Source: Nitrospina sp.
GTDB lineage: Bacteria; Nitrospinota; Nitrospinia; Nitrospinales; JACRGP01
NCBI GenBank assembly: GCA_024648695.1
Contig: JACAVV010000009.1
Location: 104,843 to 168,842, forward strand
DNA length: 64,000 bases
Reading direction: 5' to 3'
Shown: piece after piece, positions 1-64,000 of the stretch
Numbering within the stretch: the first letter of the stretch is position 1
How the letters are laid out: every line of letters starts with the position of its first letter
Notes under the pieces: generated by a model
Databases searched by the model: none
Seen by the model: the letters and a program-made list of their open reading frames with translations, nothing else
What the model was told of the DNA's origin: nothing
Position numbers and translations under genes: made by a program

Positions 1-2
1 TT

Positions 3-728
3 TTGTTTTTTTCAGGCATTAAAATTCATAAAGTAGGCGATTTGGTTTTTAGTGATAGCCTTTCGTTTTTCATTACCGCAATCTGGGTTATTGGCATTTC
101 CAATGCTATCAATTTGATTGATGGCCAGGATGGATTAGCTGGTGGCGTGGTGTTTTTATCCTGTCTCACTTTATTTTTCATTTATTTAGGCCGCAATTTA
201 TTTGACACTTCCCTGTTATCCATCACTCTGGGCGGAAGTATCCTTGGCTTTTTTACTTTCAATTTTCCACCCGCCAAAATTATTTTGGGAGACACCGGAA
301 GCCTGCCCACGGGCCTCGTCATATCCATCATCACATTATTGCCTGTAAGCCAGGGATTCAATGATGAAATTTACTACCTCATACCCGTAATCGCTTTGCT
401 GTATCCCATTATGGACACCTCGAATTCCTTTTTCCGGAGAATTATTAGAGGAAAAAACCCTTTCCAAAAAGATGAAGAGCATTTCCATCATCGATTGATC
501 CGTTTAGGTTTCAGTCCGCTAAAAACAATTTCACTGCTTTTTGGAATTTGTTTTTATTTCAATTTAGTTTCATTGATTCCAATTTATTTCATCAATCTAA
601 TACCCAGATTCCTTCCAATATTTTTTGTATTTATTATTTTGAACATTATTTCCTTAATGCTCCTGTTAATCCACATTGAAAAAAAATACCAACGCCTCCA
701 TGAATCGGCTTCCAGGGACATCAATTAA
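3..728 (+). CDS. WecA/MraY-family sugar-phosphate transferase, 5'-truncated
   Basis: This is the C-terminal part of a membrane glycosyltransferase of family 4 (MraY/WecA/TagO), which moves a sugar-1-phosphate from a UDP-sugar to undecaprenyl phosphate and so starts synthesis of a lipid-linked glycan. The reading frame is open to the left window edge, so the TTG at position 3 is not the true start. Visible family marks are NLIDGQDGLAGG at residues about 37-48, the GDTGSLPTG segment near residue 96, and a late HFHHR motif near residue 160 that resembles the WecA histidine motif. Several hydrophobic segments lie between them. It sits at the head of the nucleotide-sugar cluster, which points to an O-antigen or capsule-type polymer rather than peptidoglycan, although MraY cannot be excluded from a fragment. 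The 3' end overlaps the next gene. Confidence 0.85.
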   Translation: MFFSGIKIHKVGDLVFSDSLSFFITAIWVIGISNAINLIDGQDGLAGGVVFLSCLTLFFIYLGRNLFDTSLLSITLGGSILGFFTFNFPPAKIILGDTGSLPTGLVISIITLLPVSQGFNDEIYYLIPVIALLYPIMDTSNSFFRRIIRGKNPFQKDEEHFHHRLIRLGFSPLKTISLLFGICFYFNLVSLIPIYFINLIPRFLPIFFVFIILNIISLMLLLIHIEKKYQRLHESASRDIN

Positions 729-2787
729 CTTTAAGCTGTTTATCGCAGGGTGCGGACTGGTTTTGGCGATTTGCCTCGTATACGCCAACTCCCTGCATGT
801 TCCGTTTCAATTTGACGACCAAAACGTCATCATCAAGGGTTTTGAAACGCGGGACATTTCGAATTACTTCAATCTGAAAGAGATCCGATACCGCCACCTG
901 TTCTATTTCTCCTTTTCGTTGAATTACACTTTAGGTGGCTTGAATCCATACAGCTTCCATCTTCTAAATATCTTCTTCCATGCTTTGACCACCCTGAGCT
1001 TATTTTTGGTGACTTTCATCACTTTAAACAAGGGCATGAATTGGGTCACTTCCGCTTCTTTAAAAATCGCTTTGTTGACCGCTTCTATTTTCGGATTGAA
1101 TCCAATTCACACCGAAGCGGTTACCTACATATCCGGCAGGAGCAGTGGGATGGCCGGAGCGTTTTTTTGCGTGTCTCTTTTGAGCTTTATCCTGGGAAAC
1201 CTGAAAAGCTCCAGGTTTCAGGTGCGACAGGTTTTGTTTTATTTGTTTACCTTGTTGGGAATGGTTTGCTGTGTTTTGAGCAAAGAAACGGGGGTGGTAT
1301 TACCTTTCGTACTTTTTTTATACGACCGATGTTTTATGAAAGGACCCAATTGGATTGATTTCCGTAAGCGTTTACTCTTCTTTTACCTACCTGTTCCCTT
1401 TGTGGCCCTGTTGGTGGCATTCAATGCGAAAGCCTTGATTGGAAACACCGTTTGGTGGCTCGACAGAATTGATTTTGTTTACGCCCTTCTGCAAATCCAA
1501 AACATTAAATACCTACTAAGCCAGTTCCTTTGGCCCATCAACCTGACCTTTGATTACGACTTTGCCTTCGAGGTCAACCCGGATGGATCACCTTTCCTAA
1601 GTTCCCTTGCCCTGATTCTTGCCGCCATCTATCTTGCAGTAAAGACCTGGAAACAAAATCAACCCTTGTTCCTGTTTGCCCTGCTTTGGTTTGTAATAAC
1701 CATCGCTCCCACGAATAGCGTTTTACCTCGCCCTGATGTCTTTAGTGAAAGAAACCTGTACCTGCCCTCTTTTGGATTGGCATTGGTATTGAGTGTATTT
1801 TGCTATCATTTCCTTTTGGAAAGGTTTACCTATCAATCCGATATCAAAAATACGGTAAAGTTCCTTTTGGTTGTTATTATTTCCTGCTTCGCCGTTTTGG
1901 TGATTCACCGCAACCACGACTATAGAAGCGAGCGATCTCTTTGGGAAGACACTTATAATAAATCTCCTGGAAGGTTGAGAGTTTTGCAAAACCTGACCCG
2001 AAGTTATCTCCTGGAAAAAGATTATTCGAGCGCTTTTTCTGTTTTAAAAAAAATGTATGTAATGAATCCTTCCTACTATTTCACTCGCCTGAACCTTGGA
2101 AAAATATTCACCCATTATGGTCAACTGCAACAAGCTGAAACCGAATTTAAGGTTGCCGTCAAACTAAAACCTGAGGCCCCGGAAGGACATTTTAATCTCG
2201 GGAGTTTTTATGCTTCCAATGGACGTTATAAAGAAGCTTTGAAGCATTATGACCGCGTCAATGTCAATGGATTGGATAAAGAAAGCCAGCTGGAGTATTT
2301 CAAAAACAAGGCCCAGGTTTTAATGAAATTGAATTATCCCCATAAAGCCCACCCTCTAATAAAAAGGTATCTTAAAGATTCCAAAGATGAACAGTCAATT
2401 AACGATGGGCACTGGACCCTTTCAAAAATTAATGGACAGTTGGGAAAATATATCCAGGCAGAAAAAGAAATTGAAAAAATTGTAAACAACAATGTTCTTA
2501 AAGCAGATTCCTATAACTTTCTTGGCTTACAATTAATCAATAAAAAGAAACTGGAAAAAGCCATTCCAATACTTGAAAAGGCCTTGCAGTTTAATCCGCA
2601 ATTTGTCGAGGCCCATTTTAATCTAGGCCGTTTACAAATAGAGACGGGAAAAGATAAATCGGTTGCTCTATTGCATTTTGAATCCGCCCTGGCATTGACT
2701 CAGGATCCGCAAAAAAAATCTGTTTTGAAACAACACATCGAATCCTTGAAAGAAAATAATACCACCCCCTCTGCCAAGGCAGACTGA
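700..2787 (+). CDS. TMTC-like membrane protein with TPR repeats (putative GT-C glycosyltransferase)
   Basis: The N-terminal 420 or so residues are strongly hydrophobic with about ten membrane segments, and carry an early FDDQNVI motif like the acidic DD loop of GT-C transferases (PMT, TMTC and DUF1736 relatives). The remainder is a tandem array of TPR helices (for example around residues 440-560 and 610-690). The layout matches bacterial TMTC-like proteins, some of which are thought to glycosylate proteins using lipid-linked sugars. I chose ATG 700; a longer TTG start at 676 is possible. The start lies inside the end of the upstream transferase gene, so the two are probably co-transcribed. 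A role in glycan transfer or polymer export is inferred from context only. Confidence 0.7.
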   Translation: MNRLPGTSINFKLFIAGCGLVLAICLVYANSLHVPFQFDDQNVIIKGFETRDISNYFNLKEIRYRHLFYFSFSLNYTLGGLNPYSFHLLNIFFHALTTLSLFLVTFITLNKGMNWVTSASLKIALLTASIFGLNPIHTEAVTYISGRSSGMAGAFFCVSLLSFILGNLKSSRFQVRQVLFYLFTLLGMVCCVLSKETGVVLPFVLFLYDRCFMKGPNWIDFRKRLLFFYLPVPFVALLVAFNAKALIGNTVWWLDRIDFVYALLQIQNIKYLLSQFLWPINLTFDYDFAFEVNPDGSPFLSSLALILAAIYLAVKTWKQNQPLFLFALLWFVITIAPTNSVLPRPDVFSERNLYLPSFGLALVLSVFCYHFLLERFTYQSDIKNTVKFLLVVIISCFAVLVIHRNHDYRSERSLWEDTYNKSPGRLRVLQNLTRSYLLEKDYSSAFSVLKKMYVMNPSYYFTRLNLGKIFTHYGQLQQAETEFKVAVKLKPEAPEGHFNLGSFYASNGRYKEALKHYDRVNVNGLDKESQLEYFKNKAQVLMKLNYPHKAHPLIKRYLKDSKDEQSINDGHWTLSKINGQLGKYIQAEKEIEKIVNNNVLKADSYNFLGLQLINKKKLEKAIPILEKALQFNPQFVEAHFNLGRLQIETGKDKSVALLHFESALALTQDPQKKSVLKQHIESLKENNTTPSAKAD

Positions 2788-2901
2788 CATATAAATCCTT
2801 ATTTTTATTGAGCTTGTGAACCTTTTCCGTTACACTTTTTGGAGTTTGGCTGATCGACTTAAATCAGAAATCAATTTGTACTTCAATAGGAGAAACCGTT
2901 T

Positions 2902-4446
2902 TTGGGGGACCGCATCCACCTCGCATTGATTGGTGCCGGGTTTTGGGGGAAAAACCTGGCGCGAACCTTTAACCAATTAAAGGTTTTAAAAGCCCTTTGT
3001 GACCCCTCTCCAGATATCCGAGCACAAAATCAAAATGCCTACCCGGACGTTCCCACACTGGAATCATTTGCCGAGATTTTAAAATCACCTGATATTCAGG
3101 CAGTAGCCATTGCCACTCCGGCAGTCATGCATGTTTCCATGGTTCAGGAAGCTTTACTCGCAGGCAAGCATGTATTTGTAGAAAAGCCTCTCGCACTTAC
3201 GGAAACTGAAGGCCAAAAACTTGTAAAACTGGCTAAGGAAATGAATCGTGTCTTGTTCGTCGGGCATATATTGCATTATCATCCGGCAATCGAAATAATC
3301 AAACAAATGCTCACCTCCGGCGAATTGGGAAAGCTCCAGTATATTTATTCGAATCGATTGAACCTTGGTAAAATTCGGCGCGAGGAAAATATTCTCTGGT
3401 CCTTTGCGCCCCATGATATTTCGATCATTTTAGCCCTGGTGGGGGAGCAACCTTCATCGGTGCATGCCATGGGCTCCAATATTTTGCATTCGCAAATTGC
3501 GGACACTACGTTGACGCATTTGAGATTCCCATCTGGAATTGCGGCGCATATTTTTGTCTCTTGGCTCCACCCTTTTAAGGAGCAAAAACTCGTGGTGGTG
3601 GGTGACCGCAAAATGGTAGTGTTTGATGACCGCGCGCGACGCGAAGAAAAACTGGTGGTGTATCCTCACAACATCCTGTGGCAAAACGGTATGCCCATCC
3701 CCGAGAAAAAGGAAGGGGTTCCTATGGATTTATCGAATGATTGGAAGGAACCTTTATTAAGGGAATGCGAAGCATTTCTCAAGGCCATTGAAGGTGTACC
3801 CTACCCTACTGACGGGGAAGAAAGCCTTAAGGTTTTAAGGGTCCTGCAACAAGCGCAATCAAGCATGGATGCACCTCCTGCCAAACCACAACATGAAGAG
3901 TTTTTTGTTCATGAAACGAGTGTGATTGACTCCGGTTGCGAAATTGGGAAAGGTACTAAAATCTGGCATTTTTCTCATATTCTTCAAAATTCAGTATTGG
4001 GGCAAAATGTCAATATTGGCCAAAATGTGGTGGTGGGTCCCCAAGGCAATATCGGAAATAATGTTAAAATTCAGAACAATGTATCTGTTTACCAGGGAGT
4101 GGTTTTGGAAGACAATGTTTTTTGCGGGCCGTCGTGCGTGTTTACAAACGTGATCAACCCAAGAAGCGCCATTCCAAGAAAGCATGAGTTTAAAACGACC
4201 CGGGTTTGTGAAGGTGCGACCATTGGAGCAAACGCTACTATTTTATGTGGAATAACTATCGGACGGCATGCGTTTATTGGGGCCGGTGCGGTGGTTACGA
4301 AAGACGTTCCTGAACATGCCTTGGTCTATGGAAACCCGGCTCGCGTGCAAGGCTGGGTATGCGAATGCGGACAGCGGCTTAACTCAGATTACTTTTGCCA
4401 AGCCTGCCGGATAACCGTAAAGATTGATTCCGCAACCATCCATTAA
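2902..4446 (+). CDS. Fused Gfo/Idh/MocA dehydrogenase and left-handed beta-helix N-acetyltransferase (WlbA-WlbB-like)
   Basis: Two enzymes of the diacetamido-uronic acid pathway appear to be joined in one 514-residue chain. Residues about 5-330 are a Gfo/Idh/MocA NAD(P)-dependent dehydrogenase, with a Rossmann LIGAGFWG at the start and the catalytic EKP at residues 94-96; this type (WlbA/WbpB) oxidises UDP-GlcNAcA at C3. From about residue 333 to the end come hexapeptide repeats of a left-handed beta-helix acetyltransferase (WlbB/WbpD type), which would acetylate the 3-amino group. The tail has two CxxC pairs (CECG and CQAC), probably a zinc ribbon. The start is TTG, supported by an AGGAG nine bases upstream. 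Neighbouring genes supply the intermediate dehydrogenase, aminotransferase and epimerase, so the pathway assignment is well supported, but substrate specificity is inferred. Confidence 0.85.
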
Positions 4447-4478
4447 CTTTTTCACAATTTAAATAAATTCTTTCATAG

Positions 4479-5783
4479 ATGCTCATTCAAAAGATAAAAG
4501 AAAAGCAGGCACGAGTAGGAATCATTGGTCTCGGGTATGTTGGACTCCCCTTGGTCATTGCATTTGGAAAAGCAGGCTTTCGGGTTACCGGACTCGATAT
4601 CGATGCCGAAAAAGTAGACCGCCTGTCCAAAGGAGAAAGTTATATCCAGCATATTCCGGCTGATACTATTGCAACCTTGGCCAAAGAAGGGTTTTTGAAT
4701 TTCACCACCGATTTTTCTTCTATATCCGAACTGGATTGCATCCTCATCTGCGTTCCAACGCCCTTAAACCGGAACCGCGAACCGGATATGAGTTTTATTG
4801 TTTCCACTGGACAGCAAATTTCTAAATTTATGGTCCGCAATCAATTGATCATTCTGGAGTCCACAACGTACCCGGGAACCACACGGGAAATTTTAATCCC
4901 GGAATTGGAAAAGGCCAGTGGGCTAAAAGCCCATGAGGATTTTTATGTTGCTTTTTCACCAGAACGGGAAGACCCGAATAACAAGCAGTTCAGCACATCA
5001 AACATTCCCAAAGTGATCGGTGCCGACGATCCGGAAAGCATGGAAGCGGCCAACACCCTTTACCTGTCGATACTGGAAACTACCGTACCGGTATCGGGAA
5101 CCATGGTTGCGGAAGCGGCGAAGCTTATGGAAAATATTTTTCGCTCCGTCAATATCGCCCTCGTGAACGAATTGAAAATTATATTCGACCGCATGGGAAT
5201 TGACATATGGGAAGTGGTGGATGCCGCCGCTACCAAACCTTTCGGTTTCATGCCCTTTTATCCAGGTCCGGGCCTGGGAGGACATTGTATTCCTATCGAC
5301 CCCTTCTACTTAACCTGGAAGGCGCGCGAATATGGGGTGTCTACCCGCTTCATCGAACTGGCAGGCGAAGTGAATGTGTCCATGCCCGAATTTGTCGTGC
5401 AAAAAATTCTGTGGGCTCTTAATGAAAAAAACAAAAGTATAAAGGATAGTCGCATTCTAATTTTAGGCTTGGCTTACAAAAAAAATGTCGACGATGACCG
5501 TGAATCGGTGAGTTACAAGATCATGGAAATGCTCGACCGCTATCAGGCCAAAGTCGACTTCAATGATCCTTATATTTCCGCCATAGGGCCTAAAAGGGGA
5601 TATCCACAATTTAAGGGCAAACTAGGGGTGAACCTGGAAAACCTGAACCAATTCGATATAGTGGTGATTCTAACAGATCATTCTTCATACGATTACGAAG
5701 CCTTGGTTCGGGACTCCAACCTGATTGTCGACACGAGAAATGCCTGTAAAAACATTAAATCGCCTAAAATCATTAAAGCTTGA
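4479..5783 (+). CDS. wbpA: UDP-N-acetylglucosamine 6-dehydrogenase (WbpA-like)
   Basis: NAD-dependent nucleotide-sugar dehydrogenase of the UDP-glucose/UDP-GlcNAc dehydrogenase family, oxidising the C6 hydroxyl of a UDP-hexosamine to a carboxylate. The N-terminal Rossmann motif GLGYVGLPL, the central ESTTYPGTT and KLMENIFRSVN segments and the catalytic cysteine C270 in GGHCIPIDP are all present, and the 434-residue length is normal. It follows the dehydrogenase-acetyltransferase fusion by 32 bases and precedes the aminotransferase, the arrangement expected for UDP-GlcNAc(3NAc)A synthesis, so UDP-GlcNAc is the likelier substrate than UDP-Glc. A second, WecC-type dehydrogenase occurs four kilobases downstream. 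The symbol is by pathway context; the substrate is inferred. Confidence 0.8.
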   Translation: MLIQKIKEKQARVGIIGLGYVGLPLVIAFGKAGFRVTGLDIDAEKVDRLSKGESYIQHIPADTIATLAKEGFLNFTTDFSSISELDCILICVPTPLNRNREPDMSFIVSTGQQISKFMVRNQLIILESTTYPGTTREILIPELEKASGLKAHEDFYVAFSPEREDPNNKQFSTSNIPKVIGADDPESMEAANTLYLSILETTVPVSGTMVAEAAKLMENIFRSVNIALVNELKIIFDRMGIDIWEVVDAAATKPFGFMPFYPGPGLGGHCIPIDPFYLTWKAREYGVSTRFIELAGEVNVSMPEFVVQKILWALNEKNKSIKDSRILILGLAYKKNVDDDRESVSYKIMEMLDRYQAKVDFNDPYISAIGPKRGYPQFKGKLGVNLENLNQFDIVVILTDHSSYDYEALVRDSNLIVDTRNACKNIKSPKIIKA

Positions 5784-5825
5784 GAACCGACTTAAACAGC
5801 TATCTAACGAGAACAAGTACACATT

Positions 5826-7337
5826 ATGCAATTTCTTTTGCACACCGATTACCTGCTTCAGTTACTGGAGGACCCGAAGTCTTTAGGCAAGTCCTGGGAC
5901 CTGTTTAGGACCAGGGTTTATCATGGTTGGGTTTCACCGCTTTCATTACCCATTTTACAATCCGAAAGTAAAAGTCCGAAAATAGGGTCATATGATCTGG
6001 ATGACATTTTATCCTCATTGAACATTCTGTCAGTAACAGCGAATGATGTTCAGGAGTCCATGAATGGTGGACCATCCGGGTTAGAAGACGCGCTTGCAAT
6101 CACTTTAGCAAAAAGTTACGGCCTGAATGGTATCGTTACCGCTTCGCCTGATACAGTTAGGTCAGATGATTCTATTTCCATTCTCCAACCAGAGCAATTG
6201 GTTGCACAATCAAAAGAAAATGTTTCCGAAAAAATCAAGGTTCCTTTATTAGACATTCCCGCATCTTATCCCGAAATCCTGAAACCTGTGGAGGGAGGCA
6301 TTTCAAAGGTTGTCCGTTCGGGCAGGTTTATTTTAGGATCGGCAGTGGAATCTCTGGAAAAAGAGATTGCCGAATACTGTCAAAGCGAATATGCCGTTGG
6401 AGTCTCTTCCGGAACCGACGCGCTGATCATAGCGCTGATGGCTTGTGACATTGGTTATGGCGATGAAGTGATCACCACACCCTACAGTTTTTTTGCAACT
6501 GCGGGTTCGATTTCCCGCCTGGGTGCCCGGCCGGTATTTGTGGATATCGATCCCGACACATATAATATAAACCCTCACCAGATAAAAGAAAAAATAACCC
6601 CAAACACAAAAGCGATTTTACCCGTCCACCTTTATGGCCAATGCGCGGATATGGATCCGATTTTAGAAATTGCCAAAACCCATAATCTAAAGGTGATAGA
6701 AGACGCCGCCCAAGCCATTGGCTCCGAATACAAATCCAGACGCGCAGGCTCTCTCGGGGATATTGGCTGTTTCTCATTTTTCCCTTCGAAAAATCTGGGA
6801 GCTTTTGGAGATGGAGGAATCGTCACAACATCATCTGTCCAACTGTATGAAAAAATTAAAATTCTTAGAGCGCACGGATCAAAACCGAAATATTTCCATA
6901 AATGGATAGGGGGTAATTTCCGGCTCGATGCTTTACAAGCCGCAGTGGTTTCCGCGAAACTACCCTTTCTTGAAGGCTGGACAAAAAAACGACGAAGCAA
7001 TGCGGGTTTTTATACAAGCCACCTGAAAAAACTTGCCCTGTCTTTACCTCAGGAAATTTTTCCCCGCCATATATACAATCAATACGTGGTTCGAGTCCCA
7101 GGAATACGGGATAACTTAAGAAAATATCTCCAGGAACAAAGTATCGCAAGTGAAATCTACTACCCTGTGCCCCTTCACCTGCAAGAATGCTTTGCGGATC
7201 TAGGCTTTAAATCAGGAGACCTGCCCGAAGCTGAACGCGCTGCTCAGGAAACCCTGGCTCTTCCCATATTTCCTGAACTATCTATGATTCAATTGGAAAC
7301 ACTTGTCAATGCGATATCGAATTTTCTGAAAGATTAG
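5826..7337 (+). CDS. DegT/DnrJ/EryC1 aminotransferase with N-terminal PIN-like domain
   Basis: Residues about 140-503 form a complete PLP-dependent sugar aminotransferase of the DegT/DnrJ/EryC1/StrS family (WbpE/WlbC type). Marks are SSGTDALI, the EDAAQAIG segment and the PLP lysine K322 in PSKNLGAFGDGG. In this cluster it should transaminate the 3-keto sugar made by the fused dehydrogenase. The first 130 residues are extra: they look like a small PIN-type fold with an aspartate after the first strand (LLHTDYLLQLL), a GLEDALAITLAKSYG helix and a following IVTASPD strand, as in PIN nucleases. The family is usually about 360-390 residues, so this is a fusion rather than a wrong start: the N-terminal part is in frame with no stop. 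Whether the acidic residues make an active nuclease is unknown. Confidence 0.85.
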   Translation: MQFLLHTDYLLQLLEDPKSLGKSWDLFRTRVYHGWVSPLSLPILQSESKSPKIGSYDLDDILSSLNILSVTANDVQESMNGGPSGLEDALAITLAKSYGLNGIVTASPDTVRSDDSISILQPEQLVAQSKENVSEKIKVPLLDIPASYPEILKPVEGGISKVVRSGRFILGSAVESLEKEIAEYCQSEYAVGVSSGTDALIIALMACDIGYGDEVITTPYSFFATAGSISRLGARPVFVDIDPDTYNINPHQIKEKITPNTKAILPVHLYGQCADMDPILEIAKTHNLKVIEDAAQAIGSEYKSRRAGSLGDIGCFSFFPSKNLGAFGDGGIVTTSSVQLYEKIKILRAHGSKPKYFHKWIGGNFRLDALQAAVVSAKLPFLEGWTKKRRSNAGFYTSHLKKLALSLPQEIFPRHIYNQYVVRVPGIRDNLRKYLQEQSIASEIYYPVPLHLQECFADLGFKSGDLPEAERAAQETLALPIFPELSMIQLETLVNAISNFLKD

Positions 7338-7353
7338 GAAGTCTATTTTTCTG

Positions 7354-7388
7354 AGGTCCAATGAATTATTAAGTGAAGGCTTGGACCT
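7354..7388 (+). other. Inverted repeat between aminotransferase and epimerase genes
   Basis: An eight-base-pair perfect stem (AGGTCCAA with TTGGACCT) around a 19-base loop lies just after the aminotransferase stop. No uridine run follows at once, so it is a weak terminator candidate; it may instead be an mRNA processing or stability element between the two halves of the sugar cluster. The arms resemble those of the hairpin at 63882-63930. Confidence 0.4.
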
Positions 7389-7495
7389 GGAAAACTTTAA
7401 ATCCTAATTTTTCAAACCAGGAATCGCGAACCTTCATTTATAATTTTTAAATTTTGCCAAGTTTTAAAACCAACGGAATTCAACCCTGATAGCCA

Positions 7496-8641
7496 TTGAA
7501 TACTGACAAAAAAAAACGCATTTTAATCGTATTGGGAACCCGCCCCGAGGCCATTAAATTGGCTCCTGTCATTTCTGAACTGGCCCGATACCAGGAATGC
7601 GACTTAAAAATTTGTGTGACGGCTCAGCACCGAGAGATGCTCGATCAGGTATTGGCCCTGTTCGATATCCATCCGGATTTTGACTTAAACCTCATGCGTC
7701 CCGACCAAAACCTGGCCGACCTTACCTGCGAAGTTTTAAAAGGATTGAAAGGTATTTTTTCAGACATTCGCCCCGATTGGATGATTGTGCAAGGCGACAC
7801 AACAACAGTGTTTTCTGCAAGCCTGGCGGCGTTTTATGAGAACATTCCAGTAGCCCATGTGGAGGCTGGACTTCGAACTGGAAATATTTTTCAACCCTGG
7901 CCCGAGGAAATGAACCGTAAACTCACCGCTTGTATCACGCGCTTTCACTTCGCTCCTACTCCTTTGGCCAAATCCAACCTGCTACAGGAAGGCGTTTCTT
8001 CTGAAAATATTTTTGTAACGGGTAATACGGTGATTGATGCTCTTATGACGGTCGTGGAAAAAATAAAAGGTGATGATAATTTAAGAAATACCCTCGCTCA
8101 ACAGTTTGCCTTTTTAAATGAAGGCAAAAAATTGATTCTCGTGACCGGTCACCGCCGAGAAAACTTTGGCCAGGGATTCGAGAACATTTGCGTTGCCCTT
8201 AAAAGGTTGGGCCAACGCGACGATGTACAAATCGTTTACCCGGTACACCTCAACCCAAATGTGCAAGATCCGGTCAACAGGATTTTGGGCGATTCGGAAT
8301 CCATTCACTTGATCAAACCCCAGGATTATTTACCGTTTGTATATTTAATGGAGCGATCTAATTTCATAATCACCGACTCCGGTGGAATACAGGAGGAAGC
8401 GCCTTCTCTGGGCAAGCCGGTTCTGGTAATGCGGGATATCACGGAACGCCCGGAAGCGGTCGAATCGGGTACGGTCAAATTGGTCGGAACCGATTCCGAA
8501 AAAATTATTTTCGAAGCCAATCGGTTGCTCGACGATGCTACACTGTATCAACAAATGTCCAAAAGCCACAATCCCTATGGAGATGGCGAAGCGGCCGGAC
8601 GCATTGCGAAGGAATTGTTACTTGACGAAATCTATCAATAA
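7496..8641 (+). CDS. wecB: UDP-N-acetylglucosamine 2-epimerase (non-hydrolysing)
   Basis: Non-hydrolysing UDP-GlcNAc 2-epimerase of the WecB/WbpI family, interconverting UDP-GlcNAc and UDP-ManNAc (or the corresponding diacetamido-uronic acids). The 381-residue length is typical. Visible signatures are GTRPEAIK at the N-terminus, [26 protein letters not shown] and the [15 protein letters not shown] segment near the UDP site. I see no ATG near the conserved start, so TTG 7496 is used, although its Shine-Dalgarno signal is poor. The gene overlaps the next one, a WecC-like dehydrogenase, which argues for the WecB role (UDP-ManNAc to UDP-ManNAcA). Nevertheless it could also serve the WbpI step of the 2,3-diacetamido pathway encoded just upstream; sequence reading alone does not separate the two. 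Confidence 0.88.
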
Positions 8642-9872
8642 AATTTGTGTGGTGGGACTGGGCTATATAGGCCTTCCAACGGCGGCGGTGCTGGCCAACC
8701 ACGGGGTTCAGGTGATCGGGCTGGACGTCAATTCGGATATTATCGAAACGATCAATCGCGGGCAAATCCATATCGTTGAACCAGAATTGGGAATCATGGT
8801 TCACAATGAGGTGAAAGCCGGAAGGCTAAGCGCTACTTTGGACGCGGAGCCGGCACAGGCGTTTATCATCGCCGTTCCGACTCCCTTAATGGCAAACCAT
8901 CAACCCGATCTTAGCTATATCAAATTGGCGGCTAAAACCATAGCGCCCGTTTTGGAAAAAAATAATTTGGTGATTCTGGAATCTACCTCCCCAGTGGGCA
9001 CCACAGAAAAATTGGCTGAATGGCTCGCTGAAGAACGGAATGATCTCAGTTTTCCTCAACAAAAAGGTGAACTGTCAGATATTCAAATTGCTCATTGTCC
9101 CGAAAGGGTTCTGCCCGGTCATGTAGTCAAGGAACTGGTAAATAATTCGCGGATCATTGGTGGGATGACGTCACGTTGTGGTGTGCGCGCGGCGGCACTT
9201 TATAAAATCTTTGTAAAAGGGAAATGCCTTTTAACAAAAGCGAGAATTGCCGAATTGGCCAAGTTGACCGAAAACTCCTACAGAGATGTCAATATCGCTT
9301 TCGCCAACGAGTTGTCTTTAATCTGCGACAAACTGGACATCAATGTCTGGGAATTAATCCAAATGGCGAACCAGCATCCCAGAGTCAATATACTGCAACC
9401 CGGTCCCGGAGTGGGAGGCCATTGCATAGCTGTAGACCCCTGGTTCATTGTCGATTCCGCCCCCAAAGAATCGCGCCTGATCAAAACCGCCCGGGAGGTC
9501 AACGACTTTAAACCCAAACACGTGATCGATAAAGTCCGATCCAAAGCATCAAAATTCAAGAATCCAGTGATTGCCTGTTTAGGCTTAACTTTTAAAGCCG
9601 ATATCGACGATTTGCGAGGAAGTCCCTGTCTGGACATCGTATCGCAGTTGGCAGAGCAAACCAATGCCCAGGTATTAACGGTCGAGCCCCATATTGGTAA
9701 CTTGCCAGAAACCCTTGAAGCATTGCCAAACGTACAACTGGCCAGCCTGGAAAGGGCTTTAACCGAATCAGATATTATTTTATTATTGGTCAATCACCAA
9801 TCTTTTTTAAATATTGATCGCTCATTATTGCAGGAAAAAATTGTGATTGATACACGAGGAATTCTGAAGTAA
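8622..9872 (+). CDS. wecC: UDP-N-acetyl-D-mannosamine dehydrogenase (WecC-like)
   Basis: Second nucleotide-sugar dehydrogenase of the cluster, predicted to oxidise UDP-ManNAc to UDP-ManNAcA. It has the Rossmann [14 protein letters not shown], the [10 protein letters not shown] segment, the [13 protein letters not shown] helix and the catalytic C268 in [12 protein letters not shown]; the IAVDPWF form is characteristic of WecC rather than of UDP-glucose dehydrogenase. I place the start at TTG 8622, preceded by AAGGA at a good distance; this gives 416 residues, close to the 420 of E. coli WecC, and overlaps the end of the epimerase by 20 bases. The upstream ATG at 8535 lies inside the epimerase gene and adds an unrelated leader. 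Translational coupling of wecB and wecC is likely. Confidence 0.87.
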
Positions 9873-9947
9873 CAAGGCAGGGATTCCAGCCTTGGGGAAT
9901 TACAAGAAACGCTGTTTCTAAAGCTTTGACATTGGGAAGACAATTAG

Positions 9948-11030
9948 ATGAAACGTACATTCAATTCCGTCACTGTTATTGGTTTAGGCAAGGTGGGAAA
10001 ACTGGTTGGTATTTTGTTGCATCAATCAGGGTTTCAGGTCACTGGGCTCGACAGGCAGGCTTTCGAAGATACTCCTTTTCCTGTTGAAAAAGGCGATGTC
10101 ACCGATCCAAGCACATTACACTCGGCTTTAAAGGATCAAGACGCCGTTGTCACTTGCCTTCCCTATCATTTAAACCTGGCGGTTGCCCAGGCGGCACATG
10201 AATTGGGTACCCATTATTTCGATCTCACCGAAGATGTTCCTACTACTGAAAAAGTTCGTAATCTTTCACAGACGTCCAAAGGAGTCATGGTTCCGCAATG
10301 CGGTTTAGCTCCAGGGTTTATTGCCATCGCCGGTTCCAACTTAACTGGGGGTTTTGAAAAACTGCGAAGCATGGAACTCCGGGTCGGTGCCCTGCCTCAG
10401 CATCCGCGGGGTTTGCTGGGATACGCTTTCAATTGGTCGCCAGAGGGGGTCGTCAATGAATATCTCAACGATTGCGAAGTGATCAAAGATGGGCAAAGGG
10501 CCAAAGTGCCGCCAATGGAATCCCTAGAAACTATTGTCATTGATGGTGTGCAATTGGAAGCTTTTTCTACTTCCGGCGGTCTGGGAACTCTTTGTGAAAC
10601 GTTTGATGGCAAAGTATCGTATCTAAATTATAAAACGATACGCTATCCAGGCCACTGCCGCTTGATGCGATTCTTTTTCGATGAATTGTATATGAATGAA
10701 AACCGGGAAATGGCGGGACAAATATTGGTGAATGCCAAGCCTCCGGTCAATGACGATGTGGTTTACGTCCACGCCGCCGTGGAAGGCTGGCAAAGGGGAA
10801 CTCTCACTCGCAAAGAATTTGTGAATAGCTATTTTCCGAAATCAATCAGTGGACAAACCTGGAAAGCCATTTCCTGGACGACTTCTGCCTCGGTCTGTGC
10901 GGTGGTGGAAATGGTTGCGAACAATCAGCTCCCGCAAAAAGGTTTTTTAAAACAGGAAAGCATCGCACTGGAACAATTTAAAGAAAGTAAAAATGGAAGC
11001 TTGTACTTTTCCCATTTAGATATTTGTTGA
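9948..11030 (+). CDS. Saccharopine dehydrogenase family oxidoreductase
   Basis: NAD(P)-dependent oxidoreductase of the saccharopine dehydrogenase (Lys9/LYS1-like) superfamily. It begins with a Rossmann segment VIGLGKVGKLVG, has the AVVTCLPYHLN region and the CGLAPGFIAIAG motif at the junction to the C-terminal catalytic domain, then typical GGLGTLCETFDGKV and YKTIRYPGH stretches. The 360-residue length fits the family. The substrate cannot be named: lysine degradation or synthesis and polyamine-related members all look alike. It follows wecC by 75 bases on the same strand but has no obvious role in polysaccharide formation, so it may just be the last gene of the transcription unit. A strong hairpin follows. 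Confidence 0.75.
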   Translation: MKRTFNSVTVIGLGKVGKLVGILLHQSGFQVTGLDRQAFEDTPFPVEKGDVTDPSTLHSALKDQDAVVTCLPYHLNLAVAQAAHELGTHYFDLTEDVPTTEKVRNLSQTSKGVMVPQCGLAPGFIAIAGSNLTGGFEKLRSMELRVGALPQHPRGLLGYAFNWSPEGVVNEYLNDCEVIKDGQRAKVPPMESLETIVIDGVQLEAFSTSGGLGTLCETFDGKVSYLNYKTIRYPGHCRLMRFFFDELYMNENREMAGQILVNAKPPVNDDVVYVHAAVEGWQRGTLTRKEFVNSYFPKSISGQTWKAISWTTSASVCAVVEMVANNQLPQKGFLKQESIALEQFKESKNGSLYFSHLDIC

Positions 11031-11042
11031 TACTAAGTTAGA

Positions 11043-11108
11043 CAAAAAAAAAGCGGCCCGGATTCAAGCAAAAGAGCTTAAATCGTGGGCCGCGTAAAAA
11101 AACTTTTT

Positions 11109-11110
<2 letters not shown>
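11043..11110. terminator. Bidirectional rho-independent terminator between convergent genes
   Basis: GCGGCCC at 11053-11059 pairs with GGGCCGC at 11087-11093. On the minus strand the stem is followed by a run of about ten T (the A-run at 11043-11052), so it terminates the isocitrate dehydrogenase gene; on the plus strand a T-run follows slightly later at 11104-11110. It lies between two convergent genes. Confidence 0.8.
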
Positions 11111-13370
<2,260 letters not shown>

Positions 13371-13391
13371 CTAAAAGGTTAAAAGATAAAA

Positions 13392-13420
13392 AATACAAAA
13401 AGGGTTAACGCTATTTTCAA
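13392..13420 (-). promoter_or_regulatory. Candidate sigma70-type promoter of the isocitrate dehydrogenase gene
   Basis: On the minus strand TTGAAA (13420-13415) and TGTATT (13397-13392) are separated by 17 bases, about 50 bases upstream of the ATG. The -35 box is good, the -10 box matches four of six consensus positions. Judged by eye only. Confidence 0.4.
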
Positions 13421-14032
13421 ATTCTGATTTATAAATTTATCTGGCTATATCAAGGCCGTACCTCGGCACTAAAGTAATAGTTCATTAAAAGACTTTCACA
13501 AACCTAAAACATTAAGGTTTTCTGGATTATCTAGCGACTAAACGAAAATTTTTTGACAAAGGAAACCAAATATATCTTAAGTCAACGAAAATCTCATCTA
13601 TTTCTTGATTTTGGTAGCATTTTTTTGAGAGATGACACGTTTTCAAAAAATAAAATCAAGAAATCACCTCTAAGCAGGTAAATTTTTGACTCATTTCATT
13701 AAATGAACACTAACAAAGCGTATAAGATCATTATTTCAAAAAGCAAGGCCAGAATCTTTTTTTTTAAAATTTCCTCAGCAAACTTTATGTGATAGTGGAT
13801 AATCCCAAACCAATTGCCAAGCTCCCTTCATAATTCGCAAGATAGCAGGAAACCAACAAGATTATTTAATCTTGATTCAGAAGAGTTGATAGAAAACCAA
13901 TTTTGAAAAACTCCGGATTCGGGTTGAAAGATTAAATAAAATTTAAAATTTGTCTCTGGGGAATTGCTTGCAATGGGCGTAGAATAAGAAGTAGGGAATT
14001 AAAAACAAAGTAAGTTAAAACCTAAATAGGTT

Positions 14033-14068
14033 TTCCACACCCGTATCCTAATGAATAGGGGTGTGGAA
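14033..14068 (-). terminator. Hairpin after the peroxiredoxin-like gene, probable terminator
   Basis: TTCCACACCC (14033-14042) pairs perfectly with GGGTGTGGAA (14059-14068), a ten-pair stem with a 16-base loop, starting ten bases past the stop codon on the minus strand. The uridine tract that follows is broken, so termination strength is uncertain. Confidence 0.6.
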
Positions 14069-14078
14069 TACTAACTGC

Positions 14079-14552
14079 TTAATTAAACGCGTTTTTTGCA
14101 ACATTGACTAGGGAATCCAGGGTCCTGCATCCAAGGAGTGGAGCGTCTTCACGAGCTACCTGGTTGCCATCGGCGTCTACGGCTATTACGGATCGATTCA
14201 AATATCGGCTTTTAACACCATCTAGACCGAGGTTATTGGCTTTGGCAAATTCAAGATCCACATCTTGCAACAAATTGTCCATTCCGCGGCCAGCATTGGA
14301 CAAAATATCGGTTCCAACAACGACAATCACTTCGTCGGCACCCGCTCCCTTGAATTTATCCATGTTCTCTTTAACCAGATCGCATTCTTTATTACAAAAT
14401 CCGCCGGCGCCAGGCAAAGTGATGATCAACCGTTTTCCTTTAAAATCGTTGACCGAAAGGTTTGCTTCGAGCGGAGTGTTTGCCGCTTTTTCTACGGACC
14501 ATTCCGGATTCAATTTAATCATTTTTACATCGATACCAGGTAAGGTGGCCAT
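14079..14552 (-). CDS. Peroxiredoxin-like (redoxin) protein
   Basis: A 157-residue protein of the thioredoxin-fold redoxin group, nearest in look to Prx5-type peroxiredoxins, which reduce peroxides through an N-terminal cysteine. The GKRLIITLPGAGGFCNKEC segment (residues about 39-57) takes the place of the usual PGAFTPTC motif, with the presumed peroxidatic cysteine after GGF; the DEVIVVVGTD strand and the late ARED segment also fit. The threonine three residues before the cysteine in classical members is not obvious, so activity is not certain. ATG 14552 is preferred over an upstream start because AAGGAGA stands nine bases before it. It is transcribed alone, convergent with nothing nearby, and ends in a hairpin. 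Confidence 0.7.
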   Translation of the reverse strand: MATLPGIDVKMIKLNPEWSVEKAANTPLEANLSVNDFKGKRLIITLPGAGGFCNKECDLVKENMDKFKGAGADEVIVVVGTDILSNAGRGMDNLLQDVDLEFAKANNLGLDGVKSRYLNRSVIAVDADGNQVAREDAPLLGCRTLDSLVNVAKNAFN

Positions 14553-14905
14553 CAATAAATTCTCCTTTTTTATTTTCAAGAATTGATAATTTAAAAAAAC
14601 ACTTGGTTTAAACTATTAAATAATAAGGTGCCTAAAACAGGGTCGTGCTCAAAACCAACAGAACTTCATATAGGACGCAAAGAATTGCAATTGGTTTCAA
14701 GAATGAGTGCTATAGGTAAATAAATCATATATTATTTTTCCCTGGCGGGTTAAATATTTTTTGGGTGGAAATCGGGCTTTCTCCAAAATTGTACTCTGAA
14801 TTGACTCTGACTTTATAGTTTTGGGGGTATTCAATTCGCAAATTTCAAAGCTTCTTTTTTTGCCAGCCTTTTTTATTTTTTCCCGCTATTTCCGAGGATT
14901 CTTTT
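14553..14905. other. Divergent intergenic region, no gene seen
   Basis: About 350 AT-rich bases between the divergently read peroxiredoxin-like and metalloprotease genes. It must contain promoters for both, but I could not settle on a convincing -35/-10 pair; a TTGACT at 14801 lacks a good -10 at the proper distance. Confidence 0.45.
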
Positions 14906-16492
14906 ATGAATAATTATTTCAAATACTTAACAAACAGGGTCGTTTGCATAGTTACCATCGCTTCAATGATTTTTATCCTTATGGGAGCCTCACGTCCCTA
15001 TTATGAAGCTCCCAAAGATTACAGGGAGCAAATTGAGAAAAAAATGGCGGAATTCCAATCCGCTTTTGGTTACGAATTGGTGGAATTGGGCAAGCAATGG
15101 ACAAAAAAAGAGGTTGAACAATTGCATTCCGCTTTCGCCAAGCTCCCTCCCGGTTTCTTTAATATGAAGGGAATGAAGGCGATTTACCGACTGGCGCACC
15201 TTCAGCGTGACCTCCCTGAAAGCGTGTCCGTGCAGGATATTCCTGCGGCGACGTTCCCCGCATTCAACACTATTTACCGGCATATGGAGGATTCGTATAA
15301 TATATACATCGAAAACCAGGATCCACGCCTGGAATTGTTCAACGGAATTTTCTACGAAGATCCGGAGGTCTTCGAAAACATCGTCCACCATGAAATGGGG
15401 CATGCCTACGATATCATTCACGGCTTTCTGAGTTTTTCCAAAGAGTGGCTGGAAATCACCCAATTCAGGCTACTTCATTTACCTGCTCTGGATGGCACCA
15501 AATCAAGTGACTTCTTGTTCACATTATTGAATGACCCGAAAAAACAATCCTATGCGCCGGTTTCCCAACGGCATGTTCAAACTTATTCCAGGACCAACCC
15601 ACAGGAAGATTTTGCAAACTCCATTGCGGCGTATATTCATTATCCCTATTTTCGCTATTCCCATCCAAAACGGTATTCCTTCTTGAAGAAACATGTATTC
15701 AAAACTAAAGAATATTTTCCGGCTGAGAGTTCATCCTCAAACTATCAGGCAAAGGTGGTCAGTGACTTAAAAAAACTCCTTCTGGAAAGAAACTGGAAGG
15801 GAGTGGTTAGCCTTTCAAGGGAAGTGAGCCGGGATTTCAATCTCCAGCTTTATGATGAGGTGGCCGGTCTCCTGGAACAAGCCGCTCCCGGAATTTCCGG
15901 AGGCGAGGATGCCTTTAACCTGGCGACCGCTTCCTGCTATCTGTTTCATCCCAAATCTGTGAACACGATTCGTACTCTGGCTAAGGCCAAAAAAATAAAC
16001 TCCGATGAGTTGGTGAAGCAGGAAGTTTGCCAGCGTATCAGCCGCGATATATTCCAGGACCGACTGGTAAAATACCCTTTGGAAAGTATTTACTTTTTTC
16101 AGGAAAATGGAGTGAGCCAGGTCCAGTTTCTGGACCCTGTCCTTCAAACGGCCTATATGCGGGGTTACCGAAGCACCTACACCTGGAAAATTTTTTCCGC
16201 CAGCAATTCAAAAAACGTACTTTTTCAGGGAAAACTGGCGTTTACCTCAGGAAACGGATCTGTCAACATTCCCCTTAGAACGGCCTCTGGCAAACCGCTT
16301 GCGGTTCCTGAAGACACCTTGCTGATTTTGCAGATTGAAGTGGAGCGCCAAAATACCAAAACATTCAAACGATTCAACAATCCGGGAGGTGCCATTCGAT
16401 TCAAGATCCCTGCAGAATTCCATTACATAGGCACCGACTTGGAAAAAATTCGCCCGGTATTTCCTTTGCGGCCTGCGTTTAAGGATTCTTAA
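14906..16492 (+). CDS. Secreted zinc metalloprotease-like protein (HExxH)
   Basis: A 528-residue exported protein. The first 30 residues form a signal peptide or membrane anchor (positive start, then a hydrophobic VVCIVTIASMIFILMG stretch). The zinc-protease motif HEMGH is at residues 162-166, and a glutamate in NPQEDFANS near residue 234 is well placed as third zinc ligand, in the manner of gluzincins and lethal-factor-like peptidases. The C-terminal half has no recognised domain. The ATG has GAGG eight bases upstream. It stands alone between divergent and convergent neighbours, so context does not tell its substrate. I do not recognise a precise family; the catalytic assignment rests on the two zinc-binding motifs. 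Confidence 0.65.
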   Translation: MNNYFKYLTNRVVCIVTIASMIFILMGASRPYYEAPKDYREQIEKKMAEFQSAFGYELVELGKQWTKKEVEQLHSAFAKLPPGFFNMKGMKAIYRLAHLQRDLPESVSVQDIPAATFPAFNTIYRHMEDSYNIYIENQDPRLELFNGIFYEDPEVFENIVHHEMGHAYDIIHGFLSFSKEWLEITQFRLLHLPALDGTKSSDFLFTLLNDPKKQSYAPVSQRHVQTYSRTNPQEDFANSIAAYIHYPYFRYSHPKRYSFLKKHVFKTKEYFPAESSSSNYQAKVVSDLKKLLLERNWKGVVSLSREVSRDFNLQLYDEVAGLLEQAAPGISGGEDAFNLATASCYLFHPKSVNTIRTLAKAKKINSDELVKQEVCQRISRDIFQDRLVKYPLESIYFFQENGVSQVQFLDPVLQTAYMRGYRSTYTWKIFSASNSKNVLFQGKLAFTSGNGSVNIPLRTASGKPLAVPEDTLLILQIEVERQNTKTFKRFNNPGGAIRFKIPAEFHYIGTDLEKIRPVFPLRPAFKDS

Positions 16493-16520
16493 GACTTTGA
16501 ATCAGGCTAAGTTATGGATA

Positions 16521-16557
16521 AGAGCCTTCTCTCCGTTGGTAGGAGAGAGGGTACTCT
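16521..16557. repeat. REP-like inverted repeat between convergent genes
   Basis: TCTCTCC (16528-16534) pairs with GGAGAGA (16542-16548), flanked by AGAG and CTCT that extend the fold with a small internal loop. It lies in the gap between two convergent genes and may act as a weak terminator. A related CTCCCT/AGGGAG palindrome stands at 26071-26084 and both are followed by a GGG...ACTCT run. Confidence 0.4.
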
Positions 16558-16595
16558 AATACATAGTTTGTATTGTACGGCTTTATTTCCGAAGG

Positions 16596-17018
16596 TTATT
16601 CAATAGTACGGACCAGGCGGATAGCCATATTCAAGTGCGCATATTGGGAGGGCCACACCTGGCCGCCGTCCTCGTATTGAATGATCAAAGCCGATGAATC
16701 TTTGGTCGCGTCGGTCCAGCACGTCCCAGCACTCCCGGGTTCGAAGATGGAAGGCAAGTAGATTTCATCACCGTATTTATCGGTGTTTTTGAACTCCAGG
16801 TCAAACAAACTCCAGGCTTCCTCCTGGGTAGGGTAGCGCCAGTTATCGTAGCCTGCAAAGCGGGTCAAATTGCTAATCTCCAGATAGTCCTGGCACTTCA
16901 ACCAGTTGATCCATTTCTTGTTTTCCTGAAAGGAATCCTGTTTTTTCCACATCACATTCCATTTATTGTCCGTGATGGTGCCATCTTCATTGTCTTTAAA
17001 ACGCGAATCTTCGGTCAT
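16596..17018 (-). CDS. DUF1566 (Lcl C-terminal-like) domain protein
   Basis: A 140-residue protein that is essentially one DUF1566/Lcl C-terminal domain: it opens with FKDNEDGTITD, then a VMWKKQD strand, a helix with conserved tryptophans, GYDNWRYPTQEEAW and a late CWTDATKD and MAIRLVR. Such domains are often found on secreted or surface proteins and related to collagen-like Lcl of Legionella; here there is no signal peptide, so it may be cytoplasmic. Its ATG overlaps the stop of the aldehyde dehydrogenase gene in an ATGA, so the two are translationally coupled. The function is unknown. Confidence 0.75.
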   Translation of the reverse strand: MTEDSRFKDNEDGTITDNKWNVMWKKQDSFQENKKWINWLKCQDYLEISNLTRFAGYDNWRYPTQEEAWSLFDLEFKNTDKYGDEIYLPSIFEPGSAGTCWTDATKDSSALIIQYEDGGQVWPSQYAHLNMAIRLVRTIE

Positions 17019-18451
17019 GCGGACTCCGTATAATCATTGATCACTAACAGTTTCAGTTCAGTCATTTCTTCGATAGCGTAACGAATGCCTTCGCGGCCAA
17101 ACCCTGAATCCTTCACCCCTCCATAGGGCATGTTATCCACTCGAAAGGTGGGAACATCATTAATGATGAGTCCACCCACTTCCAACTGGCGGTAAGCTTG
17201 CATGATTTTATCCAGGCCCTGGGTGAACAAACCGGCCTGCAGTCCATAATCGGATTCATTGATGCAGTCGAGGGCCGATTGAAAGTCAGAATACGGCTCG
17301 ACCACCAGAACCGGACCAAACGCTTCTTTGCATACAATGGGTTCCTGGGAATCGACTCCGGTTAGAATCGTCGGACCGACCAACGCGCCGTCTCTTTTGC
17401 CTGGAACCAAAACCCTGCCGCCTTTATCCTTTGCTGTTCCAATCCACTGCTCAATGCGGTCGGCGTTATCCTGATCGATCATCGGACCAAAATTGACATC
17501 ATCTGAAAGAGGATCACCTGTTTTCAACTGCCCAGTTTCTTTCTTCAGATGTTCCACAAAGGTATCGAAGCAGGATTCGTGAACAAACGCTCGCTGGACT
17601 GAAATACAAACCTGGCCCGAAAAGGCAAATGCCCCAGCACATACTTTTCTGGCAGTGACTGCTATATCCGCATCGGGTTCCACAACAACGGCTGCGTTGC
17701 CTCCCAACTCCAATGTGACGCGTTTTTTTCCAGCCCTGCCCTTGATATCCCAACCCACCGGAGGACTGCCGGTGAAGGTGACCATTTTAAACCGCGGATC
17801 CTCCACCAGAGCCGTTGCCTCGGAACTTTTACAAGGGACCACACTGAAACTACCCTCTTCCGCATCAGTTTCCATCACCACCTTACCCAACAACAAAGCG
17901 GTGAGTGGAGTCGAAGACGACGGTTTCAATACGATGGGACACCCGCAAGCCAGCGCCGGGGCCACCTTGTGCGCCACCAGATTCAATGGAAAATTGAATG
18001 GAGAGATTCCCGATATCGGACCGATCGGGAAACGGCGTGTGATGCCTACTTTACCCCTGCTCGATTCGGCAATGTCCAGGTTCAAGACCTCCCCTTCAAT
18101 CCGCGTCGCTTCTTCCGCCGCGAGTGTGAATGTGGAAATGGCACGGTTAACCTCACCTCGCGCGTACACCATTGGTTTTCCCGATTCCTGCGCAATGGTA
18201 GTAGCAAACTCTTCAAAACGATTTTTAATTCCATCCGCAACCTGGGTGCAAATTTTACTGCGTACATAGGCTGGTTGGTTGCGTGTGGTTTTAAAAGCTT
18301 TATCTGCCAAAGCGATCGCTTCATCTATTTGTTCCTGACCAGCAAGGCAAACCTCGGCAATCACTTCGCCTGTATAAGGATTTTTTACGGGGAGTGTGCG
18401 CACTCCCTCTTTCCAGTTTTTACCTAATAGATAGGGATGTTTTTGAGTCAT
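17015..18451 (-). CDS. Aldehyde dehydrogenase family protein
   Basis: NAD(P)-dependent aldehyde dehydrogenase of 478 residues, oxidising an aldehyde to the acid. The catalytic cysteine is C282 in the GQVCISVQR segment and the general base glutamate is E248 in LELGGN; the GPISGISPFNFPLN cofactor segment lies near residue 145 and the KEAFGPVLVVEPY motif near 375. The overall look (short N-terminus, FSGQVC, QAGLFT) resembles the lactaldehyde, succinate-semialdehyde and non-phosphorylating glyceraldehyde-3-phosphate groups, but the substrate cannot be decided. It is followed with a four-base overlap by the DUF1566 gene and preceded by a small RHH-like gene 19 bases upstream, so the three probably form one operon. 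Confidence 0.88.
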   Translation of the reverse strand: MTQKHPYLLGKNWKEGVRTLPVKNPYTGEVIAEVCLAGQEQIDEAIALADKAFKTTRNQPAYVRSKICTQVADGIKNRFEEFATTIAQESGKPMVYARGEVNRAISTFTLAAEEATRIEGEVLNLDIAESSRGKVGITRRFPIGPISGISPFNFPLNLVAHKVAPALACGCPIVLKPSSSTPLTALLLGKVVMETDAEEGSFSVVPCKSSEATALVEDPRFKMVTFTGSPPVGWDIKGRAGKKRVTLELGGNAAVVVEPDADIAVTARKVCAGAFAFSGQVCISVQRAFVHESCFDTFVEHLKKETGQLKTGDPLSDDVNFGPMIDQDNADRIEQWIGTAKDKGGRVLVPGKRDGALVGPTILTGVDSQEPIVCKEAFGPVLVVEPYSDFQSALDCINESDYGLQAGLFTQGLDKIMQAYRQLEVGGLIINDVPTFRVDNMPYGGVKDSGFGREGIRYAIEEMTELKLLVINDYTESA

Positions 18452-18470
18452 ATCAATTTCCGTACAAAGA

Positions 18471-18707
18471 TCACCAGCCCTGCCCCTTCACACCATAGGA
18501 ACGGCTTCCGGATTTGCTGGTTTTTAAATAGTCCTCAAGATTCAATGAGGCATCGGATTTTTCATCCACCTGTTTATTGTGTCCTTCCAACCATTCATGG
18601 ATTGCCTGTTCTAACAGGCCTTGCAAATTATCTGAATCGCCTTTGACAAGGTTTATCAATTGCTCATAGGTTTTTTCCGACACCGATATAGTAAGGTCTT
18701 TTTTCAT
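18471..18707 (-). CDS. Small hypothetical protein, possibly ribbon-helix-helix-like
   Basis: A 78-residue charged protein. The start (MKKDLTISVSEKTYEQLINLV) has the strand-then-helix pattern of CopG/ribbon-helix-helix DNA-binding proteins, followed by an acidic, low-complexity tail. No toxin gene stands beside it. It ends 19 bases before the aldehyde dehydrogenase start on the same strand and may regulate or simply accompany that gene. The ribosome site is weak (GGGA upstream), but the frame is open and its composition is protein-like. Confidence 0.5.
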   Translation of the reverse strand: MKKDLTISVSEKTYEQLINLVKGDSDNLQGLLEQAIHEWLEGHNKQVDEKSDASLNLEDYLKTSKSGSRSYGVKGQGW

Positions 18708-18807
18708 GACACTGGGAGTCCCGTGAAAATTTTATTTAAAATAATATAACATGGAAAACGATGAATCCCGATCCCTCGAAAAGCAATATTCTACAAAATT
18801 TCAGAAT

Positions 18808-21114
18808 TCAAGTTAAAGAGGCTGTGGATTCCTCATGCTGGGAAGTGGTTTCGTAAGAATTCGTGAGTGGAAGGTCGATGCGAAAAACTGTACCTTTGGG
18901 ATCATTGTCCGCAACCTCAATTTTTCCATTGTGGTCAGCAATAATTCGATGAACAATGGCCAGTCCCAATCCGGTTCCCCGTTTTTTGGTAGTAAAATGA
19001 GGCATGAATAGTTTTTCGCGGTCGGGAGACGAGATACCCATACCGTCATCAGAAAATTCGATGCGCACCACCTTGTTTTTGGTCATTAAGCGCGTGGTGA
19101 TTTCAATATTCCCACCTTCCTGAATCGCATCTATGGAATTTTCAAACAGGTTGATCAGCACTCTGCGAATTTGTTCCTGATCGAGATTCATACGGGTGAT
19201 ATTGGGGTCGAACTGTTTTTTCAATGAACGAATTTCTTCACGGTCGGCATATAAGGTCACCACGTCGTTTATAATTTTGGTGAGCGAAACCGGTCGCGGT
19301 TTGGGTGCGGGCATCCTTGAAAATCGCAGAAACTCATTTAATAACTCCTTCATGCCCTCCACTTCCTGGGTGATGATTTTAATACTGTCGTCGAACACTC
19401 GAGCAAAATCTTCCTTATTTTCGTAGTATTTTTTCCTCAATCTTTGCGTGTTCAACTGGATCGGGGTGAGAGGATTTTTTATTTCGTGCGCAATGCCTTG
19501 AGCCACTTCCTGCCATGCGGCAATTTTCTGAGCCTTGATCAATTCCGTTAAATCCTCGAATACGATAACCAGTCCGAGGTACCTTTTTAGTGTATCCTGA
19601 AGCACTCGAATGTTGACATGAAGGGTGATCTGGTTGGAACCCACAGGTAATTCGATTTGTTCTTCCATGAACTCCTTTTTTTTCCGGATCATGAGCCGCA
19701 GTTTTTTCCGGATCGGTTCGTGGAAAGTTTGGTCGAATATATGCTTGTAACTGGAACCCACTAGATCCTTGTTCTGAATTTTCAAAATCTGGATCGCGGC
19801 AGGGTTGACCGTTGTGATGCGGCCTTTTTTATCAATCGAAACCACACCCGCGCCAATATTTTCCAGAATGGTCGCAATATAGTAGCGCCTTCGCTCCAAC
19901 TCTATGTTACTGGTTTTCAAACCTTCGTTGGCCTCCTGGAGTTTGATACGGCTTTCTTTGATTTCATCGGTCATTTCATTGAAGGAATTGACCAGCAGGC
20001 CAATTTCATCGTTGGCAACGATCCCGATTTTAAAATTAAAGTTACCCTCGGCAATTTTTCGGGTACCTTCCGCCAGTTGTTGAATAGGAATGGTGATTCC
20101 ACGGGCCATGTAAATCCCCAACCACACAGCAGAAAACAAAATGAGAAGGGTTACCATTAAAAAGGTGATGTAATAATTGGCACTGACCGGTTGCTTGAGC
20201 AGGTTTTGCTGTTTGTAATCTTCGTAAGCTTTACGAATCCCTTCAATTTTGACCAGAGTGCTTGCGGGAATATGGTTTAAAGTAATGATGTGGCCCCAAA
20301 CGGAAATGTCCCCTCCTATCTTTTGCGTGAGCGGAATCGCCACTACTAAATAATTATTTTTCAAGGTGGTAAAAGTTTCGGAGATACTTTCTCCCTCCAC
20401 ACTTTTCTTGACAAGTTTTGTATAATCCCTGTCAACAATGCCTTCTGGCAAACTCCTTACTGTTTTTGTCAGAACCCGTTTGAAATTTTGATCAAATAAA
20501 ATGACGGCACTCAAGCCATATTCATTCATTTTTTCACTGACCAGTCCGTTGAGGTCAGATCTTCTTTCTTCAAGATACAATCCTTTGCGGGTGATAAACC
20601 CTTCAATCTTGTGGGCGCTACGAAGAGCGTTCAGTTCCATGTGGGAATAATACTCCCTGGCCACGTTCATCGATTGTTCCAGGGAATTTTCTATCTTGAA
20701 ATTGAACCAGTTGCCAATGCTGTAACTGAACAATTTGCTAGCTACCATAAAAATAAAAACAGAGGGAAACAAAGCCAGAATCAGAAAAGCTATGATCAGT
20801 TTGGTCTGGAATTTTGATCCCAGGATTTTGCTTTTGCGCTCATTATATAGTTTTACAAAATTCCGGGTGATGAGCAGTAAGAGGATAAAAATGAGAATGA
20901 CAATAATATTGAAGATGATGAGAACGGCAATATTACCGGCAATTGGGGTGTCGGTGGTGTTTTGAGAAATAAAAAAAGTTTCAAGCCCGGTAAGGCCGAC
21001 AAGGGCTAAAGCCACCGCCACGAGGGCACGACGCATTCGCGTCCGTTTTTTACGGATCAGGTCTTCTGAAGGAGGAGTGTAGGGTACGCTATTGATTGAA
21101 GGAACGGATGACAT
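18808..21114 (-). CDS. NtrY-type sensor histidine kinase
   Basis: A 768-residue membrane sensor kinase. Domains in order: three hydrophobic segments within residues 28-127, an extracytoplasmic region to about 310, a fourth membrane segment near 312-336, HAMP about 337-390, a PAS domain about 410-510, HisKA with phospho-acceptor H543 in GIAHEIKNPLTP, and an HATPase domain with NLFENSIDAI, DDGMGIS and GTGLGLAIVHRI. This is the NtrY layout, a family linked to nitrogen or redox sensing. No response regulator gene lies nearby, so the partner is encoded elsewhere. The start overlaps the end of the upstream DUF4390 gene by 26 bases; that pair is a known neighbourhood for NtrY-like kinases. Confidence 0.9.
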   Translation of the reverse strand: MSSVPSINSVPYTPPSEDLIRKKRTRMRRALVAVALALVGLTGLETFFISQNTTDTPIAGNIAVLIIFNIIVILIFILLLLITRNFVKLYNERKSKILGSKFQTKLIIAFLILALFPSVFIFMVASKLFSYSIGNWFNFKIENSLEQSMNVAREYYSHMELNALRSAHKIEGFITRKGLYLEERRSDLNGLVSEKMNEYGLSAVILFDQNFKRVLTKTVRSLPEGIVDRDYTKLVKKSVEGESISETFTTLKNNYLVVAIPLTQKIGGDISVWGHIITLNHIPASTLVKIEGIRKAYEDYKQQNLLKQPVSANYYITFLMVTLLILFSAVWLGIYMARGITIPIQQLAEGTRKIAEGNFNFKIGIVANDEIGLLVNSFNEMTDEIKESRIKLQEANEGLKTSNIELERRRYYIATILENIGAGVVSIDKKGRITTVNPAAIQILKIQNKDLVGSSYKHIFDQTFHEPIRKKLRLMIRKKKEFMEEQIELPVGSNQITLHVNIRVLQDTLKRYLGLVIVFEDLTELIKAQKIAAWQEVAQGIAHEIKNPLTPIQLNTQRLRKKYYENKEDFARVFDDSIKIITQEVEGMKELLNEFLRFSRMPAPKPRPVSLTKIINDVVTLYADREEIRSLKKQFDPNITRMNLDQEQIRRVLINLFENSIDAIQEGGNIEITTRLMTKNKVVRIEFSDDGMGISSPDREKLFMPHFTTKKRGTGLGLAIVHRIIADHNGKIEVADNDPKGTVFRIDLPLTNSYETTSQHEESTASLT

Positions 21115-21790
21115 GATTCAAGGCCCTGGAATTTCTTTTATCATTGTTACGCGACTGCAGGGAAAATCCATCCTCTTCATGATACATCAATTCATTCACA
21201 TTCAAGACAGAAGATTCGGCCCAGGAAGTATCAAAATCATTAAAGGGCACAAAAAAGAATATGTAATTGAAAGGAAACCAGAATCGGTCGGTTTCCATAT
21301 CCGCTTTCACTCTCAAATAATATTCTTCGTTTGGGTTCAGCTTATAGATAGAGGCGATGGGGACTTTTTTCAGACTCAACATCAAATTCTTGTAACGGGA
21401 TTTGTCCCGCGTGATGATTTTGCGTTTGACGTTCTTACCCAATACCGAAAACCGGTAAAGGTTTTTTAAGGAGTCGTATTGAACGGTGTTTCTTACGTCT
21501 GCGGAACTGACCAATTGGTCTTTCCAGAAACTTACCACTTTGCGGAGCTCTATATGATAGGTAAAGGTCATAGGGACACCACTATCTATCGCATCCAGAA
21601 TACGCTCATTGAACCCGTTTTCCAGTTGGGCATTTAAGGTCAGAACATTTCCGGACTGTCCAAACGATATTTCTTTAATGGTGGGACTTTGTGCCTGGGC
21701 AGGGGTGCCAGCAAAAAGTAGGGTTGAAATTCCAAGGAAAAGAAAAACGAAGTAAGAAATTCGTTTAAATGTAGAAAGGAACCGGATCAA
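21089..21790 (-). CDS. DUF4390 family exported protein
   Basis: A 233-residue exported protein with an N-terminal signal peptide (hydrophobic YFVFLFLGISTLLF ending at an AQAQ cleavage-like site) and a beta-rich mature part. The pattern, including the FNERILDAIDSGVPMTFTY stretch and a late PFNYIFFF segment, fits DUF4390, whose genes commonly stand directly before NtrY-like kinases. I choose TTG 21790, since AGGAGA lies seven bases before it; the ATG at 21862 would add an unusual leader ahead of the signal peptide. The 3' end overlaps the kinase start, so the two should be made together, and it may help sensing in the periplasm; that role is inferred. Confidence 0.75.
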   Translation of the reverse strand: MIRFLSTFKRISYFVFLFLGISTLLFAGTPAQAQSPTIKEISFGQSGNVLTLNAQLENGFNERILDAIDSGVPMTFTYHIELRKVVSFWKDQLVSSADVRNTVQYDSLKNLYRFSVLGKNVKRKIITRDKSRYKNLMLSLKKVPIASIYKLNPNEEYYLRVKADMETDRFWFPFNYIFFFVPFNDFDTSWAESSVLNVNELMYHEEDGFSLQSRNNDKRNSRALNHVIRSFNQ

Positions 21791-22172
21791 GATATATTCT
21801 CCTATATTCACACCCAATGCTAGAAAATGAATAGCATTCAAATATAGTGGGGTGTAAGCCACCCGTCAAATTAAGTCAGACTCTTTACCAAAAGGTTCCA
21901 AATGCTTTAAATTTTTCTTATTGAGTTTACGTGAATTTAAAACCAAAGAAGAGTGCCTCCCAGAGTTTCCCTTCTTAACCATCCAACGCAAATTCAGACA
22001 TCCTGAAAACTAAAGAATGCCTTTTTTGATTTGGGCTCATAATACAACATTAAGTGGTAAATGTAAAGCAAACTAACACAAATTACGAATAATAAAATCA
22101 AACACTTATACAAAAACTTCCGTTCCGACCAAGGATTCCCAAAAGGGTTAAAACATCCTTAAAATCATAGTT
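21791..22172. other. Intergenic region without a gene
   Basis: About 380 AT-rich bases between the end of mutS and the DUF4390 start. I see no open frame, stem-loop with T-run or clear promoter; it presumably holds the promoter of the DUF4390-kinase pair. Confidence 0.45.
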
Positions 22173-24839
22173 CTATAATTTTTGTTGGTTTTTTATTTGA
22201 TCGCATAAGTCATAAAGAAAATCCAAAGCCTGTTTTGGACTCAGGCTATTCGGGTCCAGAGTCAAAAGGGAATCCGGCCAGGGAGGCGGTGTCTCTCTAA
22301 ACAACTGCATCTGCAAAGGGTCGCTCCTTTCCATATGAGATTCACCTTGAACAATTTTAGGAACTCCCGATTCATCAAACTCATTATTTTCCAGGTTGAA
22401 CAAAACTTCGGAAGCTCGATTCAAAACCTGGGGGGGCAATCCGGCCAAGCGGGCCACCTGAATTCCATAACTTTTATCCGCCCGGCCCGGTACAATTTTT
22501 CGAAGGAACAAAATCTCGTTATTCCACTCTTTCACCTGAACATTAAAATTGCGAACCCCTTTAAAAATTTCAGCCAGCTCAGTCAACTCATGATAATGAG
22601 TCGCGAATAAGGTTTTTGCGCCAATGCGTTCGGGACCCTGCAGGTACTCAACAATCGCCCAGGCAATACTGATCCCATCGAATGTGCTGGTACCGCGACC
22701 AATTTCATCCAGTATGATGAGGCTTTTGGATGTGGCGTTGTTCAGGATATTTGCTGTTTCGTTCATCTCCACCATAAAGGTGGACTGGCCCTTGATCAGG
22801 TGGTCTTGCGCCCCGACCCTTGAGAAAATCCGGTCGACCAATCCGGTACGGACAGCACTGGCCGGAACGAAACTTCCGGTCTGGGCCATCAGGCTGATGA
22901 GCGCCACTTGGCGCAAGTAAGTAGACTTTCCCGCCATATTGGGCCCGGTGATGACCATGATCTGGTTTTCATCGCAGTCCAATAGTGTATCATTTGGAAT
23001 GAATTGCACTGCAGGATCGAGCCTTTCTATCAAGGGATGACGCCCCCCTTCAATGAAAAGCTCCGAGTCTTCGCTGATCTCCGGTTGACAGTAATCGTAG
23101 CGATGGGCCACTTCCGCAAAGGAAAACAGAACATCGACTTGACTGAGAGTATCCGCCATGTGCTGGATCCGGGTACCTTCCTCTGCGACAGATTGCCGAA
23201 CGCTCTCAAATATCTCTTTCTCAAGATCCAGTATTTTTTCTTCCGCTCCAGTTAGCGTTTCCTCGTATTCTTTGAGTTCCGGAGAAATGAAGCGCTCAGT
23301 ATTGACCAGAGATTGCTTACGGATGTATTCAGGTGGAATCCTGTCGCTATTCCTTTTGGTGATCTCGATATAATATCCATAGATCTTGTTATACCCGATC
23401 TTTAATTGCGGAATCCCGATACGTTCCTTTTCGCGGGTCTCCAATTGTGCGATCCATTGTTTGCCATCTTTTTGAATTGATTTCAAGCGGTCAAGTTCAG
23501 GATGCATCCCCGACTTTATTACATGGCCGTCTTTTAAATTGTAAGGCGGTGCGTCCTCTATCGTTTGGCTGATGCGGTCATGCACATCCTGCAAATTATC
23601 CCAGGAAACCAGGTACTCTCGAATCAAGGGGGAACGCCCTTCGGACAACAGCTCCAGAATTGCTGGAAACACTGCCAGGGAGCTTTTCAGGGAAATCAAA
23701 TCCCGTGGGTTTCCGCCAGAAAGGGTAATTCTTCCCAACAGCCTTTCCAGATCGAACACCTTTTTCAATTCATCCCGTACCCCATTACGAAAAATCAGAT
23801 TGGCCTTCAATTCCTTGACCATGTCCAATCGGGCCTGTATTGCGTTTTTATCGATAAGCGGTTTTAACAGCCATTCTTTCAATTGTCGCGCCCCCATGGG
23901 CGTGAGGGTCAAATCAAGTAGATCCAGCAAGGAACCATCTCGTTTGCCCTGACTGGTCTGCACCAGTTCCAGGCTTGTCACCGTGGTTTGATCCAACTGC
24001 ATGCATTGGCTCATATTGAGGGTCGACAACGACCGAATATGAGCGACTTGGGATTTTTGCGTTTCACGCAGATAATTTATCAGCGCTCCTCCTGCGCATA
24101 TCGCCCGGAAATTTTCCTCGCACCCGAAGCCCTCAAGGGAATGGGTTTTGAAGTGAGCGAGAAGCGTTCCATAGGCCTGCTTGTGCGAAAAAACCCAATC
24201 ATCGCGCGTTCGCAAACTGGCTTCTACTTGCGTGAGCCAGGTAAACGACTGGCCTTCCGCAGGCAACCGTGACTCCGGAATCACAATTTCCTTTGCATTG
24301 ATCCGGGACAATTCGTCTGCCAACAAGGTTTCGCGAGCGGAACCCAAAAACTCCGCTACCTTGAACAGGCCTGTAGAAAGATCGACATAGGCCAATCCGA
24401 ATCCATCATCATCCCAAAATACCGACACCAGAAAATGATGATTTTTCGGATCCAGCAAGGACTCATCCATCACCGTTCCAGGAGTCACCACCTTGATAAC
24501 ATCGCGTTTAACGATGCCCTTAGTCGTTTTGGGGTCTTCCACCTGCTCGCAGATGGCGACACTTTTGCCGGCTTTGATCAACTTTGCAATGTAGCCGTTG
24601 GACGAGTGATGGGGGATGCCGCACATGGGTGTTGGATTGGATTTATTCTTGTTTCTTGAGGTGAGGGCGATTTCCAGAATTCGCGAAGCCGTTTTCGCAT
24701 CATCGTTGAACATCTCATAAAAATCGCCCATGCGAAAAAACAGGATAGAATCCGGGTAATCTTTTTTGATGCTGTTATATTGCACCATCATGGGCGTGGA
24801 GTCTTCGCCCTGAGATTTAAGTTGAGACCGGGTGTTCAT
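22173..24839 (-). CDS. mutS: DNA mismatch repair protein MutS
   Basis: Full-length MutS of 888 residues, the mismatch-recognition ATPase of methyl-directed repair. The N-terminal mismatch-binding domain has FFRMGDFYEMF, containing the Phe-x-Glu that wedges at the mismatch; the PMCGIPHHS segment follows. Near residue 630 stands the Walker A motif GPNMAGKST, followed by the STFMVEMNE and DEIGRGTSTFDG segments and the late TLFATHYHEL motif. Nothing is missing. The gene begins 11 bases after the HIT-family gene on the same strand, so it probably belongs to the phoH-ybeY-HIT-mutS transcription unit. Confidence 0.97.
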   Translation of the reverse strand: MNTRSQLKSQGEDSTPMMVQYNSIKKDYPDSILFFRMGDFYEMFNDDAKTASRILEIALTSRNKNKSNPTPMCGIPHHSSNGYIAKLIKAGKSVAICEQVEDPKTTKGIVKRDVIKVVTPGTVMDESLLDPKNHHFLVSVFWDDDGFGLAYVDLSTGLFKVAEFLGSARETLLADELSRINAKEIVIPESRLPAEGQSFTWLTQVEASLRTRDDWVFSHKQAYGTLLAHFKTHSLEGFGCEENFRAICAGGALINYLRETQKSQVAHIRSLSTLNMSQCMQLDQTTVTSLELVQTSQGKRDGSLLDLLDLTLTPMGARQLKEWLLKPLIDKNAIQARLDMVKELKANLIFRNGVRDELKKVFDLERLLGRITLSGGNPRDLISLKSSLAVFPAILELLSEGRSPLIREYLVSWDNLQDVHDRISQTIEDAPPYNLKDGHVIKSGMHPELDRLKSIQKDGKQWIAQLETREKERIGIPQLKIGYNKIYGYYIEITKRNSDRIPPEYIRKQSLVNTERFISPELKEYEETLTGAEEKILDLEKEIFESVRQSVAEEGTRIQHMADTLSQVDVLFSFAEVAHRYDYCQPEISEDSELFIEGGRHPLIERLDPAVQFIPNDTLLDCDENQIMVITGPNMAGKSTYLRQVALISLMAQTGSFVPASAVRTGLVDRIFSRVGAQDHLIKGQSTFMVEMNETANILNNATSKSLIILDEIGRGTSTFDGISIAWAIVEYLQGPERIGAKTLFATHYHELTELAEIFKGVRNFNVQVKEWNNEILFLRKIVPGRADKSYGIQVARLAGLPPQVLNRASEVLFNLENNEFDESGVPKIVQGESHMERSDPLQMQLFRETPPPWPDSLLTLDPNSLSPKQALDFLYDLCDQIKNQQKL

Positions 24840-24850
24840 GGTCGGGTTGA

Positions 24851-25354
24851 TCAGGTGAGATTTTGAAACAATGGGAGTAGCTTATCGTAGGTGCCTTTTA
24901 AATGTTCCGGGTGCACTTTGGTTTCACCGATGATGGGCATGAAATTGGTATCGCCCGCCCACCTGGGAACGATATGGTTGTGCAAATGCTCATCGAAACC
25001 GGCACCTGCCACTTTACCCAGATTGAGACCAATGTTGAAACCATCAGGAGCATAAACTTCAGACAAAAGGCGGACGCAATGCTGGGTCAGGGTTCCCAAT
25101 TCATTCAATTCCTCGTTGTCCAGTTTCGTGATGCAGTTGGAATGCTTGAATGGAGAAACCATGATATGCCCATTGTTATATGGGTAAATGTTCATGATGA
25201 CAAAACAGGTCTTGCCGCGGAATAAAATCCGGTTTTTTTCATCTTCGCTACTTTGAGGAAGCGAACAAAAAATGCAATCATTGCTTTTATCCTGAACCAC
25301 GTATTGCATTCTCCAGGGAGCCCATAAATGTTCCATAAGTTTATTAAAAGTCAT
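24851..25354 (-). CDS. HIT family hydrolase (Ap4A phosphorylase/hydrolase-like)
   Basis: A 167-residue HIT-domain nucleotide hydrolase or transferase. It opens with the LWAPWRMQYV motif and a CIFC pair (possible zinc site) typical of the Ap4A-phosphorylase-like bacterial HIT group, and carries the histidine triad HLHNHIVPRW near residue 122. Substrates are likely dinucleoside polyphosphates or nucleotidyl adducts. The start could be ATG 25354 or, six codons in, ATG 25336, which gives the usual MEHLWAPW beginning; neither has a good ribosome site. It sits between ybeY and mutS. Confidence 0.88.
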   Translation of the reverse strand: MTFNKLMEHLWAPWRMQYVVQDKSNDCIFCSLPQSSEDEKNRILFRGKTCFVIMNIYPYNNGHIMVSPFKHSNCITKLDNEELNELGTLTQHCVRLLSEVYAPDGFNIGLNLGKVAGAGFDEHLHNHIVPRWAGDTNFMPIIGETKVHPEHLKGTYDKLLPLFQNLT

Positions 25355-25461
25355 TCAGAAGAAATTCTTGGAAAAGCGATTCGAACCAATGCCATCAAAA
25401 TGACCCCATTCAGGGCCAACTGCATTTAACAGTTCAGCAAGCCAGCTTCACCCTCGGGTGC

Positions 25462-25929
25462 CTAGGGGGTGATGAAGTTGCAAGTGCCTCCGGGTTTTCT
25501 ACCTGGGAAAATCCGTTCAAACAATTCTCCAGTTTTCTCTTGCATCTCGCGCTCGTCATCCGGGTTGTCGTGATCCCACCCCAAAAGGTGAAGGATGCCA
25601 TGAATGACCAAAAGGATCAACTCTTCATCCAGGGCAAGGTGATGATCGAGCGCCTGTCTTTGAGCCATTTCTACTGACACGACCACATCACCTAATAAAG
25701 GATACTCGTCAAACGCATCATCCCATTGCGGGAATGATAACACATCCGTAGGCCGGTCGGCTTCACGATATTGACTGTTCAGTTGTTGAATTTCCTGATC
25801 GGAAACAAACGTCAAACTCAGCTCGCTGTTTTCATGCTGTAAGGCCTTAAGCAGAGTTTCGACCTTTGCTTCGATGAACGATGTATCCACCGGAATGACT
25901 GTTTGCTCATTGCTGAATAAAAGTGCCAT
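25462..25929 (-). CDS. ybeY: Endoribonuclease YbeY
   Basis: Single-strand-specific metalloendoribonuclease needed for 16S rRNA 3'-end maturation and ribosome quality control. The zinc motif HGILHLLGWDH is present (histidines near 109, 113 and 119), together with the DVLSFPQ segment and the GDVVVSVE strand. The length of 155 residues is normal. It is encoded downstream of phoH, the classical pairing found in many bacteria, which adds weight to both names. Confidence 0.95.
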   Translation of the reverse strand: MALLFSNEQTVIPVDTSFIEAKVETLLKALQHENSELSLTFVSDQEIQQLNSQYREADRPTDVLSFPQWDDAFDEYPLLGDVVVSVEMAQRQALDHHLALDEELILLVIHGILHLLGWDHDNPDDEREMQEKTGELFERIFPGRKPGGTCNFITP

Positions 25930-26070
25930 TCAAGAATGAAAGATCCGGAAAGTTAAAAGATCAAAGGACATTGAGGGTAAAATAATATATTTAACCCGGT
26001 TATGAATTAATGCCCTAAAAGTTAAGAAATCAATCATGATAGGTCCAGTTTTGGATAGCAATCATACCGC

Positions 26071-26084
26071 CTCCCTGGAGGGAG
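26071..26084. repeat. Short palindrome in the phoH-ybeY gap
   Basis: CTCCCTGGAGGGAG folds on itself. It resembles the inverted repeat at 16528-16548 and is followed by a similar GGGACACTCT run, so the two may be copies of one short intergenic element. Confidence 0.3.
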
Positions 26085-26135
26085 AAGGGACACTCTGGGC
26101 ATATGCTTTTTAACAATCTTTTAATCAGAACCGGT

Positions 26136-27137
26136 TTACTCTGGGGAATGAGTGAGGTTCTCTTTTTCAGAACGGTCGTAAGCACGTATGATCTGCTTAA
26201 CCAAATCGTGGCGAATGACATCTTTATCAGAAAAATAAACGAAGCGGATGCCCTCCACCTTCTTTAAAATGCCCTGAACCTGAACCAGGCCCGACTCACT
26301 ATGCCTTTGTAAATCGATCTGTGTAATGTCCCCGGTCACCACCATTTTGGACCGCAGGCCGAGCCGCGTGAGGAACATTTTCATTTGTTCCTGAGTCGAG
26401 TTTTGCCCTTCATCCAGGATGATGAATGAATCGTTTAATGTACGCCCGCGCATATAAGCCAGAGGAACGATTTCGATTATGCCTTCCTGTATGAACTGCT
26501 GAACCCGGTTGTATTCGACCATATCGTAAAGAGAATCGTAAAGCGGCATCAGGTAAGGATTGATTTTTTCGGTGATGTCCCCGGGTAAGAACCCTAGCTT
26601 TTCACCTGCTTCCACCGCGGGCCGGACCAGGACGATTCGTTTGAACTTTTGTTTAAGTAGACCTTCCACTGCCAGAGCGACGGCGAGATATGTTTTTCCG
26701 GTTCCCGCCGGACCGATTCCCAAAACAATATCGAAATTGTTGATCGCGTTCAGGAATTCCCTTTGCCCAACACCTTTGGGAGTGATGTAGCCTTTCTTAG
26801 ACGAAATATATATGCGTTGGGTAAAAATAGATCCCAGATCTACCTTAGGATCCTCCGCGACCAGGCGAATGGCGAACTTGATATCGCCATTGACGAGAGG
26901 GGTTCCGCTGGCCATAAGCTCGTCCAGCTGAGTCAATAAACGGTCCACAGATTCCACAGCAGAGGCATCACCTTTGAGCGTGATCTGGTTTTCGCGGGTC
27001 ATAACCCGGACATCAAATTTCTTCTCGATCAGTTTGAGGTTGGTGTCCTGGGTCCCAAAAATCTCGGCAATGTGCGGACTTTTATCCAGCACGATTTCCC
27101 GTGTAACCGGTTCGCTATCTGATAGGATTCGATTCAT
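26136..27137 (-). CDS. phoH: PhoH family ATPase
   Basis: A 333-residue PhoH-like (PhoL/YbeZ) protein, an RNA-helicase-related ATPase working with YbeY. The N-terminal part resembles a KH-like RNA-binding region; the Walker A GPAGTGKT is at residues about 139-146, and the late FIILDEGQN (Walker B) and VVTGDITQIDL segments are intact. It is followed by ybeY after about 200 bases that hold a short palindrome. Confidence 0.93.
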   Translation of the reverse strand: MNRILSDSEPVTREIVLDKSPHIAEIFGTQDTNLKLIEKKFDVRVMTRENQITLKGDASAVESVDRLLTQLDELMASGTPLVNGDIKFAIRLVAEDPKVDLGSIFTQRIYISSKKGYITPKGVGQREFLNAINNFDIVLGIGPAGTGKTYLAVALAVEGLLKQKFKRIVLVRPAVEAGEKLGFLPGDITEKINPYLMPLYDSLYDMVEYNRVQQFIQEGIIEIVPLAYMRGRTLNDSFIILDEGQNSTQEQMKMFLTRLGLRSKMVVTGDITQIDLQRHSESGLVQVQGILKKVEGIRFVYFSDKDVIRHDLVKQIIRAYDRSEKENLTHSPE

Positions 27138-27205
27138 CTATTGAAAGTTTGACAGATCGATCCATCGATCCATGTCTAAAAAAAGTGGGGCTATAAGAAG
27201 AGTCA

Positions 27206-27808
27206 TTATAATCGGATATTTGAAGGGTTTTGAATGAGGCTTAAAAATTCGTTACGGGTCACTTCATTTTCTTTAAAAGCCCCCAGCATGGAACTGGTCG
27301 TAGTGTTGGAATTTTGCTTGCGGACCCCTCGCATGGTCATACAAAGGTGAAACGCTTCGATCACCACCGCCACACCCTGGGGATTCAGAACCGATTCAAT
27401 GCATTCTGCAATTTGGCTGGTCAAGCGCTCCTGAACCTGCAGTCGTTTGGAAAACACATCCACCAGACGCGGAATTTTACTGAGTCCAATGATTTTGCCA
27501 TTGGGAATATACGCCACATGGCAACGACCGAAAAATGGGAGAATATGATGCTCGCATAAACTGAAAATCTCGATATCTTTGACAATCACCATTTCATTAT
27601 AATTATCGGTGAACAAGGCATCGTTGACCAATTCCTCGACATTTTCCCAATAGCCGCTGGTTAAATATTTGAGCGACTTTTCTACACGTTCAGGGGTATT
27701 ACGCAAACCTTCACGTGTTGGATCCTCACCCAATTGTACGAGAAGGTTCTCGATCAAATCTTTCACTATAGGTTCCTCGGTAGGTGACAAAATTTCTTTC
27801 TGATTCAT
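27206..27808 (-). CDS. folE: GTP cyclohydrolase I
   Basis: GTP cyclohydrolase I converts GTP to 7,8-dihydroneopterin triphosphate, the first step of folate and of queuosine/7-deazapurine synthesis. All landmarks are here: [15 protein letters not shown], the zinc and active-site [24 protein letters not shown], the [10 protein letters not shown] helix and HLCMTMRGV. The ATG at 27808 lacks a ribosome site; a GTG at 27766 has GAGGA six bases upstream and gives a start just before the conserved LGEDP region, and I regard it as an equally good choice. The gene overlaps the end of queD (83 bases from the ATG, 41 from the GTG). Confidence 0.95.
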
Positions 27809-28175
27809 ACAGTTTTATTTCGTGTAACTGTCCTCGCTGGATTTTGGGTTCCAGAATCTCCCAGAATTTTATGGCGATATTCTCCGCGGTGGGAATAACC
27901 CCTTTCATAAACTCGACATCCATATTGAAATTTTTATGGTCGACTTTGTTTATGATCTCTTCATTAATCAACGCTTTTAAGGCCTTTAAATCAAGGACCA
28001 TTCCCGTTTCCGGATCGACCTCTCCTTTGACGGTGACTTCCATGCAATAATTATGGCCATGACCATTCGGGTTGTTGCACAAACCGAATACAGCGGCGTT
28101 TTTGTCGTCGGGAAAATCGGGATTATACAATCGATGGCTTGCGCAAAATTCGACTTTACGGGTGATATAAATCAT
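27726..28175 (-). CDS. queD: 6-carboxytetrahydropterin synthase QueD / 6-pyruvoyl-tetrahydropterin synthase family
   Basis: A 149-residue T-fold enzyme of the QueD/PTPS family, which turns dihydroneopterin triphosphate, the FolE product, into 6-carboxytetrahydropterin for queuosine synthesis. The zinc ligands are seen in FCASHRL and in NPNGHGHNY, and the DHKNFN and PTAENIA segments are conserved. The usual C-terminal [12 protein letters not shown] is followed by 15 further residues that lie in the overlap with folE. The overlap and the substrate chain strongly suggest the two enzymes act in sequence. A pterin role other than queuosine is possible. Confidence 0.9.
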
Positions 28176-28341
28176 ATATGGGATTTTTAATGTTGAAAAA
28201 GGCCTCTTACAAAATCAATTTTAAAAAGGCTTGCAATTTTGAGGATGAAAATCTTTCCTCTCAATAGGCTCTGCGGGTTAAAAATAATTAAAAAGTTTTA
28301 AAAACAGAGCCTTGATTTATTAATCCTTTATGGCCCCTTCG

Positions 28342-28533
28342 TTATTTCAAATACTTTCTTTTATTGTCGGTGGAATAAAACCCTGAACCATACAAATGGA
28401 AAGTGGAATTGGTCACCGCTTTTTTCAATTCACCGCCGCATTTTTCGCAGGTCTTTAAAGGTTCGTCGGAAGCGCTTTGCAACGCCTCGATAACCTCTTT
28501 ACACTTTTCACATTCGTACTCATAAATCGGCAT
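28342..28533 (-). CDS. FmdB-type zinc ribbon protein
   Basis: A 63-residue single-domain zinc ribbon of the FmdB/CxxC family (N-terminal MPIYEYECEKC, later CEKCGG). Such proteins are putative regulators of unknown target. The ATG at 28533 has GGAGG eight bases before it and gives the standard MPIYEYEC start; a five-codon-longer ATG starts within that ribosome site. Neighbours do not clarify its function. Confidence 0.85.
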   Translation of the reverse strand: MPIYEYECEKCKEVIEALQSASDEPLKTCEKCGGELKKAVTNSTFHLYGSGFYSTDNKRKYLK

Positions 28534-28573
28534 AACTGCACCCTCCATAAACCAAAAGGAATGTTGTATATTT

Positions 28574-29053
28574 CTATTTTATCACTTTCCCACCTTCCCA
28601 ATGAATGGTTTTTCCCTTATTTTTTCCACGAAAAACCTGCAGGGTTTTTGGGATTTTTTCTTTGATGCTATCCAGATCATGGATCGGGGTGGGAAGCGTC
28701 AGACCCCATTCGGGATCAAAAATACCAATCAGGATTCCCCTATTCGCCAATACCTGAAGCGTGATAAACTTTTCGATATTCAATTTTTTTTGCACATCCT
28801 GCGGCATCATAAACGTCTCATTTTCACGCTTACTACCGTACCGCATCACCGCCTTTCCGCTGGACACTTCCTTAAAGTTCAGTGATCGAATGAAATCATC
28901 CAATTCGTGGAAACTATTATCCTTGGGAAAAATGAGGATCCCATAATCTTCTACATTTTTGTAAAGAACATAGTCATAAGCTTCTGCAGACCGGGAAAAA
29001 CACACACCCGTTCCAAGTAAAAAAACAAAGACGAATAGCAGAACTTTTCTCAT
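28574..29053 (-). CDS. Small exported protein of unknown function
   Basis: A 160-residue protein with a clear signal peptide (MRK, then a VLLFVFVFLLGTG core and a SAEA-Y cleavage-like end). The mature part is small, alpha/beta and contains no motif I recognise; no cysteine remains in it. I choose ATG 29053 because GAGG stands just before it and the signal peptide begins at once. It lies between ndk and the FmdB-like gene. Confidence 0.65.
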   Translation of the reverse strand: MRKVLLFVFVFLLGTGVCFSRSAEAYDYVLYKNVEDYGILIFPKDNSFHELDDFIRSLNFKEVSSGKAVMRYGSKRENETFMMPQDVQKKLNIEKFITLQVLANRGILIGIFDPEWGLTLPTPIHDLDSIKEKIPKTLQVFRGKNKGKTIHWEGGKVIK

Positions 29054-29151
29054 GCAAGCCTCTATAGATTTGAGGGATCCTGAGTCCATTCCAGGAACCA
29101 AAGAATTACAGGGTGGTCCTTCAGGGACTTTATTGTTTGGATGGCTGAAAC

Positions 29152-29568
29152 TTAAGCCTGGATTTCAGATTTACTAAAAAAGTAGGAAATTTCAAACTCT
29201 GCGGTATCAGTCGCGTCAGATCCATGAGTGGAATTTTTTTCGATATCGATTCCAAACTCCTTACGAATCGTACCTTCGTCAGCGTCCTTGGGATTGGTCG
29301 CACCCATTACTTCGCGCCACCTGGCAATTGCATTGTCTCGCTTCAGAACGAGGAGGACCACCGGCCCCGAACTCATATAGTCGGTCAAGTCATTGAAAAA
29401 AGGCCGCTCTTTATGAACATAATAAAATCCTTCAGCGCAGGCTTTTGACATATGAGTGGTTCGCATAGCGGCAATGGTGAAACCGTCATTTTCAATTTTT
29501 TGAAGGATACTTCCGATGATATTTCTTTCAACAGCATCGGGTTTAATCATAGCAAAGGTTAATTCCAT
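29152..29568 (-). CDS. ndk: Nucleoside diphosphate kinase
   Basis: A 138-residue NDK that transfers the gamma phosphate between nucleoside triphosphates and diphosphates. The [10 protein letters not shown] start, the KERPFFNDL and SGPVVLLVL segments, the [13 protein letters not shown]-like loop (here [12 protein letters not shown]) and the phospho-histidine in NSTHGSDA are all there. It follows the strong terminator of the oxidoreductase operon and is presumably read from its own promoter. Confidence 0.97.
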
Positions 29569-29601
29569 TAAATAATTTTCACCTCATCACAAGTTAAAAA
29601 C

Positions 29602-29643
29602 AAAAAAAAGGTATTTGGGCATTTAATGCCCAAATACCTTTTA
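29602..29643 (-). terminator. Rho-independent terminator of the ferredoxin oxidoreductase operon
   Basis: A perfect stem with arms about 29607-29622 and 29626-29641 (GGTATTTGGGCAT with ATGCCCAAATACC) and a three-base loop, followed on the minus strand by a run of seven to eight T. It lies 17 bases after the stop of the delta-subunit gene and upstream of ndk. Confidence 0.92.
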
Positions 29644-29659
29644 AATTGGAAATCGCAAT

Positions 29660-29923
29660 TTATCGAATCACAACACCTGATTTTTTAATAACAAACCGTT
29701 CGTTGAGATCATCAATCCATACCATTTTAATTGCATTGTGTTTAGCCACATCCCGACAAATATAAACACAAATTTCGCAGGATTTACAGCGATCCACAGA
29801 AACATAAGCCGACTTGTCTTCCTCACTGTAATTAATACAGTTAGCTTCCGGGCAATAGGTTGTGCACAAATGACAAGCAGTTTTGGAACAAATATCTTTA
29901 TCTACATCTGCAATATAATACAT
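29660..29923 (-). CDS. 2-oxoacid:ferredoxin oxidoreductase, delta (ferredoxin-like) subunit
   Basis: An 87-residue 4Fe-4S protein that passes electrons between the catalytic subunits and external ferredoxin. Two cysteine sets are visible: C..C..C...C in CSKTACHLCTTYCPEANC and a second in CKSCEICVYIC. In both, the spacing is slightly unlike a standard 2[4Fe-4S] ferredoxin, so the number of intact clusters is uncertain. It is the last gene of the four-gene operon and is followed by a strong terminator. Confidence 0.88.
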   Translation of the reverse strand: MYYIADVDKDICSKTACHLCTTYCPEANCINYSEEDKSAYVSVDRCKSCEICVYICRDVAKHNAIKMVWIDDLNERFVIKKSGVVIR

Positions 29924-29943
29924 GGTTACTCCAAATAATAATA

Positions 29944-30693
29944 TTAAGCCACAGCCTCATACTTAGCCATTTGCTCATCGGTAAGACGTGGAGCATCCGG
30001 AATTGGCTTCGCATCAGGATGAGCCCAACCTTTCATTACCATATACTGATAGGCGCCTTTAATCGTTGCCATATTAGCTTCCAGAAGTTTAGCTTTTTTA
30101 GCAAACTTTCTTTCGATTACACTATCCAGAGCCGCCGTACCACCTGAAACAACAATACCTTTCCCTATAAAGCGATCTTTAACGGATGCTTCCAAAGATT
30201 CGATGTCAGGCATACCAAAAACGGCGGCAATAGCGCCACACATGGCCATATTCGTCGCAAGGTCAGTTTTCGCTATTTCATTAGCCAAAACGGTAGCCGG
30301 CAAATACCAGACCTTGGCTTCCAATTCCTCCATTTCGCGTTGTTCATCAAGCGAAAAAGGGATTGGAGTGTTACTGTTGATAATAATAATTCCGCCTTTT
30401 TTCAGTCCGGTGTAAAAAGGCATGGTGTACGATTTTCCAAGAGTGATTACCTGTGCACTGAAGATCATCAATACATTCGGATAGATAATCTCACCAATTT
30501 CATATATATCCTGGTTGGAAATTCGAACATAACTTTCAACAGGGGCATTCCTTTTTTCGGAACCAAAAAAAGGAACCAAGGAACTCTTCCCTTTGGAAAT
30601 GATAACTGCATTACTCAAAATATGGGAAGCCGTAACAACCCCCTGGCCTCCCAAGCCAGCCATGCGAATATTATAACGCTTGACCTCACCCAT
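29944..30693 (-). CDS. 2-oxoacid:ferredoxin oxidoreductase, gamma subunit
   Basis: A 249-residue gamma-type subunit. The GLGGQGVVTASHIL motif near the N-terminus is the family hallmark, then GSEKRNAPVESYVRIS and a strand-rich alpha/beta core. It supports binding of coenzyme A and assembly of the heteromeric enzyme. ATG 30693 is preferred, because an AGAGGAGG signal stands nine bases upstream; the ATG at 30699 would be too close. Gaps to the beta and delta genes are short (16 and 20 bases), so they are one operon. Confidence 0.92.
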   Translation of the reverse strand: MGEVKRYNIRMAGLGGQGVVTASHILSNAVIISKGKSSLVPFFGSEKRNAPVESYVRISNQDIYEIGEIIYPNVLMIFSAQVITLGKSYTMPFYTGLKKGGIIIINSNTPIPFSLDEQREMEELEAKVWYLPATVLANEIAKTDLATNMAMCGAIAAVFGMPDIESLEASVKDRFIGKGIVVSGGTAALDSVIERKFAKKAKLLEANMATIKGAYQYMVMKGWAHPDAKPIPDAPRLTDEQMAKYEAVA

Positions 30694-30709
30694 AATCATT
30701 TACCTCCTC

Positions 30710-31576
30710 TTATTTTTTCTTATCCTTCTTTTCGATTTCTTTCAAGTATTCCTTGGCCCGATCTGAAATGATTTCTTCAAAACCGTACCGTTCTTTTTCC
30801 ACATCGAACGCATCCTGCATAACCTCAGGAGTAGGAATCGCATACTCAATATTACAGGAGGTATAAGCCTGGATATAGGCGGAACCAATTTCACGTGCTA
30901 CCAGAACGGCTCTACGAACGGTTCGAGCTACACGGGAAGGATTGGTCGGTGCAATTCGTGCGATATAATCCACACCAGCCACTTTGGCTAATCCCAAAGC
31001 ATCGATTTTGTCTCCAGTTTTTCCACGAGGAGCCATTTTCAGGATTTTACCATGCTGGGTCATACCACTTTCCTGACCACCCGTATTTCCATAAACTTCG
31101 TTGTCGAGCATGATGGTGGTGAACTTTTCCTTACGGAACCAGCTATGCATGAGCTGTTGGAATCCGATATCGATCAATCCACCGTCACCTGCCATTACCA
31201 ACACGTCTTTAGGCTGATTCGGGAAACGAATGTCCAGACCATGTTTCAGTCCTGAAGCCACCGCATTGGTGTCTCCGTAGTTTCCATAAATAAACGGAAT
31301 GGAAGCCTGGGAAATAGCAAGTCGGCCACAACCTGCAGTACCAACAATGATGCTATGCTCAGGGTTGGGCAAACCAATAAAGGTCAAACGAATAAAAAGT
31401 GTCATGGCACATCCGGCACACATAGGATGCTCTTCCAGGATTTCCTTGAATTTCCCCATATCAGAAACTTTTGGCTTCTTCTCTCTGAAGTAGGGACCTT
31501 CGTTTACCAAGTCTTTGTACTCTACCGGCAACCAATCCTCAAAACCAGGAGACGGAGTTAAATTAGCTAGGGACAT
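30710..31576 (-). CDS. 2-oxoacid:ferredoxin oxidoreductase, beta (TPP-binding) subunit
   Basis: The 288-residue catalytic beta subunit that binds thiamine diphosphate and a [4Fe-4S] cluster. The TPP motif begins with GDGG at residues 130-133 and closes with the LDNEVYGNTGG segment near 158-167. Likely cluster cysteines are C53 and C56 (in MCAGC), C83 (AGCG) and C241. The ribosome site AAAGGA is well placed. Together with the alpha subunit it performs the reversible cleavage of 2-oxoacyl substrates with CoA and ferredoxin; whether it handles pyruvate or 2-oxoglutarate cannot be read from the sequence. Confidence 0.95.
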   Translation of the reverse strand: MSLANLTPSPGFEDWLPVEYKDLVNEGPYFREKKPKVSDMGKFKEILEEHPMCAGCAMTLFIRLTFIGLPNPEHSIIVGTAGCGRLAISQASIPFIYGNYGDTNAVASGLKHGLDIRFPNQPKDVLVMAGDGGLIDIGFQQLMHSWFRKEKFTTIMLDNEVYGNTGGQESGMTQHGKILKMAPRGKTGDKIDALGLAKVAGVDYIARIAPTNPSRVARTVRRAVLVAREIGSAYIQAYTSCNIEYAIPTPEVMQDAFDVEKERYGFEEIISDRAKEYLKEIEKKDKKK

Positions 31577-31667
31577 AATTGTTCCTTTCTATCTATATAT
31601 AGATATCCTAATGGTTTAGATAATTTAAAAATTTCACCTTAATTTAATCAATTACAGTGTACATATA

Positions 31668-32903
31668 TTAGAAGGTAAAACTTGGATTCGGTTTTCTAAA
31701 TTCTTCCAACCAATCCAAAACTAATTCCGTAGGCATAGTCATACCCCCATAAACTCTTGGTCCGGGAGCGATTTGTGCCTGAGTATGCCCAATAAGAGCA
31801 GAACATACATTCTGGTGCAACCAACCTGCCTGATTGAATTCAGGAATCAAAATTCGTTTTGCCCCCTTAACGGCCTCAATCAATTGCTGGGTCGGGAACG
31901 GACGAACAGTTTTGATTTTCACCAAACCAACTTCCCTACCTGCTTCTTCAGATTGCCGTACCGCTTCTCTGGCTTGGGAAACACAGGAACCGGAAGCAAT
32001 GATCATTTCTTCAGCGCCAGGATTAACCACTTCAATCTGGTCACCAATATATCTCTTAAAGTATTTGGCAGAACGTTGAACCGCGGCAAACACTTCCTGT
32101 TGCCAACTGGCATGCATGTGATAACTGATAAAATTACTTTTCTGAATAGGAGCGTCCCTCGAAATACGCGCCGGGGGATTCTCATTATCCATAGCAGGTA
32201 CCGCAGACCTCCAACCATCCCGAGGCGGAATTTTATATTTTTCATCCTGCATGCTAACGTGACCACGTGCATGGGTTACAAAAAAGCCATCCACAGACAC
32301 AACGCACGGCAAGGTCACGTCCACTTCCTCAGAAACCAAAAAGGCGGCTAAGGAGTAATCGTAAAAATCCTGCTGGTGTTCCGCATGCAAATGAAGGATT
32401 CCAGTGTTCAACAAAAAGGAAATTTCAATGTTATCCGGCTGAATAGCCAAGGGCGTGTTGATAACCCGACACATATTCAATAAAACCAATGGGGTTCTTG
32501 CGCCGGGCCAGGAGGAAATGGCTTCCATTCCTCTCATAAGACCAGGACCCGAAGTGGCCGTAAGAGACCGTACACCTGCACGGGACGCTCCACCAACGGC
32601 GGACATAACACCAATTTCCTCTTCCCCTCGATAATAGTCTTTAATATAGCCTTCATCATAAAGATAACCACACTGTTGCATGGTTTCACTTTGAGGGGTG
32701 ATAGGATAGGATATCGCACAATCGACATTGGCTCGGCGGATGGCTTCACGGGCCGCTTCACTACCAGTAATGAAAACCGTTTCACGTGGCGCTTCATGAA
32801 AAAACCAATGCGGATCAACTACTTCCTGTAAATCTCCAGCTGGAACCCAATCATCCGGTTTTCCGGGAGGGGGGGCTACTTTAACGGCTTGTTGGTCCGA
32901 CAT
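31668..32903 (-). CDS. 2-oxoacid:ferredoxin oxidoreductase, alpha subunit
   Basis: The 411-residue alpha subunit, first gene of the operon. It has the CAISYPITPQSE motif near residue 60, GVRSLTATSGPG in the pyrimidine-binding domain, and the C-terminal transketolase-like AGREVGLVKIKTVRPFP region. With the beta, gamma and delta subunits it forms the oxidoreductase that could fix CO2 in the reductive TCA cycle (2-oxoglutarate or pyruvate synthase). The four-subunit arrangement with separate alpha, beta, gamma and delta genes is like that of Hydrogenobacter-type and nitrite-oxidiser enzymes, in which a fifth small subunit also occurs; I did not find a fifth one in this operon. It has a 345-base upstream gap for its promoter. 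Confidence 0.93.
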   Translation of the reverse strand: MSDQQAVKVAPPPGKPDDWVPAGDLQEVVDPHWFFHEAPRETVFITGSEAAREAIRRANVDCAISYPITPQSETMQQCGYLYDEGYIKDYYRGEEEIGVMSAVGGASRAGVRSLTATSGPGLMRGMEAISSWPGARTPLVLLNMCRVINTPLAIQPDNIEISFLLNTGILHLHAEHQQDFYDYSLAAFLVSEEVDVTLPCVVSVDGFFVTHARGHVSMQDEKYKIPPRDGWRSAVPAMDNENPPARISRDAPIQKSNFISYHMHASWQQEVFAAVQRSAKYFKRYIGDQIEVVNPGAEEMIIASGSCVSQAREAVRQSEEAGREVGLVKIKTVRPFPTQQLIEAVKGAKRILIPEFNQAGWLHQNVCSALIGHTQAQIAPGPRVYGGMTMPTELVLDWLEEFRKPNPSFTF

Positions 32904-33248
32904 CTTCCTACTCCTTAGTAAATATGTTTGAAAAAATGTATTAAAGTTATTTATTGAAAGGGGTTTAACCCTGAAGTATAAGTTAAAATCATATCAGCTG
33001 GTTTCAAGATGGTATGAGCACGACAAAAAATACCATATTTGAAGGCCTCATTACAAATTATTTACCAGTTATTAAAACATTATTTGTGGCGAATGACCGG
33101 ATTTATCATCATATCTAACTATAACTCAATGAATTATTTAGGCTTATGCAAGATTTGAATGAGATCTAATAACCAAAAAAAACAAAATATTCAAAATGCT
33201 TACAAAACCTGAACTTAAAAAAACAATTCAAGGCAAGGAAATAGCACT
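32904..33248. other. Upstream region of the oxidoreductase operon
   Basis: About 345 AT-rich bases with no gene. The promoter of the operon should be here, read on the minus strand. I could not find a -35/-10 pair with good spacing; the TTGAAA near 33015 has no good -10 box at 17 bases. Confidence 0.45.
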
Positions 33249-33572
33249 TTAATTTTGATCCGGCAACATCCCTTCCAATTGGTTCAGCTCTTTAAAATAT
33301 TCAAAAGCTTTTCCCAGAAAGTCGTTGGCTGTATGATCATTTTGAAATACAAGGGTTTTATCCCCCAGTTTTGTTGATGTACACAATTCATACTTCACTT
33401 TTTCGGGGTCCAGGTATTTGATGATATCCATTTCCCAATTAATCATTACGACTTCTTCCTGCGGTCGGCTGATGGCGGCAACTCCATAGTCCCCCACTCG
33501 ATATAGAAACTGTAACCCGCCATCCCCATTCGGTTCAGCACGGGTAAGTATTAAATTTTCCTGAGTCAACAT
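33249..33572 (-). CDS. Hypothetical protein, 107 residues
   Basis: A soluble 107-residue protein without cysteine-rich motifs, signal peptide or known domain. It lies 345 bases before the oxidoreductase operon on the same strand. I considered it as a fifth subunit of that enzyme but nothing in the sequence supports this, and the gap speaks against it. Composition and codon pattern look like those of a real gene. The ATG has a weak ribosome site. Confidence 0.5.
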   Translation of the reverse strand: MLTQENLILTRAEPNGDGGLQFLYRVGDYGVAAISRPQEEVVMINWEMDIIKYLDPEKVKYELCTSTKLGDKTLVFQNDHTANDFLGKAFEYFKELNQLEGMLPDQN

Positions 33573-33615
33573 TGCATGCTCGATTTAGGATGTTATGATT
33601 AAGGTTCGATTTTTT

Positions 33616-33635
33616 GAAACTCTTTGAAGAGTTTC
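33616..33635. promoter_or_regulatory. Inverted repeat in a divergent gene gap
   Basis: GAAACTCT (33616-33623) and AGAGTTTC (33628-33635) form a perfect palindrome with a four-base centre, between two divergently read small genes. The T-run stands before it rather than after it on the plus strand, so it is not a normal terminator there; it may be a protein-binding operator. Confidence 0.35.
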
Positions 33636-33749
33636 ACTTCTAACCCATATTGATCGACTTTTTGATTAAATTATAACAAAGATTTATCATCCCGGTTCCA
33701 GATTTCACGATAACCGGCATTTTTATTCATTTTTTTTCGGAAAGATATT

Positions 33750-34031
33750 ATGGAGTCCATTGAACTTAACGATCCTGCCAAAATACAGGAATTCTTACTC
33801 AAAATAACATTGGAGGGGGATGGCTTTACCACTGAAACCCTCTTGGTAGACGTAATGGATGCCGGTCTGGATTATCCGGACTTCCTCAAGGCGGAAGGTG
33901 AAGACCCCAATGCGATTTACGATGGTAAGAGTCCCGCCTGGGCAAAATATCATATAAGGCAAGGAAAGCGAGTCTTTATGGTCTATGGAGGTTCGGGTTC
34001 AAGAAGAACCCATTATTCTGAGACACCTTGA
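33750..34031 (+). CDS. Hypothetical protein, 93 residues
   Basis: A 93-residue acidic, soluble protein with no motif I recognise. GGAAAG eight bases upstream of the ATG supports the start. It is read away from the gene at 33249 and is followed on the same strand by the DUF1841-like gene after 66 bases. Confidence 0.5.
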   Translation: MESIELNDPAKIQEFLLKITLEGDGFTTETLLVDVMDAGLDYPDFLKAEGEDPNAIYDGKSPAWAKYHIRQGKRVFMVYGGSGSRRTHYSETP

Positions 34032-34097
34032 GGTTTAAGGTTTTCAAACTTTTGATAAATCATCTTTTTCGAATACACCAGGGAGCGACCTTTTATT

Positions 34098-34541
34098 ATG
34101 TTAGGTTTTGATAAAGAATCACAAAAAAAGATTTTTGAAGTGGCCGAGGCCAGGGAAAATGGCGACCCCATTTCAGAGGAAAACACCCGTATCGCGTTTT
34201 TGATGGATATGCATCCTGAATTCGATGAACTTTGGCCCAATGGCGAATTCGCCTGTCAGGCCCAACCGGTTAACGGCCAAATCGTCAATCCCTTTGTTCA
34301 TATGGTTTTGCATTCTATGGTCGACAATCAAATTCTTAACCAAAGTCCCTTTTACGTTTACGAGTCTTACCAGAGACTTAAAAGTGGCGGTCTGGAAGAG
34401 CATGAACTGCTTCATGTGATCATGTCTATTTTTGGCGATATCCATTTTCGCCATGTAAGGCAAGGGGGAGAGTTTGGTCACGGAGAATACCAGCAACGGC
34501 TGGAAAAAACGGTTTTGGAAGAACCTACCGATAACCCCTAA
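34098..34541 (+). CDS. DUF1841-like protein
   Basis: A 147-residue cytoplasmic protein. The pattern N-P-F-V-H near residue 64, then a helix with H-S-M-V, and a late LEEHELLHVIMSIFGDI helix resembles DUF1841, a family of unknown function in proteobacteria and relatives, whose late helix has a conserved His/Glu pattern. The family call is by eye and needs a profile search. It ends about 280 bases before the MscS gene. Confidence 0.55.
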   Translation: MLGFDKESQKKIFEVAEARENGDPISEENTRIAFLMDMHPEFDELWPNGEFACQAQPVNGQIVNPFVHMVLHSMVDNQILNQSPFYVYESYQRLKSGGLEEHELLHVIMSIFGDIHFRHVRQGGEFGHGEYQQRLEKTVLEEPTDNP

Positions 34542-34822
34542 GAAGATTCGATTGCATAGTCCCGGATAATTTTTCCAGCGTGCAAAGCCAGGTCTTATCG
34601 TCGCTTTTAAATTTTCCGGGTTTATTTCTATCCCTTCAATTTTCAGATTCAAATAAATTATTACCCGGCAAAATTTCTTTTGAAGCCGCGTTAATTCCCC
34701 AACCTATTGATAATAAATCCCCAAAGTCTTCCTTTAGAAAACCCCTTCGTTTATTTTTTATAGCCTCCCATTTATGATTTCCAGATGTTTCATCGGATTG
34801 TGATACACTTCCAAAAATCTCG

Positions 34823-36718
34823 ATGAACACCTATTACTTGAACCCGAATCTTCCTGGCCCGGCTATGAAAATTCCATCTTTGAACGTTGCCCCAATTACA
34901 CCTTTCAGGATACCTCGTCTTGTTCTCCTTGGCTCATTAATTTTGGGCCTTTGTATATTCCTGATATCCACCGCAAACCCTATTTTTGCTCAAATTGCGG
35001 CCCCCACTCCTTTTGAAAGCATGGATAACCTTGAATCCAATCCCATCATTCAGGGGATTGAACCTCAACCGATATATGCATTAAATAAACGTCAATGGGT
35101 CAAAATTACAGGCAAGGGATTTCGGCCGGGTGCATTGGTAGAGTTTCGACTCTTTAGTAAAGTTTACTCCATACCAAGAGACCGGTTCCGTTATCAAAAT
35201 GAAAACCGATTGGACGCTTTTGTGAACCTTTCTGGTAAGCCGGAAACCTGGCAGGTGAGAATAATTGATCCCGGTGGAAAAGCCTCCCTCTGGTACAGCT
35301 TTAATGTGGAAGCGTTTTCTACAAAGAAACCCAATGAAGACCGGCAAAAGGCGTTTTTGAAGGAGGAGGAAGCGGCGGACTCTGGCATCACTGAGTCACT
35401 GGACGCCATTGAGAAAATCGAAAAACAAGTTCAGAATGAGAAAGCCAAAACCAAGCAACCGGGACAGGAACCCGTTTCAAGCCCTGAAAAAACGGGAAAT
35501 CCATCCGCCCCTTCAGGGCTTGTAAAAAACCCCCTTTCACAAACCACACCGGACAGGGAAAAAGGCGACACGGTTGCCAAACCAGAATTGGCTTTGAATG
35601 AAAATAAGAAGTCTGCACAAAATCCGGAACCGGAGAAAAACGTTCAAAGTTTCAACGCCAGACTGGATCAGATTCAGAAAGAAGCGGCCCTCACAAAAGC
35701 CCAGATAAAACAGGCTGAGTCCAGGGTTGCCACAGCGCAAAAAAACATTACGGCCACCCAGGCGAATTTGGAACAGGTGCAATCAAATGTCGATTTATTG
35801 AAAAATCAAACCGACCCCTTTACTGATAAAAAGCACACGGGTCTGGCAATTGGAGGAGTTTTTCTGCTTGGAATTTTCGTTTTGTTTGTTATTCGCTCAG
35901 CCTTAAATCGACTTGAAAACGCTTTAATTCAAAAAGACAGTTTTAGGGAAAATGGCAACCCTCTCAGATTTAAAAATATTACGGATTTCATTAAACAAAC
36001 TTCCACGTGGATAGTGCTCATTTTAACTTTGATCGTTGCACTGGGAATTATGGGTATCGACACCCTTCCTATTTTTATAGGTCTAACTGTCGTTATCCTG
36101 ACTTTTGGCATTGGAGGACAACACCTGATTCGGGATATCATTAATGGATTCCTGATACTAATTGAAGGGCAATACTATATTCATGACTGGGTCCAGATTG
36201 GAGGGCATCATGGTTTGGTGGAAGACTTCAATTTGCGTCACACTCGTATCCGCAATTTAGAGGGTGGCATGGTTTTTATTCCCAACAGGGACGTTCATGC
36301 GGTTATCAATTTTTCAAGGGACTTTGCACACGCCCTCGTAGACCTCGGTGTGTCCTATAAAGAAAACATCGATGAGGTGATCGAAGTTTTAAAAGACCTG
36401 GGCAAAGAAATGCGTGATGACCCCCATTTCAGGCGGTACATCCTGAAAGAACTTGAGGTGCTGGGGATTGAGGATTTGGCAGAAACTCAAGTGAACCTTC
36501 GATGCCGAATTAAGACTCTGCCGCTCAAACAATGGTCAGTGGCCCGCGAGTTGCGTCGGCGCGTTAAAAACAGGTTCGATGAACTTGGAATAGAGCTTCC
36601 CCATATTAGTAATTCAGCATTACCTGGAAAAAGCAAAAAACCAAATTCTGAAATAGCGGCCAAAGAGCGGCGGCTAAAAAAGAAAGTCATCGGCCAGACA
36701 GAGCTTCCTTTTGAATAA
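34823..36718 (+). CDS. MscS-family mechanosensitive channel with large N-terminal region
   Basis: A 631-residue membrane protein. The C-terminal half is an MscS channel: membrane segments near residues 343-361, 394-415 and 418-440, then the pore-lining GIGGQHLIRDIINGF helix and the beta domain with VQIGGHHGLVEDFNLRHTRIR and FIPNRDV. The first 340 residues are unusual for the family: a signal-type hydrophobic segment (about 30-55), a domain of about 90 residues with an IPT/TIG-like look (PIYALNKRQWVKITGKGF), then a proline- and charge-rich stretch and a coiled coil (about 275-335). The ATG at 34823 has little ribosome-site support, and ATG 34865 is an alternative. It presumably protects against osmotic shock. 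Confidence 0.88.
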   Translation: MNTYYLNPNLPGPAMKIPSLNVAPITPFRIPRLVLLGSLILGLCIFLISTANPIFAQIAAPTPFESMDNLESNPIIQGIEPQPIYALNKRQWVKITGKGFRPGALVEFRLFSKVYSIPRDRFRYQNENRLDAFVNLSGKPETWQVRIIDPGGKASLWYSFNVEAFSTKKPNEDRQKAFLKEEEAADSGITESLDAIEKIEKQVQNEKAKTKQPGQEPVSSPEKTGNPSAPSGLVKNPLSQTTPDREKGDTVAKPELALNENKKSAQNPEPEKNVQSFNARLDQIQKEAALTKAQIKQAESRVATAQKNITATQANLEQVQSNVDLLKNQTDPFTDKKHTGLAIGGVFLLGIFVLFVIRSALNRLENALIQKDSFRENGNPLRFKNITDFIKQTSTWIVLILTLIVALGIMGIDTLPIFIGLTVVILTFGIGGQHLIRDIINGFLILIEGQYYIHDWVQIGGHHGLVEDFNLRHTRIRNLEGGMVFIPNRDVHAVINFSRDFAHALVDLGVSYKENIDEVIEVLKDLGKEMRDDPHFRRYILKELEVLGIEDLAETQVNLRCRIKTLPLKQWSVARELRRRVKNRFDELGIELPHISNSALPGKSKKPNSEIAAKERRLKKKVIGQTELPFE

Positions 36719-36882
36719 TAGTTTAATCTTCTTCCCCCAGAAGAGAGAGGAATAAGGAAGGGAAGAACTCATGAATAGCTTCATAAAAGGGACTTATATA
36801 TTATTACACTTAAAAAAAATCTCTTGATCCTTTCAAAGCAAAACCCCACATCCCACCTATTAGGAAGACCCTCCACTCCAAC

Positions 36883-37656
36883 TCACTGATCAATATCCTG
36901 AATTTCATAGGAAGCGTCTGAGTTCCAATGGACCTTAAGGTTATCGGGAAGCTTTGTTTTTTTATCAATCAGTGCCCCTTTGAGGGAAGAAGACACCAAA
37001 TGTTTTGCGTATTTCAAGTCGGCGCCACGCAAATCGGCCTCGTTGAATTGAACCGCGGACGCAATTATCCGGGTTATATTGGCGCCTTTAAGATTGGCTC
37101 CTTTAAAACTTGCCTCGGTTAGATTAGCGCCACTGAGATTGGTCCCCGTCATGTCTGTACGGGAAAACTCACACCCCATAAAGTTGGCCCGGCTTAAGTG
37201 GGCGTTTGAAATATTAGAATCACTGAAATTGGCTTCCTTAAAATTTCCACCGCGCAAATCGGCTTTAACCAAATCAGTATTGCTGAGGTTGGTTTTGTAA
37301 AAAAATGACTTGGTTAAATCGGCACGTCTCAGGTTGGCTCCTTTTAAACTGGCCCTCGAAAGGTTTGCGTCCACCAGACCGGAGGCCGTCAAATCCGCCT
37401 CTTCTAAATTGGCTCCTTCCAAATTAGCGCCCTGAAAATCGGTTGAATGCAATTTTGATTTTTGCATATTTGAGTTTCTTAAATCCGCCCGACTCAGACG
37501 CGCCCCATTCAGGCAAATACCTGTCATATCCGCATCCTTTAAATTGGCTTCGCGCAAATCGGCCTTTAACAGATCCAGTTCACGCAAATCCCAACCCTGC
37601 AAATCCTTACCCCGAAGATCCTCCTTTGAAGCTTCCAACGATTGCTTATCCTCCAC
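36883..37656 (-). CDS. Pentapeptide repeat protein
   Basis: A 257-residue protein made almost wholly of A(D/N)LxX pentapeptides from about residue 15 to 235, which fold into a right-handed quadrilateral beta helix. Most repeats begin with A-N-L or A-D-L in the usual way, and the last 20 residues break the pattern (SYEIQDIDQ). Some family members mimic DNA and bind gyrase; others are of unknown role. There is no signal peptide. The gene stands alone on the minus strand. Confidence 0.9.
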   Translation of the reverse strand: MEDKQSLEASKEDLRGKDLQGWDLRELDLLKADLREANLKDADMTGICLNGARLSRADLRNSNMQKSKLHSTDFQGANLEGANLEEADLTASGLVDANLSRASLKGANLRRADLTKSFFYKTNLSNTDLVKADLRGGNFKEANFSDSNISNAHLSRANFMGCEFSRTDMTGTNLSGANLTEASFKGANLKGANITRIIASAVQFNEADLRGADLKYAKHLVSSSLKGALIDKKTKLPDNLKVHWNSDASYEIQDIDQ

Positions 37657-37739
37657 CCTGTCCCATCCCTTCTTGAAATTCAGGTTTAGCCTAATCCGGC
37701 CTAAAATGGCAAAACCGTCAAGTCACTCACCCCAACGGT

Positions 37740-39962
37740 TTAACCGAACAAATAGGAAAACTGGATCAATCCATAAATAACCAATATCCAGCCTGCAACC
37801 TTTTGTGCTAACAAGGCTTTGTTATTATGGAGTTCATCGTGAATTTTTAAAGTTTCAACTTCTACATAAGGTATGGGCGAACGGCGGAACCAGCCCGTGA
37901 TGCGTGCATTGTCGCCCAGCAGGTCCCGGCCCCGTAAGACACCAAACATAAACTCAAAGGTTTTATGTGGCAATTTTTGATCCAGAATAATGGGGCCGGT
38001 GTCGTCCTTAAGGATGTATTCCCCCGAGCCAAAAGGCTTTTTTTCTTCGACACCCAAAAGGGACCCGACCAGCTTGACCGGTTCTGGTTTGAAATCTGTT
38101 GCCGTCTTGTTTTTCATAATTTTTTCCACTTTGACCAAAGGAAACAAGTCATCATTTCCATACATCCCTTTCGCTCTTATTAAAAGAGCCAGCCCTGCCA
38201 TAACCAACAAGGGGCTCAACCACGCCGTTTTAATTGGAAAACAAAATAGAATAAAAAACAGCCCTAACAACATTCCGGGAGCCCACATTAGCCGGACTTG
38301 CTTTTTAACCGAAGCATCCACCTTTTCAGGAGGTGGATTCTTGACATAACAAATCAAATCCTCACCCAAATCAGACGCTTGCCCGGATAAATAATAAAAC
38401 CGCAGGGCCAACAAAGGATGCGTGGAAAGCGATTGAAAAAAGGTCGACCAGGGGTTTTCATTTTCCCATTTCACCCAATTCACCATGGATTGCCTTTGGG
38501 CTCCATCGTTAAAATGAGTCCAGGGAGAAACGGACAAATAGTTTGACGCTGTAAATGCCCTGGCCATAACCGGGTCCAAGATTCCAAAGGCTCCCACAGC
38601 TTCAAGGATCGTAGTCCTTCCATCTCCCTTGATTTCGCGTTCGGATACGGGTTTACTACAAACCCCGCACTTGTCTTCCCAAATTTGTTCCGGCAATAAG
38701 GCGGATTTGCAGGTTGCACACCACAATTGAGTGCGGGTTTGTCTATCAACTCCCCCCATCGCAAATGCTATTTTTCCAAGAGCAGTTACCAGGGCATTAG
38801 GATTTTTAGTAGCTTCAACCGCAAATTGATCTGCATGCAGTTCCCTGGCACGGGCAAACTTGATATTCATAAACTGGAACACAAAATAGGCTAAATGAAC
38901 AAAATAGGCCAACACAAACGACAAACGGCTGGGAACCTTACTATAGTCCTCCTTCCCGTAGTCACTGTCCGGCATGATGATCAACCAATGGTACAGGGCC
39001 GACAGCAAAAAGGGGATCATTTGAGAAGCCGTCATCAAAAAGAGCTCCTTGCTTTTAATGTGGCCTATTTCATGTGCCACCACCGCCTGAACTTCTTCTT
39101 CATCCAGCAAGTTCATCAAACCCTTGGTAAGAATCAATCGTGCGTTTTGATGATTTTTTCCATATGAAAACGCATTGGGAACCCCATCGGGAAGCAATCC
39201 GACCCTGGGAAAGGCCAAACCATCCTTGTCACAAACAGCGTTAATAAATTTGTTTAAATGCGGCGGCAAATCAGAGGTGCTAACCCAGTCGACAGAATAA
39301 AAATAGTCGACAGATTTATCCATCAGGTAAGTGGCTCCAAAAAATTGGACAATAGCGATAACTGCAAAAATTTCTATTCCCAGATATAAGGAAACCACTT
39401 TAAAATAAGTCAATAAGCCCAGAAATAAAAAAAGGGTTCCATAGGTTACCAAAAAGGGCATTTTTGCAAATTTTGATAGGTCCGGAAGCGGCGAGGCTTT
39501 TTGCCGTTTACTTTTGGATTTGCTTCCAGTTTTTTTGGAAATTGTCTTTTCTTCTAAAATGGATGAAGACGTAGCCCCTTGGGCAACTTTGATCCCCTTG
39601 GAAGATGACGATGCTCCGGTACCCGGGGCATTCTTAAAAACCACTTTACCCATAAGATTCAATTTTCCATCATCGAACCAAAGGCTTTTGGAAGCCTGAC
39701 ACCTATAAACAACCAGCTTCTCACCCAGCAATGGTAATTTGTGCATGGCCTTACCGGTTTTGGGACTTTTCAGGTCAGATTGAGTGACCTTGTTCAATGA
39801 CATTTTTAAAGCCTGAGCCAGGGAATCAGGTTGTCTGGAAAAGTTCAGCACCTTATTTTCCGGGAGTAGAATTCCCTTGCATTGCGGGCATTGGTCCAGT
39901 TCCACCCCTTGTTTGGTTTTGGCATGGCGTAAAGAAACGGTATTACACCTGGGACATTTCAT
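37740..39962 (-). CDS. M48-family membrane metalloprotease with zinc ribbons and C-terminal OB-like domain
   Basis: A 740-residue HtpX-like peptidase with extra domains. It opens with a zinc ribbon (CPRC and CPQCKG, residues about 3-30). After two membrane segments near residues 165-210 come the M48 motif HEIGHIKSKEL (about 293) and further hydrophobic helices. A second possible ribbon, CATCK...CGVCSKP, follows near residue 420. The C-terminal 130 residues (IILDQKLPHKTFEFMFG onward) look like a small beta domain of the OB/GIDE kind, ending in a hydrophobic segment. Start ATG 39962 with AAGG before it is preferred to the TTG at 39983. It may act in membrane-protein quality control; that is by family. 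Confidence 0.82.
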   Translation of the reverse strand: MKCPRCNTVSLRHAKTKQGVELDQCPQCKGILLPENKVLNFSRQPDSLAQALKMSLNKVTQSDLKSPKTGKAMHKLPLLGEKLVVYRCQASKSLWFDDGKLNLMGKVVFKNAPGTGASSSSKGIKVAQGATSSSILEEKTISKKTGSKSKSKRQKASPLPDLSKFAKMPFLVTYGTLFLFLGLLTYFKVVSLYLGIEIFAVIAIVQFFGATYLMDKSVDYFYSVDWVSTSDLPPHLNKFINAVCDKDGLAFPRVGLLPDGVPNAFSYGKNHQNARLILTKGLMNLLDEEEVQAVVAHEIGHIKSKELFLMTASQMIPFLLSALYHWLIIMPDSDYGKEDYSKVPSRLSFVLAYFVHLAYFVFQFMNIKFARARELHADQFAVEATKNPNALVTALGKIAFAMGGVDRQTRTQLWCATCKSALLPEQIWEDKCGVCSKPVSEREIKGDGRTTILEAVGAFGILDPVMARAFTASNYLSVSPWTHFNDGAQRQSMVNWVKWENENPWSTFFQSLSTHPLLALRFYYLSGQASDLGEDLICYVKNPPPEKVDASVKKQVRLMWAPGMLLGLFFILFCFPIKTAWLSPLLVMAGLALLIRAKGMYGNDDLFPLVKVEKIMKNKTATDFKPEPVKLVGSLLGVEEKKPFGSGEYILKDDTGPIILDQKLPHKTFEFMFGVLRGRDLLGDNARITGWFRRSPIPYVEVETLKIHDELHNNKALLAQKVAGWILVIYGLIQFSYLFG

Positions 39963-40323
39963 GGAAAACCTTAACCCATCCAATTTGGAATATTATTAAA
40001 TTAGAAATTTTCCAAACTAACAAAACTAGTGGAAAGAAACGATACATTCAGAAATCCTGGCATTCGAAACTTCCAAAGGACTTTTTAAGTTTTTAATATT
40101 ATAGTATAAGGTGAACTTTTACAAAGAGATTCAGCATTTTAATTTTTTCTATTCAGTTGTTTTTAAAAAAGAAAAACGTCCGCAATGTCTAAATGGTTTC
40201 GGTTAAATTTACTAATAATAAGGTAAGGAAAAAGGCCGCATCCATTCGTAATGGTTTCGGCCAAATTCGAAGGTTTACTTAAAAATTGAAACCTCTTAAA
40301 ATGCTTCAAATTCTTACAAAGGC
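39963..40323. other. Divergent intergenic region with a hairpin
   Basis: About 360 AT-rich bases between the M48 protease and the GGDEF-EAL gene, with no open frame. At 40234-40262 a two-tier hairpin is visible (GGCCG, then CCATT, paired with AATGG and CGGCC). Its right arm repeats a short AATGGTTTCGG word that is also present 60 bases earlier. It may be part of a 5' leader of the GGDEF-EAL gene. Confidence 0.4.
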
Positions 40324-42462
40324 ATGGAGACTATAAAGCTAATGGATGTTGAATCCAAAATAGATTTATTAAAAAAAGTCGATTTCCTGGGATTTTTCCA
40401 TGAATCCACCCTGGAACGCATCGCAGAGGAAAGCCGGGAAATTCTCCTTTCGGCCGGTGATATTCTTTTTAATGAAGGGGATTCAGGCTCCACAATGTAC
40501 ATCATTCTTGCCGGACAAATTGAAATATATAAGGACGAGACCCCCATAAATGCTCTCGGCCCAGGAAACTATGTGGGAGAAATGGCTCTCATTGAATCGC
40601 AAATCCGCTCTGCCAGTATTCGCGCCTTGACCCCATGCAGTTTGTTGGAAATCAATGATGATCAATTCAAAAAATATTTTGCCTCCCAACCGCAATCCTT
40701 ACTGGCCATCATGAAAACCCTTTTGGCTCGAGGCCGAAAGTCACAGGCCGCCGAAAAGCCCAAGCCAAAAGTGGAGGACAGCCCGGAAAAACTGGTGCTT
40801 CCTTTGGAAAGTATTCTCGATGAAACGTCCAACGAAATATATCTTTTCGATCCCATTTTTTTAAAATTTACACACGTCAATACGGGAGGGCGTCAAAACC
40901 TGGGATATAGCCTCGATGAATTGAAAGAAATGACCCCCCTGGACATCGCTCCAGAATTTACTGAAGATGAATTTGAAAGCCTGATCCGTCCCCTAAGAAA
41001 GGGAACCAAAGCCATCCTCGTTATAGAAACCGAGTTCCAGCGAAAAAACGGGAGCCAGTATCCGGTCGAAATCCGACTTCAACTTTCTCACACCAAGGAA
41101 ACCCTTCTTTTTCTGGCAACGGTCCAGAATATTTCTGAAAGAAAACAGTTTGAAGCCACCATCAAGCAAATGGCTTACTATGATCCCTTAACCGGTCTCC
41201 CTAATCGCAACCTTCTTAACGACAGAATCGCTTTGGCCCTCAATCAGGCCCATCGCAACAAGGACCTGGTTGCAGTAATGTTTCTGGACCTAGATAATTT
41301 TAAAATGATCAATGATTCCATGGGACACGAAGCGGGCGACATTTTATTGAAATCCGTGGCGCAACGTCTCATTGGTTGTCTTAGAAAGGTAGACACGGTA
41401 TCACGAATGGGGGGCGACGAGTTTATCATCCTCGCTTGCGGACTCAAAAACGCGAAAGACGCCAGCGTCCTGGCCCAAAAAATCCTGAATACCTTTAAGT
41501 CTCCTATCATGATTAAAAAATCTGAAGTTCATATTGGTACAAGTATTGGTATTGCATTGTTTCCCAGCGATGGACAGGAAGCCCATACCTTGCTTAAAAA
41601 TGCCGACATGGCCATGTATCGGGCAAAAGAGGACGGAAAAAATAATTTTCAAATGTACACCCAGGGTATGCACGCAAGGGCGCAAGAACGTATTGCCCTG
41701 GAAAAAAACCTGAGAAGGGCTCTGGAACAAAAAGAATTCACCATGTACTATCAACCCAAGATCCATTTGGAATCGGGGAAAGTAACAGGAATGGAGGCCC
41801 TGCTGAGATGGATTGATCCCGAACTGGGTTTGGTAACGCCTCAGGAGTTCATCCCTGTAGCCGAAGAAACACGATTGATTATACCGTTAGGAGAGTGGAT
41901 TCTTGGCGAATGCTGTCAACAAATAAAAAACTGGAATGCCCTAGGTTTCGATGATATTAACATCGCAGTAAATATTTCTGTTTTGCAATTCAACCAACCC
42001 AATCTTTTAAAACTCATTCAAAACACAATTGCGGAAAAGGGTATCAACCCTAAAAACCTCGAACTTGAAATCACCGAAACGCTCTTGCTCAAAGACAACG
42101 CCACCACCATCGCGACTCTTGATGCTCTCGACAAATTGGGCGTGAGTCTGACCATCGATGACTTTGGAACCGGCTATTCCTCTTTGAGTTATTTAAACAG
42201 CATGCCTATCAAATCCATTAAAATCGACCAGTCCTTTATTCAAAAATTCAAGGATGGCGGACCTAATTTGGCCATCACCAAAACCATTGTGGCCATGGGA
42301 AAAAACCTGGGACTGAAAGTGATTGCTGAGGGCATTGAAACTGAAGATCAAAAAGATTTTCTGGTATCCCTGGGATGTCATGAAGGGCAAGGCTATTTAT
42401 TCAGTCGACCTCTGGAAATTGAGCAGGCAACCAGGTTTTTAATTGATATCAACAGATCCTGA
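40324..42462 (+). CDS. Cyclic nucleotide-binding / PAS / GGDEF / EAL signalling protein
   Basis: A 712-residue cytoplasmic regulator of cyclic-di-GMP. Domains in order: a cNMP-binding domain (about 15-130, with the GSTMYIILAGQIEIY and GEMALIESQIRSASIRA segments), a PAS domain (about 160-280), a GGDEF domain with intact GGDEF near residue 362 (predicted diguanylate cyclase) and an EAL domain with GMEALLRW near 490 and DDFGTGYSSLSYL near 615 (predicted phosphodiesterase). Both catalytic motifs appear intact, so which activity dominates is not predictable. The binding domain may sense cAMP or another ligand. Nothing beside it points to a specific output. Confidence 0.92.
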   Translation: METIKLMDVESKIDLLKKVDFLGFFHESTLERIAEESREILLSAGDILFNEGDSGSTMYIILAGQIEIYKDETPINALGPGNYVGEMALIESQIRSASIRALTPCSLLEINDDQFKKYFASQPQSLLAIMKTLLARGRKSQAAEKPKPKVEDSPEKLVLPLESILDETSNEIYLFDPIFLKFTHVNTGGRQNLGYSLDELKEMTPLDIAPEFTEDEFESLIRPLRKGTKAILVIETEFQRKNGSQYPVEIRLQLSHTKETLLFLATVQNISERKQFEATIKQMAYYDPLTGLPNRNLLNDRIALALNQAHRNKDLVAVMFLDLDNFKMINDSMGHEAGDILLKSVAQRLIGCLRKVDTVSRMGGDEFIILACGLKNAKDASVLAQKILNTFKSPIMIKKSEVHIGTSIGIALFPSDGQEAHTLLKNADMAMYRAKEDGKNNFQMYTQGMHARAQERIALEKNLRRALEQKEFTMYYQPKIHLESGKVTGMEALLRWIDPELGLVTPQEFIPVAEETRLIIPLGEWILGECCQQIKNWNALGFDDINIAVNISVLQFNQPNLLKLIQNTIAEKGINPKNLELEITETLLLKDNATTIATLDALDKLGVSLTIDDFGTGYSSLSYLNSMPIKSIKIDQSFIQKFKDGGPNLAITKTIVAMGKNLGLKVIAEGIETEDQKDFLVSLGCHEGQGYLFSRPLEIEQATRFLIDINRS

Positions 42463-42504
42463 AAATTGAAATCACTGGGATATGTCTTTTAATCTTAAAA
42501 AAAA

Positions 42505-42579
42505 CGCGGAATTAATTCACCACCATATGTGAGGGATGCGGGCCCTATTGCCCTGGGTGATGGTAAAATCAATTCCGCG
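42505..42579 (-). terminator. Long structured rho-independent terminator after the DUF547 gene
   Basis: CGCGGAATT (42505-42513) pairs with AATTCCGCG (42571-42579); an inner TCACC (42517-42521) pairs with GGTGA (42556-42560), and the loop has a further GGGC/GCCC fold. On the minus strand it is followed at once by a run of eight T (the A-run at 42497-42504). It ends the DUF547 transcript and may also stop the convergent GGDEF-EAL gene. Confidence 0.8.
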
Positions 42580-42623
42580 CTTGACTATAATTATAAAATA
42601 AGCATTGGATATTTTCTATAGTT

Positions 42624-43445
42624 TTAAGATTTTATTTCATTCAAATCCCAATCGTAGTCAATATATTTAACTTTGACATCGGATCCTTGCAGAGCCGCCT
42701 GATCTTTAGAAGGAGCGTAATGTTTCACGAAAGACAGAACGCCCCCCTGGGATTCAAAATCTTCCTCGAACCAATCGAATATGTGGGACAAATAAACGTT
42801 CCTGCCCTCTACCCTGAGACCTTTTCCCGGATTAGCAAGGAATAGCGAGGCCTGATCATCAAGTTGCGCGTCTAGATTATTCGAAGTGTAGGCTTCTTTT
42901 CTAAGGTCGGGACAACTTACTGAAGCACAAACGATAGCAAGATGAATACGCGGTTCGCCCATTTTTCTCAAAATTTTATGTTCTATTTCATCCAGCGATC
43001 GTTCCTTGCCTCCAACGAAACCCACCGGACGTTTCCAGACAGAGGTGAACAAACTTCCAACATCCTTGATACTTTGCACAGGATAATGGTCCACCACCAT
43101 CTTCACCGCGAAAACGTTGTAGGTGTTGATCCAGAACGCCAGTTTTTCCTTATGCCCGTTCAGGGAATCGGGAGAGAAGTTTTTCAGTGCATTAATGATC
43201 TTGCCAAATTTCGGATCGACCTTCATTCCTTTATAGTCAACGGCATTCAATCGAACGCCAGCCAGGGTCGTTGTGGACACATGCTTTTTCAGCAATTGAT
43301 CCCAACCCGAAAAATCGAACGCACTGACTGGAGATACCAACAAGAAAAAAGCGATGGCTACGAGTCCGGATTTAAATCCAGCTGAGTCCCATTGAACCCG
43401 CGCTGACCTGTAATTCATTAATTTGTTTTCAAGAACTACTTGCAT
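42624..43445 (-). CDS. DUF547 family exported protein
   Basis: A 273-residue exported protein. A signal peptide sits at residues about 30-45 (LVAIAFFLLVSPVSAF) after a long positive leader. The mature part is a DUF547 domain: EKLAFWINTYNVFAVKMV, IHLAIVCASVSCPDLR and the DDQASLFLANPG helix are typical. DUF547 members are of unknown activity, and the paired conserved residues suggest a papain-like or related hydrolase fold in the literature; I do not claim a reaction. ATG 43445 is chosen because AAGGG lies at a proper distance; ATG 43451 is an alternative. A long hairpin terminator follows. Confidence 0.82.
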   Translation of the reverse strand: MQVVLENKLMNYRSARVQWDSAGFKSGLVAIAFFLLVSPVSAFDFSGWDQLLKKHVSTTTLAGVRLNAVDYKGMKVDPKFGKIINALKNFSPDSLNGHKEKLAFWINTYNVFAVKMVVDHYPVQSIKDVGSLFTSVWKRPVGFVGGKERSLDEIEHKILRKMGEPRIHLAIVCASVSCPDLRKEAYTSNNLDAQLDDQASLFLANPGKGLRVEGRNVYLSHIFDWFEEDFESQGGVLSFVKHYAPSKDQAALQGSDVKVKYIDYDWDLNEIKS

Positions 43446-43558
43446 CCTCATTACCCTTCCCAATAAAATAATAAAAACCTTCGTTTACCATTTGGTCTTT
43501 CATACCACCTAAACCTTACACGGATTCATAAAAATGATTCTTCACCTGAAGCTCCCCC

Positions 43559-44407
43559 ATGAATAAGCTTTACATTTCCGATCTCGACGGCACTTTACTC
43601 ACGCCGGAAAGCACTCTACCCCCTTCTGCAATGAAACGATTGAACTATTTAATCGGACGCGGATTGAAATTCACAATCGCCACCGCCAGAAATTACGACT
43701 CGGTACACCCTATTCTCTCCGGACTCGACTTCAAATTTCCAGTGATTTTATTCAACGGTGTCTATCTCACGGATTTCCACACAGGAAAGAATATCTCGGA
43801 CTCACACTTTCTCCATCAAGACCTCATGGATCGCATGATCGACCCCATTCTTGAACAGGGATTGGACCCCTTTGTATATACCTACGGAGAAAAGCACCAG
43901 GTCCTGTATCGCAACATTAATAATGCGGGAGCGCAGGCTTATTTCGACAGCCTGGCTGGCGCAGGTCGCTTGCAGTTCACTGAAAATTACCATTGGCATC
44001 CGGACCATGACATCTCCGGTTTGTTACTGATTGACCAGAAACAAGCCCTGCAACCTGTGTACGAGCATTTCAGCGAAAAATTCCACTCCGACATCAGCAT
44101 GTACTTCGCAGAGGATATTTACCATTCGGGTTTCTTTTGGCTCCAGATTTTTCACCGCCACGCCAACAAAGGGAATATGGTCAAATACCTTGCCAAACAC
44201 CTTAACATCCCCTTGTCGGATGTTGTCGTGTTTGGCGATTATCTAAACGACCTGGACATGTTTGAAATAGCAGGACACTCGGTCGCCGTCGCAAATGCCC
44301 TTCCGGAAATCAAACAAGCCGCCAAAGAAGTCATAGGCAGTAACCAGGAATTTGCAGTGATTGATTTCCTGGAAAATCGGGGCTTTGGAAAACTGGACGG
44401 AATTTAA
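43559..44407 (+). CDS. HAD superfamily hydrolase, Cof type
   Basis: A 282-residue phosphatase of the Cof-type HAD group. The first catalytic motif DLDGTLL has nucleophile D8 and acid D10; the fourth is GDYLNDLDMF near residue 220. The insert between them is the large C2 cap typical of sugar- and flavin-phosphate phosphatases. The ending AVANALPEIKQAAKEV is characteristic. The substrate is not known. Confidence 0.9.
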   Translation: MNKLYISDLDGTLLTPESTLPPSAMKRLNYLIGRGLKFTIATARNYDSVHPILSGLDFKFPVILFNGVYLTDFHTGKNISDSHFLHQDLMDRMIDPILEQGLDPFVYTYGEKHQVLYRNINNAGAQAYFDSLAGAGRLQFTENYHWHPDHDISGLLLIDQKQALQPVYEHFSEKFHSDISMYFAEDIYHSGFFWLQIFHRHANKGNMVKYLAKHLNIPLSDVVVFGDYLNDLDMFEIAGHSVAVANALPEIKQAAKEVIGSNQEFAVIDFLENRGFGKLDGI

Positions 44408-44502
44408 TGCCAAAACAGAAAATATTAGGTAGAATAAAAAGTAATACTAAATTTCCTCAATCCACAGAAAAATTAATTGTTTGATATATAGGAATAAGGT
44501 TC

Positions 44503-45144
44503 ATGTCTGAAAAACAACCCGAAGAAGCAGAAAACACTATATTCGAGCGTGATAAAACCGCCAAAGGACCCGAAGTCCAGGCTCCCGATCCTTCAAAAAT
44601 AAAAGTACCGTTAAAAAAACCGCGAAAAGTCTTTGTACCGAAGAAGGTGAAGTACAAATCGGACAAACCTATGGAGTATCGGGTCCGGCATATTCGCGTA
44701 TCGTCTACGGAAGCCGCTCAATTGTTCCGACAAAGCATTCTCGATTTTCAAAAGGAATTGGCAGATCAGCCTACCGACGATCCGGATAAAGAATTTGAAG
44801 ACCGCACCAAGGTGGAAAATTTTTTCGCTCGCGTCGCCAAAAAATACAGCACCTGTCCGAGCAAAGGACTGGGTGGCGAGTTAGGATGGATCTCCAAAAA
44901 CATGGAAACCCAGGATGACCGAATCGATCAACAATTGATCGACGCCGTAATGGAAACAGAGAAATTTGTCATTCCTGAGCCGGTGAAAACCACACTGGGC
45001 GTGCACATTATTTTGAATTGCGAAAGCCGTATTGACAAGAGCGCTGAGAAAAAATCACAGGAACCCGCGATGGACCCGCGCTACGAAGCCATGATGGCCC
45101 GCCCGGATGCCCAGGCACCGACACGCAAAGACATCCCGACCTGA
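44503..45144 (+). CDS. PpiC-type (parvulin) peptidyl-prolyl isomerase
   Basis: A 213-residue protein with a rotamase domain of the parvulin family in residues about 60-175: VRHIRVS at the start, CPSKGLGGELGWIS in the middle and TTLGVHIILNCE at the end. The N-terminal 55 residues are lysine- and proline-rich, and the tail is polar; there is no signal peptide, so it is predicted cytoplasmic, which is less common than the periplasmic PpiC/SurA kind. It is convergent with the giant-protein gene, with a gap of only two bases. A role in folding the neighbouring giant proteins would be tempting but is not supported, since it seems not to be exported. Confidence 0.82.
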   Translation: MSEKQPEEAENTIFERDKTAKGPEVQAPDPSKIKVPLKKPRKVFVPKKVKYKSDKPMEYRVRHIRVSSTEAAQLFRQSILDFQKELADQPTDDPDKEFEDRTKVENFFARVAKKYSTCPSKGLGGELGWISKNMETQDDRIDQQLIDAVMETEKFVIPEPVKTTLGVHIILNCESRIDKSAEKKSQEPAMDPRYEAMMARPDAQAPTRKDIPT

Positions 45145-45146
45145 GC

Positions 45147-45629
45147 CTAATTCAAACCGCTGAAATTGGGTGTGTGAAGGGCTTGGGAGTCCTGATTGTC
45201 GCCGATGAACTCCATGGCGAATCCGGTGGAGGTGTCCTGGACGACTACGGCTCCCCAAAACTGGAGCTGGGTGATGTCCGGATAGCCGCGCCCCTTACTG
45301 TCTCCGTTACCTAGCAAATGGTTGGGATCGGATGCGATGGGTGAAAATAACAACTGTCCGTGCCTGCTGGATTCAGGATCGGTGATGACAAACTTACTGT
45401 CTTCCAATCCAAAGGGATTGATGAAGGGATGGTTGCTGTGTACCACAAAAACTTTTTGGGTTTCTCCGGAATTGACGGTGAAGGCCAATGCACTGTTCAC
45501 CAAAGTTCCCGAACTGGTCACCGCTTGCGCCCTGACACCGACCCTGGAGCTTAAATCCTGCAGGGAGGGATGGGACACGCCTATGAAGGTATAGGTAGCG
45601 CCGTCAGCCTGCCAATAGGGCGACACGAC
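45147..45629 (-). other. Shared 160-residue C-terminal domain, copy in the 2497-residue protein
   Basis: Begins at VVSPYWQAD and ends in FSGLN just before the stop. It aligns without gaps over 160 residues with the C-termini of the two neighbouring giant proteins; with the 2090-residue protein I count by eye about 97 identities of 160. The block WGAVVVQ...TSTGFAMEFIGD is best preserved. I know no family for it. Confidence 0.9.
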
Positions 45630-48600
45630 AACCTCACCGGGTTCGAGGGGAAGTGGGGTCAATACGCCAGTGCTGTCCAACAGGGTGTAGGTGTGTTCTG
45701 TGTTGGTGCCAAGTGTTGCCTGAAATGGATTCGACAAGGTCACTACAAATGTTTCATCGCTTTCTGGGAACCCGTCATCGATTACGGTGATCGTTATGTC
45801 CTGGGTCGTGGTGGAAGCAGGAAACGTTAACGTTCCAGCGACCAATAAGTAGTCGGTACCTCCAGTTGCGCTCCCACCAGTCACCGCATAATCAACGGTT
45901 ACGATGGAGGAGAAACTGTTGGATAAGGAAACAGGAATTGTTACTTCGGTTTCAGATTCCGATCCGTTCGAACTGGAACTGTCAAATCCCACAGACGGAT
46001 CGCCGTCGTCGTCGATAATGGTGAAGGTATGAACGGTGGTCGATGCCAGGTTTCCATTGGATAAGGTGAGGATCACCGTTTCGTCACTTTCATCAAGGGT
46101 ATCGTCTATAAGAGTAACGGTAATATTTTGTGTGGTGGTACCCGGATCAAAGGTCAGGGTGCCAGCGCTTAATGTGAAATCGGTTCCGCCCGAGGTGGCG
46201 GTTCCGCCTGTCACGGCGTAGTCCACCGTAACCGTATCCGAGGCTGAAGAACTGCTTAAGGTTATGGGAATGATGGCTTCTGCAAGCGATTCCAATCCAC
46301 TTGAACTGCTAAGATCAAATCCCACCAAAGGTTCCGATTCATTATCGGCGATCGTGTAGGTATGCACGGTGTTGGTTCCCAAACTCACATCGACGGGAGA
46401 CGACAAGGTGATTTCGATGGTTTCATCGCCTTCATGCAGATTGTCGTCAACCACGGTGATGAGAATGGACTTCGTTTTGGTTCCTGCTGAGAAGGTCAAA
46501 GTTCCTTCGGTAATCGTGTAGTCGGTTCCACCACTTGCGGCGCTACCACCCGTCACGGCATAATCCACCGAACTGGTTCCATTGGCCTGGGTCAGGGATA
46601 CGGAAAGATTCACTGCCGTGCTGGATTCATCCCCCGTACTAGAGGTCGAATCAAAAGCCAGGATCGCCGAGGGATTGGTATAAAATTCCGATCCGCTCAC
46701 TCCACTAAAGTCCAAAGTACTGGTAGACCCTTCTAAAAAGTCGTCATCAGCGCCCAAATCCAGGGCGGTGTTGACCACCAGGCCACCGTTTAACGCTGTC
46801 ACGTTCAACCCGGTGGAACCTGCGTCCATAACTCCGCCGCTTTCAGAGCTAATACTTACTGCGGTATCGGAAGAGCTGGTGGTGGTCACGCCGGCAAAGG
46901 TAATCGATTCATCGGCGCTCAAAGTAACCGTGGAATCGCCAGCGTCGAAGACCGTTCCATCCGCCATAATGATAGCTCCGCCGGTACCCGCATCAGAGTT
47001 TTTATCAGAATCCGCCTCCACTCGAATAGCGCCGGTTCCGGTCATACCGCCATTTGCGGTAAATTGAATATCATTATCCGATTCCAGAGTAATTGTAGAA
47101 CCCGTGACCGCATTATTTATATTTAGTGTAGAGGTGTTGCATTGCAGATCAACCACAATACTGCCGCCGGTTACCGTTTCCAGAGAAATATCGCCACAAC
47201 CTGCCTTGGTCTTTCCTGTACCCGAAAGTAACTTAACGGAGACATTGCCTGTACCCGTAACCAGACTGGTGTCCGCATTCATGGCTATTTCGGCGTTGCC
47301 GGAATCCCGATCACTATCGACCACACCTTCTGCCAGGTTTTCGTTGGCAATGATGCTGAGCGAGGCGTTATCCGTGTTGATGTTCGCATTGATCAATACA
47401 CTCCGTCCTGCCTGCAGGGTCAAACCGCCGCCATCGCCTTCGGTATTGTCTACCATGATGGGATCGGAAACGGTGATATCATTATTCGCCTGAATGGTCA
47501 CATCGGTTGGCGTCGATAACAAACTGGCCAGGTCTTCATTAGACAGAGTGATATCGCCGCCTTGCTGAACTTCAAAAACTGCGTTTGCCACCGGTTCCGA
47601 ATCGGGACCGAACACATACACCGCGCCACAATCATTGGTACAGGTAAGCCCTACCCCGTTATCCTGAATCGCGCCCACCGCCAGGCGCGTACCATCCAAA
47701 GAAACCGACTGACCGAAACTTGCAAAATCATCCAGGAAAATATTGAGGTTGCCATTATCCAGATAACCGTCACCGATGATCTTGTCGAGAGTCCCTCCAG
47801 AAAAGGAGGTGTCGGTGAAGGAATATAGATGGACCGCACCACAACCGATGCCACAATTGCCGTTAGAACCGTCGTCTCCCGAAACCCCAATGGCCAAACG
47901 CATATCCTCCAGAGATACGGAACGACCCAAACCATCGTTATCATCCAGAGTCACGTCGATATTTTTTCCGGCAATAAAATTTCCGCCGATGATTCCTTCC
48001 TGATTGCCGCTGGCAAACAGGCTGTCACTAAAGGTGTACATATAAACCGCGCCGCACCCACTACAAGTGTTTCCAGACCCATCGTCTCCCGTCGCCCCTA
48101 TGACCAGGCTGTTTCCATCCAGAGAAACCGAAACACCAAAGTTATCACTATTATCCAGAGTCAGGTTGATGTCTTTAGATCCCGTATAACCGTCGCCAAT
48201 GATACCTTCCAAGTTTGCACCGGAAAAGGTGTTATCGCTGAAACTATACAGATACACTGCACCGCAATCGGTGTCACAGGTTCCGGAAGACCCGTCATCG
48301 TTCACCGCACCAATGACCAAACGCGTATCGTCCAGCGAAACGGAACGGCCAAAACCGTCGGAATCACTCAGCGACACATCAACATTTTTATCACCCGTAT
48401 AACCATCCCCGATAATTCCTTCCAAAGTGCCACCAGAAAAAACACCATCGCTGAAACTATACAGATACACCGCGCCACAATCGGTCGTGCAGGTTCCCTC
48501 GTCGCCATCGTCATTTACAGCTCCCACCGCCAGCCGGGTTTCATCGAGAGAAAGCGACTGACCAAACCGGTCGATATCGTCCAGAGTCACGTCAATATTT

Positions 48601-51600
48601 TTTCCACCGGTATAACCGTCGCCAATGATACTTTCCAAAATCCCGCCGGAAAGAGAGGAATCATTGAAGCTGTATAGATAAACCGCCCCGCAAGCGGAGG
48701 AACAATTTCCGGCAAGCCCGTCGTCATTAGAAGCACCTACGGCTAGGCGGGTGTCGTCCAGGGCAACGGCGTTTCCGAAGTTATCACCATTCTCAAGAGC
48801 TACGCTCAATCCTGAACTTTTGAAAGACGTGTCCTGGATATCAATGTTTTTTGCTTCCTCATACCCTACGCCGACGGTGGCTTCAAGGGTCGCATCGGAA
48901 AAAGAAGCGTCGCTGAAACTAAACAATTTTACGGCCCCACAAGATGTGCAAGCGTTTACAAAACCTTCATCGGAAGGAGCCCCCACAGCCAGGCGGTTTT
49001 CCCGCAGTGAAACGGATCTACCAAAAGAATCGGACGTATCCAGTGCCAGATCCAGATTGTTTCCTCCCGTGTATCCATCGCCGATCGTGGCTTCCAGATT
49101 TCCGCCACTGAACGATTCGTCACTGAAGCTGTAAAGATAAACCGCTCCACATTGCATGCAGGAGTCTGCGGATCCGTCGTCATTATTGGCTCCAATGGCC
49201 AATTGCATGCTATCCAGCGAAACGGCGGACCCGAAATTATCATTGGTATCCAGAGTCACATCGATATTTTTACTTCCTATATATCCGTCCCCGATGATGC
49301 CTTCCAAGTTCCCTCCGGTGAAAACCATATCACTGAATTCGAATAAATACACAGCCCCGCATTCCGAGTTACAACTCCCACCGGAACCATCATCCCCCGG
49401 GGCCCCGACCGCCAGCCGGGTTTCATCCAGAGTAACGGATAAACCGAATGCATCACCATCATCTAATGCAACGTCGATATTCTTTCCCGCCAGAAAGTCG
49501 GATCCAATGATACTTTCCAAGCTTCCATCGCTGAAGTTAGAGTCGCTAAATGTATACAAATACACAGCGCCACAATTGCTACAAGTATCGTTTGCGCCAT
49601 CATCGCCATTGGATCCAATCGCCAAACGGTTTTCATCCAGTGAAAGGGTGCGCCCGAAATTATCCGAATTATCCAGGGTCAAGTCGATATTCTTGCCGCC
49701 TGAATAACCCTCTCCGATGATGGCTTCCAGAACGCCTCCGTTAAACGTGCTGTCACTAAAACTGTACAATCGAACCACGCCACAATCCGCGCAACCATCG
49801 GTGTCGCCATCATCGTCACCCGTACCCACCGCCAAACGAGTACCATTCAAAGACACCGATTGACCCAAATGATCGGAACCATCCAGAACCACATGAAAAT
49901 TCTTTCCACCGGTGTATCCCTTTCCGATAATGGCTTCCAACCGTCCCCCGTTGAAATCGCTGTCGCTAAAACTATACAAATACACCGCACCACATTCCGA
50001 GCAATTACCACTGAACCCATTATCCAGAGGCACGCCCACGGCCAAACGTAAATCGTCAAGAGAGACCGCTTCACCAAAGTTTGACGGGTTGGAGGACATA
50101 TTGATATTTTTTCCACCGGTGTATCCCTTACCCACAATTCCCTCCAACAATCCACCGGTAAAGGTTATATCTTTAAAGCTGAATAAATACACACCCCCGC
50201 AGTCGGTACAAGCACTGGAAGATCCATCGTCCCCGCGAATTCCAAGGGCCAATCGCGTTCCATCCAGAGACACCGCAATTCCAAGGCGATCGCTATTATC
50301 CAGTTCCACGTTAATGTTTTTGTCGTCCAGATAACCGTCGCCGATAATACCTTCCAGCGTTCCTCCGGAAAACGCATCACCGCTAAAGGAATACAAATAC
50401 AAGGCCCCGCAATTGGTACATGTGCCGGTAAACCCACCGTCTCCGGTAGCGCCTATGGCTAAAGCCGATTCTTCAATTGCAAGCGATCCCCCGAAAAAGT
50501 CTTCACTATCCAGAGCCACGTCGCGGTTTTTTCCACCCATGTAACCGTTTCCTATAATGGCTTCCAAACTGCCGGATTCGAAAGAATTATTGCTGAAAAC
50601 ATACAAATAAACGGAGCCGCAATTGAAACAGGTGTCGCCGGACCCATCATCTCCCGTTGCTCCAATTGCTAACAGAGTCCCCTTCAAAGCTGTGGAGACA
50701 CCCAGGGAATCACTATTTTCCAAACTGAGATCTATGTTATTTCCGCCCGTATAACCGCCGCCAATAGTTACCAGTAAAGTTCCACCGGAAAAGGAAGTGT
50801 CGGTGAAGCTATACAAGTACAGCGCACCGCATCCCGCACATGTATCACCGGAGCCGTCATCACCTGGTGCACCGATGGCTAAATTCATTCCATCCAGGGA
50901 GATTGCCTGGCCGAAAAAATCCTCACTGGTTAGAGTCAGGTCGACGTCTTTGCCCGCCAAATATCCATCGCCGATGGTGGCTTCCAGGCTGGCTCCATTA
51001 AATGTTGTGTCACTGAAGGTATATAAATACACCGCTCCACAGTCTGTGCAGTTATCGTCAAAACCGTCATCCTTGTGAGCTCCAATGGCCAATCGCGTTC
51101 CGTCCAATACCACCGATTGCCCAAACCCATCCTCATTATCCAGAGCGATATCGACGTTTTTGCCTCCCGTATAACCTTCTCCCAAAACAGCTTCCAGCAC
51201 GCCTCCGGAAAACGAGGTGTCCTCGAAGCTGAATAAATATACAGAGCCGCAGGAGATACAGGTATCTGAGAAACCATCTTCCTGGTCTGCGCCTACAGCC
51301 AATCGAGTCCCATCCAGGGACACCGACTCCCCAAACCGGTCGTTGTTCAGGAGATCGACAGTGGTTCCATTCACACCATAATCGCTTCCTATAATGAACG
51401 ACATTTGATTGATATCCGTAAGTTTCGCTATGGTGGCATTATGCGGATCTAATAACAGTTTGCCTTTACGATCCGCTATTCCCGTTTCCGCTTTCGCGGC
51501 ATACGTCAAATTTCCTGCCGAGGAAGTCTCGATAAATCCGCCGTTCCCGGATTGACCACCGGGCAGGGCCTGCAAGGTTCCAAGCAAGGTACTTTTTTTG

Positions 51601-52640
51601 TCGGACCATAATATGACCTGCCCTCCATTACCCATTGGGCCTGTAGCATTCGACCTGATGGCCGTGCCATCTGTGGACACCAGGGTGTTGGCATTGGGAA
51701 GTTCATCGACACCGGAATTCTTTCCTCCCTGAAATTCGCCGCCAATACGCACACGGCCGCCCCCTGATGTCCCGGAACTGTCAATGGTTCCGGACAACAG
51801 TTTTATCGTTTTTGAGGTGACATCAATGTGTCCGCCTTTGCCCTGTTCGCCCACCGCCAGATATTTTCCGGAAGTGACCAACTGCTGTCCCACGATATGG
51901 CGGATGCTCCCACCCAAAGTTCCGGAAACATCCAAAACGGCGTTACTGCTTTCCAGGGATTTTTTCCGGGTCGACAAATCAATCTTTCCTCCCGAACCTG
52001 AAGCTCCAATAGCCAATACCGGTTCAGCAATTGACAAATTACCTGCCGACACTTTTATAAATCCACCTTTTGAACCACTGGCATCCACCTTTCCACCAAG
52101 GCTAAGACCCTGTGTAGCGTACATCTTTATGGTTCCGCCCGGACCCTCCGGATTGAACGCAGACACCTCACCTCTGTTAATATTGATGGTCTCTCCATTC
52201 AGATTGATTTGACCACCGGGAGTTATAAGCCTGCCCTTGATTGTGATTTTAGAGGCATCAATATTTATTCCATGACCCTGGATCTCAGTTTGAGCATTTA
52301 ATAAAAATGCAGATTCGGATTGAATATCTATCGTTCCATTGGAAACTAACGAAGAAAGCCATCCAGAGTCGCCTTTCACATCCCAATCGATGAGAGTTTC
52401 GAAGTCATTTGATAAAGCATGAACTTCGATACGATCTACATTAGACCGTTTGAGTTGTGAGGCAGAAATGTTTATTGGGGAATCCAATTGATCCAGGATC
52501 AAAGTCGAACCGTTTTGGTATAATTGAAATCCTGGAACAGAATGGGAAGTGTAGGATTGCGCTCCGAAGGGGAAAACAATGTGGACGGCCAAAGCCAAAA
52601 TAAACAAAAATACACAACGAAAAATACAGGAGGGTGCCAT
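45147..52640 (-). CDS. Giant secreted protein with FHA-like beta-helix, 18 Cys-pair FG-GAP repeats, Calx-beta domains and shared C-terminal domain
   Basis: A protein of 2497 residues with a signal peptide (CVFLFILALAVHIVFPFG near the start). Domains in order: an FHA-like beta-helix with repeated G-G motifs (about 80-410, ending GGFIETSS...LLDPHNA); 18 repeats of about 70 residues with the FG-GAP form FGxSVSLDGTRLAVGA...DDG...CGAVYLYSFSD (about 415-1680), nearly all with a CxxCG or CxxxCG pair; a second FHA-like segment (about 1690-1985); three Calx-beta domains (about 1990-2330); and the 160-residue C-terminal domain shared with the two upstream neighbours. ATG 52640 has AAAGGGA before it. 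It probably lies at the cell surface and could bind calcium or serve adhesion. No secretion partner gene (TpsB type) lies in the window. Confidence 0.85.
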   Translation of the reverse strand: MAPSCIFRCVFLFILALAVHIVFPFGAQSYTSHSVPGFQLYQNGSTLILDQLDSPINISASQLKRSNVDRIEVHALSNDFETLIDWDVKGDSGWLSSLVSNGTIDIQSESAFLLNAQTEIQGHGINIDASKITIKGRLITPGGQINLNGETININRGEVSAFNPEGPGGTIKMYATQGLSLGGKVDASGSKGGFIKVSAGNLSIAEPVLAIGASGSGGKIDLSTRKKSLESSNAVLDVSGTLGGSIRHIVGQQLVTSGKYLAVGEQGKGGHIDVTSKTIKLLSGTIDSSGTSGGGRVRIGGEFQGGKNSGVDELPNANTLVSTDGTAIRSNATGPMGNGGQVILWSDKKSTLLGTLQALPGGQSGNGGFIETSSAGNLTYAAKAETGIADRKGKLLLDPHNATIAKLTDINQMSFIIGSDYGVNGTTVDLLNNDRFGESVSLDGTRLAVGADQEDGFSDTCISCGSVYLFSFEDTSFSGGVLEAVLGEGYTGGKNVDIALDNEDGFGQSVVLDGTRLAIGAHKDDGFDDNCTDCGAVYLYTFSDTTFNGASLEATIGDGYLAGKDVDLTLTSEDFFGQAISLDGMNLAIGAPGDDGSGDTCAGCGALYLYSFTDTSFSGGTLLVTIGGGYTGGNNIDLSLENSDSLGVSTALKGTLLAIGATGDDGSGDTCFNCGSVYLYVFSNNSFESGSLEAIIGNGYMGGKNRDVALDSEDFFGGSLAIEESALAIGATGDGGFTGTCTNCGALYLYSFSGDAFSGGTLEGIIGDGYLDDKNINVELDNSDRLGIAVSLDGTRLALGIRGDDGSSSACTDCGGVYLFSFKDITFTGGLLEGIVGKGYTGGKNINMSSNPSNFGEAVSLDDLRLAVGVPLDNGFSGNCSECGAVYLYSFSDSDFNGGRLEAIIGKGYTGGKNFHVVLDGSDHLGQSVSLNGTRLAVGTGDDDGDTDGCADCGVVRLYSFSDSTFNGGVLEAIIGEGYSGGKNIDLTLDNSDNFGRTLSLDENRLAIGSNGDDGANDTCSNCGAVYLYTFSDSNFSDGSLESIIGSDFLAGKNIDVALDDGDAFGLSVTLDETRLAVGAPGDDGSGGSCNSECGAVYLFEFSDMVFTGGNLEGIIGDGYIGSKNIDVTLDTNDNFGSAVSLDSMQLAIGANNDDGSADSCMQCGAVYLYSFSDESFSGGNLEATIGDGYTGGNNLDLALDTSDSFGRSVSLRENRLAVGAPSDEGFVNACTSCGAVKLFSFSDASFSDATLEATVGVGYEEAKNIDIQDTSFKSSGLSVALENGDNFGNAVALDDTRLAVGASNDDGLAGNCSSACGAVYLYSFNDSSLSGGILESIIGDGYTGGKNIDVTLDDIDRFGQSLSLDETRLAVGAVNDDGDEGTCTTDCGAVYLYSFSDGVFSGGTLEGIIGDGYTGDKNVDVSLSDSDGFGRSVSLDDTRLVIGAVNDDGSSGTCDTDCGAVYLYSFSDNTFSGANLEGIIGDGYTGSKDINLTLDNSDNFGVSVSLDGNSLVIGATGDDGSGNTCSGCGAVYMYTFSDSLFASGNQEGIIGGNFIAGKNIDVTLDDNDGLGRSVSLEDMRLAIGVSGDDGSNGNCGIGCGAVHLYSFTDTSFSGGTLDKIIGDGYLDNGNLNIFLDDFASFGQSVSLDGTRLAVGAIQDNGVGLTCTNDCGAVYVFGPDSEPVANAVFEVQQGGDITLSNEDLASLLSTPTDVTIQANNDITVSDPIMVDNTEGDGGGLTLQAGRSVLINANINTDNASLSIIANENLAEGVVDSDRDSGNAEIAMNADTSLVTGTGNVSVKLLSGTGKTKAGCGDISLETVTGGSIVVDLQCNTSTLNINNAVTGSTITLESDNDIQFTANGGMTGTGAIRVEADSDKNSDAGTGGAIIMADGTVFDAGDSTVTLSADESITFAGVTTTSSSDTAVSISSESGGVMDAGSTGLNVTALNGGLVVNTALDLGADDDFLEGSTSTLDFSGVSGSEFYTNPSAILAFDSTSSTGDESSTAVNLSVSLTQANGTSSVDYAVTGGSAASGGTDYTITEGTLTFSAGTKTKSILITVVDDNLHEGDETIEITLSSPVDVSLGTNTVHTYTIADNESEPLVGFDLSSSSGLESLAEAIIPITLSSSSASDTVTVDYAVTGGTATSGGTDFTLSAGTLTFDPGTTTQNITVTLIDDTLDESDETVILTLSNGNLASTTVHTFTIIDDDGDPSVGFDSSSSNGSESETEVTIPVSLSNSFSSIVTVDYAVTGGSATGGTDYLLVAGTLTFPASTTTQDITITVIDDGFPESDETFVVTLSNPFQATLGTNTEHTYTLLDSTGVLTPLPLEPGEVVVSPYWQADGATYTFIGVSHPSLQDLSSRVGVRAQAVTSSGTLVNSALAFTVNSGETQKVFVVHSNHPFINPFGLEDSKFVITDPESSRHGQLLFSPIASDPNHLLGNGDSKGRGYPDITQLQFWGAVVVQDTSTGFAMEFIGDNQDSQALHTPNFSGLN
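47606..51395 (-). repeat. Eighteen tandem FG-GAP-like repeats (coding), each with a cysteine pair
   Basis: Counting the Gly-x-Gly-Tyr unit start (forms such as GDGYTGGKN) gives 18 units of about 70 codons. Each unit has FG, SLDGTRLAVGA, DDG, a close pair of cysteines and GAVYLYSF. At DNA level the units are similar but diverged, so they are old. Confidence 0.85.
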
Positions 52641-52684
52641 TTTTTTCCCTTTGCAATTTTCTTTATTTATGAATTGAAAGATCA

Positions 52685-52714
52685 CAATTGTATGCAAAGC
52701 GCATACTTTAATTG
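52685..52714 (-). other. Stem-loop in the leader of the 2497-residue gene
   Basis: GTATGC and GCATAC pair around a five-base loop, extended by CAATT/AATTG with a small bulge, about 45-75 bases upstream of the ATG. No T-run follows, so it is not a terminator; it may be an mRNA leader element. Confidence 0.4.
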
Positions 52715-52816
52715 TAATAGCATATTCCCTGGAAACAATTTATAAATTATTCATTTTCTATTTTTTAATTAAAGCTCAGTTTTCTACCGAAGCTCAGGTA
52801 GGCTATTAAATGGGGA

Positions 52817-53299
52817 CTAATTTACACCACTAAACAAAGGCATATTCAAGGCGCGGGAATCCTGATTGTCACCGATGAACTCCATGGCAAATCCGGTGGA
52901 GGTTGCCTGCACGACAACAGCGCCCCAATAGTTCAGCAGGGTTATATCTGCATAACCCCTTCCCGAAGTTTCCGGATTTCCGGTCAACTTCAGTGCATTG
53001 GTATAAACAGATGAAAACTCTAATTGCCCGTGTTCGGAAGCCGTGGATCCGGCCAATACAAACAGGCTGTCGGGTAAATTTTCTGGTGTGATAAACGAAT
53101 GGTTGCTTTGCACAATAAACACTTTGCGGGTTTCATTGGGCTGAATGGTGAACTGCAATACATTATCCAGAAGGGTGCCGGAATTCAACAGGGCTTCAAC
53201 CTGAACTCCAATCCGAGAGCTCATTTGAGAAAGAGAAGGATGGGAAACGCTAATAAAAGTATAGGTCTCTGAATCTGCCTGCCAATAGGGGGATATCAC
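52817..53299 (-). other. Shared 160-residue C-terminal domain, copy in the 2090-residue protein
   Basis: From VISPYWQAD to the terminal FSGVN, exactly 160 residues, gapless against the other two copies. The FAMEFIGDNQDSRAL stretch at the end and GRGYADIT before it are near identical to the neighbours. Confidence 0.9.
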
Positions 53300-56200
53300 T
53301 TTTAACTTATCCACAACTCCTGCCCGGTCATCATCCTGAATGGTATAAGTATGCAGGGTATGGATGCCTAAAGTGGCATTGTCGGGATTGGACAAGCTGA
53401 TTTCTATGGTTTCATCGGGCTCAATTTTTCCATCGTCGGTTATGCTGACATTGATATTCTTTGCCGTTTCTCCAGGGTTAAATGTAAGACTGGCGTCCGC
53501 AAGTGCAAAATCGGTAGCCGTATTTGTAGCGCTTCCACCACTTACGGAATAGTCCACGGTAATTGTAGAAGCTGATGTATTTGAAAGGACTACGGGTATT
53601 TGCACGGACACATCGGATTCCGTCCCCGATGAACTTTCGGATTGGAATCCCACTGTGGGAATTCCATCGTTGTCGGAAATAGTATAAGTATGAACCGTCG
53701 TCGCTCCCAGTGAAGCGTTAGTGGGACTGGACAGGGTCACTTCGATGGTTTCGTCAGATTCATCCAAAGCATCCTCCACGATTCCTATGGCAATATTCTT
53801 TGTTGTGTCTGAAGGATTAAAGGTCAGGGTGCCATTAGCCAGAGTAAAATCCGTTCCCCCACCCGTTGCACTTCCGCCCGTGACGGCGTAGCTGACTGAA
53901 ATGGTGTTAAGGGACGCGCTATTCAAGGACACCGGTATATTCACGGGAGTGTTCGATTCGTCTCCGCTGGAACTGGATGCCTCAAAAGCCACCGATGTTG
54001 CAGCTTCCCCATCATTAATGGTAAAGGTATGAACGGTTAGGCCTCCCAGCGTCGCGTTATGCGGATTGGAAAGAGTCACTTCAACCGTTTCATCCGATTC
54101 TTCCAGGACGTCATTGGTAACGGAAAACGAAATATTTTGAGTTGTAATTCCCGGGTTGAAAGTAAGTGTGCCATCAGTCAGAGTAAAGTCGGTTCCGCTT
54201 CCAGTAGCCGTTCCCCCACTGACCGAATAATCCACGGTGGTGGTGCCGTTCACTTGTGACAGGGAAACTGGAATATTGACATTGGTGGCCGATTCGGCAC
54301 CATTTGAAGTCGCCGTATCAAAACCAACAATGGTCCCTGCATTACTGAAAAAATCGGATCGCGTGACAGCGCTAAAATCAAGAGACGATACATTTCCTTC
54401 GATAAAGTTGCTTCCACTGCCAATGTCTGTTGCTGTACTCACATTCAGGCCGCCACTGGTAGCATCCACATTGGTCTCTGAGGTTCCCGCATCAACCACT
54501 CCCGCGCTTTTGGATGCGATCGAAACGACATTGCCAGCACTTCCTGTGGTCATAATTTGGGCAAGTGTTACTGCTTCATCGGCGCTTAAACTGATGCTTC
54601 CGGAACCCGCATTCAGGAGAGTTCCATTTGCCATGCTTAATGCGCCCCCGAATCCTGCATCCGACTCCGAATCGGAATCTGCGTTGATGGTAATGGAACC
54701 AGTAGTGGTCACATCTCCGTCAACGGTGAATATGATATCGTCATCGGCATCCAGTTGCACAGAGATCGCCGTCACGGTCTGATTGATGTTGAGACTGGAA
54801 CTGTTGCATGCAACATCCACCGTCACCGCCCCCGACTGAATGGTCTGCAGATTCACGTTGCCGCAATCAGTGAAAGCCTGGTTGCCGCCTTCACGCATTT
54901 CGATATTCAGGCTTCCCGTTCCTGTATTGATGGAAGTTCCATTATTCATGGTGATTTCCGCGGCTCCGATTTCACGGAATACAGAATCGGCCCCATTGCC
55001 TGGAAGTTCGTTGGCGATTAGGGTGAGGCTTCCATCGTCGGTGGTGATATTCGCTGATAGATGAATACTTCTCCCGGCCTGCAATACCAGGCCTCCCCCT
55101 GCCCCTGAAGGATTGTTCACGGTCAAATTACTGGAAAGCGTGATGTCGTTATTCGCCTGCAAAGTAACGTTGGTCGGGCTGGACAAAGTTTGCTCAAGCA
55201 GGACCGATGACAAACTCGCGTCTTTACCGGGAAAGGAGGCAAAGGAGGAGGCCTGACTGATGGAATCCGGGTCAGGCAACAAAGGTGAAAACACGTCATC
55301 AGAAAATCTGTATAAATAGACCGCGCCTTCTCGCGACCCCGAATTATTGAACCGGTCATCTTGTTCGGCCCCTACAGCCAAACGGTTTCCATCCAGGGAA
55401 ACCGATTTGCCGAAAAAATCACTGTTGTCCAGCGGTTGGTTTACATTTTTTTCGCCTTCATAACCCGACCCGACCACAGCGGCGAGGGTCCCACCGGAAA
55501 ACACTGTATCGGAGAAGGTGTAAAGGTACACAGCGCCAGAATTATCAATATCTCCGGGATTATCCAACCCATCATCCTGCCTGGCGCCTACCGCTAAACG
55601 TATGCCATCCAGAGAAACCGATTGCCCAAAAAAATCGCCGCTATCCAGGGTCTGGTCGAAATTTTTTCCGCCTGAATAACCCGAGCCCAAAGTGGCTTGT
55701 AAACTTCCATCGGAAAAACTGGTATCGGTAAATGTATAAAGATAGACGGCTCCGCTTGTCGACAGAGCATTTCCGGATCCTGAATCTCCTGTACTCCCTA
55801 CAGCCAATCGGGTGCCGTCCAAAGAAACCGACTGGCCAAAACCATCACTTGCGTCCAGAGACTGATTGATATTGTTACCACCGGTATAATCTGATCCAAT
55901 AGTTCCCTCCAGACTTCCGCCAGAAAATGAAGAGTCAGAGAAAGTAAATAAATAAACCGCGCCACTGCTTGCCACCGCATTCCCCGAACCAGAATCTCCG
56001 GTACTGCCAACGGCTAATCGTGTTCCATCCAAAGAAACGGAACTTCCAAAAAAATCGTTGGAATCCAATGACTGGTCAACATCATTTGCTCCCGCGTAAT
56101 CAAGCCCGATGGTGCTTGCCAGGCTCGCATTCGAAAAAACGGTGTCGGTGAAGGTGTATAAATACACGGCACCCGTATTGAATCCGCCATTCCCGGATCC

Positions 56201-59089
56201 CCTGTCGGACGGGGCTCCCACCGCAAGACGCATCCCGTCCAGCGAGACGGCGGATCCAAAATTATCTAAATTATCCAAGGCCTGATTCAGGTTTTTCCCA
56301 CCGGCATAATCCGCACCAATGATGGCTTCCAGACTTCCACCGGTAAATTCAGAGTCTGAAAAGCTATACAAATAGACCGCCCCTCCATCGGACGTTGAAT
56401 TGCCGGACCCATCATCATCGGAAACTCCTACCGCAAGCCGATTGCCGTCCAGAGAAACGGAAGAACCAAACAGGTCGCTACTTCCCAATGAAACCGACAG
56501 GTTTTTTCCTCCGGAATATCCCGAGCCAAGGGTGGCCTCAAGCCTGCCGTCCGAAAAAACCTCATCGGAAAACAGGTATAAATAAACAGCTCCAGAATCA
56601 TCGGCCGTTCCCGGGCTTCCCGAAGCATCGTCCCCAGTCGCACCTACTGCCAGGCGGTTGCCGTCCAGAGAAACTGCGGTGCCAAATGTGTCCGACTGCT
56701 CTAGGGTCTGATCGAAGTTCTTACCACTGGTGTACCCGGATCCAATGATCGCCTCCACACTGCCGCTGGAAAAGTTACTGTCTGAAAAATTGAATAAAAA
56801 AACCTGGCCGGCATCCATGAGAATCCCAGCCTGCCCGTCATCACGACTCGCACCCACTGCTAAACGGGTCCCATCCAGGGAAACGGAGATTCCAAACCTA
56901 TCGATCGCTTCCAGACCGGGATCGATGTTCTTGCCTCCTGTGTAACCTGATCCGATTCGTCCCTCCAGAGTGCCTCCGGAAAAAGCGCTATCTGAAAAAG
57001 ATAGCAGGTAAACCGCTCCTTCACGGTCTCCAGAATTTCCGGAAGCGTCATCACCCACGGCGCCTGCGACCACCCGGTTGCCTTCCATGGAAACAGATGT
57101 GCCCAATTCGTCTGAAGGATCCAACGTCAGATTTTGATTGTTTCCACTGGAATAACCCGATCCGAAAATCGCTTCCAGGTGACCTCCCGAAAAACTGCTG
57201 TCTGTAAAACTGAAAAAATACAGCGCCCCTGCATCATTGCTTGAACCCGGATTGCCCGAGCCATCGTCGCCGGGTGCACCCACTGCCAACCGGTTACCAT
57301 TCAGAGAAACCGAAGTTCCAAAATGATCAGAGGCACCCAGGGCCTGATCAATATCTTTACTTCCGGAATAACCCGAACCGATGATCGCTTCCAGGTTGCC
57401 TCCGGTAAAATTGCTGTCCGTAAAACTGTACAGATAAACAGCCCCTTCCCCATCGCCGGAATTTCCTGAAGCATCGTCCAGACCGGCTCCCACTGCCAGA
57501 CGCTGACCGTCCAGGGAGACCGACGAACCAAAAGAGTCGTTGGCATCCAGCGATTGATCTATATTTTTATTCCCGGAATATCCGGAACCGATAGTACCTT
57601 CCAGACTGCCGCCGGAAAAATTATTACCCGTGAAGCTAAATAAATACACAGAGCCCGACTGGTTAACTGCCCCCGGATCGCCGAAGCCATCATCACCAAT
57701 CGCACCCACCGCCATGCGGTTACCGTCCAGAGAAATCGCCGACCCAAACTGATCCGAATCTCCCAATGCCTGACTCCCAATATTCAAGCCACCGTAGCCA
57801 GAGCCCAGGATGATTGCCTGCTGGTTCACCTGAGTCGGGTCTTCGATGATAATATTTTTAGGATCCATGAGAAACTCTCCCGCCCGTTCGCCCCGACCGG
57901 TGAGAGTGGTTCCCGCGAAGACCAACCGGTCGGCAGAAGAGGTCTCAATAAAACCGCCTTTCCCGGATATTATTCCGGGTCGTGCCGACAATTTTGCGAG
58001 AACCGTGCTTTTCTTTTCCGACCAAACCACAAGGTGTCCCCCTGGACCCGAAGGACCCAGCGTGTCTGCGCTCAAACGGGTGCCATCGTTCAATGCAACG
58101 GTTTGGGCATTGGGCAATTCATCATTAACCAGACCTTTGCCGCCTTGCAATTCGCCGCCCAGACGAATGGTACCACCACCACTTTGTCCATCCGCATTTA
58201 CTTCGGCCGAAAGGAATTTCATTATCGGGGCCGTGACATCAACCGTTCCGCCTTCCCGTTCGAAACCGACGGCCAAATATTTTCCTGAGCTTAAGATCTG
58301 CTGTGCACCGATATAACGAATCCGGCCGCCGGTTTTTCCGGATACGTCCAAACGGGCAGATGAGTTTTCCCACGAATTCTTTTTTACATTAATTTCAATC
58401 TGCCCGCCAGAGTCCGATTCACCTTGCGCCAATAAAGAACCTGCAATGTTCAAACCGCCCGCCACCACCTCAATCCGTCCCCCTTCTGATCCGCCGGCAA
58501 AGACTTTCCCTCCGAGACTGACCCAATGATGCCCCTGAACTTTTACCGTTCCTCCTTGACCTCCACTTCGGGACGCGTCCACTATCCCCTCATCCAGAAC
58601 CACCGTATCGGCATTCAATTCCAACTGGCCTCCTGAAGCTTTAAGATGACCTTCAAGGTCAATTCGCAGAGAAGAAACCTTAAGATTTCCTGCTTCAAGG
58701 CTTGCGTCTTTAACAATGTGAATAGGGGAAGCGCTCATGATTTCCAAATCAGCAGAGCTTTGTATGAGGCCCTTAAATTCTATCTGGGAGGGGTGATAAA
58801 ACTCGATACGAGTGGAGGCATTCGGGCTGTCAGGCAAAATGGTTAAAGAGCCTGTAAAGGGAGAATCGAGAGAATCTAAAGAAAGGACCAACTCTTGCGA
58901 TTCCTGCTCCAAAATCCAACTGGATTGATTGATCGATTGAAGGGTGCCGGTACCCGACTCAATTTCGAATTTGAAGTCCATTGCGTGAACAGGCAAAACC
59001 AGGAGCAAGAAAAAGGTCCACTGGATCCAAATACCAATAATCAGGGACCTGCACTTAATATAGTTTTTTGGTTTGACTTGAACGAACAT
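52817..59089 (-). CDS. Giant secreted protein with FHA-like beta-helix, 12 FG-GAP repeats, Calx-beta domains and shared C-terminal domain
   Basis: A 2090-residue paralogue of the gene downstream, with the same order: a signal peptide (WTFFLLLVLPVHA, about 20-38), an FHA-like beta-helix (about 60-410, with GGFIETSSA and FLMDPKNI), 12 FG-GAP-like repeats of about 70 residues (about 425-1268), a second FHA-like part (about 1290-1580), three Calx-beta domains (about 1586-1920) and the shared 160-residue end. The repeats have no cysteines at the place where the paralogue has its pair. I choose ATG 59089 with AAGGGG upstream; a TTG at 59104 would read through that site. A near-consensus promoter precedes it. 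Predicted secreted and surface located; function unknown. Confidence 0.85.
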   Translation of the reverse strand: MFVQVKPKNYIKCRSLIIGIWIQWTFFLLLVLPVHAMDFKFEIESGTGTLQSINQSSWILEQESQELVLSLDSLDSPFTGSLTILPDSPNASTRIEFYHPSQIEFKGLIQSSADLEIMSASPIHIVKDASLEAGNLKVSSLRIDLEGHLKASGGQLELNADTVVLDEGIVDASRSGGQGGTVKVQGHHWVSLGGKVFAGGSEGGRIEVVAGGLNIAGSLLAQGESDSGGQIEINVKKNSWENSSARLDVSGKTGGRIRYIGAQQILSSGKYLAVGFEREGGTVDVTAPIMKFLSAEVNADGQSGGGTIRLGGELQGGKGLVNDELPNAQTVALNDGTRLSADTLGPSGPGGHLVVWSEKKSTVLAKLSARPGIISGKGGFIETSSADRLVFAGTTLTGRGERAGEFLMDPKNIIIEDPTQVNQQAIILGSGYGGLNIGSQALGDSDQFGSAISLDGNRMAVGAIGDDGFGDPGAVNQSGSVYLFSFTGNNFSGGSLEGTIGSGYSGNKNIDQSLDANDSFGSSVSLDGQRLAVGAGLDDASGNSGDGEGAVYLYSFTDSNFTGGNLEAIIGSGYSGSKDIDQALGASDHFGTSVSLNGNRLAVGAPGDDGSGNPGSSNDAGALYFFSFTDSSFSGGHLEAIFGSGYSSGNNQNLTLDPSDELGTSVSMEGNRVVAGAVGDDASGNSGDREGAVYLLSFSDSAFSGGTLEGRIGSGYTGGKNIDPGLEAIDRFGISVSLDGTRLAVGASRDDGQAGILMDAGQVFLFNFSDSNFSSGSVEAIIGSGYTSGKNFDQTLEQSDTFGTAVSLDGNRLAVGATGDDASGSPGTADDSGAVYLYLFSDEVFSDGRLEATLGSGYSGGKNLSVSLGSSDLFGSSVSLDGNRLAVGVSDDDGSGNSTSDGGAVYLYSFSDSEFTGGSLEAIIGADYAGGKNLNQALDNLDNFGSAVSLDGMRLAVGAPSDRGSGNGGFNTGAVYLYTFTDTVFSNASLASTIGLDYAGANDVDQSLDSNDFFGSSVSLDGTRLAVGSTGDSGSGNAVASSGAVYLFTFSDSSFSGGSLEGTIGSDYTGGNNINQSLDASDGFGQSVSLDGTRLAVGSTGDSGSGNALSTSGAVYLYTFTDTSFSDGSLQATLGSGYSGGKNFDQTLDSGDFFGQSVSLDGIRLAVGARQDDGLDNPGDIDNSGAVYLYTFSDTVFSGGTLAAVVGSGYEGEKNVNQPLDNSDFFGKSVSLDGNRLAVGAEQDDRFNNSGSREGAVYLYRFSDDVFSPLLPDPDSISQASSFASFPGKDASLSSVLLEQTLSSPTNVTLQANNDITLSSNLTVNNPSGAGGGLVLQAGRSIHLSANITTDDGSLTLIANELPGNGADSVFREIGAAEITMNNGTSINTGTGSLNIEMREGGNQAFTDCGNVNLQTIQSGAVTVDVACNSSSLNINQTVTAISVQLDADDDIIFTVDGDVTTTGSITINADSDSESDAGFGGALSMANGTLLNAGSGSISLSADEAVTLAQIMTTGSAGNVVSIASKSAGVVDAGTSETNVDATSGGLNVSTATDIGSGSNFIEGNVSSLDFSAVTRSDFFSNAGTIVGFDTATSNGAESATNVNIPVSLSQVNGTTTVDYSVSGGTATGSGTDFTLTDGTLTFNPGITTQNISFSVTNDVLEESDETVEVTLSNPHNATLGGLTVHTFTINDGEAATSVAFEASSSSGDESNTPVNIPVSLNSASLNTISVSYAVTGGSATGGGTDFTLANGTLTFNPSDTTKNIAIGIVEDALDESDETIEVTLSSPTNASLGATTVHTYTISDNDGIPTVGFQSESSSGTESDVSVQIPVVLSNTSASTITVDYSVSGGSATNTATDFALADASLTFNPGETAKNINVSITDDGKIEPDETIEISLSNPDNATLGIHTLHTYTIQDDDRAGVVDKLKVISPYWQADSETYTFISVSHPSLSQMSSRIGVQVEALLNSGTLLDNVLQFTIQPNETRKVFIVQSNHSFITPENLPDSLFVLAGSTASEHGQLEFSSVYTNALKLTGNPETSGRGYADITLLNYWGAVVVQATSTGFAMEFIGDNQDSRALNMPLFSGVN
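55284..57815 (-). repeat. Twelve tandem FG-GAP-like repeats (coding), without cysteines
   Basis: Units beginning GSGYSGGKN-type and containing FGSSVSLDGNRLAVGA and GAVYLYSF, about 70 codons each; I count 12. None holds a cysteine, unlike the 18-unit array of the paralogue. Confidence 0.85.
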
Positions 59090-59173
59090 GCGACCCCTTG
59101 TCAAAACCTATAGAATCTCTAAAAAAAACATTAATTCAGGTTTTAATCTGGTGGGATTTTCGGGAACGCAAAG

Positions 59174-59202
59174 ATTATAATAAAATTTCTGCAAACCGTC
59201 AA
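59174..59202 (-). promoter_or_regulatory. Near-consensus sigma70-type promoter of the 2090-residue gene
   Basis: On the minus strand TTGACG (59202-59197), a 17-base spacer and TATAAT (59179-59174). Eleven of twelve bases match consensus. The predicted transcript would start near 59167, leaving a leader of about 78 bases before the ATG at 59089. Confidence 0.8.
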
Positions 59203-59256
59203 CGGATTAAAAAATTTAAATCCATTGGCAAACCGAATTTCAATAAAAACTTACTA

Positions 59257-59739
59257 TCAATTCACGCCACTGGCGGTAGTGCGACCCGATGCACGGGAAT
59301 CCTTCATATCGCCAATGAATTCCATTGCAAATCCTGTGGAATTAGCTCGAACCACCACTGCCCCCCAGAATCCCAACATAGTGATATCGGCATAGCCGCG
59401 GCCTTCGGCACCCGGATCCCCCATGAGGTTCAATGGATTACTGGCTATCGGGGTGAATTTCAATTGCCCACGTTCACTGGAATCTGGTCCCGCGAACTGG
59501 AATAGACTGGCAGGCAGGTTTTCCTGATTGATAAAGGGGTTATTCGTTTGGACAATAAAAATCTTTTGGGTGACTCCCGAATCGATGGTGAATTCCAGGG
59601 GAGCATCCACCAATTCGTTTGATTGCGTAAGAGCCTGTAACCGCACTCCAATTTGAGAATTCATTGCTGAGAGAGAGGGATGAGACACCCCAATAAAGGT
59701 ATACACCCCGGAATCCGCCTGCCAATAGGGAGAAACCAC
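59257..59739 (-). other. Shared 160-residue C-terminal domain, copy in the 1533-residue protein
   Basis: From VVSPYWQAD to the terminal ASGVN, 160 residues with no gap against the other copies; more diverged than the other two are from each other, but PYWQAD, TFIGVSHPSL and STGFAMEFIGD are kept. Confidence 0.88.
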
Positions 59740-62700
59740 CATCAAGCTGGACGGACCCTCAGTAGGAAATATTTCAAATCCTTGCGGTCGAATGCTTACA
59801 TCAATCGATTTGCTGGCATTGAATTCGCCGGTTTGATCTTCAACGGATAGAGTCAGTGAACAACGTGCTGATTTTTTACCTTTATTTTTGGGGGCGGTCC
59901 AAAACGTTTCAATGGATTTCCGGTTTTTAAACTGTCCATGATCTTCCCCTCCGAAGCATTCAGATTGCCAGGTTATATTCAATTCCATTCCCGCCGAATG
60001 AATGGTCCTGGCCAATAGTTCGACAGATTCACCCGATTCGATATCGAGGTTTTCTGCCATTAGCAATTCGAGGATCAATTTCTGCTCGGGCGTGAGCGGC
60101 TGAACTTCGACTTGAACCGAATCCATTTCGCTCAAACCGAATTCCCCGTCATCTACTATCACAGCGAGAGAACATACGGTCGGTTCGTCAATCTCCTGAG
60201 GAGCTGTCCAGAGAGGAGCCGGTGAAAGACTGTCATTGAATTGGCCGTGGACAATCTGGTCCGGACAAACCGATTCCCAAGTGTAATTCAATGGGTGATC
60301 CGAGCTATCTTTGGCTTTCACAGAAACTGACAACACTTCGCCAGCATTCATTTTGGCATTTTTAGGAAGGACATTTTGAATCTGCACCTTATGGCTTGAA
60401 TTCCCCCTATCCCTGCCTCCCCCCTTGGATTCCGAATCCTGGGGTAAGATAGTGAAAACCATTTTCGATTCCACGTTCAAGCTTTCCGGATCGGTTTCAA
60501 CCAGAATAGTCAAGGTACAATTTTGATTTTCCTCCGTAAAATTGGACGGAACATCCCAGTGAGTATTTTTCGAATCAATAGAAGCAAACTCTCCATTATC
60601 CAAAGATTCTCCACAATCCGATTCCCACAGATACTTCAATTTATTATTATGAGAATCATCCGCCTTCACCGAAACCAGAACCCTGTCTCCTGGCGCAACC
60701 TCCACATCGCCAGGCTTTAAAGAAGCAATTTCAAGAGTATGTTCGATTCCCGTCCGAACATCGAACTCCAGGGACCCCTGGGCGTTCAATTCGCCTGAGG
60801 AATCCTCAATATCTACCGTTAGGAGACATAACTGTTTTTCCGTTGTTAAATTTGGTGGCGTGTTCCAGGTGGTGCTCGCCATAGTGGGATCTGCAAACGA
60901 TCCATTTTCAGGCAAACCTTCGCAGTCCGAACTCCAGGAGTACAGCAGGTTATGTCCCAGAGTGTCCTCGGCAGTAACAGATACTGGAACTATATCCTCG
61001 GAAGCTAACGACGATTTGTTAGGGGTCAGTTTATGAATAATTAATTGATGCTCGGGAACCGGAACTGCCTCGACTATAATATCTATAATTTTTCTAGCTT
61101 TCGGACCCGGCAAACCATCATCCGCCGTAAGGGTAAGCCGGCAAGTGCGTTCTCTCTTTGCCGTATTTATAGGCGCTGTCCATTCGGTTTCAGTGGCATT
61201 CAGGTTTGAAAACTCACCCTCTCCAAAATTCGACGGACATATTGCCTTCCACAAAATATTCAAATCATGTCCTAAAAGTTCCTGGGCAACAGCAGTTAAT
61301 GGAACTACCTCTCCAGAAGCCACCTGGGTATTAGCAGTTTCTATAGGACTCAACAGGATATGATCATGAGTAGAAACCGGCGAAACAAACACATTTATCG
61401 ATCTGGTAGACACAGGGTCTGAGGTCTCGTTATCAATAGTCACCGTCAAGACGCAAAGCTGATCCTCACCGGATGTATGTTCAGGAGCCGACCAATGGGT
61501 TAATGGCAGTGAGGGGTGTTCAAACTCACCATCCTCCAGACCTCCTTCACATTCGGATTCCCACAGATAACTCAGTTCATGATCTCTGATACTTTCGGCA
61601 TCTACTGAAACCTCCAGTGTTCCTAAAGAATTCGCCCATACGAGCTCTTTCGGCAAAATTGAATTGATGATGATATCGTTGAATGAAAATAAAAAACCTG
61701 TATCCACAAAATGGTTTCCCTGTTCGTCCGTAAAATCGTGAACTCCCGGTGCGATAATTTCACTAAAACCATTGCCATTAAAATCCCCAGCCAAATCGAA
61801 AATACCCTGATGGAAAAACATAAAGGGCGAACTGATGTCCAAAAGATAATCCGCATCAGATTCGGATTTCAAAACCAGGGGCGACTCAAACTCCCGGCCA
61901 AAATACAAACTACCACGCGCCTGCTCTTTTTTACCCCAGACCAGAATATCGGGAAGATTATCACTATTAAAATCACCGGAAGAAAATGCTTTATATCCGA
62001 AACCTTCCAGGGACTCAGTTCCTTCAATTGTGAGACCCGCATCAAACGACCTCAAAAACAATGGCTCTTCGGCCTCCCTGCCCAGATACACAAAAGCACC
62101 TCCGGAGTCCACCAGACCTTCACCATCAATACCTTTAACCCCTAAAAGCAAATCATCTTTTCCATCCCCATTAAAATCACCGACAGGAACCATTACATCT
62201 CCCATAAAGTCGTTTCGGTGGTCTCCAAAAATAAAAATATCGGGCTCAATTGAAGATTGGGTTTCAGGATCGTCTGTCACTTCCCTGCCAAAATAAATAT
62301 GGACGCCCCCAGTGAACAGATCGGTTGCACTGGAAATAGAAGGGTGGCCTGTGACCACATCGGCAAATCCGTCGCCATTGATATCACCGGCTCCCCTGGC
62401 GGTTGAATCTGTAAACAAATATAATTTGGGAAGGGTAAAATTGACATCATCCGTAGCATCCAGGACCAGCGGCTCGTCCGGTTCACTTCCAAAATAGATC
62501 AACGCGTCCTGGAACGACCAGGCCAACACATCGTCAAACCCGTCGCCATTAAAATCCCCCAGAAAAGAAACAGGATTCAGGCTACGGGTTCCCTCTATCC
62601 TGATATCGAAATCCACCAAAGGATCAAAAACGGTTTTTTCAAAAGATTCTCGCCCGAACAAAATCAATAAAACATTTGGTTTGGCAACGGAACCAAGTAC

Positions 62701-63858
62701 GCCCCCTACAAGGATATCCGAGTATCCGTCGGCATTAAAATCACCAATTCTGGAAGCCGTCTGACAAAAATCGAATCCGGTGTCAGATTGAAAATAGAGA
62801 TCCGCTTCCCCATTATCCATTCCCGATTGCAATTGCAATGTTTGATTGAAGACTCTACCAAAAAACACAGAAAGCTCTGCCGAAACGCCATTTAGGGAAT
62901 CGTTTATGGTTGCGCACACCATGACATCCTCCAGACCATCCCCATTGACGTCCCCTAGAAAACCGACCCTCATGTCCTGAGTGAAAATGGTTTGGTCATC
63001 ATCATCCGTGTCGATAGTTTCCTGAGTGAACTCGATTTGAGAATTGAGTTCGGAGGTCAAGGTAGGATCCACCCAAAGAGGAAAATTCAAATCCTGCCAA
63101 TCCGTAAGGTTCAGGGTCAAACGATTGCGCTCTACTTCAAAACTCACACCCGTTTCATGGTTCACCTGATTGGCATCCAGATAATCGGGAGGAGGGATGT
63201 TGAGGAGGGTACGACGCATTCCATGTTCGGACAAAGGCCCTCTGTTGACTTTTCGGATATACTTCTGAACCCGATCGGCCATTCCCGGATCGGTTATTCG
63301 GTCCAACTCCCTTTTAGGATTGTAGGTACGAACCAGAGAAACACTACCATCGTTTCCGGGAGTCAAAGTAATTCCTTTGAAATACCAGGACAAAACCTGC
63401 CCATTTTGACTCAAGGCTTCCCGGAAGGGAACATAAATGTATTCTTTCAACGCTTTTCCGGTTTCGTTCCATCGATACACAATAGCGTCATTTTCGCTTT
63501 GATAAACGAGATAATTACCGGAGATTAGAGCTGTATAAGATTTTTTCGAGTTCAGATATTGCCAAATCGGGCCATGACTGGTTTCCAGTCGAATGGGAGA
63601 TTGTGCATTCAGGTGGAGGGGAAACTTGATTTTTCGAACCGGTCCCATGGAAACCTGCAATACAAAGCCATCCGAATCCAGGGTTTCAAATGGACCCGTA
63701 GTCGCAGGATTCCAATCGGGATCGAAAGCAAGAATATCTTTTAATTGCAGGGAAGATGAATCTGGTTCCTTAATCTGGTCGGCAAAAGAGAAGGTATTAA
63801 AAACTACACTTGCAAGAAAAAATAAGGAGGTAAATGTAAAAGTGGCTTTAACCCTCAT
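59257..63858 (-). CDS. Secreted protein with seven FG-GAP motifs, six Ig-like domains and shared C-terminal domain
   Basis: A 1533-residue secreted protein (signal peptide FTFTSLFFLASVVFNTFSFA). The first 285 residues are beta-rich with no named domain. Then come seven calcium-type FG-GAP motifs such as GDVNGDGLEDV and GDFNGDGFDDV (about 295-710), exactly the number for one seven-bladed integrin-like propeller. Six Ig-like domains of about 100 residues follow (about 755-1360); each has two cysteines, one in a W.S.C segment and one before LTV, and a WTAP-like motif between them. The end is the 160-residue domain shared with the two downstream genes. The ATG at 63858 has a GGGG upstream. Probable surface adhesin or matrix-binding protein; the role is inferred. 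Confidence 0.85.
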   Translation of the reverse strand: MRVKATFTFTSLFFLASVVFNTFSFADQIKEPDSSSLQLKDILAFDPDWNPATTGPFETLDSDGFVLQVSMGPVRKIKFPLHLNAQSPIRLETSHGPIWQYLNSKKSYTALISGNYLVYQSENDAIVYRWNETGKALKEYIYVPFREALSQNGQVLSWYFKGITLTPGNDGSVSLVRTYNPKRELDRITDPGMADRVQKYIRKVNRGPLSEHGMRRTLLNIPPPDYLDANQVNHETGVSFEVERNRLTLNLTDWQDLNFPLWVDPTLTSELNSQIEFTQETIDTDDDDQTIFTQDMRVGFLGDVNGDGLEDVMVCATINDSLNGVSAELSVFFGRVFNQTLQLQSGMDNGEADLYFQSDTGFDFCQTASRIGDFNADGYSDILVGGVLGSVAKPNVLLILFGRESFEKTVFDPLVDFDIRIEGTRSLNPVSFLGDFNGDGFDDVLAWSFQDALIYFGSEPDEPLVLDATDDVNFTLPKLYLFTDSTARGAGDINGDGFADVVTGHPSISSATDLFTGGVHIYFGREVTDDPETQSSIEPDIFIFGDHRNDFMGDVMVPVGDFNGDGKDDLLLGVKGIDGEGLVDSGGAFVYLGREAEEPLFLRSFDAGLTIEGTESLEGFGYKAFSSGDFNSDNLPDILVWGKKEQARGSLYFGREFESPLVLKSESDADYLLDISSPFMFFHQGIFDLAGDFNGNGFSEIIAPGVHDFTDEQGNHFVDTGFLFSFNDIIINSILPKELVWANSLGTLEVSVDAESIRDHELSYLWESECEGGLEDGEFEHPSLPLTHWSAPEHTSGEDQLCVLTVTIDNETSDPVSTRSINVFVSPVSTHDHILLSPIETANTQVASGEVVPLTAVAQELLGHDLNILWKAICPSNFGEGEFSNLNATETEWTAPINTAKRERTCRLTLTADDGLPGPKARKIIDIIVEAVPVPEHQLIIHKLTPNKSSLASEDIVPVSVTAEDTLGHNLLYSWSSDCEGLPENGSFADPTMASTTWNTPPNLTTEKQLCLLTVDIEDSSGELNAQGSLEFDVRTGIEHTLEIASLKPGDVEVAPGDRVLVSVKADDSHNNKLKYLWESDCGESLDNGEFASIDSKNTHWDVPSNFTEENQNCTLTILVETDPESLNVESKMVFTILPQDSESKGGGRDRGNSSHKVQIQNVLPKNAKMNAGEVLSVSVKAKDSSDHPLNYTWESVCPDQIVHGQFNDSLSPAPLWTAPQEIDEPTVCSLAVIVDDGEFGLSEMDSVQVEVQPLTPEQKLILELLMAENLDIESGESVELLARTIHSAGMELNITWQSECFGGEDHGQFKNRKSIETFWTAPKNKGKKSARCSLTLSVEDQTGEFNASKSIDVSIRPQGFEIFPTEGPSSLMVVSPYWQADSGVYTFIGVSHPSLSAMNSQIGVRLQALTQSNELVDAPLEFTIDSGVTQKIFIVQTNNPFINQENLPASLFQFAGPDSSERGQLKFTPIASNPLNLMGDPGAEGRGYADITMLGFWGAVVVRANSTGFAMEFIGDMKDSRASGRTTASGVN
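59780..61620 (-). repeat. Six tandem Ig-like domains (coding), each with two cysteines
   Basis: Six units of about 100 codons with a W-x-S-x-C strand, a G-x-F segment, W-(T/S/N/D)-(A/V/T)-P, and C-x-L-T-(V/L). The two cysteines per unit are placed as for an intradomain disulfide. Confidence 0.8.
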
Positions 63859-63881
63859 TTCGCACCCCGAAAGATCAACAT

Positions 63882-63930
63882 GAGGTCCGAAGGTTACTGA
63901 TTAACTTCCCTTATCAGATGTTCGGACCTC
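63882..63930 (-). other. Hairpin at the start of the leader of the 1533-residue gene
   Basis: GAGGTCCGAA (63882-63891) pairs perfectly with TTCGGACCTC (63921-63930), with an inner CTGAT/ATCAG stem. It lies just downstream of a TATAAT box, so it would form the very 5' end of the transcript. No T-run follows on the minus strand. Confidence 0.55.
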
Positions 63931-63944
63931 TGATATTTCAGAGT

Positions 63945-63950
63945 ATTATA
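63945..63950 (-). promoter_or_regulatory. Perfect -10 box upstream of the 1533-residue gene
   Basis: TATAAT is read on the minus strand about 90 bases before the ATG. The -35 region (TAGGAA at 17 bases) is poor, so this is a partial promoter candidate; transcription would begin near 63938, just before the hairpin. Confidence 0.5.
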
Positions 63951-64000
63951 CAGAAACTATCCACAATTCCTACCCCAAACATGGGATTCATCGGAGTAGA

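Follow-up and report, generated by a model that had tools for sequence, protein, structure and literature searches.

About forty otherwise different exported proteins of a marine Nitrospina sp. share one C-terminal domain, and this shared end has the look of a new tag that would direct proteins to the surface of the cell or beyond it. The domain is best read as an undescribed family; the logic of a C-terminal tag is itself already known. Among known nitrite oxidizers of the marine water column, Nitrospinota are the most abundant (PMC10839748), and our literature search found nothing on how they place proteins outside the cell. This genome gives about 4% of its length to carriers of one domain (summed ORF length about 60,000 codons). 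A C-terminal tag with T9SS-like logic outside Bacteroidota, with a four-residue end, would make the question of extracellular placement testable.

The window is a 64,000-nt stretch of assembly GCA_024648695.1 (contig JACAVV010000009.1, positions 104,843-168,842, forward strand) and holds three minus-strand ORFs of 2497, 2090 and 1533 amino acids, counted from their ATGs. The first two cargo genes (gene 1, 45147-52640; gene 2, 52817-59089) have the same layout: a signal peptide, a beta-helix-like N-terminal part, FG-GAP_2 repeats, three Calx-beta domains (45678-46667 in gene 1 and 53330-54343 in gene 2, converted from genome coordinates) and the 160-residue C-terminal domain (45150-45629, ending in FSGLN, and 52820-53299, ending in FSGVN). 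Gene 3 (59257-63858) encodes a signal peptide, an FG-GAP propeller and weak PKD/Ig-like repeats before its own 160-residue copy (59260-59739, ending in ASGVN), which AlphaFold2 models as a nine-strand beta-sandwich; the last 16 residues (59260-59307) form a low-confidence, disordered tail with the conserved end. The original observation that three giant proteins end in one gapless 160-residue domain is confirmed. In a gapless 160-column alignment the domains of genes 2 and 3 are 61% and 59% identical to that of gene 1, mean column identity over the three copies is 78%, and the motifs named beforehand are present. The length of exactly 160 residues holds for the window copies, but across the family it varies through loops and tail. 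The signal peptides claimed for the three genes are predicted by a hydrophobicity and charge heuristic only. The run of carriers extends past the window edge (G000:C45:168905-181984 in the same genome) with a fourth gene of 2109 codons and a fifth that is apparently split by a frameshift into 737 and 1390 codons, which makes five consecutive carriers. On the other side, a convergent gene for a PpiC-type peptidyl-prolyl isomerase (window 44503-45144) ends 2 bases from cargo gene 1.

A profile built from the three window copies matches the 4.2 Mb genome 48 times. The domain was located in 44 ORFs, comprising 40 C-terminal fusions, two stand-alone copies, one N-terminal copy and one 3' fragment of a broken gene, and the remaining four matches are degenerate pieces. 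In the 40 fused ORFs, which range from 484 to 5370 codons, the domain lies at the extreme C-terminus, and no located carrier has two strong copies in one protein. The two stand-alone copies (208 and 212 codons) lie in tandem on contig C53. Several carrier genes are broken by a frameshift or a contig end. By a simple heuristic, nearly all carriers have a Sec-type signal peptide, including the largest ORFs; one carrier without an apparent signal derives from a broken gene, of which it is the back half, and the signal peptide is on the front half. The sole protein with an N-terminal domain (L134, G000:C34:178549-183075) has a signal peptide followed by the domain and then Calx-beta and RHS/YD repeats; the gene after it encodes an RHS-type protein without the domain. 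On the same contig, two small, apparently exported SGSGHISG-type repeat proteins adjoin a carrier gene (L133, G000:C34:164884-166515).

The cargo is diverse and includes Calx-beta, FG-GAP and RHS proteins, NHL propellers, S8 subtilases, M12B metalloproteases, GSDH (glucose/sorbosone dehydrogenase) and multicopper oxidase. Association with Calx-beta is tight: 14 of the 17 Calx-beta ORFs in this genome have the domain, and the other three are the front half of a broken carrier, an ORF cut by a contig end and one that truly lacks the domain. FG-GAP proteins are more loosely associated, and some of them have no domain. Fusion of an M12B protease to this C-terminus is found in several families of the order and therefore looks old. 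Some cargo cores resemble, below cut-off, families that elsewhere are tagged with PEP-CTERM or LPXTG. Many unrelated secreted proteins within one clade thus have the same C-terminus, as was anticipated for a sorting domain.

The domain lies outside known families, as originally suspected. It has no match in Pfam or NCBIfam (92 domain copies were compared with the NCBIfam sorting-domain models) or among PDB sequences, a Foldseek search of its model against PDB and viral models returned nothing below E 0.001, and a literature search found no paper on it. A beta-sandwich had been raised as a structural possibility, and AlphaFold2 with 92 sequences predicts one with nine strands and a mean pLDDT of 88, in which residues 1-140 are confident and are followed by a disordered tail. 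The resemblance of highest probability in the PDB is to the ASRT/TM1070 fold (PF07100, PDB 1nc7; probability 0.87-0.89, TM about 0.5 on the target); with E about 0.1, 6-7% identity and no PF07100 match in the genome, we claim no membership of that family.

The end of the disordered tail is fixed. G-[V/L/I/T/M]-N-COOH, summarized as [S/R]-G-[V/I/L]-N, terminates 39 of the 40 C-terminal fusions in this genome. The only conserved motif found upstream of the domain is VxSPYWQ itself. Among relatives, 29 of 30 copies of a stand-alone form described below (B) terminate in G-[I/V/L]-N, and the end is still conserved when 20-46 residues follow the last strand. Of all the evidence, this fixed free end, carried on an unstructured tether of varying length, points most strongly to a partner that recognizes it.

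The domain is present in 40 of 77 Nitrospinota genomes, most of which are MAGs, with 48 copies here, 9-11 in a sister genus and mostly 1-6 elsewhere; it is therefore not merely a product of local duplication. A scan of 84,980 species (one genome each) with two short peptide patterns, which distant relatives could escape, recovered the domain in Nitrospinota and on four short contigs (L050, L052, L092 and L102) in MAGs labelled Gammaproteobacteria, Alphaproteobacteria or Nitrospirae. These MAGs have at most two copies per genome and the contigs are probably misbinned Nitrospinota, so the scan gave no credible occurrence outside the phylum. The plasmids, phages and viral contigs searched do not contain the domain. 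At its conserved minimum the family consists of two stand-alone proteins encoded in tandem, A (first gene) and B (second gene), and this pair is the sole form in several genomes that have no fused cargo; the domain must therefore have a role without cargo. A tree of 138 copies separates a B clade from an A clade that contains nearly all first genes and all fused copies except one, and B is unfused in all but one case. An AlphaFold model of a B protein resembles that of the gene 3 domain, with a sandwich and a disordered tail, at lower confidence. Degenerate copies and lineage-specific expansion indicate turnover of the domain.

A gene that always co-occurs with the domain was also predicted. 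Stand-alone A and B, which are of the same family, come closest to this, but no machinery gene was found: our searches recovered no translocon, sortase or shuttle gene that co-occurs with the domain and no meaningful recurrent neighbours of cargo genes. At about ten loci in several families, the A/B pair is divergent from a type IV pilus-related cluster that encodes a PilS-type histidine kinase (read from sequence), PilC, cNMP-binding and zinc-ribbon proteins, two PilT-type ATPases, a RodZ-like protein and a TPR protein, and a gene for another TPR protein lies downstream. PilT is missing from three domain-bearing genomes that are at least 92% complete (G026, G032 and G061) and is present in many genomes without the domain, which rules out a type IV pilus or T2SS as an obligate partner. 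The genome also has an exosortase (L152, G000:C21:7085-10735) beside a VIT/VWA protein whose C-terminus is PEP-CTERM-like, and the two are a small, separate sorting pair. An exosortase is rejected as the partner of the domain because it has its own PEP-CTERM protein at the locus and is absent from several domain-bearing genomes. Two-partner secretion is likewise rejected: carriers have no cognate TpsB beside them, and the single TpsB match in the genome is followed by another exoprotein, which is large and of filamentous-haemagglutinin type. This TpsB match has a degenerate domain copy upstream of it (L121, G000:C33).

The closest precedent is the T9SS, in which cargo has a C-terminal Ig-like beta-sandwich with last residues that are needed for export (PMC4804311) and type B domains have dedicated partner proteins, shuttles or anchors (PMC9143113, PMC12618676). 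Carriers resemble T9SS cargo in combining a Sec signal, here heuristic, with a C-terminal beta-sandwich on varied cargo. Unlike T9SS C-terminal domains, the Nitrospinota domain is longer, occurs in a different phylum, has no sequence match to them and exists in stand-alone, paired copies. Por_Secre_tail (PF18962) is absent from the genome, and the domain matches no T9SS type A or type B sequence family. The SprA model TIGR04189 has no match in 11 genomes, and the controls were silent as well. PEP-CTERM, GlyGly-CTERM, MYXO-CTERM and LPXTG systems likewise tag many secreted proteins within a genome at the C-terminus, but the domain lacks their transmembrane helix, basic cluster, sortase motif and model matches. 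Carrier C-termini have no PEP motif, transmembrane helix or basic tail, nor do their tails combine an LPXTG-like motif with a membrane anchor. In line with the original statement, the T9SS sequence families, PEP-CTERM and LPXTG do not fit.

These observations suggest that the domain is a sorting or anchoring module, C-terminal in position and specific to the Nitrospinales lineage, a proposal to which we assign an even chance. The T9SS precedent of a C-terminal beta-sandwich with an export signal in its last residues counts in its favour. We infer that carriers are secreted, that they reside at the surface and that their tails are recognized. Cargo would leave the cytoplasm through Sec by means of its (heuristically assigned) N-terminal signal peptide. 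The roughly 140-residue beta-sandwich would then fold in the periplasm and present the flexible tail, the last residues of which, [S/R]-G-[V/I/L]-N-COOH, could be read by a shared envelope partner that moves the protein to the outer surface or holds it there. Stand-alone A and B may represent the constant core, as scaffold, receptor or first substrates, and A-type domains would have spread by copying to new cargo, above all in this genus. Against a sorting module stand the failure to find a co-occurring translocon, sortase or shuttle, the genomes with A and B only, the FG-GAP proteins without the domain, the N-terminal position in L134 and the chance that shared tails stem from recent duplication or gene conversion. 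A stronger version, in which a dedicated outer-membrane export or anchoring system of Nitrospinales has a receptor that reads the sandwich through [S/R]G[V/I/L]N-COOH, with A and B as its core, is tentative and on balance we doubt it. Since many unrelated secreted proteins share the C-terminus, the family is neither known nor a local duplicate and no machinery gene was found, the common step originally proposed is best explained as sorting or attachment, with an export system as a hypothesis only.

The genomes in which A and B are the only form fit a rather different role, in which A and B together form a coat or fibre outside the cell, cargo proteins are incorporated into it as A subunits with added decoration, and the domain is a polymerization module instead of an export signal. 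This role is possible, at perhaps one chance in four, and is consistent with a conserved minimum made of stand-alone A and B, two stable clades, small single-domain proteins with signal peptides and the position of the pair, at many loci, next to type IV pilus genes. A single copy at the extreme C-terminus is equally expected of a sorting signal, however, and the fold matches no known subunit. An adhesive or polysaccharide-binding module without a sorting role is less probable still. Foldseek finds a weak, non-significant resemblance of the sandwich to CBM and Ig-like domains, and one old carrier is an M12B protease that matches the biofilm-associated protease Mep72 over the catalytic part; but no fold match is significant, and binding modules are usually internal or in tandem, whereas this domain occurs as one copy at the terminus and its last residue is fixed.

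Turnover, as seen in degenerate copies and lineage-specific expansion, might also be expected if the domain were a folding cap, or a C-terminal cassette that spreads selfishly, and had no specific partner. A strictly conserved, disordered terminal peptide is unexpected for a cap, and we consider this explanation very improbable. The likelihood is slighter again that carriers are substrates of a known system (T9SS, exosortase, sortase, TPS or T4P/T2SS). Their Sec signal and C-terminal domain recall T9SS cargo, and the genome has an exosortase, one TpsB and T4P genes, but it has no Por_Secre_tail match, no NCBIfam sorting model recognizes the domain, the exosortase and TpsB each adjoin a protein of their own, and three domain-bearing genomes at least 92% complete lack the T4P PilT.

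The tails of the sorting module proposed here also vary between lineages. Tails of fused proteases resemble those of the stand-alone A proteins of their own lineage, which are PAAP-like in some genera and SGVN in others. Such lineage-shared tails could stem from descent, recent duplication, gene conversion or a common reader. In some genomes there are two A/B pairs, one with SGVN-type and one with PAAP-type ends (L067/L068 and L056/L079/L085), and proteases occur with either end.
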